In this document: piece by piece, positions 1 to 64,000 of the stretch | Position numbering within the stretch: position 1 is the first letter of the stretch | Layout of the letters: each line of letters starts with the position of its first letter | DNA from: Lachnospiraceae bacterium | Lineage (GTDB): Bacteria > Bacillota > Clostridia > Lachnospirales > Lachnospiraceae | Direction of reading: 5' to 3' | DNA: 64,000 nucleotides | NCBI GenBank assembly: GCA_024684085.1 | Contig: JAIKXM010000026.1 | Location: 1-64,000, forward strand | The notes under the pieces: model-generated | What the model was told of the DNA's origin: nothing | What the model saw: the letters and a program-made list of their open reading frames with translations, nothing else | Databases searched by the model: none | Program-made: the position numbers and the translations under genes

Positions 1-1
1 T

Positions 2-136
2 TTACTTTTCTGCGTGGATTTTATGGGAGAAAGAGGCACACAGTATTTGGATAAAGTTGTACCGGTAAATCAAGAAATAATAGATAGACTTAATTCGATT
101 TATGATTGTTTTATGCGTCAATGTGAAGAATTATAA
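2..136 (+). CDS. C-terminal fragment of an unidentified protein (5' end outside window)
   Basis: Open frame from base 2 to TAA at 134-136: LLFCVDFMGERGTQYLDKVVPVNQEIIDRLNSIYDCFMRQCEEL*. Confidence 0.4.
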   Translation, partial: LLFCVDFMGERGTQYLDKVVPVNQEIIDRLNSIYDCFMRQCEEL

Positions 137-280
137 GAAAATGGTTTGAACAAATAAGATTGCAATGAAAAGGTAAATTCGATTTGATGTATATTACAGT
201 TTTAATAGATATTTCCAAAGGAGAAATTTTGCTTTGTTTCCAGTATTGCAAATAAATCCACAACATGTTAGTATTATTAT

Positions 281-341
281 ACAAGGGCTGGTCATATGAC
301 CCGGGTCCAACGAAGTGGTGTGGGTGTCCCACACCTTTTTT
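281..341 (+). ncRNA. Structured RNA / terminator-like leader upstream of DUF3800 gene
   Basis: GGTCATATGACC palindrome (290-301), then perfect 8-bp hairpin GGTGTGGG-TGT-CCCACACC (317-335) followed by T6; directly upstream of a DUF3800 ORF. Confidence 0.5.
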
Positions 342-357
342 ATTACTATGGAGTATT

Positions 358-807
358 ATGAAAGAAATAAGCATTTTTGTTGATGAATCAGGTGATTTTG
401 GAGAGTATAATCACATTTCTCCATTTTATATAGAAAAAAAGAACATGCAGGATATTACAGAAGCGACGGGAAAGTTATCAAAGCAGATTGGAAATTGGAT
501 AAAAAATAATTATGACATGCTTTTGCCTTATGATACTGTGAAGATTTACTATGACAATGGACAGGTAGAATTATCAAGGATTTTGGCGTCAGTATTTAAC
601 GTTTTGCTTCCATCTGTTGAAACAAAGAAGGTTATTCCTTCAGATTATAGATTGTTTCAGGTCGCAGATTTTATCTGTTCTATGAAGTTGCTTGAACTTA
701 AGAAAGAAAATCATAATATGTCTATTCAAGAACAGCGTTTTTTCGGAGGAGAAGAAGGATTAAACAAGAACTATATAAAAGATTTGAAAAAATGGGAACT
801 AGAATGA
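358..807 (+). CDS. DUF3800-like protein, apparently internally shortened
   Basis: MKEISIFVDESGDFG start and DYRLFQVADFICSMKLLELK near C-terminus are DUF3800-like; only 150 aa. Confidence 0.65.
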   Translation: MKEISIFVDESGDFGEYNHISPFYIEKKNMQDITEATGKLSKQIGNWIKNNYDMLLPYDTVKIYYDNGQVELSRILASVFNVLLPSVETKKVIPSDYRLFQVADFICSMKLLELKKENHNMSIQEQRFFGGEEGLNKNYIKDLKKWELE

Positions 808-949
808 TAGTATATTCTCTTCAATAATTTGCGGTACCATTATGGTACTGAAAAAATAGAATCTGAAAAATAATAGGAATAATTTCACTAGAATGAATAT
901 GAAAAAAGAAGATAATACATGGTTCATCAAGACAAAACAATATCCTTAA

Positions 950-1006
950 GTTCGTGAGGGTGGTAGAACAGTAGGTTCTGGTAGAGTAGCTTCAATCATC
1001 GAGTAA
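950..1006 (+). pseudogene. 3'-end fragment of an elongation factor Tu gene
   Basis: GTT CGT GAG ... GAG TAA encodes VREGGRTVGSGRVASIIE*, matching the conserved EF-Tu C-terminus (xREGGRTVGSGxVxxIxE); an in-frame TAA precedes it, with no tuf body upstream. Confidence 0.8.
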
Positions 1007-1078
1007 TCTGTGCGAAAGCAATGAGATAAGCGCCTAAAGGCGCGACAAAATGCTTGGAAGAAAAGAAGAAATAAAACA

Positions 1079-1109
1079 GGTCAATTGGAAAATTAAAATC
1101 CAATTGACC
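1079..1109. repeat. 11-bp perfect inverted repeat
   Basis: GGTCAATTGGA-AAATTAAAA-TCCAATTGACC. Confidence 0.6.
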
Positions 1110-1173
1110 ATACCTCGGGAGGAGGAAGGAATTTATTTCAATTTTCGTTAATAGTTTTTTTATGGAAGTTATA

Positions 1174-1202
1174 TTGACTTTCCGCCTTACACTTACTACA
1201 AT
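1174..1202 (+). promoter_or_regulatory. Sigma-A-like promoter for the repeat RNA
   Basis: TTGACT (1174-1179), 17-nt spacer, TACAAT (1197-1202); expected start about 1209, just before the first repeat at 1214. Confidence 0.65.
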
Positions 1203-1208
1203 GAAATT

Positions 1209-1345
1209 AATAAGAAAGTATACCACTGACCGATATGTGGTATATAAATGGTCGGGTTGAAAGTTTACCGCTGACCAATATGCGGAATATAAATGATTGG
1301 GTCGAAAGTATAGTCCTTCGCCGAGAGGCGGAGGACTATTTCCGT
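1209..1345 (+). ncRNA. Tandem pseudoknot RNA, type III antitoxin-like (CptI-like), upstream of jetABCD
   Basis: Two 45-nt repeats (1214-1258, 1259-1303), a third repeat start (1304-1311), then a hairpin; P1 and P2 pairings supported by compensatory differences between units. Confidence 0.65.
1310..1342 (+). terminator. Strong GNRA-capped hairpin ending the repeat RNA
   Basis: ATAGTCCTTCGCC-GAGA-GGCGGAGGACTAT, 13-bp stem with one G-U, followed by a short T run. Confidence 0.55.
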
Positions 1346-1397
1346 AATGAGGATAGGTAATTGAAAAAAACAGGTTTTTATATTAAGGAGCAGACTA

Positions 1398-2855
1398 TTG
1401 TATCATATTATCGGTGAGAACTTCTTTGTTCCGCTTGCTTCTCCGAATAAAACTGTATATTGGGAATGTATTTGTAAGCTGTTTTCCGTTATGGATCATC
1501 AGCTTTCTTTTGGTGTTGAAAGAGATGTGCTGGTGGAGGAATTGCAGTATTACTTCGAACAGACTCAGGCCGCAGATATTAAAGAGGATGAATTGTCCGG
1601 GAAAACTGCAAGAGATAAGGCCAATTGGATGATCCGTAAGTTGGAAGCTTATGGCTGGATAGATATCGAAACCGATAAAAGCTATGTGCAGAGGGTGAAC
1701 TTCAAGGAGCACGCGGTAAAGGTGGTCAAGACCCTCTTGGAGATAACCGAAGGGAAGCGTATCGAATATCAGGGATATATCTATACCATCTATACCCTGG
1801 TCAGAACGAATACAGATAATCCCGGTGTTGTTCTTCTGTCTATCGTGGAGAACACAGATATGCTGATCACGGGCTTGAAGAATCTAAGCTCCAGTATAAA
1901 GAATTATATTGATGAGCTTACCAAGTATAGAACGCCCGCCGAGATCATGAATGTTCTGTTTAATGATTACATTGAGAATATTGTGGATAAGGCATATCAT
2001 CGTCTCCTCACTTCCGATAATGTATCTAAGTTCAGACCTGAGATAATAGAAAGGCTGGAGTCTAAGAGCAGGAGTCCTCAATATATTGAAAAAGCAAGTG
2101 AAGATCTTGCCGGAATCCGTGAGATATCCAAAGAGGATGCAAGGGAACTGGCGTATCATTATATACATCAGGTCCTGGAAGCTTTTCATAATATGGACGA
2201 TATCCTGTCCGAGATCAATTACAAGAATACACAATATCAGCGCGCGGCTATCAATCGTGCCAAATTCTATCTGATCGGCGGAGAAGATGTCAGGGGGCAG
2301 TTGAAGGAACTACTTACGGATATGAGTGATCGGATCCTTGCAGACAATATGGATCTGGCAGGTATATATCGGATTGAATATATTGATGAATTGATCCGAC
2401 TCTACAGTGTATCTGTGATCGATGAAAAATCTCTGTATACTCCAATAGAAGGTAAGAAAACATTCACGCCGTCGGCACTTATTGATGAAGATGTCGATCT
2501 GGCTCTTAGGAATGATAAATTGCAACGAATGATGGAGAAGCTAGCCAGAGTATTGAGCCCGGAGCGTGTTGGGGCATATGTGGATCAGCAGTTAGGTGAC
2601 AAAAAGCGAATGATGGCATCGCAATTGCCGCTTGATACAGTGGAGGATTATGTAAAACTGATCTATATCAGGTTATATGGGCAGCGAAAGAATATGGAGT
2701 ATTCGATCGTGCTCCACGAAGACGAAAAGGGAAAAAATGACCGGGAAAGGGTTAATGCTCCGGAGAAAGGGAATCGATTTGAATCCAACGAACAAGTAAG
2801 GCAAAAAGGGTATTATTTTCAGGACTTTGAAATAGTCAGAAAGGAAACCAAATAA
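1398..2855 (+). CDS. jetA: Wadjet JetA-like protein
   Basis: 485 aa, TTG start with AAGGAG seven nt upstream; first gene of a jetABCD-order operon with SMC-like JetC and Toprim-like JetD. Confidence 0.8.
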   Translation: MYHIIGENFFVPLASPNKTVYWECICKLFSVMDHQLSFGVERDVLVEELQYYFEQTQAADIKEDELSGKTARDKANWMIRKLEAYGWIDIETDKSYVQRVNFKEHAVKVVKTLLEITEGKRIEYQGYIYTIYTLVRTNTDNPGVVLLSIVENTDMLITGLKNLSSSIKNYIDELTKYRTPAEIMNVLFNDYIENIVDKAYHRLLTSDNVSKFRPEIIERLESKSRSPQYIEKASEDLAGIREISKEDARELAYHYIHQVLEAFHNMDDILSEINYKNTQYQRAAINRAKFYLIGGEDVRGQLKELLTDMSDRILADNMDLAGIYRIEYIDELIRLYSVSVIDEKSLYTPIEGKKTFTPSALIDEDVDLALRNDKLQRMMEKLARVLSPERVGAYVDQQLGDKKRMMASQLPLDTVEDYVKLIYIRLYGQRKNMEYSIVLHEDEKGKNDRERVNAPEKGNRFESNEQVRQKGYYFQDFEIVRKETK

Positions 2856-2857
2856 AA

Positions 2858-3472
2858 ATGGATTATTTGGAAGGTATGTTGCAGAAGGAAAAGGCGGAGT
2901 TCTCAAGAATATGTAACCGTCTCTTATCCAGCTGTTTCTTATGTAAGCGTAATGAAACGACCAAGCCGGATTATTATTTTGTGATCAAACATCGTGAGAA
3001 GTTCTCGGATTATCTATCTCTTATGGGATATCGCCTTGAGATCAATGAAGGATATGGAGTTATACAGCTTACGAATCCCATGAATTATAACAGATATAAT
3101 CTCAAGCTGTTTGAATCGATAATATTGCTGATACTTAGGATCCTCTATGATGAGAAGAGGAGAGAACTGTCGGTATCGGACGAAGTGATCGTGAATGTAG
3201 GTGATATTCACGACAAGTTTTTAAGTCTTAAGATCAGGGACAAGATGATCGACAAGACGACAATGCGTAATGCGATAAGTACATTAAGGCGCTTCCAGCT
3301 TATTGAGACATTGGATCGTGATCTGACCAATGAAGACAGCAGGATCCTCATCTTTGATTCTATCCTGATGGCAGTCAGGGTGGAAGATATCAAAAAAGCA
3401 TGCGAGAAGCTCGAAATATACCGGAAAGGAGAGAAGGAAAGTGAAGAGATTGACGAGAGTGAAATTGATTAA
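2858..3472 (+). CDS. jetB: Wadjet JetB-like protein
   Basis: 204 aa, small protein between JetA and the SMC-like ATPase; overlaps jetC by 32 nt. Confidence 0.8.
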   Translation: MDYLEGMLQKEKAEFSRICNRLLSSCFLCKRNETTKPDYYFVIKHREKFSDYLSLMGYRLEINEGYGVIQLTNPMNYNRYNLKLFESIILLILRILYDEKRRELSVSDEVIVNVGDIHDKFLSLKIRDKMIDKTTMRNAISTLRRFQLIETLDRDLTNEDSRILIFDSILMAVRVEDIKKACEKLEIYRKGEKESEEIDESEID

Positions 3473-6400
3473 CTGGCATCGTTTCACCAATACATATGTC
3501 GATTTTGAAGACTCCACTTTGATCTCCGGAGAAAACGGGGCAGGTAAGTCTACCCTTCTTGATGCAATTCAATTTGTGGTAACGTGTTCTACCAATCATT
3601 TCAATAAGGCCGCTCATGAGAACGGCAAGAGAAAGCTTACGGGTTATATCCGCTGTAAGACAGGCAAAGAGAACAGGCCTTATGAGAGAACCGGTGAGAT
3701 AAGCGCCCATGTTGCATTGGAGTTCTATGAGGAAAAGCGAGATAAGTATTTTATTGTAGGCGCTGTGGTGGATTCGGCTTCTGAGGGTCAGGAGAAGACC
3801 GTTCGATATCTGATAGACGGACAGAGACTGAATGACGATCTTTTTTTCAACGGAAAGGTGCCAAAGTCGATCAATCAGTTCCGCACTACCAATGCTAAAG
3901 AGATCCGGCAGTGGTGCAATACCGAAAAAGAAGCTAAATCTATGATGAAAAATCGATTCGGAAGACTGGAGGATAAATTCTTCCGATTGATACCGAAGGC
4001 TTTGGCATTCAGACCTATAGATGATATTAAGGATTTTGTGTATTCTTATGTTCTTGATGAAAAAGAAGTCAATATTGATGTTCTGAGGGAGAATGTGCGT
4101 ACATATCAGGATCTTCAGCGAACACTGGAAGATGTGAAGGTGCGTATAGGCAAGTTGGACAGAATATTCAAGGCACATGAATCAGTGGTTGATGGCCTGG
4201 AAAAAGATAAGATGTACGAATATTTCCTTGCACGTATTGATGCGGATCTGACTAAGGAAGAGATCAGGGGATTGGCGGATGAGATACGTGCCGATGAGAT
4301 TCGTCGGGGAGATCATAATAAGGAATTGGCGGCAGTCAGAAGAGAACAGGATGAGAAGCAACAGATCCGGGATGACATTCGAACGGAGCTGGCCGGTGAT
4401 AAGGACTTTATAGCGAGGGATGAACAGGAGAAAAAACTTAGGGAGCTTCAGCGGGATAATGAGGAACTCCTTAAGGAGAGGGAGGACCTGGAGAGAAGTG
4501 TAGCCAAGGCCAGAGAACAGGCAAGAAACCTGTTGGAGATTAAGGATATCGACGACTCAGTCCGCGTATATTATGAACAGCTGGGTGATCTTGAGAAAAA
4601 AGAGCAGCTGTCGGAAGTTAAGAATAATCTTCAGCATGTTATCACATATAAGGCGGAGAAGTGGAACCAACTGATCTTGCAGAGGCAGAAGCTCAGCGAT
4701 CAGATCAGCCTGGATGAACAGGAGAGACATGAACTGGAACTTAAGGCAGACAATCTTAAGCGAAAAAGGTTCTCTTATCCTCCCGATGTTGAACGTGTGA
4801 TGACTGCGATCAGAGATGAGTTCAATCGAATAGGGAGAACTCCCGCACCCAGAATATTATGCGAGCTTTTGGAGATTACGGATGATTCATGGCGTAATGC
4901 AGTTGAGGGATATCTGAATACTCAGCGATTCTATATTCTGGTCGAGCCGGAGAATTTTGATATCGCATTGGGTACATACGACAATTTGCGTAGGGAGAAG
5001 AAGGCTTTTGGAGTTGGTCTGATCAATACGCAGCAGTTGGATGCATATGACTCGGCGCCGGAGATGTCTCTTGCCACTGTGGTCACATCGAAGAATAAAT
5101 ATGCTAAGCGTTATATTAATATGATCCTTGGGAAGGTCACTATGTGTGACACTTATCAGGAATTGAAGAAGCATAAGACTGCCATTACCAGGGAGTGTAT
5201 GCGTTATCAAAATCATGTGGCCAGTGCCATAAAGCCTGAGATATTTGAGACTCCTTACATAGGTCAGAATGCTATAAAGGTTCAGCTGGAACAGACCAAT
5301 GTCAGGATTGCTTCATTGAAGGAACATCTGAAGGATCTGGCAGGGCGAAGCACTACTATAGATTCGGTGCTGGAGCAGCTTACAACGGAATATGATACTG
5401 ATATCAAGTATCGTATTGATGTCCTGGCAGAGCTTCGTCAGAATGTTGCCGAGATACAAAAGTGTAAAGATAATATTGCTGCACTGGAGAAGAACTCCAA
5501 TATGATCCAGAAGCAGATTCAGTTGTCCGATCTGGAGACTATTCTGAAAGAGTTGGGTATAAAAAGCAGTTCTTTTGAGCGTATGATCGGCCAGACTGAT
5601 CAGAGGATCGCTATCAATAATGAACGACTTAAGCTTAAACAGGCGGATCTGGATACATTAACGGTTAATTATCTCGAGATAGGTTCCAGGGCAGGCACAC
5701 AGAGTGTTATCTGGGATAAGGAATATGAGAAGAGATTAACAGAGCGATCCAATTCCGAGTTCAAAGATAATTATCTCAGGGCTCGTAAGGCTAATCAGAC
5801 CAAAATCGGAGATGCGGAAGCTGTAATGAAGGAGTCCATGACGGAATATAAAACGGCGCATGATTTCGGCGCGGCGGCAACTATGGAGGGTTATCCCGAT
5901 TTCGAGTGTGAATTGGTCAAATTAAAAGATTCGGAACTACTGCAGTATGAGGAGAAGGTAGAGTCTGCGAGACAGGCCGCGGAAGAAGAATTCAGAGAAC
6001 AGTTCCTGTCAAAACTTCAGGAGAATATGAAGACGGCGCAGAGTGAATTCAAGAATCTGAATAATGCGCTTCAGGATATCCTGTTCAGCAATGAGCGATA
6101 TGAATTCTTATATATGCCAAGTAAAAAGTATCGTCAGTATTATGAGATGATCATGGATGATTTTAACGCTACTCAGGGGGAGTCTATTTTCAGCGGTATT
6201 TTCCATGAGACTCATAAAGCCGTGATCGAGGAATTGTTCGAACGTCTGGCCTTGGATAATGATAATACCGCTAAGGCACTGGATGAATTCACAGATTATC
6301 GGACTTATATGGATTATGATATCCGTATTTTTCACAGTGACAATAATTATTCGCTGTATTCCAAGGTCTGTGAGGAGAAGAGCGGCGGTGAGACACAGAC

Positions 6401-6683
6401 GCCTTTCTATGTTACAGTGGCGGCCTCTTTTGTACAGCTCTATCGCAATAATATCGGCGGTGAGGCGATCGGACTCGTAATGTTCGATGAGGCCTTCAAT
6501 AATATGGATGATGAGAGGATCGGTGGAGTATTGCAGTTCCTGCGCAAGCTCCCTCTGCAGATTCTGATCGCTGCTCCGCCGGATAAGATCCAGTATATCA
6601 GTCCGGCAGTCGAGGAGACGCTTTTGGTCATGACAGATGAGAAAGTAAGTTTTGTGGAGAGATACATTAATGGCTCGATATGA
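3441..6683 (+). CDS. jetC: Wadjet JetC, SMC/MukB-like ATPase
   Basis: Walker A GENGAGKST, long coiled-coil middle, signature KSGGE, Walker B LVMFDEAFNNMD. Confidence 0.92.
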   Translation: MKRLTRVKLINWHRFTNTYVDFEDSTLISGENGAGKSTLLDAIQFVVTCSTNHFNKAAHENGKRKLTGYIRCKTGKENRPYERTGEISAHVALEFYEEKRDKYFIVGAVVDSASEGQEKTVRYLIDGQRLNDDLFFNGKVPKSINQFRTTNAKEIRQWCNTEKEAKSMMKNRFGRLEDKFFRLIPKALAFRPIDDIKDFVYSYVLDEKEVNIDVLRENVRTYQDLQRTLEDVKVRIGKLDRIFKAHESVVDGLEKDKMYEYFLARIDADLTKEEIRGLADEIRADEIRRGDHNKELAAVRREQDEKQQIRDDIRTELAGDKDFIARDEQEKKLRELQRDNEELLKEREDLERSVAKAREQARNLLEIKDIDDSVRVYYEQLGDLEKKEQLSEVKNNLQHVITYKAEKWNQLILQRQKLSDQISLDEQERHELELKADNLKRKRFSYPPDVERVMTAIRDEFNRIGRTPAPRILCELLEITDDSWRNAVEGYLNTQRFYILVEPENFDIALGTYDNLRREKKAFGVGLINTQQLDAYDSAPEMSLATVVTSKNKYAKRYINMILGKVTMCDTYQELKKHKTAITRECMRYQNHVASAIKPEIFETPYIGQNAIKVQLEQTNVRIASLKEHLKDLAGRSTTIDSVLEQLTTEYDTDIKYRIDVLAELRQNVAEIQKCKDNIAALEKNSNMIQKQIQLSDLETILKELGIKSSSFERMIGQTDQRIAINNERLKLKQADLDTLTVNYLEIGSRAGTQSVIWDKEYEKRLTERSNSEFKDNYLRARKANQTKIGDAEAVMKESMTEYKTAHDFGAAATMEGYPDFECELVKLKDSELLQYEEKVESARQAAEEEFREQFLSKLQENMKTAQSEFKNLNNALQDILFSNERYEFLYMPSKKYRQYYEMIMDDFNATQGESIFSGIFHETHKAVIEELFERLALDNDNTAKALDEFTDYRTYMDYDIRIFHSDNNYSLYSKVCEEKSGGETQTPFYVTVAASFVQLYRNNIGGEAIGLVMFDEAFNNMDDERIGGVLQFLRKLPLQILIAAPPDKIQYISPAVEETLLVMTDEKVSFVERYINGSI

Positions 6684-7932
6684 TCATATAGTCCTGAATG
6701 CATTGTTGGATTCGTATGAGAACAGCCTGCTCTCGATCGGAGAGAACAAGCGGACTGTTCATATAGATTATAATTTCACAAAGAGGAACATACCTCAGTA
6801 TTATGATGAAAGTTCACAGGAGTACGAGGCGATCCATATCTTAATGAAAAGTCTGGAAGATAAAGGCCTTGTTGAGATACTCTGGAAGAATGATATTAAG
6901 GATCATCAGATAGAAAAGATCCGGATGAGAACAGAACGGCTGAATGAAATCTATGCCGCTGTGGGAAGAATGCCGAAGAGTGAACTGGAACAGGATACTA
7001 TCCGATTGCTTGACGGATATCTGGAGCTATTGTCGGATGAAGTGAAAGAGGGAGAAGTAACGGAGAAGGTTGTATACAGGTTCGGTCGATATCTTCTATC
7101 CAGACTGAGCAGTCATCAATCAGTTAAAGAATACATTGACTTGAATAAGGCTGAGGATATTATCCGACTTCTGCATACCATTTATTGTGTGGAGCAGAAT
7201 GTAGAGGAACGTTATATCAGAGAATTCTCCGTTACGCATTTTCGGGATTCTAAATATTTCGAGGGTGTGGAGCACAAGATAACAGGCATATTCCGAAGGT
7301 TCGGTGAAGGATTCGATGATATGGAGGATGATGAGATCCTTGCTGAATACCATATATACCATACGCCGAATTATGTGTATATCAAAGGGAATGCCGGATT
7401 AAGTATAGGCCGGGAAGTGATCCGGCTGGACAGTCTGAATCAGGGCATCGGTTTATCAGGAGAGGATATTGAAAATGTACGTTTCACAGATCTGTCAATG
7501 GTTAAGAAGGTGCTTACGATCGAGAATCTTACAACTTTTTTCAGTTGGCACGAGAGCGACTGTCTTATCATTTATCTTGGAGGCTATCATAACGGTGTCA
7601 GGAGGAGGTTGTTGAACGAGATATATAAGTCTTTGCCTGATGCCGAGTATTACCACTTTGGAGACATAGATGCAGGCGGATTCTCCATTCTGAAGGATCT
7701 GAGGAATAAGACCGGGATACCTTTTCACGAATATAATATGGATCTTGATACGCTTATCGGATATGAAGAATATGGGAGGAAGCTTACCGGGAATGACAGG
7801 AAACGGTTGGAAGAGCTTGCCAGGCAGTACCCTCAGTGGGAGGAGACCATCCGGTATATGTTGGAGCATAACGTGAAGATAGAGCAGGAGTGTATAGGGG
7901 CATCGGTTGTTTTGGATTCTGCGGAGCAATAA
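6670..7932 (+). CDS. jetD: Wadjet JetD, Toprim-like (DUF2220/DUF3322-type) protein
   Basis: C-terminal YYHFGDIDAGGFSIL Toprim-like motif; overlaps jetC 3' end. Confidence 0.88.
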   Translation: MARYDHIVLNALLDSYENSLLSIGENKRTVHIDYNFTKRNIPQYYDESSQEYEAIHILMKSLEDKGLVEILWKNDIKDHQIEKIRMRTERLNEIYAAVGRMPKSELEQDTIRLLDGYLELLSDEVKEGEVTEKVVYRFGRYLLSRLSSHQSVKEYIDLNKAEDIIRLLHTIYCVEQNVEERYIREFSVTHFRDSKYFEGVEHKITGIFRRFGEGFDDMEDDEILAEYHIYHTPNYVYIKGNAGLSIGREVIRLDSLNQGIGLSGEDIENVRFTDLSMVKKVLTIENLTTFFSWHESDCLIIYLGGYHNGVRRRLLNEIYKSLPDAEYYHFGDIDAGGFSILKDLRNKTGIPFHEYNMDLDTLIGYEEYGRKLTGNDRKRLEELARQYPQWEETIRYMLEHNVKIEQECIGASVVLDSAEQ

Positions 7933-8039
7933 GGTGATTATTTTTGAATTGAACTTGTGTTTTTTGTTGATGTCAAATATAATAATAGTGTGATTGTTAT
8001 ACACTAAAATATCAATAATATTGTGATAAAGGAATTGAT

Positions 8040-9371
8040 ATGGAACGGTTGATTTTAAATAAGCTTCTTGAGTGGAAGAATTCCACTTATCGAAAGCCAC
8101 TTATTCTGAAAGGTGTGCGTCAGGTCGGTAAGACGTGGATATTGAAGGAATTTGGCAAATGCTATTATGATAATATTGCGTATTTCAACTTTGATGAAAA
8201 TGAAGAATACAAACAGTTCTTTGAGATGAGCAAAGATGTTGATCGCATTCTGCAAAATCTGACGATGGCCAGCGGGCAGAAAATAATGCCTGAAAAAACT
8301 CTTATCATCTTCGATGAAGTGCAGGACTGTCCCAAAGTTATTAACTCCATGAAATATTTCTGTGAGAACGCACTGCAGTATCATATTGCTTGTGCAGGTT
8401 CTTTGTTGGGTATCGCACTCGCAAAGCCGTCATCTTTTCCTGTAGGTAAGGTTAATTTTATGCAGATTGACCCTATGACATTTACCGAGTTTCTTATGGC
8501 AAATGGTGATGATAACCTTGCGAAGTATCTGGAACAGGTTGATATCATTGAACCGATTCCGGATGCTTTTTTCAATCTGCTTTATGAAAAATTGAAAATG
8601 TATTATGTAACCGGAGGTATGCCAGAGTCAGTCAAGATGTGGACTGAAGCGCGTGATGTGGTTGCTATGCAGGAGGCGCTATCCGATATTTTGGGTGCAT
8701 ATGAACGCGACTTCGCGAAGCACCCCAATCTTAGCGAGTTTCCTAAGATTTCCATGATTTGGAAATCTTTGCCGTCACAGCTGGCAAGGGATAATAAAAA
8801 ATTCATCTATAAAGTCGTGAAAGAGGGCGCACGCGCTCGAGAATACGAGGATGCTTTGCAGTGGCTTGTGAATGCGCGTCTTGTGCATAAAATATACCGT
8901 ACTTCTGCTCCCGGCCTTCCGGTTGCTGCTTACGATGATTTATCTGCATTCAAGATTTATCTGGTAGATGTTGGTCTGCTTCGTCGTCTGGCGCAACTTG
9001 CCCCTACCGCTTTTGGCGAAGGCAACCGGTTGTTTACGGAGTTTAAGGGGGCTCTGACGGAAAATTATGTGTTACAAAGCCTAATAACTCAGTTTGAGGT
9101 GGTGCCGCGGTATTGGACCCAGATCAATCCACCTTATGAAGTTGATTTCCTGATACAAAGAGAAAACGATCTTTTTCCGGTGGAGGTCAAATCTGAGGCT
9201 AATACCGCCAGCAAAAGTCTTAAGAAGTTCAAGGAGCTGTTTCCGGATAAGGTTAAGCTACGCGTGAGGTTTTCGCTTGATAATCTTAAACTGGACGGAG
9301 ATGTGCTGAATATTCCCCTGTTCATGTCAGATCAAGCAGACAGATTGATTGGGTTGGCGTTAGAAAAGTAG
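8040..9371 (+). CDS. AAA family ATPase with DUF4143 domain
   Basis: RQVGKTWILKEFGK P-loop, LIIFDEVQ, C-terminal EVDFLIQRENDLFPVEVKS typical of AAA_14/DUF4143 proteins. Confidence 0.9.
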   Translation: MERLILNKLLEWKNSTYRKPLILKGVRQVGKTWILKEFGKCYYDNIAYFNFDENEEYKQFFEMSKDVDRILQNLTMASGQKIMPEKTLIIFDEVQDCPKVINSMKYFCENALQYHIACAGSLLGIALAKPSSFPVGKVNFMQIDPMTFTEFLMANGDDNLAKYLEQVDIIEPIPDAFFNLLYEKLKMYYVTGGMPESVKMWTEARDVVAMQEALSDILGAYERDFAKHPNLSEFPKISMIWKSLPSQLARDNKKFIYKVVKEGARAREYEDALQWLVNARLVHKIYRTSAPGLPVAAYDDLSAFKIYLVDVGLLRRLAQLAPTAFGEGNRLFTEFKGALTENYVLQSLITQFEVVPRYWTQINPPYEVDFLIQRENDLFPVEVKSEANTASKSLKKFKELFPDKVKLRVRFSLDNLKLDGDVLNIPLFMSDQADRLIGLALEK

Positions 9372-9437
9372 GAAAGGTACCATTCGGTTTTGAGTCACGA
9401 ACCGGGGATATATGGTTAAACAGGGAGAATATGCAAG

Positions 9438-9566
9438 ATGGAATATGATTGTCTTATAGAATCGGAATTTATTGGAACGAAATTGCTGTTGCAGTTCACA
9501 TCGGAGCGAGAGCGTCGTTTCGGAGAATATATTGACTTGTTGTGTAAAGATATCGGTGAATATTAG
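9438..9566 (+). other. Short ORF (42 aa) overlapping a dispersed repeat
   Basis: MEYDCLIESEFIGTKLLLQFTSERERRFGEYIDLLCKDIGEY*; DNA for TSERERRFGEYI recurs at about 41508-41545. Confidence 0.25.
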
Positions 9567-9683
9567 CCTTTTCACATAACGAGAGAATAAAAAATGCCAC
9601 CAACACATGGTTAGTGGCTGGAGTATGGTAATATATATTGGAAGGCATTTGAATTAAGTGATGGTTTCAGAGGTGAGGAGTAT

Positions 9684-10586
9684 ATGAAAAAAATATTAAT
9701 AACAGGCGGCACAACCTTCGTGAGCAAGTATGCAGCTGAATATTTTGTTAACGCTGGTTATGAAGTCTATGTGCTTAACAGAAATACTAAGCCACAAGTC
9801 CGAGGTGTAAAACTCATTGAGGGCGATAGACATAATTTAAAGGGTATATTGAGAGAACTCTCTTTTGATGTAGTGGCAGATATAACAGCTTATAATGAAA
9901 AGGACATTGTTGATCTTGTTACCGAATTAGGCGCTTATGGGCAGTATATTATGATTAGTTCCAGTGCTGTGTATCCGGAGTATGGTAATCAGCCATTTCT
10001 TGAAGAATCAGAGAAATCTGTAAATAAGTTTTGGGGTACGTATGGAACCGACAAAATAGCAGCAGAAAAAGCATTACTTGAAAGAGTTAAAGATGCATAT
10101 ATATTAAGACCGCCTTATTTATATGGACCTATGAACAATGTTTATAGAGAAGCATTTGTGTTTGATTGCGCTTTAGCAGATAGAAAATTCTATTTACCCA
10201 AAGATGGTGATATGAAATTGCAATTCTTCCATGTGAAAGATTTATGCAAGCTTATGGAAGTAATTATAAACGAGAAGCCGGAAAATCATATTTTAAATGT
10301 TGGTAATGTTGAAGCTGTATCAATTAAAGAGTGGGTTACAAAATGCTATGAGAGTTTGGGCAAAACTCCATCTTTTGTAAATGTGTATGAAGATATTGAA
10401 CAGAGAAATTATTTTAGTTTTTATAATTATGAGTATTATTTGGATGTATCCCGTCAAAGTAAAATATACCCGGAAACATTATCTTTAGTAGATGGATTAA
10501 AAGATGCTGCTGAATGGTATCTTGAACATAGCGCTGAGGTAAATAAGAAACCGTATTTTGAGTTTATTGATAAGAATTTGGCGTGA
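9684..10586 (+). CDS. NAD-dependent epimerase/dehydratase family protein
   Basis: KILITGGTTFVSKYAAEYF Rossmann motif, SDR-like. Confidence 0.85.
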   Translation: MKKILITGGTTFVSKYAAEYFVNAGYEVYVLNRNTKPQVRGVKLIEGDRHNLKGILRELSFDVVADITAYNEKDIVDLVTELGAYGQYIMISSSAVYPEYGNQPFLEESEKSVNKFWGTYGTDKIAAEKALLERVKDAYILRPPYLYGPMNNVYREAFVFDCALADRKFYLPKDGDMKLQFFHVKDLCKLMEVIINEKPENHILNVGNVEAVSIKEWVTKCYESLGKTPSFVNVYEDIEQRNYFSFYNYEYYLDVSRQSKIYPETLSLVDGLKDAAEWYLEHSAEVNKKPYFEFIDKNLA

Positions 10587-10673
10587 TTCAAATTAGAAGG
10601 TCAAGACTACTGCATTAATGGGTTAGCCATTTTGCAATAAAAAAGAAGCACCAGGTTGCAGTCTTTTTAGATA

Positions 10674-11390
10674 ATGAAAAGGAGTTTGGTTATGGCGATA
10701 ATAAAAAAGTTAATAAAAAAGATTATGATTAAAAAGGCTATGTCGAAAAGCCCAATGTACCTTTATGGTGAAGACGAGCAAGAGGAAGTTGAAAAATATA
10801 TCTGTGATGCTTTTGGGGAATTTGCTTCAGTTTTTCATGAACTTGTATCGCCGGATATTCATCTTGATGTATGCCTTATTCCACCATCTGATGAGGAACC
10901 GTATTATAAGTTGGTTACTCTTGGGGCAGGAGCTTATAAAATGAATGTTCCTGATGAATTGCTCGATGATAAGCTTGAATATGCGGAATATGTAATATAT
11001 CTTCCTGAAAACTGGAATATTAAGAGTAATAACGAGACAGATTTTTGGCCTATAAGAGTATTGAAAGGAATAGCAAGACTTCCGATCTACTGTGACACAT
11101 GGCTTGGGTATGGACATACTACTCAGGATGATGAAGAGGGAACTGCGTATGCATCCAATACCCAATTTAATAGTGTTGTACTCGATTTTGCTTCTAATAA
11201 AAGAGGTGATATCCGATTGAAATTGTCATCCGGAAAGGTAATAAATTTCTATGAGGTTATTCCACTTTATCCTGAAGAATTACAGTATAAATTGGATAAC
11301 GATGCAGATATACTTTTTGATCGATTTAAAGAAAAAGGAATTAAGTATAAAGTTGTTGACATTGACAGGAAGAATGCTTGTAAAGAGTGA
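10674..11390 (+). CDS. Suppressor of fused (SUFU) domain protein
   Basis: YYKLVTLGAGAYKMNVP and ELMIYLPENW-like (AEYVIYLPENWNI) motifs. Confidence 0.75.
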   Translation: MKRSLVMAIIKKLIKKIMIKKAMSKSPMYLYGEDEQEEVEKYICDAFGEFASVFHELVSPDIHLDVCLIPPSDEEPYYKLVTLGAGAYKMNVPDELLDDKLEYAEYVIYLPENWNIKSNNETDFWPIRVLKGIARLPIYCDTWLGYGHTTQDDEEGTAYASNTQFNSVVLDFASNKRGDIRLKLSSGKVINFYEVIPLYPEELQYKLDNDADILFDRFKEKGIKYKVVDIDRKNACKE

Positions 11391-11464
11391 TCGTTAGATA
11401 ATTGAATTCTTTAGTCTCAGAGGAATCACACGATCTTACGTCTATGCTGCAAAGATAGCAAAAA

Positions 11465-11545
11465 CGCTCAGCTAAGGATGCGCACTCGCTCGAAAGGAAG
11501 ATGATGCATATGCATCCACGCTCGGCGCGAGAATGTCGCATTTTT
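11465..11545. repeat. Dispersed hairpin element, copy A
   Basis: CGCTCAGCTAAGGATGCGCACTCGCTCGAAAGGAAGATGATGCATATGCATCCACGCTCGGCGCGAGAATGTCGCA, shared with 41.9-42.2 kb and 58.7 kb. Confidence 0.85.
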
Positions 11546-11621
11546 TACGGCAGTCTTTATGGGTTACATATTTATTTGTAGGGTATGGCGTTGGTTATCA
11601 TTAAAGAAGGAGTCAATACTT

Positions 11622-13037
11622 ATGCGGAAAACAAAGATTATATGTACGATTGGACCGGCATGTGAGTCGGAAGAGATGATCACAGCATTATGTGAGGCGG
11701 GAATGAATGTAGCTCGCTTGAATTTTTCACACGGAACACACGAGGAGCATCTTAAGCGTATCGAGATGATCAAGAAGGTCAGAGAAAGCTTAAATCTGCC
11801 GATCGCGATAATGCTGGATACCAAGGGACCTGAATATAGGATCGGGACTTTTAAAGACAGGAAGGTTACGCTTGATAACGGGCAGAAGTTCACATTTACC
11901 ACAAAAGAGGTAGAAGGTGATAAGAATCACGTGTCCGTAAGTTATAAGAATCTCGCCAAGGAACTCGCTAAGGGCGATACGATTTTGTTGAACAACGGCT
12001 TGCTTGAGTTCAAGGTGCTTGCTACGACTAATGATACTATTGAGACAGAGGTAATTACCGGTGGAGAATTGTCGGATCGTAAGAGTATGAGTTTCCCGGG
12101 TAAGCATATCAAGCAGAAGTATCTTTCCGAGCAGGATATTGCGGATATAACATTTGGTGTAAAAAACGGGGTAGACTTTATTGCCTGCTCATTCGTGTCA
12201 GTCGCAGACGATCTTAAGAGTGTTCATTCGCTGCTTAAAGATCTTGGCTATGATGACAATGTTGAATTGATCGCCAAGATCGAGAACAGATCAGGATGCG
12301 AGAATATCGATGAGATCTGTAAAGAATGTGACGGTATCATGGTTGCCAGAGGTGATCTCGGAGTTGAGGTTCCCATGGAAGAATTACCGGCTATACAAAA
12401 GGAATTGATAACTAAATGCAGACTTTTAGGGAGAAGAGTAATAACTGCAACAGAGATGCTGGAATCAATGATCCATAATCCACGACCGACGAGAGCTGAA
12501 GCCTCAGATGTAGCTAATGCGGTTTATGATGGGACAAGCGCAGTAATGTTATCAGGTGAAACCGCAGCAGGTGCATATCCAATACAGGCGGTTGCCACGA
12601 TGGTCAGGATTACGGAGGCGACTGAGAATACGATTAATTATACCAAGCGATTCCATAACAATGATTTCATAATACAGAATGAGGTTGACGCAATTTCGCA
12701 TGCCACCTGTCAGATGGCGATCGATCTGAAGGCCAAGGTGATAGTGGCAAGTACTATTTCAGGAATGACCGCAAGGATGATATCACGGTTTAGATCCCCT
12801 GTTGATATTATAGGACTTACAACTGATGACAGGACGTGGCGTAAACTATCTCTTTCATGGGCTGTAACACCTGTCAGGTGTGAGGTGTTCCCGTCAACGG
12901 AGGTGCTGTTCTACAGTGCCAAGCGTCTGGCTAAAGAGACTTTTGAATTGCAGAGTGAAGATAAGATAGTAATAACCGGCGGCATGACTAACGGACAGTC
13001 CGGTAACACTAACCTGATCAAGATCGAGAGCATTTAG
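11622..13037 (+). CDS. pyk: Pyruvate kinase
   Basis: RKTKIICTIGPACESEEM, MVARGDLGVEVPMEELP, VMLSGETAAGAYP. Confidence 0.97.
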   Translation: MRKTKIICTIGPACESEEMITALCEAGMNVARLNFSHGTHEEHLKRIEMIKKVRESLNLPIAIMLDTKGPEYRIGTFKDRKVTLDNGQKFTFTTKEVEGDKNHVSVSYKNLAKELAKGDTILLNNGLLEFKVLATTNDTIETEVITGGELSDRKSMSFPGKHIKQKYLSEQDIADITFGVKNGVDFIACSFVSVADDLKSVHSLLKDLGYDDNVELIAKIENRSGCENIDEICKECDGIMVARGDLGVEVPMEELPAIQKELITKCRLLGRRVITATEMLESMIHNPRPTRAEASDVANAVYDGTSAVMLSGETAAGAYPIQAVATMVRITEATENTINYTKRFHNNDFIIQNEVDAISHATCQMAIDLKAKVIVASTISGMTARMISRFRSPVDIIGLTTDDRTWRKLSLSWAVTPVRCEVFPSTEVLFYSAKRLAKETFELQSEDKIVITGGMTNGQSGNTNLIKIESI

Positions 13038-13136
13038 GAGCCTTAATTATTAAGAGATCATATCCGGACGATTGATCAATGCGGATTAAGAGGACTCCAA
13101 GAATAATCAAAAAATATTGAGTTGTGGGAGATGATG

Positions 13137-13973
13137 ATGAGTAAGAAGAAATCTATAGGTTGTGCTTTATTTGGTATCGTGATATTGATTGTTGCACAGT
13201 TGTTGGCCGGCCTGATCGGAAGTGTTTTTGTTCTTTGCGGCGTTCCTAACTGGATATGTAATATCCTGGCAGGTATTTTATACCTTGTGTTTGCAATATT
13301 CGGAGTAGTGATGATTCTGGGTAAGGCTATGCATCTTGATATGGATGAACTGGGGATAAAAAGATTCTCTTTGAGATTTCGCTGGATACTGACAGGGCTG
13401 TTGCTTCCGCTCGGCGTAATTGCGGTATATTTACTTATGATACCGGGAGAATACGTTTCTTCCGGCCTGAATAACAGGCAGATGCTTGACACCCTGTCTT
13501 CGGGTATATTCTTTACCGGAATAGCAGCCGGTTTTGTTGAAGAGATCGTATTCAGGGGTGTGATATTTCGTTCGTTAGAGAAATCTTTTGGGAAAAACAT
13601 CGGGATATTTGTTCCGTCTCTGTTGTTCGGTATCGTTCATATCCTCGGCATGGATATCACTCCGTTTGGTTGTCTGCTTGTGATCATAGCCGGTACCGCG
13701 GTTGGCGTGATGTTCTCAATGATCACTATCGAGAGTGGTTCGGTATGGGATAATGGATTGGTACATGCCCTTTGGAATATTCTGATCATTGGAGGCGGTA
13801 TTGCTATTGCAGGGGCGCCCGATGATTCCTCTATCGTGTCATATGTGCTTAAGTCGGATTCTTTTGCCATAACGGGAGGAGAATTTGGCATCGAGTCTTC
13901 TGCCGTTGCCTTGGCCGGATATGTTATCGTGACAATTGTGGCATGGTATATGATCAGGAAAAGAGCTAAATAA
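13137..13973 (+). CDS. CPBP family intramembrane metalloprotease
   Basis: FVEEIVFRGVIFRSLEKSFG and FGIVH motifs, multiple TM segments. Confidence 0.9.
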   Translation: MSKKKSIGCALFGIVILIVAQLLAGLIGSVFVLCGVPNWICNILAGILYLVFAIFGVVMILGKAMHLDMDELGIKRFSLRFRWILTGLLLPLGVIAVYLLMIPGEYVSSGLNNRQMLDTLSSGIFFTGIAAGFVEEIVFRGVIFRSLEKSFGKNIGIFVPSLLFGIVHILGMDITPFGCLLVIIAGTAVGVMFSMITIESGSVWDNGLVHALWNILIIGGGIAIAGAPDDSSIVSYVLKSDSFAITGGEFGIESSAVALAGYVIVTIVAWYMIRKRAK

Positions 13974-14120
13974 GTTGTTTTTAGTATGAATTGTCGAATA
14001 TATTTGACGTAAGGAGGTTATTACTATATAATAGTTAATTAGTGATGTAGTTTTGAATACTACATAAAGAAGTAATGCGAAACTACAGAGACTAAAAACA
14101 GGATAGAAAGGTAAAGATTA

Positions 14121-14993
14121 ATGTTTCAGATTATAACAGACAACGGTGCAGACTTACCAAAGGATTGGATGGTCGAGAATGAGGTCGGATGTATTTACTT
14201 GAGTACCATCCTTGATGGAGAGGTTATTGCCGGAAAAGATAAAGACCTTTCTGCTGAAGATTTTTACAATATGCTTTCGGAAGGCGCTAAGCCGTCTACA
14301 TCACAGGTCAATCCGGAGCAGGCTAAGGGGTATTTTACAGAACATATAGATGAGGCTGATGAGTTTCTTTATATCGGCTTATCTTCCGGACTTTCAGGAA
14401 CTGTAGGCAGTGTCAGAGCCGGTGTTGCCGAAGTGTTGGAGACTTATCCCGATAAGAAGATCGAAGTAGTGGATTCACTTACGGGTTCTCTTGGAGAAGG
14501 TCTTGCTGTATGGTATGCAGTTAAGATGCGAAATGAGGGAAAGAGTTTTGATGAGACTGTGAAGTGGTTGAATGATAATATACAGCACTTTGTTCTCGCA
14601 ATCACTGTAGATAATCTGTTTGATCTTTGGCGTGGTGGAAGAGTATCGCGCACAAGCGCTGTTATAGGTTCACTTGCCAGTGTGAAGCCCTACCTTATTG
14701 TTAATGAAGAAGGCAAGCTCGTAGTACCCAAGAAGCTTAGAGGACGCAAGAAGGCTCTCGCTTATCTTGTTGAGGCCTTTGAGATGCATAAGGGAATTGA
14801 ATTCGACGGTAATAAAGATATGTTGATGATCTGCCATGGTAATGTGGCGGATGATGCCGATTATGTACGTCAGTTGCTTGAAGAAAAGTTCGGATATAAG
14901 AACTTTATCATGAGTAATGTCGGTCCCATGATCGGAACACATACAGGCGCAAGTCTTGTTGTATTAGCCTTCCTCGGTGATTCAAGATATTAG
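14121..14993 (+). CDS. DegV family protein
   Basis: ITDNGADLP, TSQVNPEQ, SSGLSGT, DSLTGSLGEG, GPMIGTHTG. Confidence 0.95.
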   Translation: MFQIITDNGADLPKDWMVENEVGCIYLSTILDGEVIAGKDKDLSAEDFYNMLSEGAKPSTSQVNPEQAKGYFTEHIDEADEFLYIGLSSGLSGTVGSVRAGVAEVLETYPDKKIEVVDSLTGSLGEGLAVWYAVKMRNEGKSFDETVKWLNDNIQHFVLAITVDNLFDLWRGGRVSRTSAVIGSLASVKPYLIVNEEGKLVVPKKLRGRKKALAYLVEAFEMHKGIEFDGNKDMLMICHGNVADDADYVRQLLEEKFGYKNFIMSNVGPMIGTHTGASLVVLAFLGDSRY

Positions 14994-15054
14994 AATTAGC
15001 TTAACTTAATATGCTGTAATATAATATTATGATCATGTGTTTTTAAATGAGTAA

Positions 15055-15092
15055 AACCCCTGTTTATCATCAGTGTCAGATAAACAGGGGTT
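15055..15092. terminator. Bidirectional rho-independent terminator
   Basis: AACCCCTGTTTATC ... GATAAACAGGGGTT, 14-bp stem between convergent genes. Confidence 0.85.
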
Positions 15093-15123
15093 AATTTATT
15101 AGATCAGTTATTCAAATCAGGAA

Positions 15124-15882
15124 TTAAACGCAGGTATAACCGCCGTCGATGGGAAGCATTACGCCTGTAACGTAAGAAGCCTCTTTGCTGGCAAGGAAGA
15201 TAATACCGGCATTCAGCTCGCCTTCACGTCCGTATCTCTTCAACGGAACATGCATATTGGCAAAGGCCTGGAAATGTTCAGTATCAAGAACTGCGGTCGT
15301 GAGCTCTGTATAGAAGTATCCGGGGCAGACGCAATTAACAGTGATGTTATATTTTGCAAGTTCTGCTGCGGCAGCTCTGGTGAAGTTGATAACACCACCC
15401 TTTGATGAATGATAAGCGATGGTGGGTATCTCTTCGTTACCTACGAGACCGTACATAGAAGCGATGTTGATGATACGACCGTAGTTGTTCTTCTTCATTA
15501 TATTACCGAAGGCACGTGTTACTTTAAAAACAGATGTGAGATCGGTTGTGATGGTGAAGTCCCACTCATCGTCCTTCATCTCAAGAACACCTGCGTCCTT
15601 AGATGAACCCGCACAGTTGACAAGGATATCAACCTTGCCGAATTTCTCCTCTGCCTTCTTGGCGGCATTATCAATGTCTTCGGTAGATGTAACATCACAG
15701 CTTAAGGCAAGAACGGATACGTTCTTCTGCTCAAGCTCTTTCTTCAGTTCCTCTAATTTGTCCACACGCCTTGCAAGAATGACAAGATCTGCGCCCTGAT
15801 CTGCAAATGCATATGCCATTTGGCGACCGAGTCCTGAACTTGCTCCCGTGATTACTGCTACCTGTTCTGTTAAATCAAACAT
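15124..15882 (-). CDS. SDR family oxidoreductase (FabG-like)
   Basis: VAVITGASSGLGRQMA, YHSSKGGVINFTRAAA, GVMLPIDGGYTCV. Confidence 0.93.
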   Translation of the reverse strand: MFDLTEQVAVITGASSGLGRQMAYAFADQGADLVILARRVDKLEELKKELEQKNVSVLALSCDVTSTEDIDNAAKKAEEKFGKVDILVNCAGSSKDAGVLEMKDDEWDFTITTDLTSVFKVTRAFGNIMKKNNYGRIINIASMYGLVGNEEIPTIAYHSSKGGVINFTRAAAAELAKYNITVNCVCPGYFYTELTTAVLDTEHFQAFANMHVPLKRYGREGELNAGIIFLASKEASYVTGVMLPIDGGYTCV

Positions 15883-16087
15883 AGTCTAAATTTCTCCTTT
15901 TTTAATATATGTTTATAGTGTTTGTTGAGTTCTGATCAGTGTTCGGAAGCTTGTTGATAATACAAGCTTCACTAATTACGAATGGTATCAAATAGTTAGG
16001 TGTGAGTCAATGCCTATATGTAATATTTAACATACAGTTGAAAGGTCGCGGGAATTGTGATATCGTAAAGTGAGTTGAATATTTAGC

Positions 16088-16275
16088 AAACAGGTGTCTG
16101 AAGGGAATGGTATAAGACATTCAGCTTCAGGTGAAAAGGGAAACAGGTGTGAATCCTGTACGAACTCGTCACCGTATTTAGGGAGTATCAGCCGATATAT
16201 CACTGGGAGACCGGGAAGATGGCGAAATGCAATGATCTATGAGCCGGGAGACCTGCCTGCTTGCTGTACGGAAGC
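16088..16275 (+). promoter_or_regulatory. Cobalamin riboswitch
   Basis: AAAAGGGAAACAGGTGTGAATCCTGTACGAACTCGTCACCGT and AGCCGGGAGACCTGCC B12-box elements upstream of a cobalamin locus. Confidence 0.92.
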
Positions 16276-16514
16276 GAAAGTTTCAGGCCACGAGTTAAAA
16301 GGTTGTACGTTATGATGAGAATATATATGGATTCCTTCTTATAACGGATTTCGTTAGAACGTTATTCGGTTGTTAATTGTAGATTCAGGGATTCATGTGT
16401 CTTTTTCGTGTGCAATGCTCCTTTTTACTTAAGTTCATAGGTAAAGAGGTTTTTTTTGTGTGCCATTCCGGTATTCGATCAATATTAAGCATTGTATGCA
16501 GAAAAGAGGAGATT

Positions 16515-17771
16515 ATGAAGAAGAAAATCGCGCTTTTGTTAACAGGTGTACTCAGTCTTATGCTTTTGACAGCATGCGGTAGTACTGTAAGTGACACAGA
16601 TGTCATTGAAAGTGAAGTGGCTCAGTACGAGGAGATCGTGGAAGAAGTTGCAGATGATGTGGCTGATGCGGCTGACGCCGAAGGTACAGAGGTTAACTCT
16701 GATGAGGAGGCGGCAGCTAAGGTTGCGGCTCTTATCGATGCTATTTATGTTCAGGAGAGAACAGATGCAACAGATGAACAGTGTAAGCAGGCAAAAGAAG
16801 CTTGGGACAATCTTACTACTGAACAGCAGAGTCTTGTAGAAGGTGAATATGCAGATCCTGATTACTTCGGCCTTAATACAGGTGATGCTTTACTCGACGA
16901 TCCTGCCAATGCGGACGATATAGGTGAGAAGGAGATCCTTGTTGTAAGTTTCGGTACTTCTTTTAACGGAAGCAGAGTTGCCGATATCAAGGGAATTGAG
17001 GATGCAATGAGAGAAGCTTTCCCTGACTGGTCAGTCAGAAGAGCGTTCACCGCTCAGATCATCATCAATCATATCCAGGCTCGTGACGGCGAGAAGATCG
17101 ATAACGTTGAGCAGGCTATGCAGCGTGCCGTTGATAACGGGGTTAAGGAACTTCTTATTCAGCCTACTCACCTTATGCATGGAGCAGAGTATGATGAATT
17201 GATGGCTGTTGTTGATGAATATGCGGATAAATTCGAGAGCATTAAGATATCTGAGCCCCTTCTTGGCGAGGTTGGAGCAGATGCAACAGTAATAAATGAC
17301 GATAAGAAGGCAGTTGCAGAGGCTGTAACAGCTGAAGCCGTTAAGGATGCAGGCTATGCCAATCTTGAGGCAGCTGATGCAGATAAGGTTGCATTCGTAT
17401 TCATGGGACACGGAACAGCTCATGTGGCTAAGGTTTCATACAGCCAGATGCAGACACAGATGAATGAACTTATGTTTAAGAATGTATTTATCGGTACAGT
17501 TGAAGGTGAACCCGAAGAAACAGCATGTGAGGCAGTTATCGATGCTGTAGCTGCAGCCGGTTACAAGAAGGTGATCCTTCGTCCTCTTATGGTAGTGGCA
17601 GGTGATCATGCCAACAATGATATGGCCGGAGAGGATGAGGATTCATGGATCAGTATGTTCAAAGCATCAGGTAACTTCGATTCTGTAGAGCCTCAGATCA
17701 AGGGACTTGGTTCTGTTGATAAGATCCAGCAGATCTATGTTCAGCACGCTAAGGCTGCTATAGGTGAATAA
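16515..17771 (+). CDS. cbiK: Sirohydrochlorin cobaltochelatase (CbiK-like) with lipoprotein signal
   Basis: KKKIALLLTGVLSLMLLTACGS lipobox; ILVVSFGTSFNGSR, FMGHGTAH chelatase motifs. Confidence 0.88.
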   Translation: MKKKIALLLTGVLSLMLLTACGSTVSDTDVIESEVAQYEEIVEEVADDVADAADAEGTEVNSDEEAAAKVAALIDAIYVQERTDATDEQCKQAKEAWDNLTTEQQSLVEGEYADPDYFGLNTGDALLDDPANADDIGEKEILVVSFGTSFNGSRVADIKGIEDAMREAFPDWSVRRAFTAQIIINHIQARDGEKIDNVEQAMQRAVDNGVKELLIQPTHLMHGAEYDELMAVVDEYADKFESIKISEPLLGEVGADATVINDDKKAVAEAVTAEAVKDAGYANLEAADADKVAFVFMGHGTAHVAKVSYSQMQTQMNELMFKNVFIGTVEGEPEETACEAVIDAVAAAGYKKVILRPLMVVAGDHANNDMAGEDEDSWISMFKASGNFDSVEPQIKGLGSVDKIQQIYVQHAKAAIGE

Positions 17772-17801
17772 TCATTTTACATAAGAAAGAAGTTTGTGAA
17801 A

Positions 17802-18833
17802 ATGAAAGCTAAAAAGAGCATTTATAAATTAGTCAGTTTATTATGTTGTATCCTTATGGGCTGCCTCCTTTTGGGAGGCTGCTCTTTGGGGGATGCAGAC
17901 AGTGAGAGCGCTGTAACCGAAGGTAAAAAAGAAAGTGTTGCGGTTGAAGCAGATACGGAAGTTACAGACGAGTCTGCATCGGTGGAAGAGACTGCCGATG
18001 TTCCGGCAGAGGGTTCGGCTAACGCTGCGGGACTTGCTGACGGTCAGTACAGGGCTGTTTTTGAAACAGACAGTAATATGTTCCATGTTAACGAGACCTG
18101 TGAGGGCAAGGGCGTTCTTACTGTTAAAAACGGAGAGATGACGATACATATCTCGCTTCCTTCAAAGAGTGTCCTTAACCTTTATTGCGGACTGGCAGAG
18201 GATGCCGCCAAGGAAGGCGCTGTACTCCTGGAGCCCACAGTTGATACGGTGACATATTCGGACGGGATAAGCGAGGAAGTGCACGGTTTCGATGTTCCGG
18301 TTCCCGTGATCGGAGAGGAATTTGATCTTGCGCTAATTGGAACCAAGGGCAAGTGGTACGATCATAAGGTATCGGTTAAGGAGCCACAGCCATTGGACGA
18401 GGCTGTTTCTGAAGAGGAAACTGAGGCTAAGGCAGCAGACGGAACCGATGCAACTGATGCAACAGATGCAGGTGCTTCAAAGGATTCGGGTAATGTAGAT
18501 CCTGCCGGACTTACGGATGGAAAATATATAGTGCAGATGGATTTCGAAGGCGGAAGCGGAAAGGCGTATATTGAGTCTCCGGTCGACCTTCGGGTGGAAG
18601 ATGGCAAGATATATGCAATTCTGGTATGGAGCAGTCCTAATTATGATTATATGATCGTTGACGGCGAGAAGTATCTTCCCATTAATACGGAAGGTAATTC
18701 GGCCTTTAAAATACCGGTGGCGGGATTCGATCAGGGGATCAAAGTGATCGGTGATACGGTTGCCATGAGCAAGCCTCACGAGATCGAATATGTGCTTACA
18801 TTCCATTCAGATACGCTTGTAAAGCCGGAGTGA
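17802..18833 (+). CDS. Lipoprotein with two related extracellular domains
   Basis: LLGGCS lipobox; repeated GLADGQYRAVF / GLTDGKYIVQM modules. Confidence 0.75.
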   Translation: MKAKKSIYKLVSLLCCILMGCLLLGGCSLGDADSESAVTEGKKESVAVEADTEVTDESASVEETADVPAEGSANAAGLADGQYRAVFETDSNMFHVNETCEGKGVLTVKNGEMTIHISLPSKSVLNLYCGLAEDAAKEGAVLLEPTVDTVTYSDGISEEVHGFDVPVPVIGEEFDLALIGTKGKWYDHKVSVKEPQPLDEAVSEEETEAKAADGTDATDATDAGASKDSGNVDPAGLTDGKYIVQMDFEGGSGKAYIESPVDLRVEDGKIYAILVWSSPNYDYMIVDGEKYLPINTEGNSAFKIPVAGFDQGIKVIGDTVAMSKPHEIEYVLTFHSDTLVKPE

Positions 18834-18940
18834 TCATAGGTGATCGATATCGGCCGGGGATGAGTTGACCTTCAGTATATAGATACATATACGGGCTGAG
18901 TTGATCACGGCTTGATAAATCGGATGAAGGGATTGGATAG

Positions 18941-20074
18941 ATGTTCAACAGACTGAAGTTGATCGCTATATGCATAATTATGACAGGACTGTCAGGGCTA
19001 ATGGGCTGTGGCAGTCCTTCTTCTGACATAACGGACAATAGTATCATATATGAGAGGAGCATGGAACTCGAATACGCCGAGAATTACTCGGTTGACTATT
19101 ATGAGGGAGGCTATAAGCTCCTTAAGATCAAGGATGGAACCGAGATCCTGCTTGTACCGGAGAAAGCTGAGATCCCGTCCGGACTCTCGGAGGATGTGAT
19201 AGTCTTACGAAGACCGGTTAAGGATCTCTATCTTGTCTCATCCTCAGTCATGGATATGTTCGCCAAGCTTGACGCACTCGATACGATCAGACTATCCGGT
19301 CAAAAAAGCGAGAACTGGTATATCGATGAAGCCAGGGAATATATGGAGCGGGGCGACATCCTCTATGCCGGTAAGTACAACAGGCCGGATTATGAGCTTA
19401 TCGTATCCGAAGGATGCTCACTGGTCATAGAGAACACTATGATACTTCACTCACCAGAGGTCTTGGAGAATCTTAAGAGCTTCGATATCCCCTCCATGAT
19501 CGAGTATTCTTCGTATGAGACTCATCCGCTGGGACGTGTGGAATGGGTGAAGTTCTTCGGCGCGCTGACAGACAGGGAAGAAGAGGCTGAGAAGCTCTTT
19601 AGAGAGCAGGCTAAGATCCTCGAAGAGGTCTCTTCTTATGAGAAAACAGACCTGACTGTGGCTTTTTTCTATATTACATCGAACGGGATGGTTCAGATCA
19701 GACGGAGCAGCGATTATGTTCCCAAGATGATAGAGCTTGCGGGCGGAAGCTATCTGCCTGTATATGATGGCGAAGAAGAATCTGCCAGAACCACCATGAA
19801 CATGCAGGTGGAAGAGTTCTACGCAGGTGCTAAGGATGCCGACTTTATCATCTATAACAGTTCTGTTGACGGTGGTGTCACTTCTATAGAAGAGATCATT
19901 GAGAAATGTCCTGTTTTGGAGGATTTCAAGGCGGTTAAGAACGGTGATGTATGGTGTACGACCAATGATATGTATCAGCAATCTATGTCAATAGGCTATA
20001 TGATCGCCGATATTCACAATATGCTCCATCGCGATACTAAGAAGGAGATGAGGTATCTTATTCATCTGCGTTAG
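18941..20074 (+). CDS. ABC transporter substrate-binding lipoprotein (BtuF/FhuD-like)
   Basis: Lipobox LMGCGS, periplasmic binding-type TroA fold sequence, followed by permease and ATPase. Confidence 0.88.
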   Translation: MFNRLKLIAICIIMTGLSGLMGCGSPSSDITDNSIIYERSMELEYAENYSVDYYEGGYKLLKIKDGTEILLVPEKAEIPSGLSEDVIVLRRPVKDLYLVSSSVMDMFAKLDALDTIRLSGQKSENWYIDEAREYMERGDILYAGKYNRPDYELIVSEGCSLVIENTMILHSPEVLENLKSFDIPSMIEYSSYETHPLGRVEWVKFFGALTDREEEAEKLFREQAKILEEVSSYEKTDLTVAFFYITSNGMVQIRRSSDYVPKMIELAGGSYLPVYDGEEESARTTMNMQVEEFYAGAKDADFIIYNSSVDGGVTSIEEIIEKCPVLEDFKAVKNGDVWCTTNDMYQQSMSIGYMIADIHNMLHRDTKKEMRYLIHLR

Positions 20075-20128
20075 TGGCATCGGAAATGAAGTATCTTATT
20101 CATCTGCGTTAGTGGCGTCGGAAATGAA
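20053..20128. repeat. 38-bp tandem duplication of a gene 3' end
   Basis: GTATCTTATTCATCTGCGTTAGTGGC(A/G)TCGGAAATGAA twice, plus a partial third copy. Confidence 0.9.
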
Positions 20129-20166
20129 GTATCTTAGCAGTGTTGATGGAGATCAGGGAGAACTGT

Positions 20167-21183
20167 ATGCAGTCAGATAGACGGATGCGTTATCTGATAT
20201 CTTTTCTCATACTGGGAATTGGTATGGTAATGCTGTTAATCTTCAATATCTGTATAGGAAGCGTAAGGATATCGTTCGGCGAGATACTCAGGTCTCTTGG
20301 CGGAACGGATATCACCAACGAGCGGATCATCTGGGACATCAGATTCCCAAGGGCTGTTGCTGCCATGATCCTCGGAGGGGCACTCAGCCTTTCGGGATAC
20401 CTGTTGCAGACTTTTTTCCGCAATCCGATAGCAGGACCTTTCGTTCTTGGAATATCGTCCGGTGCGAAGATGGTAGTGGCGATCGTTATGATATTCCTTA
20501 TGGGACGCGCCATCAGGGTGAATTCTCTGACACTGATAGCGGCGGCGTTTGTCGGTTCCATGATATCGATGGGATTCGTCCTTGTGATCGCGGGCAGAGT
20601 GGATAAGATGTCGACGCTTATCGTGAGCGGTATAATGATAGGCTATATCTGTTCCGCCGTGACTGAGATCCTAATAACTTTCGCAGGGGACGCGGAGATC
20701 GTCAATCTCCATAACTGGTCGCGCGGAAGCTTCTCCGGAATCTCATGGGATAATATTCCGGTTATGAGCGTGGTGGTGCTGCTTGCCTTCATTATGACTG
20801 TTATGATCGCAAAACAGCTTGAAGCTTACACTCTTGGCGACTCCTATGCAATGAACCTCGGGGTGAATCTAAAGGGGCTCAGGGCATTGATGGTGATCCT
20901 TACGGGGATTCTGTCGGCAAGTGTTGTTGCCTTCGCAGGTCCAGTGTCATTTGTTGGGATCGCAGTTCCTCATCTTGTGAAAGCAATGATGAAGAGCGCA
21001 AAGCCGATCATAATGATACCGGCGTCTTTTCTTGGGGGCGGTATCTCATGTCTGTTATGCGATCTGATCGCGCGGACGTTGATCGCACCTACGGAGCTTA
21101 GTATAAGCTCAGTCACTGCTGTTTTTGGAGCACCGGTCGTATTGTGGGTGATGATAAACAGGAACAGGAAGAGGATGTCATAA
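20167..21183 (+). CDS. FecCD family ABC transporter permease (BtuC-like)
   Basis: RFPRAVAAMILGGALSLSGYLLQTFFRNPIAGPFVLGISSGAKM, FVGIAVPHLVK. Confidence 0.95.
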   Translation: MQSDRRMRYLISFLILGIGMVMLLIFNICIGSVRISFGEILRSLGGTDITNERIIWDIRFPRAVAAMILGGALSLSGYLLQTFFRNPIAGPFVLGISSGAKMVVAIVMIFLMGRAIRVNSLTLIAAAFVGSMISMGFVLVIAGRVDKMSTLIVSGIMIGYICSAVTEILITFAGDAEIVNLHNWSRGSFSGISWDNIPVMSVVVLLAFIMTVMIAKQLEAYTLGDSYAMNLGVNLKGLRALMVILTGILSASVVAFAGPVSFVGIAVPHLVKAMMKSAKPIIMIPASFLGGGISCLLCDLIARTLIAPTELSISSVTAVFGAPVVLWVMINRNRKRMS

Positions 21184-21932
21184 TGGCGTACTTTATCACA
21201 ACTGAGAAGATGAGCGTGGGTTATGACGGACACCCGCTGATAGAGAATATCGATATTGCTCTTGAAAAGGGCGAGATACTGACTCTGATCGGTCCGAACG
21301 GAGCCGGCAAGTCAACTATTCTTAAGAGTATCGCGGGGCAGTTAAAGCTTATTGACGGTCGTGTCATAATTGACGGCAAGGATAAAGAGAATATATCCCG
21401 CGATGAGATGGCCAGGACCATGGCGGTCGTATGGACTGACAGGATCATGACAGAGCTGATGACATGTGAAGAAGTTGTTACAACGGGGAGATACCCTTAT
21501 ACAGGGAGATTCGGAATTCCGGATAAGGCCGACCGTGAGGCCGTAAGGGAAGCCATGGAGCTTACGCATGTTACCGAAATAGGGGATGCGTACTTTGATA
21601 AGCTGAGCGACGGTCAGAAACAGCGGGTGATGCTTGCAAGGGCGATATGTCAGGAACCGGATATCATAATACTTGATGAACCGACATCATATCTTGATAT
21701 CAGATACAAATTAGAGTTCTTATCGTGCTTGCAGGAGCTTAAGAGGAAGAAGGATCTTACGGTCATAATGTCGCTTCATGAGTTGGAGCTTGCCGGGAAA
21801 ATATCGGACAAGATCCTGTGCATTAAAGACGGATATGTGGACAGGTGCGGAAGTCCGGAGGAGATATTCACGAAGGGATATATCGGGGAACTGTTCGGTA
21901 TATCTGAGGAAAACTTCCTGTGGTATCTATGA
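21183..21932 (+). CDS. ABC transporter ATP-binding protein (BtuD/FecE-like)
   Basis: LIGPNGAGKSTILKSI, LSDGQKQRVMLARAICQEPDIIILDEPTSYLD. Confidence 0.95.
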   Translation: MAYFITTEKMSVGYDGHPLIENIDIALEKGEILTLIGPNGAGKSTILKSIAGQLKLIDGRVIIDGKDKENISRDEMARTMAVVWTDRIMTELMTCEEVVTTGRYPYTGRFGIPDKADREAVREAMELTHVTEIGDAYFDKLSDGQKQRVMLARAICQEPDIIILDEPTSYLDIRYKLEFLSCLQELKRKKDLTVIMSLHELELAGKISDKILCIKDGYVDRCGSPEEIFTKGYIGELFGISEENFLWYL

Positions 21933-21980
21933 GGAAAAATTCCTGTGGTATCTATGAGGAAAACTTCCTTTGGTATCTAT
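21906..21980. repeat. 25-bp tandem repeat x3 spanning the ATPase stop codon
   Basis: GAGGAAAACTTCCTGTGGTATCTAT three times with 1-2 differences. Confidence 0.92.
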
Positions 21981-22026
21981 GAGCATGCATTAAGTGTTGA
22001 TCGATCGAGCATGCATTAAGTATTGC
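21981..22026. repeat. 26-bp period tandem duplication
   Basis: GAGCATGCATTAAGTGTTG / GAGCATGCATTAAGTATTG. Confidence 0.8.
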
Positions 22027-22076
22027 ATGAGCGGGGATTGTAAATTGAGTATCGGATTGACCATGGAGTATATGAG

Positions 22077-23642
22077 ATGGCGAAGATCATAATGGTACAG
22101 GGGACGATGTCCAATGCGGGTAAGAGCCTGCTGGTGGCCGGATTGTGCAGGATATTCAAGCAGGATGGCTACAGGGTTGCTCCCTTCAAGTCGCAGAATA
22201 TGGCGCTTAATTCTTATATAACCGCCGAGGGGCTTGAGATGGGAAGAGCTCAGGTGATTCAGGCTGAGGCAGCCGGCATCGAGCCAAAGGTGTGCATGAA
22301 TCCCATATTGCTTAAGCCTACCGATCACACGGGCTCACAGGTGATCGTGGGTGGCGAAGTGATCGGCAATATGAGCGCAAAAGATTATTTCTCTTATAAA
22401 AAAGAACTGATTCCGTATATTAAGGAAGCCTTCAATGAACTGGAGAAATCCGCCGACATCATCGTGATCGAAGGTGCGGGCAGTCCTGCCGAGATCAATC
22501 TCAAGGAGAATGATCTCGTCAATATGGGGCTCGCGTGTATGCTGGATGCTCCGGTGCTATTGGTCGGAGATATCGACAGGGGAGGCGTTTTTGCACAGTT
22601 GCTGGGAACACTTATGCTTCTGGAAGATGACGAGAGAGACAGAGTTAAGGGACTTGTGATCAATAAGTTCAGAGGTGATAAGAGTATTCTGGATCCCGGT
22701 ATCACTATGCTGGAGGAAAAAGGTAAGGTTCCGGTTACGGGTGTGATACCGTATATGGATCTTTCCATAGAAGATGAGGACAGTCTGACTGAGCGGTTCG
22801 ATCATAAGGAAAGAGGAGTGATCGATATAGCTGTGATCAGATATCCGAGGATATCCAACTTCACAGACTTCAATGTTTTTGAACTGATGTCTGAGGTATC
22901 TGTCAGATATGTCACATCGATAAGTGAATTGGGGCATCCGGATATCATTATCCTGCCCGGCAGTAAGAATACCATGGGGGATCTTAAGTGGATGCGAAGT
23001 AACGGTCTGGAAACGGCCGTTAAGAAAATGTCCTCGCGAGTGCCTGTGATCGGGATATGCGGTGGCTACCAGATGCTTGGGTGTGAGATATCCGATCCGG
23101 ATGGAGTTGAAGCAGGCGGAAAGTTGCGCGGAATGGAACTGTTACCTGTTACGACCATCCTGCAAAAAGAGAAGACAAGGCGTCAGGTTCAGGGAAGTCT
23201 GCCTGTACTTGAAGGGGCGTTAAACTGTATCTCAGGTTGCGAGTATAAAGGATATGAGATCCATATGGGCGTGACGGAGTATTGCGTAGCGGATGCAAGT
23301 GGATCAAAGGCTGACGAGCTTAATGAAGATGTTACGAGGACAGCGCCGTTAGGTATTGATGCAGGTGTCAGACAGACTTATTTCGAGGCGCTTCCGGTTA
23401 TATGTTCTGACGGCATAAATGTGTACGGCTCGTATGTTCATGGCATATTCGATGAAGGAGATATAGCTGACAGGATCGTCAGGGCGGTTGCAAGCGCGAA
23501 GGGGGTAACGGTTGAGGAAGGTCAACACTTGAGTTACCGATCTTTTAAAGAGAAGGAATATGATAAGCTGGCAGATATACTGAGACTGCATCTGAACATG
23601 GAGGAAGTGTATGGAATGCTCAGGGAAGCGCGCGTGGAGTAA
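22077..23642 (+). CDS. cbiP: Cobyric acid synthase
   Basis: [42 protein letters not shown]. Confidence 0.97.
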
Positions 23643-24711
23643 ACTGACGCGGGCGGAGCTTGATGATATAAGAATAGACAGGCCGGATGATCCGGTAAGG
23701 ACATCTGTGCGGAAAAAATGGGACACGATCGCCAAGCCGATTGACGGAATGGGAAGATTCGAGAAGATCACAGCGCGGATTGGAGCAATAACCGGAAGTG
23801 ATGAGATCAATCTATCTTCGAAGGCTGTGATAGTCATGTGTGCCGACAACGGCATTGTGAATGAGGGCGTGACACAGACGGGACAGGAAGTGACCGCTTT
23901 GGTAGCTCAGTCGATGGCGAAGGGGCGTTCATCCGTATGCAGGATGGGAAGACAGATCGGCGCTAAGATCATCCCGATCGATATAGGGATCAACTGTGAT
24001 TCTTCCATAGAAGGTGTACTCGATCGGAAGATTAGAAAAGGAACGAGAGACTTCCTTACAGAGCCTGCGATGACTGAGGAGGAAGCCGTAAGAGCTATCG
24101 GAGTCGGGATCGATGCTGTGAGAGAGTGCAGAGAGCACGGTGTTAATATCATTGCCATCGGTGAGATGGGGATTGGCAATACCACGACAGCAACGGCGGT
24201 GACATCAGCCCTGCTTCATCTTGATCCGGATCGGATAACCGGAAGGGGAGCGGGACTTAGCGATGAGGGGCTTGAACGCAAGAAACAGGTCATAAACGAT
24301 GCTCTTGAGAAATATAAGCTTGATGACAAAGATGCTCTTACGGTTCTTGAGGCTGTAGGCGGGCTTGATATAGCGGGACTTGCGGGTGTATGCATAGGCG
24401 GAGCGATCTATCATGTGCCCATAGTGTTGGATGGTCTTATCACTATGGCAGCAGCCTTGGTGGCGGAAAAGCTTGCAGAGGGGACGGCAGAATATCTGAT
24501 CCCTTCACACAGCGGACGTGAACCGGCTGTGCGAGCTTTGGAAGAGGCGCTCGGAATGAGTCCTGTGATATACGGAGATCTTGCTCTGGGTGAGGGCACG
24601 GGAGCGGTAATGATGCTGTCGCTTCTCGACCTTGCGATGAGCATCTATCACGATAATACGGATTTTGCGGAGATTAAGGTAGAGCAATATAAGAGGTACG
24701 ACGACCGATAA
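23611..24711 (+). CDS. cobT: Nicotinate-nucleotide-dimethylbenzimidazole phosphoribosyltransferase
   Basis: [40 protein letters not shown]. Confidence 0.96.
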
Positions 24712-24750
24712 ACAGACTTCGGGGTGGTTCGACAGTGGTCAGTACATGGG

Positions 24751-24848
24751 GCAGAATAAGGCTGCAGAAAATAACGGCAACAGCCGGTGCCGGGGCGGAA
24801 TAAGGCTACAGGGAAGAACGGCAACAGCCGGTGCCGGAGCGGAATAAG
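24751..24848. repeat. 44-bp tandem repeat (2.2 copies) between cobT and cobU
   Basis: GC(A/G)GAATAAGGCT(G/A)CAG...AACGGCAACAGCCGGTGCCGG at 24751 and 24795, partial at 24839. Confidence 0.88.
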
Positions 24849-24881
24849 AACACAAGTAAGAACGTTAAGCAGGATTGAAAA

Positions 24882-25424
24882 ATGATCACACTGATAATCG
24901 GAGGAAGCGGAAGCGGTAAATCGGCTTACGCAGAAGAATATATATGTAAAAAAGCCGGAGACTGCAGGAAATATTATCTTGCCACTATGCAGGTGTATGA
25001 CGATGAAGGCCGGAAAAAGGTTGAGAAGCATCGTCAGCAAAGGCAGGGAAAAGGTTTTCATACGATTGAAATGCCTCGAAATGTGGAAAAGACTGTAAAA
25101 GTAATAAAAAGTGACACAAATGTCAATAAAAACATGGTATTATTGGAATGTATCTCAAATTTGACAGCCAATGAGATGTTTACGGATCAAGGGACATCAG
25201 ACTGTGAGACGGTATCCGATAAGATCATAGAGGGTATCGTCAGTCTTAACGATTCGGTTGATGAGCTCGTCATAGTGACCAATAATGTCTTCGAAGACGG
25301 AGATGACTATGAAGAAGGTACCATGGAATATCTGAGAGCCCTGGGCAGGATCAATGAAAGACTTGCATCAATGGCAGACAGGGTCGTGGAGATCGTGGCG
25401 GGAATACCCGTAGAGGTTAAGTGA
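24882..25424 (+). CDS. cobU: Adenosylcobinamide kinase/guanylyltransferase
   Basis: LIIGGSGSGKSAYAEEY, YYLATMQVYDDE. Confidence 0.95.
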   Translation: MITLIIGGSGSGKSAYAEEYICKKAGDCRKYYLATMQVYDDEGRKKVEKHRQQRQGKGFHTIEMPRNVEKTVKVIKSDTNVNKNMVLLECISNLTANEMFTDQGTSDCETVSDKIIEGIVSLNDSVDELVIVTNNVFEDGDDYEEGTMEYLRALGRINERLASMADRVVEIVAGIPVEVK

Positions 25425-25425
25425 G

Positions 25426-26193
25426 ATGCGTATTATAAAGGGGTTAATAATTGCTTTTTCAATGTATTCAAGGATTCCCATGCCGCATTTTAAATGGGAT
25501 GAAGATGATATGCGCTATATGCTCTGCTTTTTTCCATGGGTAGGAGCTGTGATCGGCGCACTCGTCTGGGCATGGAAGCTGTTATGTGATATGCGTGGCG
25601 TGAATCTTCTGTGTTATACACTGATAGGCATGGCTGTTCCTGTTATGATCACGGGCGGTATGCATATAGACGGGTATATGGATACGATGGATGCTTTCCG
25701 ATCTTACAGACCGGCAGAGAAAAAGCTTGAGATAATGAAAGATCCGCATATAGGTGCATTTGCGGTTATCATGCTCGCACTTTACGGATCAATATATGCG
25801 GGAGCGTATTCCGCGATATCGGACAATAAGCTTGTCGGGATATATGCGGTGAGCTTCGTTCTTGCAAGATCCTTAAGCGGGATCGCTGTAGTTACCTTTA
25901 AGCCGGCCAAGGCTGAAGGGATGCTCTTTGAGTGTGCGGGAAGTTCGCACAAAAGAGCAGTGCTGTGCAGTCTGATAATACAGGCGCTTGCATGCACGGG
26001 AATAATGATATGGCTTGACCCGATGGCGGGTATCACAGCCGTATGTGTGTCACTATTGTCAATCTTTTGGTATCATCATAATTGCTATAAGAATATAGGC
26101 GGGATTACGGGGGATACTGCCGGTTACTTCGTGCTTATGTGCGAGGAAGCTGTTCTTGTTGCTCTAATGATAATAAATATATGGGAATCATAG
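25426..26193 (+). CDS. cobS: Adenosylcobinamide-GDP ribazoletransferase
   Basis: SMYSRIPMPHFKW, GGMHIDGYMDTMDA. Confidence 0.95.
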   Translation: MRIIKGLIIAFSMYSRIPMPHFKWDEDDMRYMLCFFPWVGAVIGALVWAWKLLCDMRGVNLLCYTLIGMAVPVMITGGMHIDGYMDTMDAFRSYRPAEKKLEIMKDPHIGAFAVIMLALYGSIYAGAYSAISDNKLVGIYAVSFVLARSLSGIAVVTFKPAKAEGMLFECAGSSHKRAVLCSLIIQALACTGIMIWLDPMAGITAVCVSLLSIFWYHHNCYKNIGGITGDTAGYFVLMCEEAVLVALMIINIWES

Positions 26194-26201
26194 GGGGTTG
26201 T

Positions 26202-26597
26202 ATGAGACTGGTAGTTGGTGGATATGCACAGGGGAAGCTACATGCGGTTACACGCAGACTCGCAGATGATCAATATGAGATCTTTGACGGTATATTGCCT
26301 GATGAGGAAGTGACGACCAGGCTTGAAGATGACACGATCGTCATAATCTATAATCTTCATCGGTGGGTTAGGGAGCGGATTAAGCAAAATGCATCTCCCG
26401 AAGAAGAGATAGCTGAGTTTGTTGAAAAAGAGAATAACTGCATAATTATCAGCAACGAGACCGGTAACGGTATCGTTCCCAAGGATGCTTTTGAGAGAGA
26501 GTACAGGGAGAGAACAGGTAAGATTCTGGTAAGTCTGGCAGAAGAAGCAGATGAGGTTTGGCGTATTATATGCGGTATTCCACAGAAGATAAAATAA
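26202..26597 (+). CDS. CobU-like protein with degenerate P-loop
   Basis: MRLVVGGYAQGKLHAV; C-terminus EADEVWRIICGIPQKIK resembles CobU ends; sits between cobS and cobC. Confidence 0.6.
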   Translation: MRLVVGGYAQGKLHAVTRRLADDQYEIFDGILPDEEVTTRLEDDTIVIIYNLHRWVRERIKQNASPEEEIAEFVEKENNCIIISNETGNGIVPKDAFEREYRERTGKILVSLAEEADEVWRIICGIPQKIK

Positions 26598-27199
26598 GAC
26601 TGATATTGGTGAGGCACGGTGCAGTCCGTGCCAATCTTGAGCATCGTTACATCGGTAAGACGGATGACAGTCTTGCCGATGAAGGTGTCAGTAAGTTAAT
26701 GGAAGGTGTATCGGCGGGTATCTATCCTTCGGCGGATCTTGTGTTCACATCTCCCATGAAGAGATGTATTGAGACTGCGGGGATCATATATCCTGATAAG
26801 ACACCCGTGATCATACCGGAATGGAGTGAGATAGATTTCGGAAGGTTCGAGGGCAAGGATCATAACGAACTGAAAAATGACCGGGATTATCAGGCTTGGA
26901 TAGACAGTAACGGACGCTTGCCTTTTCCGGACGGAGAAGACAGGGGTACATATATAAAGAGATGCATCGGGGGCTTCGAACGTATGTCGAACAGCCTTGG
27001 CGGTGATCTGAAAAGTGTGGCGATGATAGTGCACGGCGGTACGATAATGTCACTGCTCTCTACGCTGTACGGCGGAGATTATTATGATTATCTTACCCCG
27101 AACGGAGAGGGCTATACATGCACGCTTACCGTACAAAACGGCAGTTTTATCATAAGTGATGTTGATCGTCTCGGTTTGATGCCATGCATCAATGTGTAA
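26570..27199 (+). CDS. cobC: Histidine phosphatase, probable alpha-ribazole phosphatase
   Basis: LILVRHGAVRANLEHRYIGKTDDSL, FGRFEGKDH. Confidence 0.88.
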   Translation: MRYSTEDKIRLILVRHGAVRANLEHRYIGKTDDSLADEGVSKLMEGVSAGIYPSADLVFTSPMKRCIETAGIIYPDKTPVIIPEWSEIDFGRFEGKDHNELKNDRDYQAWIDSNGRLPFPDGEDRGTYIKRCIGGFERMSNSLGGDLKSVAMIVHGGTIMSLLSTLYGGDYYDYLTPNGEGYTCTLTVQNGSFIISDVDRLGLMPCINV

Positions 27200-27235
27200 G
27201 GGCAGGATTTTTTCTGTTTGAATTTGGGGAATAAT

Positions 27236-28216
27236 ATGAAATACCATGTATTGGCTTTTGTGATAGGCTTCATACTGGATATGATATTGGGCGATCCTTA
27301 TGTATTGCCGCATCCGATCAGGTTGATCGGAAGACTGATATCCGGACTTGAGGGCTTATTACTTAAGGAAGAATATGATGACAGGAAGAAAAGAGTAAGG
27401 GGTATGATCCTTGCAGTTACGGTTGTTCTATGCACTTTAGCTGTGTCGGGAGTCAGTCTCCTTATTTTTTACCATATCAATAAATATGTCGGAATGGCAG
27501 CAGAGGCTGTTATGACGTATCAGATACTTGCAACGAAGTGTCTGAAGGTTGAGAGTATGAAGGTGTATGGATGCCTTACTTCGGATAAACCGGAAGAAGA
27601 GAGACTTGCGGATGCGAGAAAGGCTGTGTCGATGATCGTTGGGAGAGATACCGATGTTCTTGATCGGGAAGGCGTGATTAAGGCGGCTGTCGAGACGGTA
27701 GCGGAGAATGCATCTGACGGCAGTATCGCACCTATGCTGTATACGGCTTTGGGCGGGCCTGTTTTGGGATTCTGCTATAAAGCGATAAATACGATGGATT
27801 CGATGATCGGTTATAAGAATGAAAGGTATCTGTATTTCGGAAGAACGGCCGCTCATCTTGATGATATAGTGAATTTCGTGCCGGCAAGGATAAGTGCATG
27901 TCTAATGATCATTGCGGCCTTCATAGGCGGAAAAGATCTGGATGGCAGGCAGGCGGTGAGAATATTCAAGAGGGATCGCATGAAGCATGCAAGTCCCAAT
28001 TCTGCGCAGACCGAATCGGTATGTGCCGGAGCACTTGGTGTTAGGCTCGCGGGAGATGCCGTTTACTTCGGTAAGCGGGTTGAGAAGCCTTACATCGGAG
28101 ATGATCTTAGGAAAATAGAGGTCGATGATATAAGGCGGGCAAACCGACTTTTATATCTTAGCGCATGGATCTGTACGATTATCTGTACAGTTATCATGTT
28201 AGTATTTTGCCTATAG
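27236..28216 (+). CDS. cbiB: Adenosylcobinamide-phosphate synthase
   Basis: GFILDMILGDPYVLPHPIRLIGRLI, VETVAENASDGSIAP. Confidence 0.96.
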   Translation: MKYHVLAFVIGFILDMILGDPYVLPHPIRLIGRLISGLEGLLLKEEYDDRKKRVRGMILAVTVVLCTLAVSGVSLLIFYHINKYVGMAAEAVMTYQILATKCLKVESMKVYGCLTSDKPEEERLADARKAVSMIVGRDTDVLDREGVIKAAVETVAENASDGSIAPMLYTALGGPVLGFCYKAINTMDSMIGYKNERYLYFGRTAAHLDDIVNFVPARISACLMIIAAFIGGKDLDGRQAVRIFKRDRMKHASPNSAQTESVCAGALGVRLAGDAVYFGKRVEKPYIGDDLRKIEVDDIRRANRLLYLSAWICTIICTVIMLVFCL

Positions 28217-28291
28217 ACAAGTGGGTAAGCAGATAAGCCGATAAGCAGGTTGTTGTATGAGTGAAAGTTATGTGAAAGGGGGATGAGGACG

Positions 28292-29317
28292 ATGGGAATC
28301 CATGGAGGCGATATCATTGGCAGGAATATCGATATGGACTTTTCGGTCAATCTTAATCCTCTGGGCATGCCTGAGGCTCTTAGGCAGGCACTTACGGATG
28401 CCGTGGATAAGTGCTGTATTTATCCCGATATCAGCTCAAGTTTTCTTCGTCGGAAAACGGCACTCCGCCGGGATCTTGCCGAAGAGGATGTTCTTGCAGG
28501 AAGCGGAGCATCGGAGATCTTAATGGCTATCGTTCATGCCATTCATCCGGCTAAGGTGCTTATACCCGTTCCTTCTTTCTATGGGTATGAATATGTAGCC
28601 GATGCCGCAGGGGCTGATAAGATATTCCATGTAATGAAGGCGGATGAATATGAACCTGATGAGGGACTTATGGATTCCATAAGCGATGATGTGGATCTTA
28701 TCTTTTTGGCTAATCCCAATAATCCTACGGGTAAGCTGATCGACAGGAGTTATATGATAGATCTTCTTAAGAAGTGTCGTGATAAGAAGATAAGGGTTGT
28801 ACTGGATGAGTGCTTCATCGATTTCTGCGGTGAAGATCATTCCATGACAGATCTTGTCAGGGAATATGATAATCTTCTGGTCGTACGCGCCTACACCAAG
28901 ATCTTCGCGATCCCCGGAGTAAGGCTTGGCTTCTTAATATGTACGGACAGAGAGCTGAATAAACAGATAGCGAAACAGTTGCCCGAATGGAATGTGTCGA
29001 CCTTCGCTCAGGCGGCAGGAGTAGTATGTGCAGATGAGCAGGGGTATATATTCAAGACTGTTGAATATGTTAAGAACGAACGAGAGTATATGTCGGGGCG
29101 TTTGCGTGAAATGGGAGTCTGGGTATGTTCCGGTGAGGCTGATTTTCTGCTGATAAAGTGTGATATCCCTTTATATGACCTGCTGCTTAAGAGAGGGATA
29201 CTGATACGGGATTGCGAGAATTACAGAGGACTTACCCGTGGGTACTATCGGATCGGGATAAGGACCCGTGAAGAGAATGACAGATTATTGAAAGTGATGG
29301 GTGAATATCTTGGCTGA
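28292..29317 (+). CDS. cobD: L-threonine-O-3-phosphate decarboxylase / CobD aminotransferase family
   Basis: GIHGGDI, DFSVNLNPLGMP, NPNNPTGKLID, VRAYTKIFAIPGVRLGF. Confidence 0.92.
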   Translation: MGIHGGDIIGRNIDMDFSVNLNPLGMPEALRQALTDAVDKCCIYPDISSSFLRRKTALRRDLAEEDVLAGSGASEILMAIVHAIHPAKVLIPVPSFYGYEYVADAAGADKIFHVMKADEYEPDEGLMDSISDDVDLIFLANPNNPTGKLIDRSYMIDLLKKCRDKKIRVVLDECFIDFCGEDHSMTDLVREYDNLLVVRAYTKIFAIPGVRLGFLICTDRELNKQIAKQLPEWNVSTFAQAAGVVCADEQGYIFKTVEYVKNEREYMSGRLREMGVWVCSGEADFLLIKCDIPLYDLLLKRGILIRDCENYRGLTRGYYRIGIRTREENDRLLKVMGEYLG

Positions 29318-29942
29318 ACATGAATGTCTGAGACCTGAAGAGATCGAGAAGAGAAGCTTCGAGATCATAACCGAAGAACTGAATAGGCTTAAGATCAGCC
29401 TGCCTGAGGAAGAGGCTCCTGTCACAAAACGAGTGATACATACGAGTGCTGACTTTGATTATGTCGAGACTCTTAAGTATTCTGAGAATGCAGTTAAGAT
29501 AGCAAGGGAGCTTATCGCAAACGGAGCGGATATAGTCACGGATACCAATATGGCACTGGCGGGTATCAATAAGAAGAGGCTGGCGCGTTACGGTGGTAAG
29601 GTTCACTGCTTCATGGCGGATGAAGATGTTGCCAAAGAGGCCGCTTCAAGAGGGGTCACAAGAGCTACTGTGAGCATGGAAAAAGCGATGGCGATTAAAG
29701 TGCCGGTTATTTTTGCGATAGGGAATGCTCCGACGGCTCTTATCAGACTGAATGAGATGATAGGATCGGGCGAATGGAGGCCGGCGTTTATAATAGGGGT
29801 TCCGGTCGGATTCGTTAATGTGGAGTACGCCAAGGAACTCATCATGAAGACAGATGTTCCGTATATCGTGAATGCGGGCAGGAAGGGCGGCAGTAATATC
29901 GCCGCTGCCATCTGCAATGCCCTGATATATGGCATGGAGTGA
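29301..29942 (+). CDS. cbiC: Cobalt-precorrin-8 methylmutase
   Basis: EEIEKRSFEII, VTDTNMALAGINK, NAPTALIRL, GVPVGFVNVEYAKELI. Confidence 0.96.
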   Translation: MNILAEHECLRPEEIEKRSFEIITEELNRLKISLPEEEAPVTKRVIHTSADFDYVETLKYSENAVKIARELIANGADIVTDTNMALAGINKKRLARYGGKVHCFMADEDVAKEAASRGVTRATVSMEKAMAIKVPVIFAIGNAPTALIRLNEMIGSGEWRPAFIIGVPVGFVNVEYAKELIMKTDVPYIVNAGRKGGSNIAAAICNALIYGME

Positions 29943-30039
29943 TCGTGAGAGGCGTCGCTATGTAATGTATGAGACAGTAAAAACGGTATGTTATGAGGAT
30001 TACAGGCTTCACTGTGAAGATTGGGAGTTATGACTTGGG

Positions 30040-31197
30040 ATGAGATATGGATTCACGACCGGAAGTTGTGCTGCGGCTGCTGCCAAGGCGGCGGCATATA
30101 TGCTTCTTACCGGAACGAATAAGGAAGAGATAAGTATAGAGACACCTAACGGGATCTTATATAAGACTAAGATCCACGATATATGTAAGAGTGGTATGGA
30201 AGTAAGTTGTGCCGTGGAGAAGGACGGAGGGGACGATCCCGATGTTACGACCGGTGCGATGATATGTGCGACTGTTTCGATAGTTGAAGACGAAGCAGGC
30301 GCTGCGGGCACGGATGGAGATGCCGATAAGAATACAAGTACCGGCAGGATAGTGATAGACGGCGGTGCCGGTGTCGGAAGGGTGACAAGACCGGGGCTTG
30401 ATCAGCCTGTAGGCAATGCCGCCATCAATCATGTTCCGCGAGAGATGATCGAGAGGGAAGTAAGACAGGTCTGCGAACTTACCGATTACAGAGGAGATCT
30501 TAAGGTTGTGATATCCGTTCCCGAAGGTGAGGCGATTGCTGAGAAGACCTTTAATCAGCGATTGGGAATAACCGGAGGCATCTCTATCTTAGGCACAAGC
30601 GGGATAGTGGAACCCATGAGTACAAGAGCCATTCTTGATACCATTAAGGTGGAACTCAGTCAGCGTAAGGCGCTGGGGTATGATCATGTAGTGATCTCTC
30701 CCGGTAATTACGGTCGTGATCATATGCAGAAGACATACGGTTACGATCTGGACAGAAGTGTGAAGTGCAGCAATTTTATCGGAGATACTCTGGATATGGC
30801 TGTGGAGATAGGCTTTGGCAGGCTGTTGTTGACAGGCCATATCGGGAAGCTCATTAAGGTTGTGGGCGGTATGATGAATACACATTCCGCGGAAGGCGAT
30901 TGCAGAATGGAGATACTTGCCGCTCTGTCGGTAAGAGCAGGAATTGACATAGATAAGATCAGGGCGATACTTGACTGTCTGACAACCGAAGAAGCTCTGC
31001 GGATCATACGCGATGAAGGCAGGTTAAAGACAGTAATGGATATGGCGATGGATAAGATCTGTTATTATCTTGATAAGAGAGTGAAAGGTAGACTTCAGAT
31101 CGATTGCATCATGTATTCCAATGAATTTGGAGAACTGGCGGTAAGCAAGGGGGTAGAGGAATGGTCAATTTTGTTGGCGCAGGAACAGGAGCTGTAG
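30040..31197 (+). CDS. cbiD: Cobalt-precorrin-5B C1-methyltransferase
   Basis: RYGFTTGSCAAAAAKAA, VTRPGLDQPVGNAAINHVPR. Confidence 0.97.
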   Translation: MRYGFTTGSCAAAAAKAAAYMLLTGTNKEEISIETPNGILYKTKIHDICKSGMEVSCAVEKDGGDDPDVTTGAMICATVSIVEDEAGAAGTDGDADKNTSTGRIVIDGGAGVGRVTRPGLDQPVGNAAINHVPREMIEREVRQVCELTDYRGDLKVVISVPEGEAIAEKTFNQRLGITGGISILGTSGIVEPMSTRAILDTIKVELSQRKALGYDHVVISPGNYGRDHMQKTYGYDLDRSVKCSNFIGDTLDMAVEIGFGRLLLTGHIGKLIKVVGGMMNTHSAEGDCRMEILAALSVRAGIDIDKIRAILDCLTTEEALRIIRDEGRLKTVMDMAMDKICYYLDKRVKGRLQIDCIMYSNEFGELAVSKGVEEWSILLAQEQEL

Positions 31198-31925
31198 ATC
31201 TTATCACCGTAAGAGGTAAGGATCTTCTTGAAAAAGCAGATGTGGTTATATATGCAGGCTCGCTTGTTAATCCCGAACTCCTCCGGTTCGCAAAAAAGGA
31301 ATGTGAGATCCATAACAGTGCTTTACTAACCCTTGATGAAGTGATCGATATTATCAGGAAGGCCGAGTCAGAAGGGAAGAATACGGTCAGACTGCATACG
31401 GGAGACCCAAGTGTCTACGGTGCGGTAAGAGAGCAGATGGATATATTGGATGAACTTGGGATAGAGTATGAGAGTTGCCCGGGGGTGAGTGCGTGCTTCG
31501 GGGCGGCTGCGTCGCTTAACCTTGAGTATACTCTGCCCGATATATCTCAGACGCTTATCATCACAAGGATGGAAGGAAGAACTCCGGTTCCCGCAAAAGA
31601 GAGTATTGAGAGTCTTGCCTCACACAGGGCGTCGATGTGCATATATTTAAGTACAGGGATGCTCGAAGAATTGAGCAGGCGTCTTATCGCAGGCGGGTAT
31701 GATAAGGAAACTCCGGCTGCGCTGTGTTATAAGGCGACTTGGCCCGAGGAGGAATCTTATATCTGTACTGTAGGAACTATTGCAGATACCGCTAAAGAGC
31801 ACGGGATCAGCAAAACGGCTCTGGTGGTCGTGGGAGATGTTATTGCGCATAACGGTTATCAGAGATCAAGACTGTATGCACCGGATTTTTCAACGGAGTA
31901 CAGGCAGGGGATAACGGACAGATGA
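31161..31925 (+). CDS. cbiF: Cobalt-precorrin-4 C11-methyltransferase
   Basis: VNFVGAGTGAVDLITVRG, VIYAGSLVNPELL, RLHTGDPSVYGAV. Confidence 0.97.
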   Translation: MVNFVGAGTGAVDLITVRGKDLLEKADVVIYAGSLVNPELLRFAKKECEIHNSALLTLDEVIDIIRKAESEGKNTVRLHTGDPSVYGAVREQMDILDELGIEYESCPGVSACFGAAASLNLEYTLPDISQTLIITRMEGRTPVPAKESIESLASHRASMCIYLSTGMLEELSRRLIAGGYDKETPAALCYKATWPEEESYICTVGTIADTAKEHGISKTALVVVGDVIAHNGYQRSRLYAPDFSTEYRQGITDR

Positions 31926-33016
31926 ACCTAAGTATTATCAGTTTTACGGAAAAAGGAAGGCGGCTCTCTGAGAGGACAGCCCATGAATACAGTAAGCACT
32001 CATGCGACCTGTCATCCTGTATGGAAGTGAAGCAGTTCGTGAAGAGTTCAAAGACTGCACCGGCTGAGGGACAGGAAGTATGGGACGACGATATCGCAAG
32101 CTGGGCGTACGGGCAGATGGAGGCAGGTAATATACTGTTGTTCATAGGAGCCTGCGGGATAGCGGTAAGAGCGATCGCGCCCTTTATTAAAGATAAGACT
32201 TCGGACAGTCCTGTTCTTGTCATGGATGAAGACGGTCGTTATATCATTCCCATTCTGTCGGGACATATCGGTGGTGCCAATGAGCTCGCTGTGACGATTG
32301 GCGCTTATATAGGAGCGATCCCGGTCATAACTACTGCGACGGATCTAAGGGGAAGTTTCGCTGTAGATATATTCGCTAAGCGAAACGGACTAAAGATATT
32401 CAATAAAGAAGGCATAGCCGCAGTATCGTCCAAGGTACTTGCGGGAGAAGCGATAACCATAAGTATTGACGGGGATAACAGTGGATGTATCGATCCGTTA
32501 ATGAAGAAAGAGACCGGTGATGACATCAGACTGATCCCATATCCGCCTGAGGATGAGGTTGATATACTGATCACCTCCGGGATCCCTAAGTGCAGTTACG
32601 GCATATGGCTCATCCCTTGTGAATATGTGATTGGAATGGGATGCAGGAAGGATAAAGATCCGGCGGAAGTCGAAGCCTTTATTGAGGAAATGCTTAATAA
32701 GTTCGGGATCCGTATGGATGCGGTATATGCCCTTGCGTCCATAGATAAGAAGAAGGACGAAGAGGCTTTTGTAAGTTGGAGCAGGAAGAATGATATCCCG
32801 TTTGTGACATATTCTGCCGGGAGACTCGGCAGTCTTACGGGGGACTTTAGATCATCCGAATTCGTGATGGAGCAGGTCGGAGTTGATAATGTGTGCGAGA
32901 GAGCAGCTCTGGCCGGTTGCGAAGGAAATGGAAGTATTTTTTGCAATAAGACAGCACGGGATGGGATGACGATAGCTATAGCTAAAAGAGAGTGGAGAGT
33001 TACATTTGATGAATAA
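31922..33016 (+). CDS. cbiG: Cobalt-precorrin 5A hydrolase
   Basis: IGACGIAVRAIAPFIKDKTSDSPVLVMDE, LSGHIGGANELA. Confidence 0.96.
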   Translation: MNLSIISFTEKGRRLSERTAHEYSKHSCDLSSCMEVKQFVKSSKTAPAEGQEVWDDDIASWAYGQMEAGNILLFIGACGIAVRAIAPFIKDKTSDSPVLVMDEDGRYIIPILSGHIGGANELAVTIGAYIGAIPVITTATDLRGSFAVDIFAKRNGLKIFNKEGIAAVSSKVLAGEAITISIDGDNSGCIDPLMKKETGDDIRLIPYPPEDEVDILITSGIPKCSYGIWLIPCEYVIGMGCRKDKDPAEVEAFIEEMLNKFGIRMDAVYALASIDKKKDEEAFVSWSRKNDIPFVTYSAGRLGSLTGDFRSSEFVMEQVGVDNVCERAALAGCEGNGSIFCNKTARDGMTIAIAKREWRVTFDE

Positions 33017-33770
33017 CAGGATATATGTTGTCGGGATGGGACCCGGCAGAGAGGATATGATGACGGCGGAGGCTGTTTCCGCGCTTTCAGGCGCGGATGT
33101 TATCGTGGGTTACACCCTGTATGTCTCACTTCTGAGTGAGCGATTCGCGGATAAAGAGATTCTGTCTACACCCATGAAGCAGGAGACGGAGAGGTGCAGA
33201 CTCTGCTTCGAGGAAGCGGATAAGGGTAGAACAGTGGCGCTTATATGCAGCGGTGACGCCGGCGTATACGGACTTGCGTCGCTTATGCTTGAGATGGGCA
33301 AGGATCATCCTGAGACGGAGATCATCGTTATTCCCGGGATCACAGCGGCCGTCAGCGGAGCGGCAGTCCTTGGTGCGCCTCTTAATCATGACTTCTGTGT
33401 CATAAGTCTGAGCGATCTGTTGACGCCGTGGGAGAAGATCGAGAAGAGACTTGTGGCAGCAGCTGAAGGAGACTTCGCCATTGCAATCTATAATCCTTCG
33501 AGCCATAAACGCAAGGATCACTTGAGAAGAGCCTGCGACATCCTGCTTAAGACGATCGAGGGGGAACGTGCCTGCGGATATGTTGAGAACATCGGCAGGG
33601 AAGGAACGGTGGCCGTCACCTGCACGCTTAATGAATTAAGAGATTCCGAAGTCAATATGTTCACAACGGTCTTTATAGGTAATTCGGGATCGGAGATAAT
33701 TAACGGCAAGTTAGTAACTAAACGAGGTTATAAGATTGAAAAAGATACTGCTATTTGCGGGAACAACTGA
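33009..33770 (+). CDS. cbiH: Cobalt-factor III / precorrin-3B C17-methyltransferase
   Basis: IYVVGMGPGREDMMTAEA, CSGDAGVYGLASLMLE, NPSSHKRKDHL. Confidence 0.96.
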   Translation: MNNRIYVVGMGPGREDMMTAEAVSALSGADVIVGYTLYVSLLSERFADKEILSTPMKQETERCRLCFEEADKGRTVALICSGDAGVYGLASLMLEMGKDHPETEIIVIPGITAAVSGAAVLGAPLNHDFCVISLSDLLTPWEKIEKRLVAAAEGDFAIAIYNPSSHKRKDHLRRACDILLKTIEGERACGYVENIGREGTVAVTCTLNELRDSEVNMFTTVFIGNSGSEIINGKLVTKRGYKIEKDTAICGNN

Positions 33771-35793
33771 AGGAAGAGAATTGTCAGAGCGCCTGTCATC
33801 ATTAGGCCTAGAGCATACGGTCAGCGTTGCTACAGAATATGGTGAGATAGTTCTGAAAGAGGATAGCTTTTCTCATATACATAAGGGCAGGATGGACTGT
33901 GAAGAGATAAAGAGGTTTATCGTTGAGGGTGATTATGCGGTTGTTGTTGATGCTACTCATCCATACGCCAGGATCGTGACTGATAATATCCTTAAGGCTT
34001 CGTCCGAGGCGGGTATATTGTATCTGCGTCTTAAGCGTGATTCCGGTGAGGATTACAGTTATGACGGAATGTCATACTATGATGATAACGGATCCTGCGC
34101 TAAGGCACTTATGAATACCGAGGGCAATATCCTGCTTACAACCGGCAGTAAGGAACTGGAGGTATATTGCAGGTATGAAGGGCTTAAAGACAGACTGTTC
34201 GTAAGGGTTCTCCCGAGTAAAGAGAGTCTTGATATCTGTGCTTCGCATGGCATTAAGGGCAGACAGATTCTGGCACTTCAAGGCCCGTTTACCAAAGAGA
34301 TGAATGAAGCCATGATCCGCCAGTATGATATCCGGCATCTTGTGACCAAGAAGAGCGGAATTAACGGCGGTTACGGAGAGAAGGTTAATGCGGCTATATC
34401 GGCCGGAATAAGTATTCACGTTATCGACAGGGAAGATGAAGATAACGGTTTATCTTTTGAAGAAGTCTGCCGTAAGATTGAAGGATTGTGTGATGCCTGT
34501 GACTCTGAAGCACCCGGGACAGCGGATGTATATGACATGCGTGTCATATTGGCAGGCGTCGGAATGGGTTCGAAGGATAATCTGACCTGCGAGGTTCAGA
34601 GGGCTATCGCAGAGGCTGATATCATTCTTGGGGCCGGACGTATGATAGAAGAGTATGAGGCTCGTGTTGAGAGAAAAGCCCTGTACAAAGCAGAAGACAT
34701 AGTCCCTTATCTTTGTGATCTTCAGGCGAACGATAAAGAGGGGAAGATCAGGACAGTTGTGATACTGTTCTCCGGTGACAGTGGCTTCTACAGCGGTTGC
34801 CGTAATCTGAGTATGGCCTTACAACAGGAGACAGAAGCCGGAAGACTGAGGGCGGATCTAAGGATCATGCCCGGTATATCATCAGTCTCATATCTGGCAT
34901 CCAAAGTGGGTATCAGTTACGATGACGCTGCTATATGCAGCATTCATGGTAAAAATACACCCAATCTGCCAAACAGGATAAGATCATCGCACAAGACATT
35001 CCTGCTTATGTCCGGTGTTGAAGATCTTAAACGGCTGGGAAGACTCCTTATTGATAATGGGATGAATACTTGCAGGATATGGGCAGGCTTCAGACTGTCA
35101 TATCCCGATGAAAGAATAGAAGAACTAACGCCTGATGAGTGCATTATGACAGAAGAGGACGGGTTATACACCTGCCTTATCATCAATCCGGAGCAAAAGA
35201 CGCGTTTGCTTACTCACGGAACTGCGGATCAGGAGTTCATACGGGATAAGGTTCCCATGACCAAGGAAGAGGTCAGGGATATCAGTATATGCAAGCTTAA
35301 GCTTAATGAAGGTTCGGTTCTGTATGATATAGGAAGCGGAACAGGGTCTGTTGCGATCGAAGCAGCCGCCCTTTCTGATAGTATAAAAGTGTACGCCATT
35401 GAGCGTAAGGAAGAAGCTCTTAAGCTGATCGAAGAGAACAGGCGTAAGTTCTCTCTTGATAATATAAGTATCATTACCGGAGTAGCACCTAATGCATTGG
35501 AGGGACTTCCTGTTCCTACACATGCATTTATAGGCGGAAGCGGTGGCAGGATGAGGGCTATACTTGACCATTTATATCAGATAAGTCCCGGTATCCGTGT
35601 TGTGATCAATGCCATCAGTATGGAGACTATATGCGAGCTTAAAGAGATATTGTCATCTTACCCTGTAAGAAATGAAGATATAGTACAGGTACAGGTATCC
35701 AGAAGCCGGACGGCCGGAGATTATCATATAATGCAGGCCGAGAATCCGGTATGGATAGCTTCCTTTGATCTTGGAAAAGGAGAAGTAGTATGA
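33736..35793 (+). CDS. CbiJ-CbiE-CbiT fusion (precorrin-6A reductase, C5- and C15-methyltransferases)
   Basis: N-term ILLFAGTTEGRELSERL (CbiJ/CobK); VILAGVGMGSKDNLTCEV (CbiE); VLYDIGSGTGSVAIEAA (CbiT) in one 685-aa ORF. Confidence 0.93.
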   Translation: MKKILLFAGTTEGRELSERLSSLGLEHTVSVATEYGEIVLKEDSFSHIHKGRMDCEEIKRFIVEGDYAVVVDATHPYARIVTDNILKASSEAGILYLRLKRDSGEDYSYDGMSYYDDNGSCAKALMNTEGNILLTTGSKELEVYCRYEGLKDRLFVRVLPSKESLDICASHGIKGRQILALQGPFTKEMNEAMIRQYDIRHLVTKKSGINGGYGEKVNAAISAGISIHVIDREDEDNGLSFEEVCRKIEGLCDACDSEAPGTADVYDMRVILAGVGMGSKDNLTCEVQRAIAEADIILGAGRMIEEYEARVERKALYKAEDIVPYLCDLQANDKEGKIRTVVILFSGDSGFYSGCRNLSMALQQETEAGRLRADLRIMPGISSVSYLASKVGISYDDAAICSIHGKNTPNLPNRIRSSHKTFLLMSGVEDLKRLGRLLIDNGMNTCRIWAGFRLSYPDERIEELTPDECIMTEEDGLYTCLIINPEQKTRLLTHGTADQEFIRDKVPMTKEEVRDISICKLKLNEGSVLYDIGSGTGSVAIEAAALSDSIKVYAIERKEEALKLIEENRRKFSLDNISIITGVAPNALEGLPVPTHAFIGGSGGRMRAILDHLYQISPGIRVVINAISMETICELKEILSSYPVRNEDIVQVQVSRSRTAGDYHIMQAENPVWIASFDLGKGEVV

Positions 35794-37208
35794 AGTTAAA
35801 TCGTGTGATGATCGCAGCTCCCCACAGCGGGAGCGGTAAGACTGCCATCACGTGTGCTTTTTTGCAGATATTGAAGGATCGGGGTGTGGAAACTGCATCC
35901 TGCAAGTGCGGTCCCGATTATATAGATCCAATGTTTCATAAAGAGGTGCTGGGAGTACCGTCACGTAATCTCGATACTTATTTTAGCGGAGAAGAGATGA
36001 CAAGGAGACTTCTTGTAAGAGACCGCAGAGAAGGTGACACGGTTGTCATTGAGGGCGTGATGGGACTCTTTGACGGTATCGGCGGTGTGAGTGAAGAGGG
36101 TTCATCGTATCACCTGGCAAAAGTTACGAAAACACCGATAATACTTGTGATAGATGCCAAGGGAATGGGACGTTCGCTCCTTCCTCTGATAGCAGGTTTT
36201 CTGTCATATGATCGTGAACATCTTATCAAAGGTGTTATCCTTAACAGAATATCTCCTGCTTTTTGTGAGAGGATAAAGCCGGTGATTGAAGAAGAACTGA
36301 AGGTTAAGGTCATCGGATGCATGCCGGAACTAAAGGATGTCGTGGTAGGGAGCAGACACCTTGGGCTTATGATGCCTGAGGAAATCGCTGATATCAGAGA
36401 CCGTATAAGGAAGATGGCGACGGAGCTGGAGAAGTCTGTATCGGTAGAAGATATACTGAATATTGCAGAGAGTGCGGAGCCCGTTACCGGATTTAAGGAA
36501 GATGAGATCATCCATACCGAAGAGGAAAGGCCTCTTATAGCTGTGGCTAAGGATGAAGCCTTCTGCTTCCACTATGAAGATAATCTGAAGCTGCTCACGG
36601 ATTGCGGTGCGAGATTAACCTACTTCTCACCGATACATGATCATGAATTACCTAAGGGCTGTAAAGGTGTATTGCTTGGCGGAGGATATCCGGAATTGTA
36701 TGCTCAGCAGTTAAGCGAGAACAAGTCGATGTTAAGATCTGTCAGAGAGGCCTTTGGGAGTATCCCGATGGTGGCCGAGTGCGGCGGCTTCATGTATCTG
36801 CATGATACGATAACAGATAAAGATGGCAACAGATATCCGATGGCCGGAGTAATACATGAGGACTGTTATTATACGGACAGGCTTGTACGATTCGGATATG
36901 TTGAAGTTAATGATAATGGCAGGTGTTTTTTAAAAAATGACACAAGTGTCAGAGGCCACGAGTTCCATTATTATGAAAGCGGTCTTGAGAACTATGACTG
37001 TACGGCAGTAAAACCGGGTACGGATAAGAGTTATTCATGTATTGTGGCAGGGGACGATCACTGGCTTGGATTCCCTCATCTGTATTATCCTTCCAATCCT
37101 GAGTTTGCGTTATCTTTTGTAAGAAAAGCAAGAGAGGCTATGGATCGGGAGTTATGTAAGAATTATTATCTGTTTGGCATAAACGGATGGATACGTGGAC
37201 AGGAGTGA
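35790..37208 (+). CDS. cbiA: Cobyrinate a,c-diamide synthase
   Basis: MIAAPHSGSGKTAITCAFL, CGPDYIDPMFH, GGGYPELYAQQLSEN. Confidence 0.97.
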   Translation: MKLNRVMIAAPHSGSGKTAITCAFLQILKDRGVETASCKCGPDYIDPMFHKEVLGVPSRNLDTYFSGEEMTRRLLVRDRREGDTVVIEGVMGLFDGIGGVSEEGSSYHLAKVTKTPIILVIDAKGMGRSLLPLIAGFLSYDREHLIKGVILNRISPAFCERIKPVIEEELKVKVIGCMPELKDVVVGSRHLGLMMPEEIADIRDRIRKMATELEKSVSVEDILNIAESAEPVTGFKEDEIIHTEEERPLIAVAKDEAFCFHYEDNLKLLTDCGARLTYFSPIHDHELPKGCKGVLLGGGYPELYAQQLSENKSMLRSVREAFGSIPMVAECGGFMYLHDTITDKDGNRYPMAGVIHEDCYYTDRLVRFGYVEVNDNGRCFLKNDTSVRGHEFHYYESGLENYDCTAVKPGTDKSYSCIVAGDDHWLGFPHLYYPSNPEFALSFVRKAREAMDRELCKNYYLFGINGWIRGQE

Positions 37209-37214
37209 TCGGAT

Positions 37215-37496
37215 ATGGAGTATTCACATCGATTCTTTACGAACAAAGACTGTAAGTATTATCCCTGTCATAAGGGTGTGGAAGATTTTAATTGTCTTTT
37301 TTGTTATTGTCCGTTATATAATATAGATGACTGTCCGGGTAACCCTGTATTCAGGGAGAAGGATGAAGGAACGGTCAAGGTATGTACCGATTGCAGTTTC
37401 CCGCATCAAAAAGATAATTATGATAAGATAGTGGCGATACTGAAAGAGCATCGGGTGAAAAAAGCAACCGCCGGTTGCTCAAAAACGGATAATTGA
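37215..37496 (+). CDS. Cysteine-rich small domain protein
   Basis: HRFFTNKDCKYYPCHKGVEDFNCLFCYCPLYN...CTDCSFPH; downstream of cbiA. Confidence 0.85.
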   Translation: MEYSHRFFTNKDCKYYPCHKGVEDFNCLFCYCPLYNIDDCPGNPVFREKDEGTVKVCTDCSFPHQKDNYDKIVAILKEHRVKKATAGCSKTDN

Positions 37497-37609
37497 AAAG
37501 CACGGTTGGTTTTTATCGGTCAGACGGTCTGCTACAATACGAATTGTGTTAGCGCACCGGGGGATTGGATAGGATCAATAGTGAGTAATATGAGGGGAGA
37601 GAGAATATC

Positions 37610-38029
37610 ATGAATCTCGCGGAAAAAATCTATATGTTGCGAACACAGGCCAATTTATCACAGGCTGCGCTTGCTGAGAAACTTAACGTCAGCAGACAGA
37701 CGGTATCCAAGTGGGAGCTTGATGCGTCCTATCCGGAGATTGATAAAGTAGTGGCATTGAGTGATCTTTTTCATGTATCAACGGACTATCTGCTTAAGAA
37801 CGCAGAACCCAATCAGGATGAGACTAATCTTGACAGACTCGTGCTTCGTTTTCTGGGATACAGCCAGGATATGGAAGTGGTATCCAAAGATCTTGTCGAA
37901 ATAATGAAAGACGGCATAATCGATAAGGATGAGAGGTCAAGGATGAAGGTAGTCGTGGGTAAGCTTAATGAGGTATCCGCTATGATCGAAGAGATCCGAT
38001 TTGGCCTTCACAATAACGGAATTGACTAA
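37610..38029 (+). CDS. XRE-family transcriptional regulator
   Basis: YMLRTQANLSQAALAEKLNVSRQTVSKWELDASYPEIDKVVALSDLF. Confidence 0.92.
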   Translation: MNLAEKIYMLRTQANLSQAALAEKLNVSRQTVSKWELDASYPEIDKVVALSDLFHVSTDYLLKNAEPNQDETNLDRLVLRFLGYSQDMEVVSKDLVEIMKDGIIDKDERSRMKVVVGKLNEVSAMIEEIRFGLHNNGID

Positions 38030-38093
38030 GTAAGTAGGGAAGTATTTAATTTCGAATAAGGATATACAATGATTTTTAATTATTGTGAGGGGG

Positions 38094-38143
38094 TTCGGAC
38101 CGCAGTCTTTTGAACAAAAGTTCAGAAATGACTGTGGTCCGAA
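38094..38143. repeat. Large intergenic inverted repeat
   Basis: TTCGGACCGCAGTC ... GACTGTGGTCCGAA (14 bp, one G-U), with inner TGAAC-AAAA-GTTCA hairpin. Confidence 0.75.
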
Positions 38144-38212
38144 TTGTTTCTAATGCATAAAAAGTATATAATATATACATAAGTATAAATGTAAAAAATG
38201 GGGGGATTTACA

Positions 38213-39256
38213 ATGAGGAAGATCAAGGTTGCGATACTGGGTGCGGGACACATAGCCGGAAGTATGGCTGAGGCTCTGTCAGGCATTAAGGACAGAGTGG
38301 AATTGTACGCCGTTGCATCCAGAAGTATGGAAAGAGCGGAAGCTTTTCGGGCAAAGTGGGGCTTTGGTAAAGCCTATGATTCGTATGAACAGCTGGCCGA
38401 AGATGAAGAGGCGGATCTGATATATGTTGCCACGCCTCATTCCGAGCACTTCGCCAATGCGAGTCTGTGTATCACTCACGGGCGTAACTGTCTTGTGGAG
38501 AAGGCTTTCTGTGCCAACAGGAAGCAGGCCGAGGAGCTTGTGAAGCAGGCTAAAGAACACGGAGTTCTCCTGGCTGAGGCCATGTGGACCAGATATCAGC
38601 CGTCCCGCAAAGTGATCACCGGACTGATCGAAGAGGGAAGAATAGGTCGTGTTCAGTATATTGAATCCGATTTTTCAGTACCGATAAGCCATGTTGAGCG
38701 TCTTCAGCGTCCCGAACTTGCCGGCGGCGCCCTTTTGGATCTTGGGATCTATTCGCTTACGGTTCCGGCGCTTTTTCATAACGGTGACATTATCGGTGTG
38801 GATGTTGAGTGCACTAAGCTCCCGACAGGAGTCGATGCAACCGATATCATCAATATCAGGTACAGTGACGGAGTATCAGCCCGGGCAAAATGCTCTTGTG
38901 TGGACGAGCCTTCCAATTATGGCAAAATCGCAGGCGACTCAGGCTACCTTATTTTTGCACCGACCAATAATCCCGAATGGATCAAGATCTACGATGCGGA
39001 CGATGATCTTATAGAGACGATAGATACGCCTTCCATGGTGAACGGATATGAATATGAGGTTCTGGAGTGCGCCGATGCGATACTTGAGGGGAGGACGGAA
39101 ACAGAGTCCATGCCACTTAAGGAGAGCCTCAGGATGATGGGGCAGATGGACCGGATAAGAGCCTCTGCCGGGATTGTCTATCCTTTCGAGACTTTGGCGG
39201 ATATCGATCATTCCGACCGGGAGGTATGGGGCGAACGATTCGTTACGCCGACATAA
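38213..39256 (+). CDS. Gfo/Idh/MocA family oxidoreductase
   Basis: KVAILGAGHIAGSMAEAL, VATPHSEHFANASLCI, VEKAFCANRKQAEEL. Confidence 0.94.
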   Translation: MRKIKVAILGAGHIAGSMAEALSGIKDRVELYAVASRSMERAEAFRAKWGFGKAYDSYEQLAEDEEADLIYVATPHSEHFANASLCITHGRNCLVEKAFCANRKQAEELVKQAKEHGVLLAEAMWTRYQPSRKVITGLIEEGRIGRVQYIESDFSVPISHVERLQRPELAGGALLDLGIYSLTVPALFHNGDIIGVDVECTKLPTGVDATDIINIRYSDGVSARAKCSCVDEPSNYGKIAGDSGYLIFAPTNNPEWIKIYDADDDLIETIDTPSMVNGYEYEVLECADAILEGRTETESMPLKESLRMMGQMDRIRASAGIVYPFETLADIDHSDREVWGERFVTPT

Positions 39257-39280
39257 ATAATATGTTTAGGGGGTTCGAAT

Positions 39281-40807
39281 ATGCGTGAAAGCGGTATTTT
39301 GTATCCAATCTTTTCATTGCCGTCAAGGTACGGCATAGGATGCCTTTCAAAGGAGGCATATGAATTTGTTGATTTCCTGAAAAAATCAGGACAGGGTTAT
39401 TGGCAGATCCTTCCGATCGGGCCGACCGGTTACGGAGATTCGCCTTATCAGCCGTTCTCGGCTTTTGCAGGTAATCCCTATTTCGTTGCTCCCGATAAGC
39501 TTATCGAAGAAGGACTTCTTATGCAGGACGAAGCGGATGGGATGTACTTCGGGAATGATGAGGAGAGAGTTGATTACGGTGCTCTCTACAATAACCGTTA
39601 TGATCTGTTAAGGATCGCCTTCGACAGGTTCATGGAGAAGGAGCTTGATAAGACAGCCGGGTATAAGGATTTTTGCAAGAAGGAAAAATACTGGCTTGAG
39701 GATTATTGCCTTTTTACCGCACTTAAGAAGAATTTCGATGGAGAGGCAAGAGAAAAGTGGGAAGACGGATACAGATTAAGAAAGCCTGACGTTATTAAGA
39801 AGGCGGTCAAGGAACTCAGGGAGGAAATGGATTTTTATGCATTTATCCAGTATGAGTTCCAGCGTCAGTGGGATGCCCTTAAGGAGTATGCAGGCAGGCA
39901 GAATGTCAAGATCATAGGGGATATTCCCTTTTATGTATCTGCGGACGGAGCTGATCTCTGGGCACATCCCGAAGTGTTCCTCATCAATGAGGACGGAGAA
40001 CCTTCCGTTGTAGCCGGATGTCCTCCGGATGCTTATTCCGTTACAGGACAGTTATGGGGCAATCCCATATATGATTGGAAGGCTAATGCCAAAGATGATT
40101 ATGACTGGTGGATCAGGAGGCTGAAGCGAAGTTATGAACTCTTTGATTCCGTAAGGATAGATCATTTTCATGGATTTGCCGAGTATTATGCGATTCCTGC
40201 AGGAGATGAGACTGCTGAAAAGGGCAATCTTGTCAAGGGACCGGGAATGGACTTTTTCAAGGTCGTATTCAGGGAGCTTGGAGACTTAAGTGACTTCAGA
40301 CTCATAGCGGAAGACCTGGGGACCTTAACGGAAGATAATGTGAAGCTTCTGAATGACAGCAATATTCCGGGTATGAAAGTTCTGCAGTATGCATTTACCA
40401 GTTGGGACAGCTGTTATATAACGCACAGGCATGAGCGACACTGCGTTGTCTATACCGGTACTCACGATAATACGCCCACAAGGGCATGGGTCGAAGAGAT
40501 CGGTGACGGCGACAGAGATTTCACAAGACGATATCTTAACAGCATGAATACCGATTACGGTGCTCTTGTGTGGGATTTCATAAGGGAAGCGTACAGGTCG
40601 GTGGCGGATCTGTGTATCATTCCCATTCAGGATTATCTGGTCAAAGGGCGTGAAGCCAGGATCAATTATCCCGGAGTGGCGGCTGATAACTGGCAGTGGA
40701 GAGTTAAACCGGGATTCCTGTCGGATGACCTTGCCGACAGTATCAGGCGTCTTACCGAAATCTACGGAAGGATACCGCGGGAGAAAGAGGATGACTGTAA
40801 GCAGTGA
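39281..40807 (+). CDS. malQ: 4-alpha-glucanotransferase
   Basis: RESGILYPIFSLPSRYGIGCL, WQILPIGPTGYGDSPYQ, RIDHFHGF, TGTHDNTP. Confidence 0.96.
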   Translation: MRESGILYPIFSLPSRYGIGCLSKEAYEFVDFLKKSGQGYWQILPIGPTGYGDSPYQPFSAFAGNPYFVAPDKLIEEGLLMQDEADGMYFGNDEERVDYGALYNNRYDLLRIAFDRFMEKELDKTAGYKDFCKKEKYWLEDYCLFTALKKNFDGEAREKWEDGYRLRKPDVIKKAVKELREEMDFYAFIQYEFQRQWDALKEYAGRQNVKIIGDIPFYVSADGADLWAHPEVFLINEDGEPSVVAGCPPDAYSVTGQLWGNPIYDWKANAKDDYDWWIRRLKRSYELFDSVRIDHFHGFAEYYAIPAGDETAEKGNLVKGPGMDFFKVVFRELGDLSDFRLIAEDLGTLTEDNVKLLNDSNIPGMKVLQYAFTSWDSCYITHRHERHCVVYTGTHDNTPTRAWVEEIGDGDRDFTRRYLNSMNTDYGALVWDFIREAYRSVADLCIIPIQDYLVKGREARINYPGVAADNWQWRVKPGFLSDDLADSIRRLTEIYGRIPREKEDDCKQ

Positions 40808-40896
40808 TCATACCGAATATGGAAAAGGAGTTACCATTGCGCAGAGGGAAAAGAAGAATCTCTATGAATTGATAAAGGATAAAAAGTTGTAATGGA

Positions 40897-41358
40897 ATGT
40901 GTGAGTATATGAATGGCGGAATAATTAATAAAAAGGTTAAGGTGCCTGCTGAGAGAGATGTGAGAATTAATGATGAGATTCAGCAATGGGGATTTCAAAA
41001 GCATGCAGTTGGCACTGACAGATATGAGTCGGGGATAATAGTTCTAAGGTCAAAAAATATGGAGACTCTCCATGAGGCTGTTCTGATAACCGAGAATTTT
41101 CTGTCATATAATGGCTCGTGGGATATCGAAAGACAGATGAATAAAAGGCGTGGCGGATTCCGTGATTTGTTTAGATCTTGTTTTTCAGTTCTTTCAAGGG
41201 GAAAAAGCAATCTTGACGATAATACGTTGTGTACTTCCGAACTGCGTTTTAAATGGAATGGATACTTGTCGATTTATGAAAATATTATTCATAAGCTTAA
41301 GCTTCCGACCGGGGTGGATGTGGAGATCAATTTGTACGGCTACCCCCTGCTCGATTGA
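40897..41358 (+). CDS. Hypothetical protein
   Basis: 153-aa open frame, no family recognised. Confidence 0.4.
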   Translation: MCEYMNGGIINKKVKVPAERDVRINDEIQQWGFQKHAVGTDRYESGIIVLRSKNMETLHEAVLITENFLSYNGSWDIERQMNKRRGGFRDLFRSCFSVLSRGKSNLDDNTLCTSELRFKWNGYLSIYENIIHKLKLPTGVDVEINLYGYPLLD

Positions 41359-41425
41359 ATATATTGTCCTGCAGCGTAAAGATACCCGTGAAGTTACTGT
41401 TCGCCCCCGCGTTTTTGTGAATGGC

Positions 41426-41551
41426 TACAGGAAATATATTCACAAGAAACGCCTATGTGGGCGTCGGCGCTTAGCGAGGCAAAGCCGAGCTTAGCGTCCG
41501 CTACGCTCACATCGGAGCGAAAGCGCCGTTTCGGTGAATATATTTCCTGTA
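41426..41551. repeat. Element bounded by 18-bp perfect inverted repeats
   Basis: TACAGGAAATATATTCAC (41426-41443) and GTGAATATATTTCCTGTA (41534-41551). Confidence 0.85.
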
Positions 41552-41654
41552 ACAGACAGATATCTGTGAACAGTACCCCTCGTGAACAGTATCGGTGAAC
41601 GCCGATTCAAGGTTTTATTGCAATAATAAAAAGCTTGTGCTATAATACCGCTTA

Positions 41655-41868
41655 GGTGTTGACGAAGAATGATTCCATTAGCACTGTGGACAGAGAGAAG
41701 CTGCCGGCTGAGATTGCTTCACACAGATATGGATGATACCGCTTCCGAGCCGGCTGTCAGAAAGTCATATTTCATATGTACATAAACAGCCCGTTTTCCG
41801 CGATAAGGAGTAATGAAGTTAAAGATCAAGGTGGAACCGTGCTTATGCACCCTTGGGATATCCCAGGG
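41655..41868 (+). promoter_or_regulatory. T-box leader of thrS
   Basis: GACGAAGAATG, GATGATACCGCTTCCGAG region (possible ACC specifier), AAGGTGGAACCGTG T-box, terminator CACCCTTGGGATATCCCAGGGGTG-T7. Confidence 0.88.
41838..41868 (+). terminator. T-box regulated terminator
   Basis: CACCCTTGGGA-TA-TCCCAGGGGTG followed by T7. Confidence 0.9.
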
Positions 41869-41880
41869 GTGTTTTTTTAT

Positions 41881-42005
41881 GTAATAGGAAAGTAATTCCT
41901 ATTACATAAAAAACGCTCCGCTAAGGATGCGCACTCGCGCGAAAGGAAGATGATGCTTAAGCATCCGCGCTCGGCGCGAGAATGTAGCAAGCGACATTCT
42001 TTCTT
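41881..42005. repeat. Dispersed hairpin element, copy B1
   Basis: GTAATAGGAA-AGTAA-TTCCTATTAC then CGCTCCGCTAAGGATGCGCACTCGCGCGAAAGGAAGATGATGCTTAAGCATCCGCGCTCGGCGCGAGAATG. Confidence 0.92.
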
Positions 42006-42162
42006 GTAATAGGAAAGTGCTTCCTATTACATAAAAAAACGCTCCGCTAAGGATGCGCACTCGCGCGAAAGGAAGATGATGCTTAAGGATGCGCACTCGC
42101 GCGAAAGGAAGATGATGCTTAAGCATCCGCGCTCGGCACGAGAATGTCGCAAGTGACATTCT
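42006..42162. repeat. Dispersed hairpin element, copy B2, with internal 36-bp duplication
   Basis: GTAATAGGAA-AGTGC-TTCCTATTAC, core element with AAGGATGCGCACTCGCGCGAAAGGAAGATGATGCTT twice, end hairpin AGAATGTC..GACATTCT. Confidence 0.92.
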
Positions 42163-42185
42163 AATTTTTAGAAAGAAGGTAAAGT

Positions 42186-43973
42186 ATGAAGATCATCTAT
42201 AGTGATGGGACGGTAGCTGAGTGTCCCGAAGAAGAAGTTCAGCACGTACTTAAGCATTCTGCAGCCCATATCATGGCTCAGGCTATTCAAAGACTCTATC
42301 CGGAAGCAGACTTTGCTTACGGACCCGCAACCGAGAGAGGTTTCTATTATGATGTTGATCTCGGAGAGACCAAGCTCTCTGACGAGGATCTTAAGAAGAT
42401 CGAAGATGAGATGCGTAAGATCATCAAGGAGAATATTCCGATCAAGCCTTTTATCTTAGACAGGGCAGAGGCTGTTAAGCTCATGCATGAGCGCAAGGCA
42501 AAGTACAAGGAAGAGCATATCGGCGATCTTCCTGATGATGCGGTAATAAGCTTCTACCAGCAGGGCGATTATCTGGATATGTGTGTCGGCCCTCATATCA
42601 CTTATACCAAGGCACTGAAGGCTTTTAAGATCACAGGACAGAGCGGCGCATACTGGAAGAACGATGCCAAGAATAAGATGCTCACCCGTATCAACGGTGT
42701 TGCCTTCCGTACACAGGAAGAACTCGATGAGTACGAGAAGCAGATGGAAGAGGCAAGAGCAAGAGACCACAGAAAGATCGGTAAGGAAATGGGTCTGTTC
42801 ATGACAGACGATCTTATCGGTAAGGGTCTCCCCATGTTCCTTCCCAAGGGTTATACCTTATGGCAGGAGCTTGAGAATTATATTAAGGAAAAAGAGCGAA
42901 GACTCGGTTATCAGCATGTTATGACTCCCTGTGTAGGAACCGTAGCACTCTACGAGACCAGCGGTCACTGGGCACATTATAAGGCTAATATGTTCCCGGC
43001 TATGGAGGTTGAGGGTGAGAGCTTCGTATTAAGACCCATGAACTGTCCTCATCATATGATGATATATGCCAACAGACCTCACAGTTATAAGGAACTTCCC
43101 ATAAGGATCGGTGAGATCGCGCATGACTTCAGGTTCGAGTCATCGGGTACTCTTAAGGGTATCGAGAGAGGACGACACTTCTGTCAGAATGATGCCCACC
43201 TGTTCGTAACACCGGATCAGATCGAGGGCGAAGTTAGCCGTGTAGTAGACCTCATTTTTGACGTATACAAGGATTTTGGAATCACAGATTACAGATGCGT
43301 TCTCTCACTCAGAGATCCCGCAGATACAGAGAAGTATCATCCCGATGATGAGATGTGGAACACCGCAGAGAATGCCCTGAGACAGGTTCTTAATGATATC
43401 GGTATCGAGTATACCGAAGAGATCGGTGAAGCTGCTTTCTACGGACCTAAGCTTGATGTTAATGTTAAGCCTGCCGTAGGTGCTGAGTATACACTCTCTA
43501 CCTGTCAGCTTGATTTCTGTCTCCCTGCCAAGTTCGATCTTAAGTATGTGGATTCCGAGAGCAATGAGAAGACTCCCGTTGTACTTCACAGAGCTATCCT
43601 TGGCTCACTTGACAGATTCATGGCTTATATCATTGAGGAGACCAAGGGTAAGTTCCCTGTATGGCTTGCACCCCTTCAGGTTAAGGTGCTTCCCGTAAGT
43701 GAGAAGACTATGGAATATGCAGGCTCTGTATATGAAGCCATTGATGCAGCAGGTATCAGAACTGTTCTTGACGACCGTAACGAGAAGATCGGATATAAGA
43801 TCCGTGAGGCTCAGCAGGTTGACAGAGCTCCTTATATGCTTATCTTAGGACAGAAAGAAGCTGACGAGAACATGGTCAGCGTAAGAAGCCGTGATACCGG
43901 TGAGACAGAGACAATGACTCTTGATGATTTTATAGCCAAGGTTAAGAACGAGATCGAGACCCGCGCTCATTAA
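42186..43973 (+). CDS. thrS: Threonyl-tRNA synthetase
   Basis: LKHSAAHIMAQAIQRLYPEADFAYGPATERGFYYD, RPMNCPHHMMIYANRPHSYKELP, editing domain present, N-terminal TGS apparently absent. Confidence 0.96.
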   Translation: MKIIYSDGTVAECPEEEVQHVLKHSAAHIMAQAIQRLYPEADFAYGPATERGFYYDVDLGETKLSDEDLKKIEDEMRKIIKENIPIKPFILDRAEAVKLMHERKAKYKEEHIGDLPDDAVISFYQQGDYLDMCVGPHITYTKALKAFKITGQSGAYWKNDAKNKMLTRINGVAFRTQEELDEYEKQMEEARARDHRKIGKEMGLFMTDDLIGKGLPMFLPKGYTLWQELENYIKEKERRLGYQHVMTPCVGTVALYETSGHWAHYKANMFPAMEVEGESFVLRPMNCPHHMMIYANRPHSYKELPIRIGEIAHDFRFESSGTLKGIERGRHFCQNDAHLFVTPDQIEGEVSRVVDLIFDVYKDFGITDYRCVLSLRDPADTEKYHPDDEMWNTAENALRQVLNDIGIEYTEEIGEAAFYGPKLDVNVKPAVGAEYTLSTCQLDFCLPAKFDLKYVDSESNEKTPVVLHRAILGSLDRFMAYIIEETKGKFPVWLAPLQVKVLPVSEKTMEYAGSVYEAIDAAGIRTVLDDRNEKIGYKIREAQQVDRAPYMLILGQKEADENMVSVRSRDTGETETMTLDDFIAKVKNEIETRAH

Positions 43974-44138
43974 TGTATATGACACAGCAAGTTCTGTATG
44001 ATTGATGGCGCTTGCTGTGTTTTTCTTATTAATAAAGGGGGATATGTCAGCGGATGCCTGCTGACTGCGGTACTCGGGCAGGGGCGATATCATATACCCT
44101 GTTCTATTGACAAATCAGAGAAGGAGATGGGTGTAAAA

Positions 44139-45056
44139 ATGCGTTACTTTATTGAAAATGATGTGTTAAAGGCTGAGATAGATTCTCATGGAGCAGAGCT
44201 TAAATCGGTAATTGGCAAGGCTTCGAACAGAGAGTATATGTGGTACGGTAATCCGGCTTATTGGGGACGTACTTCACCGGTTCTGTTCCCCTTTGTAGGT
44301 AATCTTAAGGAAGGCGGATACATCTATAAAGGGCAAAAATGCAGGATGACTCAGCATGGTTTTGCCAGAGATATGGAGTTCACCCTGAAGGAATCAACAG
44401 GTTCTGAGATTTGGTTCTCACTGGAATCCAACGAGGAGACCAAGAGCAAATATCCTTTCGATTTCGAATTGATGATCGGTTATGTCCTTGATGGTAATAA
44501 GCTGGATGTGAGATGGAAGGTTATCAATAAAACCGAAGAGGACATGCATTTTTCCATTGGTGCGCATCCTGCATTCCTCTGTCCGGTCCATGGAGAGAAA
44601 GACAAAACAGGCTACAGTTTTGCATTATACGGATCGGATGGTAAGGGCGGATATGTACCTGCATCTGATTCGATCAGGTATCATGGCAATTCCTATGAGA
44701 CAGGCCTGCTCTTAAGAGAGGAAAGAGATCTTCCTGTCAAAAACGGGGTGATCACGATCACTGAAGGATTCTTTGATGAGTGTACATATATCATGCAGGA
44801 TCAGCCGCTTAATAAGGTGAGTCTCCTTGACAGTAAGGGCGAGCCTGTAGTGGATGTTCTGTTTGATACGCCTCTTATCGCCATTTGGTCGCCCGAGAAG
44901 AAGAACGCTCCTTTTGTATGTATAGAGCCATGGTACGGAAGATGTGATATCGAGGGCTTTGACGGAGAGCTTGCCGACAGAGAGTACACCAATCATCTGG
45001 CTAAGGGTGAGGAGTTTAATAAGGCCTACTCAATTGTATTTCATGCTATGGCATGA
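44139..45056 (+). CDS. Aldose 1-epimerase family protein (LacX-like)
   Basis: AEIDSHGAELKSVIG, EYMWYGNPAYWGRTSPVLFPFVG. Confidence 0.92.
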   Translation: MRYFIENDVLKAEIDSHGAELKSVIGKASNREYMWYGNPAYWGRTSPVLFPFVGNLKEGGYIYKGQKCRMTQHGFARDMEFTLKESTGSEIWFSLESNEETKSKYPFDFELMIGYVLDGNKLDVRWKVINKTEEDMHFSIGAHPAFLCPVHGEKDKTGYSFALYGSDGKGGYVPASDSIRYHGNSYETGLLLREERDLPVKNGVITITEGFFDECTYIMQDQPLNKVSLLDSKGEPVVDVLFDTPLIAIWSPEKKNAPFVCIEPWYGRCDIEGFDGELADREYTNHLAKGEEFNKAYSIVFHAMA

Positions 45057-45141
45057 TATAATTATTTGGTTTGTGACAATTACATAGTAGTGTTGCATAG
45101 TTAGATGTTATTCAATTAATGACACAGATGGGAGAAGGTTA

Positions 45142-47010
45142 ATGTGTGGAATTGTAGGATATGCAGGTAACAAACAGGCAGCCCCGATATTATTGGAAGG
45201 GCTGTCTAAGCTTGAGTACAGAGGTTATGATTCGGCAGGTATCGCAGTCCGTGATAAGGATAAGCCTGTATCGGTTGTAAAAGCCAAAGGAAGACTCAGT
45301 AAGCTGGTTGAGAAGACCGATGAAGGTCATGCCGTTAAGGGTACATGCGGTATCGGTCATACAAGGTGGGCTACCCATGGAGAGCCGTCGGAGATAAATG
45401 CTCATCCCCATATCTCGGGATGTGAGCCTAAGGGCGGGACCATAACGGATGATTCCGGAGTAGTCGGCGTTCATAACGGTATCATAGAGAACTTCCAGGA
45501 ACTCAAGGACAAGCTGCTCAGACATGATTATAAGTTCTACAGCGAGACGGACACAGAAGTGGCTGTCAAGCTTGTGGACTATTATTACAATAAGTACGGC
45601 ATCGGCCCTATTGATGCGCTTGCCAAGACAATGGTACGTGTAAGAGGTTCTTATGCTCTGGCTGTAATGTTCCGTGATTATCCCGGAGAGATCTGGGTAG
45701 CAAGGAAGGACAGCCCGATGATAATCGGTGTTACAAAGGGAGAGTCTTTTGTGGCATCGGATGTACCTGCCATACTGAAGTATACAAGAAATGTATACTA
45801 TATCGGTAATCTTGAGATCGCCCGTTTAACACCGGGAGATGTTCACTTCTACAATCTTGACGGTGATGAGATCCGGAAAGAACTGACAGAGATCACATGG
45901 GATGCGGAAGCAGCGGAAAAAGGCGGCTACGAGCACTTCATGATGAAGGAGATCCATGAACAGCCCAAGGCGATCATCGATACCATCAATGCTTCGGTTA
46001 AGGATAATGAATTTTGCTTCAAGGATATCAATCTTACACCTGAGATGATCAGGAATTTTAAGCAGATCTATATCGTTGCGTGCGGTTCTGCCTACCATGT
46101 GGGAGTTGCCGCTCAGTATGTGCTTGAGGATATGGTAAGGATACCTGTCAGGGTTGAGCTTGCAAGTGAGTTCAGATATCGTAATCCGATACTGGATAAG
46201 GACAGCCTGTGCATACTGGTAAGTCAGTCCGGTGAGACTGCGGATACGTTGGCGGCTCTTCGACTCGCTAAGGAAAAAGGAGTAAGAACACTTGCCGTTG
46301 TCAATGTGATAGGTTCTTCGATAGCGAGAGAAGCAGACGATATCTTCTATACGATGGCAGGTCCTGAAATAGCGGTTGCGACTACCAAGGCATACAGTAC
46401 ACAGCTTATAGCCTTCTACCTGCTGGCACTTTGGTTCGGCAGGATCAGAGAAGTGATCGATCATGACAGGTGTATTGCACTTCTTGATGAGATGCGTACG
46501 ATCCCTGCCAAGATAGAGAAGATACTGGAAGATAAAGAGAGACTTCAGTGGTTCGCTTCCAAGTTCTCCAATGCGCATGATATCTTCTTCATAGGAAGAG
46601 GAATAGATTTTGCGATCAGTCTTGAGGGAAGCCTTAAGATGAAAGAGATCTCATATATTCACAGTGAAGCATATGCGGCCGGTGAACTGAAGCACGGTAC
46701 CATAAGTCTTATAGAAGACGGAACCCTGATAATCGGTGTCATAACCCAGGGTGCTCTCTATGAGAAGACCATATCCAATATGGTCGAATGTAAGTCAAGA
46801 GGCGCATACCTTATGGGACTTACGACCTACGGTAATTATGAGATCGAGGACAGAGCCGATTTTGTTGCATATATACCCAAGACAGATGAGCATTTTACTA
46901 CAAGCCTTGCAGTAATACCGCTTCAGCTGATGGGTTATTATATGGCCGTTGCCAGAGGCCTTGACGTGGATAAGCCGCGTAATCTGGCTAAGAGTGTTAC
47001 AGTAGAATAA
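45142..47010 (+). CDS. glmS: Glutamine-fructose-6-phosphate aminotransferase
   Basis: MCGIVGYAGNKQAAPILLEGLSKLEYRGYDSAGIAV, GHTRWATHGEPS, C-terminal LAKSVTVE. Confidence 0.97.
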   Translation: MCGIVGYAGNKQAAPILLEGLSKLEYRGYDSAGIAVRDKDKPVSVVKAKGRLSKLVEKTDEGHAVKGTCGIGHTRWATHGEPSEINAHPHISGCEPKGGTITDDSGVVGVHNGIIENFQELKDKLLRHDYKFYSETDTEVAVKLVDYYYNKYGIGPIDALAKTMVRVRGSYALAVMFRDYPGEIWVARKDSPMIIGVTKGESFVASDVPAILKYTRNVYYIGNLEIARLTPGDVHFYNLDGDEIRKELTEITWDAEAAEKGGYEHFMMKEIHEQPKAIIDTINASVKDNEFCFKDINLTPEMIRNFKQIYIVACGSAYHVGVAAQYVLEDMVRIPVRVELASEFRYRNPILDKDSLCILVSQSGETADTLAALRLAKEKGVRTLAVVNVIGSSIAREADDIFYTMAGPEIAVATTKAYSTQLIAFYLLALWFGRIREVIDHDRCIALLDEMRTIPAKIEKILEDKERLQWFASKFSNAHDIFFIGRGIDFAISLEGSLKMKEISYIHSEAYAAGELKHGTISLIEDGTLIIGVITQGALYEKTISNMVECKSRGAYLMGLTTYGNYEIEDRADFVAYIPKTDEHFTTSLAVIPLQLMGYYMAVARGLDVDKPRNLAKSVTVE

Positions 47011-47029
47011 TTGAAAAAGATCGGAGATT

Positions 47030-47116
47030 GTCGGATGACGTGACCGTAAGAGTCTCAAAAAGCTCAGAGGATGTCGGATGACACAGTCGTAAGAGCTCTG
47101 AAAGGCTTGTACGGAT
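47030..47116. repeat. Imperfect 43-bp tandem duplication upstream of proC
   Basis: GTCGGATGAC...CGTAAGAG repeated at 47030 and 47073, core again near 47124. Confidence 0.55.
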
Positions 47117-47151
47117 CAAAATGGTCGGATGATCAGAAGGAGGAGTTAAGA

Positions 47152-47943
47152 ATGAAGATCGGATTTATCGGAATGGGAAATATGGCACAGGCTATGGCAG
47201 CCGGATTCATCTATTCGGGTATCATAGACGGACAGGATGTATATGCTTATGCACCTACCAAGAGTAAGCTGGAGGCCAATGCTTCCAAGATCGGATTCGT
47301 TGCGGCACCTTCTGCCAATGCACTTGTCAAGAGCGTTGACACAGTGATAATCGCCTGCAAGCCATATCAGATAGAAGATGTTCTTAAGGATATTAAGGAT
47401 ACGATAAAAGGTAAGGTTCTGGTATCGGTTGCGGCCGGCTGGGTATTCGATAATTTTGATGCAATTCTTCAGGGAAGCGCAAGGATACAGTGTGTAATGC
47501 CCAATACACCGGCAATGGTAGGTGAAGGAGTTCTGTTATTCGAGCAGAAGAACTCACTTAGCGAAGAGGAACTCAGAAGTGTTAAGGAACTCTTTAACTG
47601 CCTGGGTATGGTAGAGACCATTCCTACAGAACTTATGGGAATCGGAGGAGCGGTTGCAGGATGCGGTCCTGCATTTATGGACATGGTAATGGAAGCTTAT
47701 GCCGATGCAGGAGTTAAGTATGGTCTTCCCAGAGCACTGGCATATAAGCTGATATCACAGACAATGCTCGGAAGTGCGAAGTTACAGATGGATTCGGGTT
47801 CTCATCCTGCTGTACTTAAGGATGAGGTATGCTCGCCTAAGGGAACCACAATAAGAGGAGTTGCGGCTCTGGAGGAGAAAGGGCTTCGTCATGCCTGCAT
47901 CAGTTCGATCGATGCTATTATGGAAAGTAAGTCAAAGAAATAA
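47152..47943 (+). CDS. proC: Pyrroline-5-carboxylate reductase
   Basis: KIGFIGMGNMAQAMAAGF, VMPNTPAMVGEG, CSPKGTTIRGVAALEEKG. Confidence 0.95.
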   Translation: MKIGFIGMGNMAQAMAAGFIYSGIIDGQDVYAYAPTKSKLEANASKIGFVAAPSANALVKSVDTVIIACKPYQIEDVLKDIKDTIKGKVLVSVAAGWVFDNFDAILQGSARIQCVMPNTPAMVGEGVLLFEQKNSLSEEELRSVKELFNCLGMVETIPTELMGIGGAVAGCGPAFMDMVMEAYADAGVKYGLPRALAYKLISQTMLGSAKLQMDSGSHPAVLKDEVCSPKGTTIRGVAALEEKGLRHACISSIDAIMESKSKK

Positions 47944-47948
47944 CAGAT

Positions 47949-49121
47949 ATGGGGATAATAGAGAACAAAAGGGTTATTAAGCATAAGAGAACCGGTAACA
48001 TACGACATAAGAGAAGAGTAAGGAATACGGTTCTTAAGATACTGGCGTTTCTTTGCCTTGCAGGGATCGCAGTTGCCTTATATTTTGCATCATATATGAG
48101 ATATGAGAAAGTGGATCTGATGGAACTGATCAGCATTACCATATCGGGGTATGATTCAAAGGGCAGCATAGGTTATGTTGTGGATGAGAGCAGCAGTTAC
48201 AGGGATTTCTTAAGGACGGTTGAAGTCGTCTTCGATAAGTCGGAGAATATCAGCAACGGAGATGAGATCACTGTTATATGCAATTATGACAAGGCTCTTG
48301 CCAAGGAGATGAAGCTTCGGGTGACGGGTAAAGAGAGAAAAGTGGTCATTGATAATCTCCCTGAAGCGAACATAATCACCGAAGATGAAGTCTTTAAAGA
48401 TGTTGATATCATCTCGGTCGGCGTATCGCCTTTTGCTGAGATAGAACTGGTCAATATGAGTCAGAATGAGATCATTGACAATATCGAGTTTCAGGTGGTT
48501 GATCAGAAAGAGTACTATCGTCTGGGCGATGTCGTTACCGTAAAGGCTCTTATAGATGAAGATTATTATACGGCACTGGGGATCGCCTTCGAAGATTACA
48601 ATGATGATTATCAGAGAGAATACACGGTTAAAGGTATTGAAGAGTACATAACCGATCCTGCGGATCTTACGCCTGAGATCATCGCGGCGATGAAGGAAAA
48701 AGCTGTTTCGCTGTTCGGTAATGATTCGGGTGACGCCAATGAATACGGTCTCAGAGTATTCACTCAGGCAAGTAAGATGTATTCCACAGAGAATGGTAAG
48801 TATACATTCAGGTGGGGAAGAGTCAATTTCATATCGGCTTATTTCTCTTTGATCAAGTCCGGTAATCTTAGTGAAGATGGGGCAAGGGTCAATGATGTTA
48901 AGATGGTATTTGAGTCCAATATATCTCAATCGGACGGAAATGCCTGCTATGCGGAGGCTGTTGTTATCTTCCGTAATATAAAGAGGGATCTTGACGGTGA
49001 GCTTATGGTTGATCTGGATGATGCTTCAATAATCTCGGTGTCTGCGAGAGATTCGGAGATCAAGAATATAGTCAATCCGAAGGATAATAAGGAATACGAA
49101 GTTACCAAACTTGAATTGTGA
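47949..49121 (+). CDS. Hypothetical membrane-anchored protein
   Basis: 390-aa ORF with N-terminal TM (VLKILAFLCLAGIAVALYFA); family not recognised. Confidence 0.8.
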   Translation: MGIIENKRVIKHKRTGNIRHKRRVRNTVLKILAFLCLAGIAVALYFASYMRYEKVDLMELISITISGYDSKGSIGYVVDESSSYRDFLRTVEVVFDKSENISNGDEITVICNYDKALAKEMKLRVTGKERKVVIDNLPEANIITEDEVFKDVDIISVGVSPFAEIELVNMSQNEIIDNIEFQVVDQKEYYRLGDVVTVKALIDEDYYTALGIAFEDYNDDYQREYTVKGIEEYITDPADLTPEIIAAMKEKAVSLFGNDSGDANEYGLRVFTQASKMYSTENGKYTFRWGRVNFISAYFSLIKSGNLSEDGARVNDVKMVFESNISQSDGNACYAEAVVIFRNIKRDLDGELMVDLDDASIISVSARDSEIKNIVNPKDNKEYEVTKLEL

Positions 49122-49221
49122 CCGGATAGAGACAGAATTGATCGTTAAATACAATGCGGTCTGTCCGTTCTGAGTTTACTTAAAGCTTAGTTGCGGTAGT
49201 GAAGGGGCTGAATTGTCCGGG

Positions 49222-49250
49222 TTGATTTTGACAGGGCAAAAAAGTATAAT
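49222..49250 (+). promoter_or_regulatory. Sigma-A-like promoter upstream of putP
   Basis: TTGATT, 17-nt spacer, TATAAT. Confidence 0.55.
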
Positions 49251-49336
49251 TAATAAGACTGTTTCCACGGCCTTATTGGAGTATAGTATATATTGTGGGA
49301 TAGCCACGGGAAAAAACAGAAAGTGAGAATGTTGTT

Positions 49337-50857
49337 ATGACGGGAATTGTAGTAGCTATTGTACTGTATCTGTTACTAATGATAGGTATAGGTGTGTATT
49401 ACGGAAAGAAAGGCGATTCTTCATCTGAGGGATTCTACCTTGGAGGAAGAAAGTTAGGTCCCCTTGTAGCTGCCATGAGTGCAGAAGCTTCTGATATGAG
49501 TTCATATCTGCTTATGGGACTTCCTGGTCTTGCTTATCTTACAGGTCTGTGTGATGTAGGCTGGACTGCTATCGGTCTTGCTGTAGGAACATATCTTAAC
49601 TGGCTGTTTGTTGCCAAGAGACTTCGCAAATACTCTTATAAGATAGGTGCATTCACAGTTCCTGATTTTTTCTCAAAGAGATATAAAGATGAGAAGAATA
49701 TTCTTACATGCATCGCAGCGATCGTAATAATCATATTCTTCATCCCTTATACGGCATCGGGCTTCAAGGCAGTCGGCACACTGTTTAACACACTGTTCGG
49801 TGTTGATTATCATGTTGCAATGATCGTAGGTGCGGTCATCATCGTACTCTATACAATACTCGGCGGATTCCTTGCCGTATCCACAACCGACCTTATTCAG
49901 AGTATCGTAATGACTATCGCTCTTATCGTAATGGTATTCTACGGTATCAATATAGCAGGCGGATGGGACGCTGTTGTTGACAATGCCAGGGCTCTTCCCG
50001 GATTCCTGTCATTCTCTTCAACTTATGATCCTGCTTCGGGTACTGCGGCAGGTTACGGCCCGATCACTGTATTGTCTACACTTGCATGGGGACTCGGCTA
50101 CTTCGGTATGCCTCATATCCTCTTAAGATTCATGGCATCTAAGAATGAAGAGCAGATCAAGACTTCCAGAAGAATAGCTTCTATCTGGGTTGCTGTTTCA
50201 ATGTTCGTTGCCATTCTTATCGGTATCATCGGTAACGCCGTATCCAAGACAGGAATGATCGAGACCTTTACGGATTCGTCAAGTTCGGAGACTATCATCA
50301 TTGCTCTTTCAATGATATTGTCTGAGCATGGATTCTTTATAGCGCTTGTTGCAGGTCTGGCTCTTGCCGGAATCCTCGCAAGTACAATGTCAACAGCGGA
50401 TTCTCAGCTTCTTGCTGCTGCTTCCGCAGTATCACAGAACCTTATTCAGGATTTTGCAGGTAAGAAGCTTAAGGATAAGACATCCATGATAGCTGCAAGA
50501 AGTACTGTAGCAGCCATCGCTCTTATTGCTTTGTTCCTTGCATGGAATCCCAACAGTTCGGTATTCACCATTGTATCCTTCGCATGGGCAGGATTCGGTG
50601 GAGCCTTCGGACCGGTTATGCTGTTCGCTCTGTTCTGGAAGAGATCTAACCTTAAGGGTGCGATCGCCGGAATGGTATCCGGAGGTGTTATGATATTCGT
50701 ATGGAAATACCTTGTACGTCCTATCGGAGGTGCATGGAATATATATGAACTTCTTCCTGCATTTATTGTGGGATCTATAGCTATCGTTGTAGTATCTCTT
50801 CTGACGGAAGCACCGTCAAGGGAGATCATTGAGGAATTTGAGAGTATCGGAGAATAG
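49337..50857 (+). CDS. putP: Sodium/proline symporter
   Basis: SSS-family: YYLLLMIGIGVYYGKK-like N-term, EASDMSSYLLMGLPG, STMSTADSQLL. Confidence 0.92.
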   Translation: MTGIVVAIVLYLLLMIGIGVYYGKKGDSSSEGFYLGGRKLGPLVAAMSAEASDMSSYLLMGLPGLAYLTGLCDVGWTAIGLAVGTYLNWLFVAKRLRKYSYKIGAFTVPDFFSKRYKDEKNILTCIAAIVIIIFFIPYTASGFKAVGTLFNTLFGVDYHVAMIVGAVIIVLYTILGGFLAVSTTDLIQSIVMTIALIVMVFYGINIAGGWDAVVDNARALPGFLSFSSTYDPASGTAAGYGPITVLSTLAWGLGYFGMPHILLRFMASKNEEQIKTSRRIASIWVAVSMFVAILIGIIGNAVSKTGMIETFTDSSSSETIIIALSMILSEHGFFIALVAGLALAGILASTMSTADSQLLAAASAVSQNLIQDFAGKKLKDKTSMIAARSTVAAIALIALFLAWNPNSSVFTIVSFAWAGFGGAFGPVMLFALFWKRSNLKGAIAGMVSGGVMIFVWKYLVRPIGGAWNIYELLPAFIVGSIAIVVVSLLTEAPSREIIEEFESIGE

Positions 50858-50887
50858 TATTTGTTTTGTTAATGATAGGAGATCATT

Positions 50888-53209
50888 ATGGCATTACAAT
50901 CAACCCTTCAGCGCAATGTAATAGAAGATCATATGGAAGACGAGCTCAAGTATATCGCCAAGAGTCTCTTTAAGAAGAATCTTGAAGACTGCACCGACAA
51001 AGAAGTGTATTTTGTTGTGCTCGAGCTTGTAAAAGGACTCACTCAGTCTACGACTGAGATCGCAGGAAGTAAGAAGATATATTATATTTCGGCCGAGTTT
51101 CTTATAGGAAGGCTGATGAGCAATAATCTTATCAACCTCGGCATGTATGACAAGGTTAAGGCTATTCTTGCCAAATACGGGAAGGATATCAATGCCATTG
51201 AGGACCAGGAACCCGAACCTTCACTCGGTAACGGCGGTCTTGGAAGACTGGCTGCCTGCTTCCTTGATTCCATAGCGACTTTGGGACTTCCCGGTGACGG
51301 AATCGGACTGAATTATCATTTCGGTCTTTTTAAGCAGTCATTCAAAGACAGGCGTCAGTATGCCGAGAAGAATGACTGGATAGAGAGATATAAGTGGCTT
51401 ACGAGGACAGATCTGTCTTTTGAAGTTAAGTTCGGGGACAGATCGGTGCGCTCACGTCTCTATGATATAGATGTTGTCGGTTATGATAACGGTCGTAACA
51501 AGCTTCATCTCTTTGACCTTGAGTCTGTTGATGAGTCGCTCGTTAAGAGGGGTATCAAATTCGATAAGACTGCAATAGATAAGAATCTCACTCTTTTCCT
51601 GTATCCGGATGATTCGGACGAGGAAGGTAATCTGTTAAGGATTTATCAGGAATACTTCATGGTAAGTAATGCCGCACAGCTTATTCTGTGGGAGATGAAG
51701 GCTCTGCATTATGATCTTCGCAAGATGCAGGATCATGTTGCGATACAGATCAATGATACGCATCCTTCGCTTATCATTCCGGAACTTATCAGGATTCTCG
51801 TAGAGGATAAGGCATTTACGGTGGATGAAGCTATTGATGTTGTATCTAAGACATGTGCCTATACCAATCATACGATCCTTGCAGAGGCGCTTGAGACATG
51901 GCCGATGGAATATCTTGAGAAGGTCGTACCTCAGCTTATTCCTTATATTAACGATCTGGATAAGAAGGTACGTGAGAAGTTTGATGATGAGTCGGTATAT
52001 ATCATCGATGAAGATGATAATGTCCATATGGCTCATATTGATATTCATTACGGCTATTCGGTTAACGGTGTAGCTGCGATCCATTCGGATATCCTCAAGG
52101 ATACCGAGCTTAATAACTTCTATAAGATCTATCCTGAGAAGTTCAATAATAAGACTAACGGTATCACATTCAGAAGGTGGCTTCTGTCATGTAATAAAGA
52201 ACTGACATCTCTTATCTCTGAGAAGATAGGAGACGGATATAAGAAAAATGCGGCTGAACTTGAGAAGCTCCTTGAGTTTAAGGATGATAAGGCTTTCCTT
52301 AATAAGATCAGGACGATCAAGGATGCCAAGAAGGTTGAACTTGCTGAATATATTAAGGTCAAGGAAGGCGAGGATATCGATCCGACTTCCGTATATGATA
52401 TTCAGATCAAGAGGATGCATGAGTATAAGCGCCAGCAGATGAATGCGCTCTATATCATTCACAGATATCTTGAGATCAAAGCAGGTAAGAAGCCTGCGAC
52501 CAAGGTTACATTCATCTTCGGTGGTAAGGCAGCACCTGCATATGTGATAGCTCAGGATATCATCCATCTGTTGCTGTGTCTTCAGGAGGTCATTAATAAG
52601 GATCCGGAAGTCAGTAAGTATATGAAAGTAGTAATGGTAGAGAATTATAATGTAAGCTATGCCGAGAAGCTCATTCCCGCTGCGGATATCTCAGAGCAGA
52701 TCTCCCTTGCCAGCAAGGAAGCTTCGGGTACAGGCAATATGAAGCTTATGCTTAACGGTGCCGTTACACTTGGAACATCTGACGGAGCAAATGTCGAGAT
52801 ACATGACCTTGTAGGGGATGACAATATATACATCTTCGGCAAGGATTCGGATACAGTTATAGAGCATTACAAGAAGGCTGATTATCAGGCTTCCAAGTTC
52901 TATAAGAGCAGCAAGATTATCAAGCAGGCTGTTGATTATATCATTAGTCCCGAACTTATGAAAGTGGGACGTAAGGAGAATCTGACAAGACTTCATAAGG
53001 AGCTTATCGGCAAGGACTGGTTCATGACATTGCTTGACTTCGAAGAATATATCAAGGTTAAGGATAAGATGCTTGAGGATTATCTCGATGCCGAAGCATG
53101 GAAGAAGATGATGCTGGTCAACATTGCCAAGGCAGGATTCTTCTCATCAGACAGAACGATCTCGGATTATGACAGAGATATCTGGCATCTGAGCGAAGGT
53201 CTTAAATAG
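50888..53209 (+). CDS. glgP: Glycogen/starch phosphorylase
   Basis: [63 protein letters not shown]. Confidence 0.97.
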
Positions 53210-53253
53210 ATCAAAATTTGATCACCTATATACGGGGGATTTTTGAAGAACAT

Positions 53254-53979
53254 ATGGACAGAGTTTTTGATATTCATAATCATATTCTCCCCGGAGTCGA
53301 TGACGGCTCCAAAGATATGGATATGAGTCTTAGGATGCTTAAGATAGCGGCAGAAGACGGTATTACCGATATTATTCTTACTCCGCATAATAAGCCTAAC
53401 CGTAGGAATCTGTATACTGATGAGCTGAAGGCTCATGTTGCCGAGCTCGAGAAGCTGGTATCTGATAACGGTCTTAACATAAGGCTGTATGCCGGTAATG
53501 AAGTGTATTACAGGAGCGATATCTTCGAGAGATTAAGTATTGGTAAGGCGTCCGCCATGGCGGGTAGCAGATATGTACTTATTGAGTTCTCACCCGCAGA
53601 TGACTGGGATTATATTAAGAGCGGCATCTATTCGATTTTGAGTGAAGGCTATCTGCCTATAATCGCCCATGTGGAGCGTTATATCAATGTGGTCGATCAT
53701 CCGGAGAGAGCTTATGAGCTTAAGAGTATGGGCTGTGTGATCCAGTTGAATGCCGATTCGGTAATGGGAGAATTGGGATATAAGGTCAAGCAGTTTTGCA
53801 AGAAGATGCTCAAGGACAGGAAGGTGGATCTTATCGCTTCCGATGCTCATAACGATGGTAAGAGAAGTCCTAAGCTGCATAAATGCATCAGCAAGGTGGC
53901 TTCCAAGTATGGTGAGGAAACTGCCGTCAGGATATTCAGGGATAACCCTATGAAGATCATCAATGATGAATATATATGA
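53254..53979 (+). CDS. CpsB/CapC-family tyrosine-protein phosphatase (PHP fold)
   Basis: FDIHNHILPGVDDGSKDMDMSL, LTPH, PIIAHVERY, IASDAHND. Confidence 0.92.
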   Translation: MDRVFDIHNHILPGVDDGSKDMDMSLRMLKIAAEDGITDIILTPHNKPNRRNLYTDELKAHVAELEKLVSDNGLNIRLYAGNEVYYRSDIFERLSIGKASAMAGSRYVLIEFSPADDWDYIKSGIYSILSEGYLPIIAHVERYINVVDHPERAYELKSMGCVIQLNADSVMGELGYKVKQFCKKMLKDRKVDLIASDAHNDGKRSPKLHKCISKVASKYGEETAVRIFRDNPMKIINDEYI

Positions 53980-54122
53980 TCTTGTGCTGTCAAGGATCAG
54001 TCGGTTTGTTGCAATGTGATATTGCTGTGAGCCAGATGAACCCCGGGGGAGGATGATCGGACGAGTCGGCTTAACCAGTACAGCTTGATATAAATTACAT
54101 TTTAAGAGAGGTTTTTGAAAAA

Positions 54123-54860
54123 ATGAACAATAGTAACGATGTCATCGAAATCGATCTGCTCGAGTTACTGCGACTACTTATTTCGAAATTGTGGATCATT
54201 ATCCCTGTAGGTGTCATGGGAGGACTCATAGGTCTGACGATAAGCTTATTCTTTATAACACCCACATATCAGTCGACCACAAAGATATATATTCTTAATA
54301 AGAACGATAGCTCGACAGTAACTTATTCTGATGTTCAGTTAGGAACGCAGCTTACTAAGGATTATGCGGAATTGATCAGTTCCAGATATGTTATTGAGGA
54401 GGTTATTCAGAAACTTCAGCTTGATCTTGATTATAAGGCACTTTGCAATAAGATCGCTGTTTCAACACCTTCGGATACACGAATCGTGTCCATTACTGTA
54501 GAGGACAGCGATCCGGTCGCTGCCATGAATATCGCCAATGCAGTACGCGAATCGGCGAGCTTCCATATTAAGAACGTTATGGATATAGATGCCGTTAATA
54601 TCGTTGAGACTGCCAATATGCCTACAAGTAAGGCTTCACCGAATAACTTCAGATGGCTTGTGATTGGCGGTATGCTCGGAGCTTTCTTCGTTATAGTTAT
54701 TGTGCTTATCAGGTATCTGACTGATGATACCATCAAGAGTACGGATGATATTGAAAAATATCTCGGACTCAGTACACTTGGAATCATTCCTGTTATGCAG
54801 GAAGAGTATGACGGTGAGAAGAAAAAGAAGCGCATGTTTAACAGGCATAGGAAAGCATAA
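54123..54860 (+). CDS. Wzz/YveK-family polysaccharide chain-length/kinase modulator
   Basis: IDLLELLRLLISKLWIIIPVG, two TM segments, PTKASPNN-like loop before second TM. Confidence 0.9.
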   Translation: MNNSNDVIEIDLLELLRLLISKLWIIIPVGVMGGLIGLTISLFFITPTYQSTTKIYILNKNDSSTVTYSDVQLGTQLTKDYAELISSRYVIEEVIQKLQLDLDYKALCNKIAVSTPSDTRIVSITVEDSDPVAAMNIANAVRESASFHIKNVMDIDAVNIVETANMPTSKASPNNFRWLVIGGMLGAFFVIVIVLIRYLTDDTIKSTDDIEKYLGLSTLGIIPVMQEEYDGEKKKKRMFNRHRKA

Positions 54861-54880
54861 AAACAGTACGGGAGAGAATC

Positions 54881-55747
54881 ATGCAAGAAGTAAAATTAAC
54901 TTTTGCCAATGAGCAGACATATAGAGCCAGTGAGGCGTTTAAAACATTAAGATCAAATATTGAATTCTGCGGATCGGATGTCAAGGTTATGTCCGTGACA
55001 TCATGTATGCCTAATGAAGGTAAGAGTTCCGTTGCCATGGAGATTGCAAAGGCTTTCGCAAGTGCGGGTAACAAGACATTGCTTGTGGATGCCGATATGA
55101 GAAAATCCGTTCTTGTAGGACGTTATAAGACAGGTGCGGTAAGAAGAGGACTTACTCATATCCTGGTAGGTAAATCGGATCTGCCCGATGTAGTATGTAC
55201 TACAAATGTACCTAACCTGTATATGATATTCTCAGGTCCGATACCGCCTAATCCTTCAGAGTTATTGGGAGCCGCTACTTTCGGCAAGTTATTGGATGAG
55301 TTAAGAGAGAATTTTGACTTTGTTATCATCGATACACCTCCTTTGGGTTCGGTAATCGATGCTGCCATCGTCGGTAAGAAATGCGATGGTGTTATGATGG
55401 TAATTGAATGTAATTCGGTAAGCCATAAGTTCGCAGAGGTTGTTAAGAATCAGCTTATCAAGGCGGACTGCAGGATACTGGGAGCTGTACTTAACCGTGT
55501 GGATATGTCCGGTAAGGGTGTATACGGTCATTACGGCAAGTATTATGGCAAGTATTATGGCAAGTATTACGGTAAATATTATGGCAATTACGGTCATGAA
55601 GAAGATGACAATCCTCGTCTTATGATCGATGAGGACAGCGCTATCAAGAGCGTTAATACCGATGCTGCCAAGGAAGCCGAGACAAAAGCGGAGAGAGACA
55701 GGATCGTAGATCTTGATGAAACTTATACTGAGTTTTTTAATAAATGA
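54881..55747 (+). CDS. CpsD/CapB-family tyrosine-protein kinase with Tyr-rich tail
   Basis: YRASEAFKTLRSNIEF, NEGKSSVAMEIAKAFA, LLVDADMRKS, FVIIDTPP, tail YGHYGKYYGKYYGKYYGKYYGNYGH. Confidence 0.94.
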   Translation: MQEVKLTFANEQTYRASEAFKTLRSNIEFCGSDVKVMSVTSCMPNEGKSSVAMEIAKAFASAGNKTLLVDADMRKSVLVGRYKTGAVRRGLTHILVGKSDLPDVVCTTNVPNLYMIFSGPIPPNPSELLGAATFGKLLDELRENFDFVIIDTPPLGSVIDAAIVGKKCDGVMMVIECNSVSHKFAEVVKNQLIKADCRILGAVLNRVDMSGKGVYGHYGKYYGKYYGKYYGKYYGNYGHEEDDNPRLMIDEDSAIKSVNTDAAKEAETKAERDRIVDLDETYTEFFNK

Positions 55748-55812
55748 TTGGGGAATGAAGGTTAACGGTAGACTAAAGTAAGGCTTGTATTTATAAAGGT
55801 GAGTTTGATTCT

Positions 55813-56715
55813 ATGTTTGGTGGAGTGAATAAATTACTTATAGTTGGTCTGTGTATTGTGAATGTTATCCTTTTTGGAGTCTGTGCGTTTTTCTTTATGA
55901 AGATGGATAAAGTGGCGCCGGAATTCACTTTCAGTGATACCGATGCCGTATATGTGGAAGGCATGGATTATTCCAAGATGGTGGTGGGCATCAATGCCTA
56001 CGATAATGTTGACGGCGATGTCTCAGACAGAATAGTTGTAGAGAAGATAGTAGGCAACAGTGATACCGATACTGCTGTTGTATATTATGCTGTCAGCGAT
56101 CTAAGCGCTAATTTTGCCAAGACTTCAAGACGATTTAAGGCTGTATTTGATAACAGCAATACTATGTATGCGGGAATAGAGAATGATCTTTCGGTCGGTG
56201 ATCTTGAGAAGGCTAAGAAAGAATCTCAGGAAAACACAGAAGCAGAAGTGACAGAGACGAAAACAGAGACTGAGACGGAAACAGAAGCGGAAACAGAAAC
56301 GGAAGAGACAACTGTCGAGGAAGAGACTGTTAAAGAATCGGAGCAGACAGTGGAAGAGCCTAAGAAGGAAGAGAAGAAGGAAGAGCCTAAGAAAGAGGAG
56401 CCTAAGAAGGAAGAGAAAAAGGAAGAACCTAAGAAAGAGGAGCCTAAGACTCAGGAAACACCTTCTAATAGTGGAGCTCCTTATATCGTAATGAACGGCA
56501 GTGATTTCACCGTACCGTTGGGTTCGCGTCCTGCATGGACGGCATTGCTTAAGACAATGAGCGATGATAAGGACAATTACGAGACATTATTTAAGAACGT
56601 AAAATGTACAGGTTATGATGTCAATAAAGCGGGTACTTATACCGCTACCATTTATACAGTAGATTCGGACGGTAACAAGTCTAACGTATGTACATTTACA
56701 CTGCATGTTAAATGA
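55813..56715 (+). CDS. Membrane-anchored protein with two Ig-like (DUF5011-like) domains and Glu/Thr-Lys/Glu/Pro linker
   Basis: N-terminal TM; AYDNVDGDVSDRIVV; repeats of EEPKKEEKKEEPKKEEP; C-terminal GTYTATIYTVDSDGNKSNVCTFTLHVK. Confidence 0.8.
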   Translation: MFGGVNKLLIVGLCIVNVILFGVCAFFFMKMDKVAPEFTFSDTDAVYVEGMDYSKMVVGINAYDNVDGDVSDRIVVEKIVGNSDTDTAVVYYAVSDLSANFAKTSRRFKAVFDNSNTMYAGIENDLSVGDLEKAKKESQENTEAEVTETKTETETETEAETETEETTVEEETVKESEQTVEEPKKEEKKEEPKKEEPKKEEKKEEPKKEEPKTQETPSNSGAPYIVMNGSDFTVPLGSRPAWTALLKTMSDDKDNYETLFKNVKCTGYDVNKAGTYTATIYTVDSDGNKSNVCTFTLHVK

Positions 56716-56741
56716 TTCCATTCTGACTGGAGGATTATTTA

Positions 56742-58148
56742 ATGTATCAGGCCAAATCAAGAGCCAAGATATTATTGCTGATGTTAATGGATTGCGTCGG
56801 CCTTTTGATAGGAACGGTGCTGTCCGTATATATCAGATATCCTAAGATCTTCAAGAGTATGATGAAGCAGGATAGTATTACGATCCTGATGATATTGCTT
56901 ATAGGACTGTTTCTTGGATTGAATCTTATAAGGAACTCATATTCCGATTTTTTCAAAAGAGGACCTTTCAAGGAACTGCTGATAGTGATCTGGAATGTGG
57001 CCGTGATCGTTACGGGAGTTATCATCATCTTCTTCATGCTGAAGATATCCGAACAATTCTCACGTCGTCTGTTGGCTTATGTTTTTCTGATAGATACAGG
57101 TATTATCTACACTATCCATTTGCTGTGGAAGAAGCTGCTTCCCACAATGGTCAAGCAGATGCTGGAGAGAAGGCGCCTGCTTATAATCGCCGATGCGGCC
57201 AAGGCAAAAGAACTTGTTGATGAGCTTAAGCTTGATCGCGAGTATCTGTATGAGCTTATAGGACTGATACTCTTTGGTGACAGTAAAGAGGAGTTCGTTG
57301 ATACGGTTCCTGTTGTGGCAGGGATTGGAGATGCAGTTAATTATTGTACTCAGGCTTCGGTTGATGAGGTGTATGTAGCCGCCACCGATGAATATAAGGG
57401 TGAGGCTCTGAAGATAATGAATGATATCTCGGAGATGGGAGTTACAGTGCATTATCAGATGCCTGTTATGGAATTGTCGGGTGCAAGGCAGAAGACGGTC
57501 ACCAGGTTCGGTGACAATTATGCCGTGACATATGCATACAGGATCGCACCTTTTGCTCTTTTATTCATAAAGAGAGTTGTAGATATAATCGGAGGTCTGG
57601 TGGGATGTGTGTTCTTCCTGCTGGAGCTTATCTTCATAGGACCGCTGATCAGGCTTGATTCGCCGGGGCCTGTAATATTCAAACAGAACAGAGTAGGACG
57701 CAATGGCCGCGTTTTTGAGATATATAAGCTTCGTACCATGAGGGCGGATGCTGAAACTCTTAAGAAGGATCTTGAAAAAGATAATGAGATGAACGGGCTG
57801 ATGTTCAAGATGGAGAACGACCCGAGGATAACAAAAGTCGGAAGGTTCTTGCGAAAGACCTCGCTCGATGAAGTCCCTCAGTTCTTTAATGTGCTTAAGG
57901 GCGATATGTCTTTGGTGGGTACAAGACCGCCGACAGTTGATGAGTTCCGTCAATACAGTCCCTATCACAAGAAGCGCCTCAGCTTCAGGCCCGGTATAAC
58001 CGGATTGTGGCAGGTGAGCGGACGCAACAGCATAGTTGATTTTGACGATATACTGAAGCTTGATGTGGATTATATTGATTCATGGTCACTTGCGCTTGAT
58101 GTTAAGATCCTTGCCAAGACATTTGTGGCGATATTTAATGGGAAATAA
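56742..58148 (+). CDS. Polyprenyl glycosylphosphotransferase (initiating sugar transferase)
   Basis: Five TM segments, RVGRNGRVFEIYKLRTM, RFLRKTSLDEVPQFFNVLKGDMSLVGTRPP, FRPGITGLWQVSGRN. Confidence 0.95.
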   Translation: MYQAKSRAKILLLMLMDCVGLLIGTVLSVYIRYPKIFKSMMKQDSITILMILLIGLFLGLNLIRNSYSDFFKRGPFKELLIVIWNVAVIVTGVIIIFFMLKISEQFSRRLLAYVFLIDTGIIYTIHLLWKKLLPTMVKQMLERRRLLIIADAAKAKELVDELKLDREYLYELIGLILFGDSKEEFVDTVPVVAGIGDAVNYCTQASVDEVYVAATDEYKGEALKIMNDISEMGVTVHYQMPVMELSGARQKTVTRFGDNYAVTYAYRIAPFALLFIKRVVDIIGGLVGCVFFLLELIFIGPLIRLDSPGPVIFKQNRVGRNGRVFEIYKLRTMRADAETLKKDLEKDNEMNGLMFKMENDPRITKVGRFLRKTSLDEVPQFFNVLKGDMSLVGTRPPTVDEFRQYSPYHKKRLSFRPGITGLWQVSGRNSIVDFDDILKLDVDYIDSWSLALDVKILAKTFVAIFNGK

Positions 58149-58278
58149 TTGCAGGATCTGTAACAGCTGAATGGTTATTGATCGGGGTATCAATAATAAT
58201 TAACTCCCTTTTTACAAAAGTGTTTCTACTTGACAAATCGTCAACTGGAATTGACCGAGCTCTTTAGAGCGAGGGATG

Positions 58279-58302
58279 CTTCTTGACCGCCAGGTCAAGA
58301 AG
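58279..58302. repeat. 10-bp perfect inverted repeat
   Basis: CTTCTTGACC-GCCA-GGTCAAGAAG. Confidence 0.7.
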
Positions 58303-58324
58303 ATGTACTCAGCTCCATAAACCT

Positions 58325-58487
58325 CGATTTTTGCAATTTTTGTAATTCCGATGCCCAGAATGTCGTATTTTGATAATTTTAGGCATCGATCTTTGTAATT
58401 TTTGTAATTCCGATGCCCAGAACGTCGTATTTTGATAATTTTAGGCATCGATTTTTGCAATTTTTGTAATTCCGATGCCCAGAACAA
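58325..58487. repeat. 62-bp tandem repeat, about 2.6 copies
   Basis: GTAATTCCGATGCCCAGAA(T/C)GTCGTATTTTGATAATTTTAGGCATCGAT at 58342, 58404, 58466; each complete unit has a CGATGCC/GGCATCG stem. Confidence 0.92.
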
Positions 58488-58613
58488 AAAAGCATTGATG
58501 GTCTAAGCATCGAAAAAACCAAAAAGAGCAGGAATTGATGCACAAACTTCGATTTGAATTATTCTATCATGAGCAACACAAATGCAAAAAGGGAGATAAT
58601 TAAAAAGTATTTG

Positions 58614-58644
58614 AGAGTCTGACTTATTGTTAGGCTCTTTTTTT
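58614..58644 (+). terminator. Intrinsic terminator
   Basis: GAGTCTGAC-TTATT-GTTAGGCTC then T7. Confidence 0.7.
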
Positions 58645-58646
58645 GT

Positions 58647-58757
58647 GTAATAGGAATCTTCTTCCTATTACGTAAAAACCGCTCCGTTAAGGATGCGCAC
58701 TCGCGTGAAAGGTAGATGATGCTAAAGGATGCGCACTCGCGCGAAAGGAGGAGAAGA
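58647..58757. repeat. Dispersed hairpin element, copy C, with 36-bp internal duplication
   Basis: GTAATAGGAA-TCTTC-TTCCTATTAC then CGCTCCGTTAAGGATGCGCACTCGCGTGAAAGGTAGATGATGCTAAAGGATGCGCACTCGCGCGAAAGGA. Confidence 0.9.
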
Positions 58758-58942
58758 GACTGTATTATTGGCGAAAATTGAAAAATATTTGTAAAAAAAG
58801 CGGTTTTTTTAAAAAAAGTCTTGCATTTTTATTTGGTTGTGTTACAATAGAATCATAAAGATGGGGTAATGCCTGTTTACAACTAAACATAGATGTATCA
58901 ACAGGGAGAAAAGAGGCTTAGTCAAAAAAGGAGGGACTAGCA

Positions 58943-59182
58943 ATGAAGGTGAGAACGATATTATATTTAGCGATAGCGATATTCGGAATTTATGTTGGTG
59001 GTACACTTATAGCGAAGACTGTAGACATTCCGGAACAGTTAGAAGGTTTTATTGATAAGATTGTGGAGGTTCCGGACACAGAAGTTGAGCTTACGGAGAT
59101 CCGTGATGAAGAGGTTCCTTTAGGAGCAACCGTTGATGAGGTTGGCGAAGATGAGGACCCGGAGAAGGAAGAGATCCGTTAG
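58943..59182 (+). CDS. Small single-TM protein with acidic tail
   Basis: 79 aa with AGGAGG-like RBS; TILYLAIAIFGIYVGGTLIA TM; acidic C-terminus. Confidence 0.7.
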   Translation: MKVRTILYLAIAIFGIYVGGTLIAKTVDIPEQLEGFIDKIVEVPDTEVELTEIRDEEVPLGATVDEVGEDEDPEKEEIR

Positions 59183-59212
59183 GAAAGTGTATCATGTGCA
59201 GGATAGATGAAA

Positions 59213-59256
59213 GAAATCGGGGCAGGCGTGCGGCTTGCCCCGATTTCTTTTTCTGA
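59213..59256 (+). terminator. Intrinsic terminator
   Basis: GAAATCGGGGCAGGC ... GCTTGCCCCGATTTC followed by TTTT. Confidence 0.85.
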
Positions 59257-59330
59257 AGCCAAATATTCATCTTTATGCTATAATAAGAAGGACGTGTGCA
59301 TTAAGCCGGAACGGAAGGAAATCAAAAAAG

Positions 59331-60572
59331 ATGAACAAAGATATTAAGATAGCGATCGCAGGTACCGGATATGTGGGACTCTCAATGGCAACACTTCTTG
59401 CTCTTAAGAATCATGTTACAGCTGTTGATGTTGTACCTGAGAAGGTTGATATGATCAACAACAGGAAGTCTCCCATTAAGGATGATTATATAGAAGATTA
59501 TCTTGCCAATAAGGAATTGGATCTGACAGCTACACTTGATGCGGCAACTGCATATAAGGATGCAGACATTGTTGTTATTGCTACACCTACCAATTACGAC
59601 CCCGGCAGGAATTTTTTTGATACGACTGCTGTTGAGGCGGTAATTGAAATCGTCAGGGAAGTTAATCCCGATGCCACAATGATAATCAAGTCTACCGTTC
59701 CGGTAGGTTATACAGCTCATGCAAGGGAGAGATATGGTTGCAATAATATCTTATTCAGTCCCGAGTTCTTAAGAGAGAGTAAGGCTCTCTATGACAATCT
59801 CTATCCTTCAAGGATCATTGTCGGATGTGATGAAGAGACTAAGGACAGGGCAGAGATGTTCGCCGGTCTGCTTAAGGACGGCGCTCTTAAGGAAGACGTA
59901 CCGGTTCTCTTCATGGGTACAACCGAGGCGGAAGCCGTTAAGCTCTTTGCCAATACTTATCTTGCACTAAGAGTATCATATTTCAATGAGCTTGATACTT
60001 ATGCTGAGATGAAGGGACTTAATACCAAGAATATCATTGATGGTGTATGTCTTGATCCCAGGATCGGTCAGCATTACAATAACCCTTCTTTTGGATATGG
60101 CGGATATTGTCTGCCTAAGGATACCAAGCAGTTATTGGCTAATTACAATGATGTTCCGGAGAATCTTATCGGTGCGATCGTAGAGAGCAATCGTACGAGG
60201 AAAGATTTTATTGCAAGTCAGGTATTAAAAACAGCGGGATACTATGATTATGTGGAAAACGGTCTCTTCAATAAGAATGAGGAGAAGAATGTTGTGATCG
60301 GTGTATACAGACTGACAATGAAGAGCAATTCGGATAATTTCAGACAGAGCAGTATTCAGGGTGTCATGAAGAGAGTGAAGGCCAAGGGCGCTACTGTTGT
60401 TATATATGAGCCTACACTTGAAGCTGATACTACATTCTTCGGTTCGAGGGTCATAGGTGATCTTGATGAATTTAAGAGAGTAAGTGATGCCATCATCGCC
60501 AACAGATATGATGATTGTCTTGATGATGTTGCAGACAAAGTATATACAAGAGATATCTTTAGACAGGATTAA
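59331..60572 (+). CDS. UDP-glucose 6-dehydrogenase family nucleotide sugar dehydrogenase
   Basis: [57 protein letters not shown]. Confidence 0.95.
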
Positions 60573-60675
60573 CGGATTACTAATGAGGCCGGACCGGCGA
60601 TGATACGGTTGACGGTTCAATGATTTTTTCGATTGAATAAAGAACAGGCTACGGAAGCCGGAATATAAAAGAGGA

Positions 60676-61695
60676 ATGGAAATGGCAGAGGAGAAGAGAT
60701 TTGCGATTCTGATAGACGCCGATAATATCGCTCCCAAATACGTGGAGAGTATTATCAACGAGGTGTCAAATAAGGGGATCATTACTTATAAAAGAGTATA
60801 TTGCGACTGGACGGGAGACACGGCTAAGACATGGAAGAAGAAATTGCTGGCCAATTCATTCACGCCCATTCAGCAGTACAGTTATACATACGGCAAGAAC
60901 GCTACCGATTCCGCAATGATCATAGATGCGATGGATATCCTGTATGGCGGAGAAGTCGAAGGCTTTGCGTTATGTTCAAGTGACAGCGATTTTACAAGAC
61001 TTGCTGCAAGATTAAGGGAAGCCGGTAAGATCGTTATAGGCCTGGGAGAGTCCAAGGCGCCACAGCCGTTTTGTGCGGCCTGCAATGAGTTCAAGTTCCT
61101 GGATAAGATCTACGATATGGATGATGACAATGAGAAGGACAGATCTTCCAAGGCTTCTGCTGCCAAGAAAGAGGGCAAAACTGAAGGCAAGAGTCAGGGT
61201 AAGAAGAAGGCGGCTTCAGAGAGAGAGGATGATCAGAATTCGATCACGCCTATTGAGACTATAGCAGCCGCTATTAAGGATATTATCCTTGAGAACGGTA
61301 ATGAGGCTAACGGAATAGATATGGGCGAGCTGGGAAGCAGACTTCAGAAGAGATATCCCGCTTTCGATACACGTAACTACGGTTACTCTAAGTTCTCAAT
61401 CTTCCTTAAGAAGTTCGATTTCTTATCAATGTCGCATATAGGAACTTCAATTACCGTGACGCTTGATATGCCGGGTAAGGAAGCGGTCATTGAGGATCGA
61501 ATTGTTGAGATGGTAAGGGCTCACGGTGAGAAGGGTGTTAATCTGGGAAGCCTCAGTTCTGAGATCAATAATGAGTTCCCCGATTTCACACCAAAGGAGT
61601 ATGGTTTCTCAAAATTCGAGAAATTTATCAGCAGTATAGAGGGACTTGAAGTGAGAAATGTATCACCTCTCAACAAGAAGGTCTTCCCTAAGTAA
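60676..61695 (+). CDS. NYN domain protein with two OST-HTH/LOTUS domains
   Basis: FAILIDADNIAPKYV, ALCSSDSDFTRLAARLREAGKIVIGLG; repeated YGYSKFSIFLKK / YGFSKFEKFISS. Confidence 0.9.
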   Translation: MEMAEEKRFAILIDADNIAPKYVESIINEVSNKGIITYKRVYCDWTGDTAKTWKKKLLANSFTPIQQYSYTYGKNATDSAMIIDAMDILYGGEVEGFALCSSDSDFTRLAARLREAGKIVIGLGESKAPQPFCAACNEFKFLDKIYDMDDDNEKDRSSKASAAKKEGKTEGKSQGKKKAASEREDDQNSITPIETIAAAIKDIILENGNEANGIDMGELGSRLQKRYPAFDTRNYGYSKFSIFLKKFDFLSMSHIGTSITVTLDMPGKEAVIEDRIVEMVRAHGEKGVNLGSLSSEINNEFPDFTPKEYGFSKFEKFISSIEGLEVRNVSPLNKKVFPK

Positions 61696-61809
61696 TTATT
61701 GCAAATAGAATATTCAAAAGGTATAATCTTACATAGTATATGTATATGAATCAAATACAGAAGTCCGCATATACTGTGGGCTTCGTAAGAATCTGATCGG
61801 AGCAGTAAG

Positions 61810-62754
61810 ATGGATCAAGGCAAGTATATCGCAATGAGGCGCAGACGCGTTAAGCGATTGAAGAGAATGATAATTGCCGGATTAATCCTTATGATCCTTA
61901 TCCCTACCGCACTCAGCGTTTGGTTGGGAGTAAGACTTCACAGAACCGGTAATGCCTTATCGGAGATGAATGCTCAATATGAGTCACAGCTTGTACTGAA
62001 TGAGGAACTTCAGCAGAGATTGAGATTGTTCATGGAACTCGCATCCAGGAAAGGGACTGAAGATGTGGACGGAACGCCCGAAATCGAGGAGGTTATCCAA
62101 TCTGAACCTGCCTCCGATGATATAAGAAGAGTATATCTGACATTTGATGACGGCCCCAGTATCAATACGATCAAGATATTGGATATACTGGATGAGTACG
62201 ATGTCAAAGCAGCTTTTTTTGTCACGGGACAGAATGCGGATGATAATGAAGATCTGTATCGAGAGATAGTTAAGCGCGGGCATACGCTCGGAATGCATTC
62301 TTACAGTCATGTGTATAGTGATATATACAGGAGTCGGGAGAGTTTTGCGAAGGATTTTAATAAGATAAGGGATTATCTGACAGATACGACCGGAGTTACG
62401 CCTGTATATTACAGATTCCCCGGAGGCAGCAGTAATACAGTAAGCAAGACAGATATGAAAGAGCTGTGTGAATACGTTGAGGAAAACGGCGCAACATATC
62501 TTGATTGGAATATCTCAAGCGGAGATGCGACCAATCCGCAGATATCGGTGAACAGGCTTGTGAATAACTGCATGAGCGCTATTCCTAATCACATGACAGC
62601 TGTTATTTTATTCCACGATGCCGCAGGTAAGGATACTACAGTGAAAGCTTTGCCACAGATAATAGAACAGATTCAGGCAATGGAAGATACGGTGATACTT
62701 CCCATAACGGAAGACACGGTTAAGATAAGACATCTTGAAACAGAGACAGAATAA
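61810..62754 (+). CDS. Polysaccharide deacetylase family protein
   Basis: N-terminal TM; VYLTFDDGPSINT, LGMHSYSH, YRFPGGSSN, ILFHDAA. Confidence 0.95.
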   Translation: MDQGKYIAMRRRRVKRLKRMIIAGLILMILIPTALSVWLGVRLHRTGNALSEMNAQYESQLVLNEELQQRLRLFMELASRKGTEDVDGTPEIEEVIQSEPASDDIRRVYLTFDDGPSINTIKILDILDEYDVKAAFFVTGQNADDNEDLYREIVKRGHTLGMHSYSHVYSDIYRSRESFAKDFNKIRDYLTDTTGVTPVYYRFPGGSSNTVSKTDMKELCEYVEENGATYLDWNISSGDATNPQISVNRLVNNCMSAIPNHMTAVILFHDAAGKDTTVKALPQIIEQIQAMEDTVILPITEDTVKIRHLETETE

Positions 62755-62774
62755 ACACTTGGAGGAAATGTAAA

Positions 62775-63542
62775 ATGGGATTTTTTCAGGATCTAAGGGA
62801 AGATTTATCGCAGGCTGTTAATGAGCTTGTACCGGATACGGATAAGGAAGAAAAAGATCTCAGTGAGGAATCTCTTTTTGCCGCTGCGGAAGAGGCAATG
62901 GGAATAGAGAGAGCAGCTGATGTGGCTGATATGATAGCTGCTTCGGAAGATATGGATAAGGCATTGGCTGAATATGCCGACAGTACAGAGGAAGTTGCCA
63001 TCAGCATTCCGGAGACCATGATGACAATGACGGATAAGCCGTTGGAATACAGTAAGCCGGCAGAAGTTTCTGAGAATCCTTCAGCACCTCAGGTAAGCGA
63101 TGAGATCGCTACCATTACACAGTGCATGACAGTTAACGGAGATGTGATCTCTAATGGTTCACTTGATCTTATCGGAGCTGTTAACGGCAATATACATGTA
63201 CTCGGCAAGCTTAACATAACAGGTGAGATAGTCGGTAATTCCGAGGCTTCCGAGGTATATGCACAGGGAGCAAACATAACAGGTGATGTCTCAAGTTCGG
63301 GAGCCGTTAAGGTGGGTCAGAACACAGTCATCAGAGGTAATATCTATGCAACAAGCGCTATTATCGCAGGAGCGGTTAAGGGTGATATAGATGTTCACGG
63401 ACCTGTAATCCTTGATTCTACCGCTATAGTAATGGGTAATATCAAGTCCAAGGCTGTACAGATCAATAACGGTGCGGCTGTAGAAGGTATGTGTTCACAG
63501 TGTTATGCTGATGTGAGCCCTTCTAATTTCTTCAAAGACTAA
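62775..63542 (+). CDS. Bactofilin / polymer-forming cytoskeletal protein
   Basis: MTVNGDVISNGSLDLIGAVNGNIHVLGKLNITGEIVGNSEA beta-helical repeats. Confidence 0.9.
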   Translation: MGFFQDLREDLSQAVNELVPDTDKEEKDLSEESLFAAAEEAMGIERAADVADMIAASEDMDKALAEYADSTEEVAISIPETMMTMTDKPLEYSKPAEVSENPSAPQVSDEIATITQCMTVNGDVISNGSLDLIGAVNGNIHVLGKLNITGEIVGNSEASEVYAQGANITGDVSSSGAVKVGQNTVIRGNIYATSAIIAGAVKGDIDVHGPVILDSTAIVMGNIKSKAVQINNGAAVEGMCSQCYADVSPSNFFKD

Positions 63543-63569
63543 TAGTGATAAGGGAGAAGGACAGCTTAT

Positions 63570-64000
63570 ATGAAAAGAGTAATGTTAAAACTCAGCGGTG
63601 AAGCGCTGGCCGGAGATAAGAAGACCGGTTTTGATGATGAGACTATTCTGGGAGTTGCAAGGCAGGTCAAAGAGCTTGTTGATGACGGAATACAGGTCGG
63701 TGTTGTTATAGGCGGAGGCAACTTCTGGAGAGGAAGAAGCAGCGACAGTATCGACAGACCAAAGGCAGATCAGATAGGAATGCTTGCAACGATAATGAAT
63801 TGTATCTATGTCAGCGAGATATTCCGTTCGATCGGGATGATGACCAATATCCTGACACCTTTTGAGTGCGGCTCTTTTACAAAACTGTTCTCAAAAGATC
63901 GTGCCAATAAATACTTTGAGAAGAATATGGTAGTGTTCTTCGCAGGAGGAACAGGACATCCCTATTTCTCTACAGATACGGGTGTTGTGCTCAGAGCGAT
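63570..64000 (+). CDS. pyrH: UMP kinase, 5' part (runs off the window)
   Basis: MKRVMLKLSGEALAGDKKTGFDDETI, GVVIGGGNFWRGRSS. Confidence 0.94.
   Translation, partial: MKRVMLKLSGEALAGDKKTGFDDETILGVARQVKELVDDGIQVGVVIGGGNFWRGRSSDSIDRPKADQIGMLATIMNCIYVSEIFRSIGMMTNILTPFECGSFTKLFSKDRANKYFEKNMVVFFAGGTGHPYFSTDTGVVLRA

Follow-up and report, generated by a model that had tools for sequence, protein, structure and literature searches.

The left part of the window (the whole stretch of 64,000 nucleotides analysed, from a Lachnospiraceae genome) encodes a type I Wadjet system, in which jetA, jetB, jetC and jetD are adjacent, intact and in the usual order. PADLOC models for type I Wadjet match all four genes almost end to end. 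Upstream of the operon lies a unit made up of a promoter, two abutting direct repeats of 45 nt each that are 82% identical, the start of a further repeat and a hairpin (Table 1). An earlier note, made from the letters alone, had described this layout, running from the promoter through repeats and hairpin to an AAGGAG motif and a TTG start codon of jetA at 1398, and all of these elements were located as it had described them; the AAGGAG is the native Shine-Dalgarno sequence of jetA. The arms of the hairpin occupy 1310-1322 and 1327-1339, and the segment 1304-1352 has a folding z of -4.8 against shuffled sequences. No Rfam family was found at or above its gathering score within 1174-1420.

Table 1. 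Features of the window locus and of three phage contigs carrying a related repeat.
Feature	Position	Strand	Description and basis
tuf (EF-Tu) 3'-end copy	953..1006	+	REGGRTVGSGRVASIIE and stop, rest of gene absent; att-like duplicate; left edge of Wadjet segment
cptI promoter	1174..1202	+	TTGACT-17-TACAAT, 11 nt before repeat 1; kept in relatives; sequence only
CptI repeat 1 (H-type pseudoknot unit)	1214..1258	+	model R1/R2 73.4/73.5 bits; covariation
CptI repeat 2	1259..1303	+	model R1/R2 69.4/66.6 bits
Start of third, partial CptI repeat	1304..1308	+	GAAAG
Former cptI terminator hairpin	1310..1339	+	13-bp stem, GAGA loop, weakened tail ATTTCC; fold and tail comparison
cptN scar	1361..1385	+	first 8 codons (L/M KKTGFYI), TTG start replacing ATG; alignment with four intact loci
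Possible leftover mini-ORF	1361..1417	+	18 codons, overruns jetA start in another frame; read from sequence
Fusion point of cptN and jetA 5' region	1384..1385	+	2-nt microhomology (TA); end of cptN homology, start of jetA homology
jetA Shine-Dalgarno	1386..1390	+	AGGAG, native to jetA (TAAGGAGCA also in L039-L041)
jetA	1398..2855	+	TTG start (TTG also in L039 and L040)
jetB	2858..3472	+	
jetC	3441..6683	+	GENGAGKST Walker A, KSGGE signature and VMFDEA Walker B in translation
jetD	6652..7932	+	JetD_C/Toprim; GDIDAGG in translation
Phage CptI repeat	L167:14654-14694		150.8-kb contig, directly after tRNA-Asn in a tRNA cluster, adjoins SPbeta-type RNA polymerase homologue; R2 60 bits
Phage CptI repeat	L166:802-846		71-kb contig, 2.5 kb before terminase; R2 56 bits
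Phage CptI repeat	L165:742-777		65.8-kb contig, near tRNA-Ser; R2 47 bits

Four more full arrays (L010-L013), in genomes of the same family and order, were recovered when 145 related genomes were searched at the DNA level. They are 86-94% identical to that of the window, and the closest known array is 6% divergent from it. Directly 3' of each of the four lies a gene for a protein of about 155 amino acids, and the one encoded at L010 (genome G032) aligns end to end with the crystallised CptN of E. rectale (PDB 4rmo; E=2.3e-79). Homologues of the array thus precede intact cptN genes, which upholds the proposal of the earlier note that the unit is a type III antitoxin whose toxin position is occupied by Wadjet. 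Covariation was examined in 69 repeats, 45 of them distinct. In the two pseudoknot stems (9-13/24-28 and 17-21/38-42), 96.5% of cells are paired and 34 double changes occur; sliding the stem partner by 1-3 columns as a control left only 21-44% of cells paired. Covariation is clearest at 12-25 (G-C in 25, A-U in 17) and 19-40 (A-U in 16, G-C in 16, G-U in 10). Because a homologous unit exists elsewhere at this level of identity, with a conserved promoter and covarying pseudoknot pairs, the repeats-hairpin unit is not a product of chance. Judged by sequence and predicted fold, the window repeats are true CptI antitoxin units of the CptIN family of type III toxin-antitoxin (TA) systems. The window loop AUAUAAAUG equals A27-G35 of E. 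rectale CptI at an offset of 2, A29 and U30 included, and both repeats retain the positions matching E. rectale G13, A29, U30, A33 and G35 (the repeat-to-crystal numbering is derived from the text of PMC4627078). In E. rectale CptI, mutation at A29 and U30 abolishes antitoxicity (PMC4627078). With these key nucleotides retained, the window CptI RNA could neutralise a CptN.

The toxin gene itself is nearly gone. In intact loci ATGAARAAAACAGGNTTTTATATTATAAAAGA... (cptN) lies 3' of the hairpin, whereas the window has TTGAAAAAAACAGGTTTTTATATTA followed by AGGAGCAGACTATTG instead. Homology to cptN extends up to 1385 and homology to the jetA region of L039, L040 and L041 starts at 1384, the dinucleotide TA being common to both, and about 147 codons of cptN are missing at this locus. 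The only part of cptN downstream of the window array is the 8-codon scar, and no other CptN sequence, its 3' half included, was found in the assembled genome, where the best match was noise (E=0.31); the genome is a single MAG, 85.7% complete, and the only carrier of the cptI-scar-jetA junction. Given the scar and the lack of CptN elsewhere in the assembly, the window unit is, as far as can be read from its sequence, an orphan cptI and not a CptIN system. The earlier note had reported no CptN/ToxN-like ORF in the window; the toxin ORF is indeed absent, but a trace of the cptN 5' end survives at 1361-1385. Of the three options offered there, that of an antitoxin orphaned by the loss of its toxin gains support, because the first codons of cptN persist at the expected place. 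The exact junction was absent from viral contigs, and positions 1174-1440 had no match in PLSDB and INPHARED.

The Pfam model PF13958 (ToxN_toxin) was tried and rejected as a test for CptN, since it fails to match CptN and searches with it are therefore uninformative about this toxin. As CptI is without an Rfam family (Rfam 15) and CptN is missed by this Pfam model, standard annotation overlooks CptIN loci. PF13958 did match a second type III toxin, ToxN, in the same genome (G000:C41:8928-9257; L003:1911-2273, - strand), in which profile positions 57-101 are missing in frame and whose leader seemingly comprises a single repeat and a hairpin. This ToxN is likely a damaged toxin too.

Among the 20 genomes of the genus, jetA occurs in that of the window only, Wadjet being absent from the other 19. 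In L040, a bare tuf tail lies about 105-150 nt upstream of jetA, with a more complete tuf 3' end beyond it (tuf sites at L040:149-204 and 2322-2418) and a consensus promoter, TTGACG-17-TATAAT, between the tail and jetA. The place between tuf tail and jetA is occupied in the window by the cptI unit and, after it, the cptN scar. No good promoter was found between the window hairpin and jetA, the only candidate being a 9/12 site that reaches past the start codon. The window and L040, L042, L043, L046, L047, L048 and L083 all have a tuf 3' end upstream of jetA, in many cases only the tail with no gene attached, and the 3' end of tuf appears to be a site at which Wadjet integrates and resides in this bacterial family. 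Further to the left, an Rfam DUF3800-XI RNA (38.2 bits) at 284-332 directly precedes a DUF3800 gene at 361-807, whose match to the domain profile leaves out the profile's central part; the two are possibly another RNA-plus-protein module in decay.

The suggestion of the earlier note that a pseudoknot RNA might be a leader proper to Wadjet was not borne out. The survey it proposed, of the regions upstream of jetA homologues for the same 45-nt repeats, yielded none in 47 loci of other genomes, whose flanking DNA was examined with model R1 and again, with the same result, with the corrected model R2. As none of these 47 jetA relatives has CptI, the array is not a conserved Wadjet leader. Homologous repeats elsewhere adjoin cptN or unrelated genes and never jetA, which is largely the pattern that the note had named as the mark of a chance junction. 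The window arrangement has the appearance of a single evolutionary accident and not of a leader that Wadjet operons normally carry.

A broader survey covered 397 genomes of the family, family searches sampling one genome per species. For CptI it used model R1 only, in which the S1 pairs were set at 9-13/22-26 and not at 24-28 and which is effective as a sequence model. CptI matched at E<=0.1 in 41 of the 397 genomes, and a CptN match was seen in 60. Besides the window, nine arrays are toxinless (L122, L143, L147, L153, L154, L155, L156, L160 and L161; in L143 only about 210 nt follow the array before the contig end). Some of them bear short traces of the cptN start, and their downstream genes vary from case to case. 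Six other arrays (L125, L128, L131, L138, L140 and L146, with L125 at a contig end) have a damaged cptN. The nine toxinless arrays, with these traces, indicate that the same process of toxin loss recurs. Decayed cptN genes behind well-kept CptI arrays were also observed in L159 (G406:C16), L162 (G262:C27), L164 (G279:C49), L158 (G369) and L163 (G275), their defects being in-frame deletions, frameshifts or truncations, with toxin decay ahead of antitoxin decay.

The arrays were also compared in their promoters and in the tract that follows the hairpin. A promoter reading TTGACT-17-TA(R)AAT, or nearly so, stands 10-13 nt (once 21) before the repeats in 18 of the 19 toxin-bearing arrays. The complete promoter, TTGACT-17-TAxxAT at 11 nt before the repeats, is retained by the window array and, among the nine other toxinless ones, by L153 alone; of the eight that lack it, L147 has a damaged form. 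The hairpin does not look like an ordinary terminator in the window, where it is followed by TTT only (ATTT, a run of 3), as opposed to runs of 4-6 T in all 19 toxin-bearing arrays, 5-6 in the six damaged ones and 4-7 in most of the toxinless ones. This U-tract is the weakest of the arrays compared, the tail 3' of the hairpin reading ATTTCC in the window and TTTTTTCC in an intact relative; a terminator scan called a terminator in L010 and L013 and none in the window or L011. No other array in the comparison combines an intact promoter and repeats with a weakened terminator, and none has jetABCD attached; this comparison is suggestive only, as it was made after viewing the data and concerns one genome.

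It is quite probable, in our estimation, that the window locus is the remnant of a CptIN system in which a deletion fused cptI to jetABCD, that the operon is now read from the cptI promoter and that CptI is most likely a passenger. In the sequence, promoter, two CptI repeats and hairpin are followed by eight codons of cptN and then by a break at 1384-1385 into the ribosome-binding region of jetA. The deletion, which probably occurred at the microhomology, would have removed most of cptN and the intervening DNA up to jetA, and it would also have taken jetA's own promoter, if one was present as in L040. The cptI promoter is now the best promoter candidate for jetABCD, and we infer, with less certainty than the deletion, that the operon is transcribed by read-through from it, across the CptI repeats and beyond what was once the terminator; a transcript leader of about 190 nt containing CptI would then precede jetA. 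The weakening of the U-tract amounts to one substitution in one genome and may reflect neutral drift. Given that no CptN was found in the assembled genome, the CptI RNA most likely has no role beyond that of a passenger; at most it would by chance shield the cell from CptN brought in from outside.

Other explanations of the junction appear much less probable. The one we rate lowest is that Wadjet inserted into cptN as an incoming element, rather than being joined to it by deletion. Its absence from the other genomes of the genus and its position beside an att-like tuf tail suggest that the operon is mobile, but this tail lies on the outer side of cptI and not at the join of cptN and jetA, and the 3' part of cptN was found neither beyond jetD nor anywhere else in the assembly; the lack of any other CptN sequence there argues for deletion. 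It is also very unlikely that the junction is an assembly artefact, with a cptI contig end wrongly joined to a jetA contig. Such an error would be consistent with a MAG built from short reads, with a junction seen nowhere else in the data examined and with its position 1384 bases from a contig end. However, the tuf 3' tail found just upstream of jetA in L040 is present in the window beyond cptI, indicating that the two flanks belong together; the break is clean, with 2 nt of microhomology and with the ribosome-binding site and start codon of jetA preserved, and the divergence of the array from its nearest known relative likewise speaks against a misjoin.

A working role for the CptI leader within the Wadjet locus, either in regulating JetABCD or as an anti-addiction antitoxin that would save cells from the freed toxin once Wadjet has destroyed a CptIN plasmid, is in our view unlikely, if less so than either of these. 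The repeats, the promoter and the nucleotides matching those of E. rectale are intact in the window, and the majority of the other toxinless arrays are without the promoter or in decay. CptIN stabilises plasmids in E. coli (PMC4627078), and Wadjet acts against plasmids. Against this, CptI precedes jetA in this one genome only, no CptIN-like match was found in PLSDB plasmids, and a recent deletion may account equally well for the preservation of both promoter and repeats. We also regard as unlikely the more specific idea that CptI, as the leader of jetABCD, would be a ready antidote when Wadjet destroys a CptIN plasmid, and that CptN, which cuts between repeats, could process the leader and so signal the presence of the plasmid. 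If Wadjet and the antidote were still produced jointly, protection against plasmid addiction would come built into a plasmid-destroying system. Fusion by deletion, with capture of the cptI promoter, would in turn represent a way for defence islands to rewire, a decaying TA locus leaving behind a promoter and an RNA antitoxin that are taken over by a neighbouring defence operon. Since it is common in this bacterial family for a type III antitoxin to persist after its toxin is lost, CptI-like repeats alone should not be annotated as a working TA system.

Exact-pattern scans of IMG/VR detected three large phage contigs (L165-L167, Table 1) that each have a single CptI repeat, retaining both pseudoknot stems, and no cptN. 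These repeats may be decoys against CptN, by analogy with the pseudo-ToxI of phage PhiTE (PMC3475682), which likewise is an antitoxin repeat without a toxin; they differ in that PhiTE mimics ToxI (36 nt) and the repeats found here mimic CptI. The earlier note had offered a decoy as another option for the window array; decoy-like CptI repeats do occur, but in phages. Decoys against CptN, if real, would be notable given that two CptIN systems tested earlier showed no anti-phage activity (PMC5086642). A 5.3-kb contig of the viral collection (L169:4779-4820, - strand) has a lone CptI repeat with promoter-like sequence 5', hairpins 3' and an adjoining HTH gene, and a 4.7-kb one (L168:2263-2340, - strand) encodes a complete CptIN with two repeats and a CptN 53% identical to that of G032. 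A partial CptI match in Streptococcus prophages lacks the second stem and was taken as chance, and no convincing CptI was found in the 4.5 kb examined of phage MT835481, a relative of L166.

In its organization the window locus resembles E. rectale CptIN (PDB 4RMO; PMC4627078), with which it shares two 45-nt repeats forming an H-type pseudoknot, a single-base loop L1 (G), the L2 loop at the same offset, and the order of promoter, repeats, hairpin and gene, CptN toxins being encoded at the loci homologous to that of the window. It differs in having an 8-codon remnant of the toxin and a weakened U-tract, followed by jetABCD. Compared with type I Wadjet, the locus has all four genes intact and in the usual order, but jetA is preceded by a CptI array in place of its own promoter region, unlike the 47 other loci. 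A further parallel is provided by the orphan antitoxins, or anti-addiction modules, of other TA types (PMC12548467), in which an antitoxin is likewise retained after toxin loss and could neutralise a related plasmid-borne toxin; the antitoxin in the window, however, is a type III RNA that probably now forms the 5' leader of a defence operon.

What the first reader, a model, noticed from the sequence alone, without database searches (positions are those of the whole stretch)
1209..1345. Two 45-nt tandem repeats folding as H-type pseudoknots, with covariation between units
Unit 1 (1214-1258) GAAAGTATACCACTGACCGATATGTGGTATATAAATGGTCGGGTT and unit 2 (1259-1303) GAAAGTTTACCGCTGACCAATATGCGGAATATAAATGATTGGGTC are both exactly 45 nt, and a third unit begins at 1304 (GAAAGTATA). 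P1 pairs unit positions 9-13 with 24-28 (in unit 2 the outermost pair, 9/28, is an A-A mismatch). P2 pairs loop positions 15-21 with 38-45 with one bulged G. Of the 8 differences between units, 6 preserve pairing: 12/25 A-U to G-C, 19/40 G-C to A-U, 38 G-U to A-U, 45 G-U to G-C. That is strong within-sequence evidence for a selected RNA fold. Type III antitoxins (ToxI, AntiQ, CptI, TenpI) are tandem pseudoknot RNAs with repeats in this size range, and from memory the CptI unit is about 45 nt.
Basis: partly seen in the sequence, partly recalled or inferred. Interest (0 to 1): 0.85.

Follow-up and report, generated by a model that had tools for sequence, protein, structure and literature searches.

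The report
Orphan CptI antitoxin heading Wadjet operon
Two folded RNA repeats in a Lachnospiraceae-family bacterium are the antidote half of a known toxin-antidote system (CptIN); the toxin gene has been deleted and the anti-plasmid Wadjet defence operon now sits in its place, and the same antidote RNA, without its toxin, also turns up in many contigs classed as phage.

Summary
The repeats are real. They are CptI, the RNA antitoxin of the type III toxin-antitoxin system CptIN, Eubacterium rectale subtype: unit 1 differs at one base from the crystallised E. rectale CptI, and about twenty sampled genomes carry the same array followed by cptN. Here the toxin is gone. cptN is cut after its first eight codons (1361-1385) and joined to the ribosome-binding site of jetA, first gene of an intact type I Wadjet operon. 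The CptI promoter is retained, both pseudoknots are conserved, and the terminator's U-tract is interrupted. No CptN was found in the genome (86% complete) or in 19 others of its genus. Best reading: a deletion orphaned the antitoxin and placed Wadjet behind the CptI promoter. Whether the RNA still works as an antitoxin in trans is untested, but its key residues survive.

Following the same RNA into IMG/VR gave a broader result: 22 contigs carry CptI units, of several stem-2 types, with no CptN. Half lie near tRNA genes and some hold tandem units of different type. This suggests antitoxin decoys used by phages, although CptIN has never been shown to act against phage. Identity is firm; the functions are inferred.

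The parts
1174..1202 (+). CptI promoter, TTGACT-17-TACAAT
   Evidence: 10 of 12 consensus matches; a like promoter (TTGACTTTCC..CTTRCTAGAAT) stands at the same place in most intact CptIN loci
1214..1258 (+). CptI pseudoknot unit 1 (processed form by analogy 1216-1260)
   Evidence: 1 mismatch to the crystallised CptI_Er unit; pseudoknot scan; covariance model 75 bits
1259..1303 (+). CptI pseudoknot unit 2 (processed form by analogy 1261-1305)
   Evidence: belongs to the family's second-unit variants, 2 mismatches to nearest relative; A29/U30 equivalents kept
1310..1339 (+). 13-bp terminator-type hairpin; U-tract interrupted (GGACTATTTCC)
   Evidence: -23.1 kcal/mol; relatives have GGACTTTTTCC; no terminator called in the window, one called in L089
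1349..1385 (+). cptN remnant: Shine-Dalgarno plus first 8 codons (TTG AAA AAA ACA GGT TTT TAT ATT), start codon TTG where relatives have ATG
   Evidence: coding part same as the L088 cptN 5' end up to 1385 apart from the start codon
1384..1385 (.). deletion junction, cptN to jetA leader, about 2 nt of microhomology
   Evidence: nucleotide homology to jetA leaders of L002/L003 starts at 1384; cptN homology stops at 1385
1398..2855 (+). jetA (Wadjet type I)
   Evidence: PADLOC 6e-163, Pfam JetA 1.8e-112
2858..3472 (+). jetB
   Evidence: PADLOC JetB1 5.5e-80
3441..6683 (+). jetC
   Evidence: PADLOC JetC1 1127 bits
6652..7932 (+). jetD
   Evidence: PADLOC JetD1 7.6e-112

Best explanation
The repeats are a CptI antitoxin RNA gene whose partner toxin gene cptN was deleted. 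The deletion joined the eighth codon of cptN to the ribosome-binding site of jetA, so the CptI promoter and leader are now the main promoter region seen directly upstream of an intact Wadjet operon. Transcription should start near 1209, make two 45-nt pseudoknots, meet the hairpin at 1310-1339, and, because the U-tract is broken, read through into jetABCD more often than an intact CptIN locus reads into its toxin. Shown here: homology to CptI, loss of cptN, the junction, intact Wadjet genes, retained pseudoknots and promoter, altered U-tract. Inferred: transcription, read-through, and that the RNA can still neutralise a CptN supplied from outside.
For: Unit 1 matches published CptI_Er at 44/45. 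About twenty sampled genomes carry the same array followed by cptN. The cptN 5' fragment is conserved up to 1385 and jetA-leader homology starts at 1384. The CptN profile NF047359 finds nothing in the genome or in 19 further genus members. jetA-D are complete. In the other arrays with this terminator the stem is followed by at least four T; the window alone has TATTT. Essential A29 and kink U30 (PMC4627078) are kept in both units. Other arrays with lost or broken cptN exist (L128, L138, L134), so loss of the toxin before the antitoxin is recurrent.
Against: No expression data. The genome is a draft (85.7% complete, 46 contigs) and the locus lies 1.2 kb from the contig start. None of the other jetA loci examined (77 loci) has an adjacent CptI, so the arrangement is seen once. 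A weak promoter-like match at 1377-1406 could serve jetA instead.
Confidence: 0.75

Rival explanations
1. Relic: the CptI array is a decaying leftover with no current role; Wadjet is transcribed by some other signal.
For: Decayed orphan arrays exist; L134 has lost promoter, terminator and the kink U. ATG to TTG at the cptN start fits relaxed selection.
Against: Promoter and both pseudoknots are near consensus, and the change at position 38 of unit 2 (G to A) keeps pairing. No better jetA promoter is seen.
Confidence: 0.3
2. Anti-addiction: the orphan CptI is kept because it neutralises CptN carried by plasmids or other elements that Wadjet destroys, sparing the host from post-segregational killing.
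For: CptIN_Er stabilises a plasmid in E. coli (PMC4627078, PMC5086642). A single CptI unit is fully antitoxic. Wadjet is an anti-plasmid system. CptN relatives occur on six plasmids.
Against: Seen once. No plasmid in PLSDB carries this CptI subtype and the plasmid CptN relatives are below 50% identity. CptI does not cross-neutralise between the subtypes tested (PMC4627078).
Confidence: 0.15
3. Assembly chimera joining a CptIN locus to a Wadjet locus.
For: Draft assembly; junction near a contig end.
Against: Only about 2 nt are shared at the junction, too little for a k-mer assembler to bridge. A substitution in the U-tract and one in the start codon argue for evolution after the loss.
Confidence: 0.06
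4. CptN is encoded elsewhere in the genome and the antitoxin acts on it in trans.
For: About 14% of the genome is missing.
Against: No CptN in the assembly or in 19 other genus genomes. The only type III toxin relative found is an internally deleted ToxN-like gene, which is another family.
Confidence: 0.05

Closest known systems
CptIN of Eubacterium rectale (type III toxin-antitoxin; PMC4627078, PDB 4RMO)
   Same: 45-nt unit (44/45 identical), two units, same pseudoknot, same GAAAG junctions, same promoter and terminator layout as its relatives, same first codons of cptN
   Different: cptN deleted; jetABCD follows; terminator U-tract interrupted
Wadjet type I (jetABCD)
   Same: all four genes intact, same family as nearby Lachnospiraceae loci
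   Different: usual jetA promoter region replaced by the CptI promoter and repeats; not seen in the other jetA loci examined
PhiTE pseudo-ToxI (phage antitoxin mimic; PMC3475682)
   Same: antitoxin-like RNA without its toxin
   Different: that is a phage and the ToxI family; the viral contigs found here carry the CptI family, usually as one full unit and often near tRNA genes

Membership tests
CptI (type III antitoxin, CptIN family) | tandem repeats of a 45-nt H-type pseudoknot | tested here: met
CptI (type III antitoxin, CptIN family) | sequence match to a characterised CptI, with residues essential for antitoxicity (A29, U30) kept | tested here: met
   44/45 to CptI_Er; A29 and U30 equivalents kept in both units
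CptI (type III antitoxin, CptIN family) | promoter upstream of the repeats | tested here: met
   (sequence match only, not function)
CptI (type III antitoxin, CptIN family) | intrinsic terminator directly after the repeats | tested here: inconclusive
   hairpin kept and strong, U-tract interrupted
CptIN (complete toxin-antitoxin system) | cptN toxin gene directly downstream | tested here: not met
   only 8 codons left; no CptN in the genome
CptI (type III antitoxin, CptIN family) | RNA neutralises CptN and is cut by it into monomers | not testable with these tools
   needs the E. coli toxicity assay of PMC4627078
Wadjet type I | intact jetA, jetB, jetC, jetD in one operon | tested here: met

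The most novel reading that the evidence does not exclude
CptI can be a stand-alone, trans-acting antitoxin decoy. In phages, single or mixed CptI units of several specificities, often near tRNA genes, disarm host CptIN; this would show that CptIN is an anti-phage system, which has never been demonstrated. In this bacterium the same kind of orphan antitoxin leads the anti-plasmid operon Wadjet and may spare cells the CptN toxin of elements that Wadjet removes. The phage half is the better supported: 22 viral contigs with CptI units and no CptN.
Probability: 0.5. Interest if true: 0.82.

Novelty: new variant of a known kind. Interest (0 to 1): 0.6.

Why it matters
[quoted passage not shown] Tracing the same RNA through viral contigs gives a testable lead on an open question. 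CptIN has never been shown to act against phages (PMC5086642), yet contigs classed as phage carry CptI units without the toxin, several near tRNA genes and some as tandem units with different stem 2 sequences. If these neutralise host CptN, they would be a natural, multi-specific RNA counter-defence.

Tried and rejected
Rfam: no convincing match to the repeats even at E up to 10. Conserved leader of Wadjet: rejected, because upstream regions of other jetA loci hold no CptI by eye, regular expression or covariance model (best hits there E 0.02 and 0.8, taken as chance). Second copy in the own genome: none. Match in a genus relative G306: spurious 35-nt hit. CptI in PLSDB plasmids or INPHARED phages: none; one marginal hit in phage PhiPA3 at E 1 was not pursued. 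CptN in viral contigs from one protein: none, later corrected by DNA patterns and the profile. First pair count on the viral alignment used a register wrong by one column and was redone. Two of the 24 hits of the loosest viral pattern (L169, L170) lack a convincing stem 2 and were dropped as chance.

Full report
Observation. The apparent third unit is only its first nine bases, which run into a 13-bp hairpin at 1310-1339 (-23.1 kcal/mol, z -6.3). Both units form an H-type pseudoknot with an A-rich third loop.

Identity. The profile for the CptIN toxin (NF047359) found cptN in 23 of 196 relatives, not in the window's genome. Upstream of several of those cptN genes stand repeats nearly identical to the window's. 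The published E. rectale CptI unit, read from primer CptI-WT in PMC4627078, differs from unit 1 at one base. That RNA was crystallised with CptN as a 45-nt H-type pseudoknot, and one unit is fully antitoxic. The residues whose mutation abolishes antitoxicity, A29 and kink U30, are present in both window units. Across 33 distinct related units the pseudoknot pairs covary (96.7% paired; score 0.249 against 0.149 shuffled and at most 0.063 slid).

What is missing. In 397 family genomes BLAST finds about thirty substantial arrays; most are followed by cptN. In the window, cptN ends after TTG AAA AAA ACA GGT TTT TAT ATT A (1361-1385). Nucleotide homology to the jetA leader of the nearest Wadjet relatives L002 and L003 starts at 1384. 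The two join with about two shared bases. Downstream lie complete jetA, jetB, jetC and jetD. No CptN was found in the genome, which is 85.7% complete, or in 19 further genus members.

What is kept and what has changed. The promoter TTGACT-17-TACAAT at 1174-1202 resembles the CptI promoter of the family. Both units remain near consensus. The terminator stem is kept, even lengthened, but its U-tract reads TATTT where every relative with this terminator has at least four T in a row; the simple scan calls a terminator in L089 but none in the window. The cptN start codon is TTG. These changes fit a locus in which termination before the next gene no longer matters or is disfavoured, because the next gene is now jetA. 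Transcription and read-through are inferred, not shown.

Is it recurrent? Orphan arrays occur elsewhere: L128 (cptN reduced to fragments), L138 (one unit, cptN stump) and L134 (decayed, kink U lost). So loss of the toxin before the antitoxin recurs, as expected if losing the antitoxin first is lethal. The link to Wadjet was seen only here: none of the 77 other jetA loci examined.

Wider result: CptI without CptN in viral contigs. Scans of IMG/VR with CptI patterns gave 26 contigs with units that look genuine. The CptN profile over the whole contigs finds CptN in four (L148, L150, L152, L167), each with tandem units, and in none of the other 22. Many records may be fragments, so absence is not proof. 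The 22 are not all independent: L153 and L154, L164/L165/L168, L158 and L160, L147 and L151, L162 and L163 look like pairs or groups of relatives, leaving roughly 15 lineages. In 11 of the 22 a tRNA gene lies within about 600 nt, for example L145 (directly after tRNA-Asn), L157 (between tRNA-Ala and tRNA-Met/Pro/Ser/Thr), and L147 and L151 (before tRNA-Ser); none of the four contigs with CptN has a tRNA in the fetched DNA. The 19 distinct orphan units covary strongly (90.9% paired; score 0.403 against 0.221 shuffled and at most 0.136 slid), with different stem 2 sequences such as GACCGAT, ACTCGAT, AGCCGAT, CCCCAGT and ACCCGGC. The patterns fixed part of stem 1 and of the loop, but not the stem 2 partners that vary. 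Three groups hold tandem units of different type: L144 (two clear, two possible), L161 (two) and L162/L163 (three). Flanking genes of several contigs match phage families, such as exonuclease, DnaB-like helicase, terminase-like and anti-repressor proteins; L146 sits beside serine recombinases and may be another mobile element. For the rest, phage identity rests on IMG/VR alone. The likeliest reading is an antitoxin decoy, as PhiTE pseudo-ToxI is for ToxIN (PMC3475682). CptIN has shown no anti-phage activity in the two systems tested (PMC5086642), so such decoys would argue that it has one. No paper describing CptI decoys was found in the held library, which lacks most subscription journals.

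Verdict. Identity as CptI: about 0.97. Orphaning by cptN deletion with jetA fused behind: about 0.9, limited by the draft assembly. Wadjet driven by the CptI promoter: about 0.65. Residual antitoxin role in this bacterium: about 0.3. Decoy role in phages: about 0.7.

Noticed in passing
L144:807-974, L145:14650-14696, L147:734-780, L151:4064-4110, L153:7617-7663, L155 around 2190-2240, L157 around 1605-1660, L158:11032-11078, L161:1110-1200, L162:5215-5370, L164/L165/L168, L146, L149, L156, L159, L160, L163, L166, L171: CptI antitoxin units without CptN in 22 IMG/VR contigs, half near tRNA genes, several stem-2 types and some mixed tandem units; likely phage antitoxin decoys.
   Followed up: yes
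window 953-1006; L003:149-204 and 2322-2418; L006, L009, L010, L011, L051: A copy of the last 17 codons of the EF-Tu gene (tuf) lies upstream of jetA in several Lachnospiraceae, twice in L003, which suggests that elements carrying Wadjet integrate at the 3' end of tuf; L136 has a whole tuf about 200 nt before a CptI array.
   Followed up: partly
window 284-332 and 358-807: DUF3800-XI RNA (Rfam RF02975, 38.2 bits) followed by a short DUF3800-like gene that matches Pfam DUF3800 just under its cut-off and appears internally shortened (149 aa); possibly another broken element in the same island.
   Followed up: partly
G000 contig C41:8928-9257 (L172): ToxN-like toxin gene missing its middle (profile positions 57-101) with no repeats found nearby: a second broken type III toxin in this genome.
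   Followed up: partly
L133 (G210): A CptI array whose units are separated by about 250 nt of other sequence while cptN stays intact.
   Followed up: no
window 16075-16274: Cobalamin riboswitch (Rfam, 103 bits).
   Followed up: no
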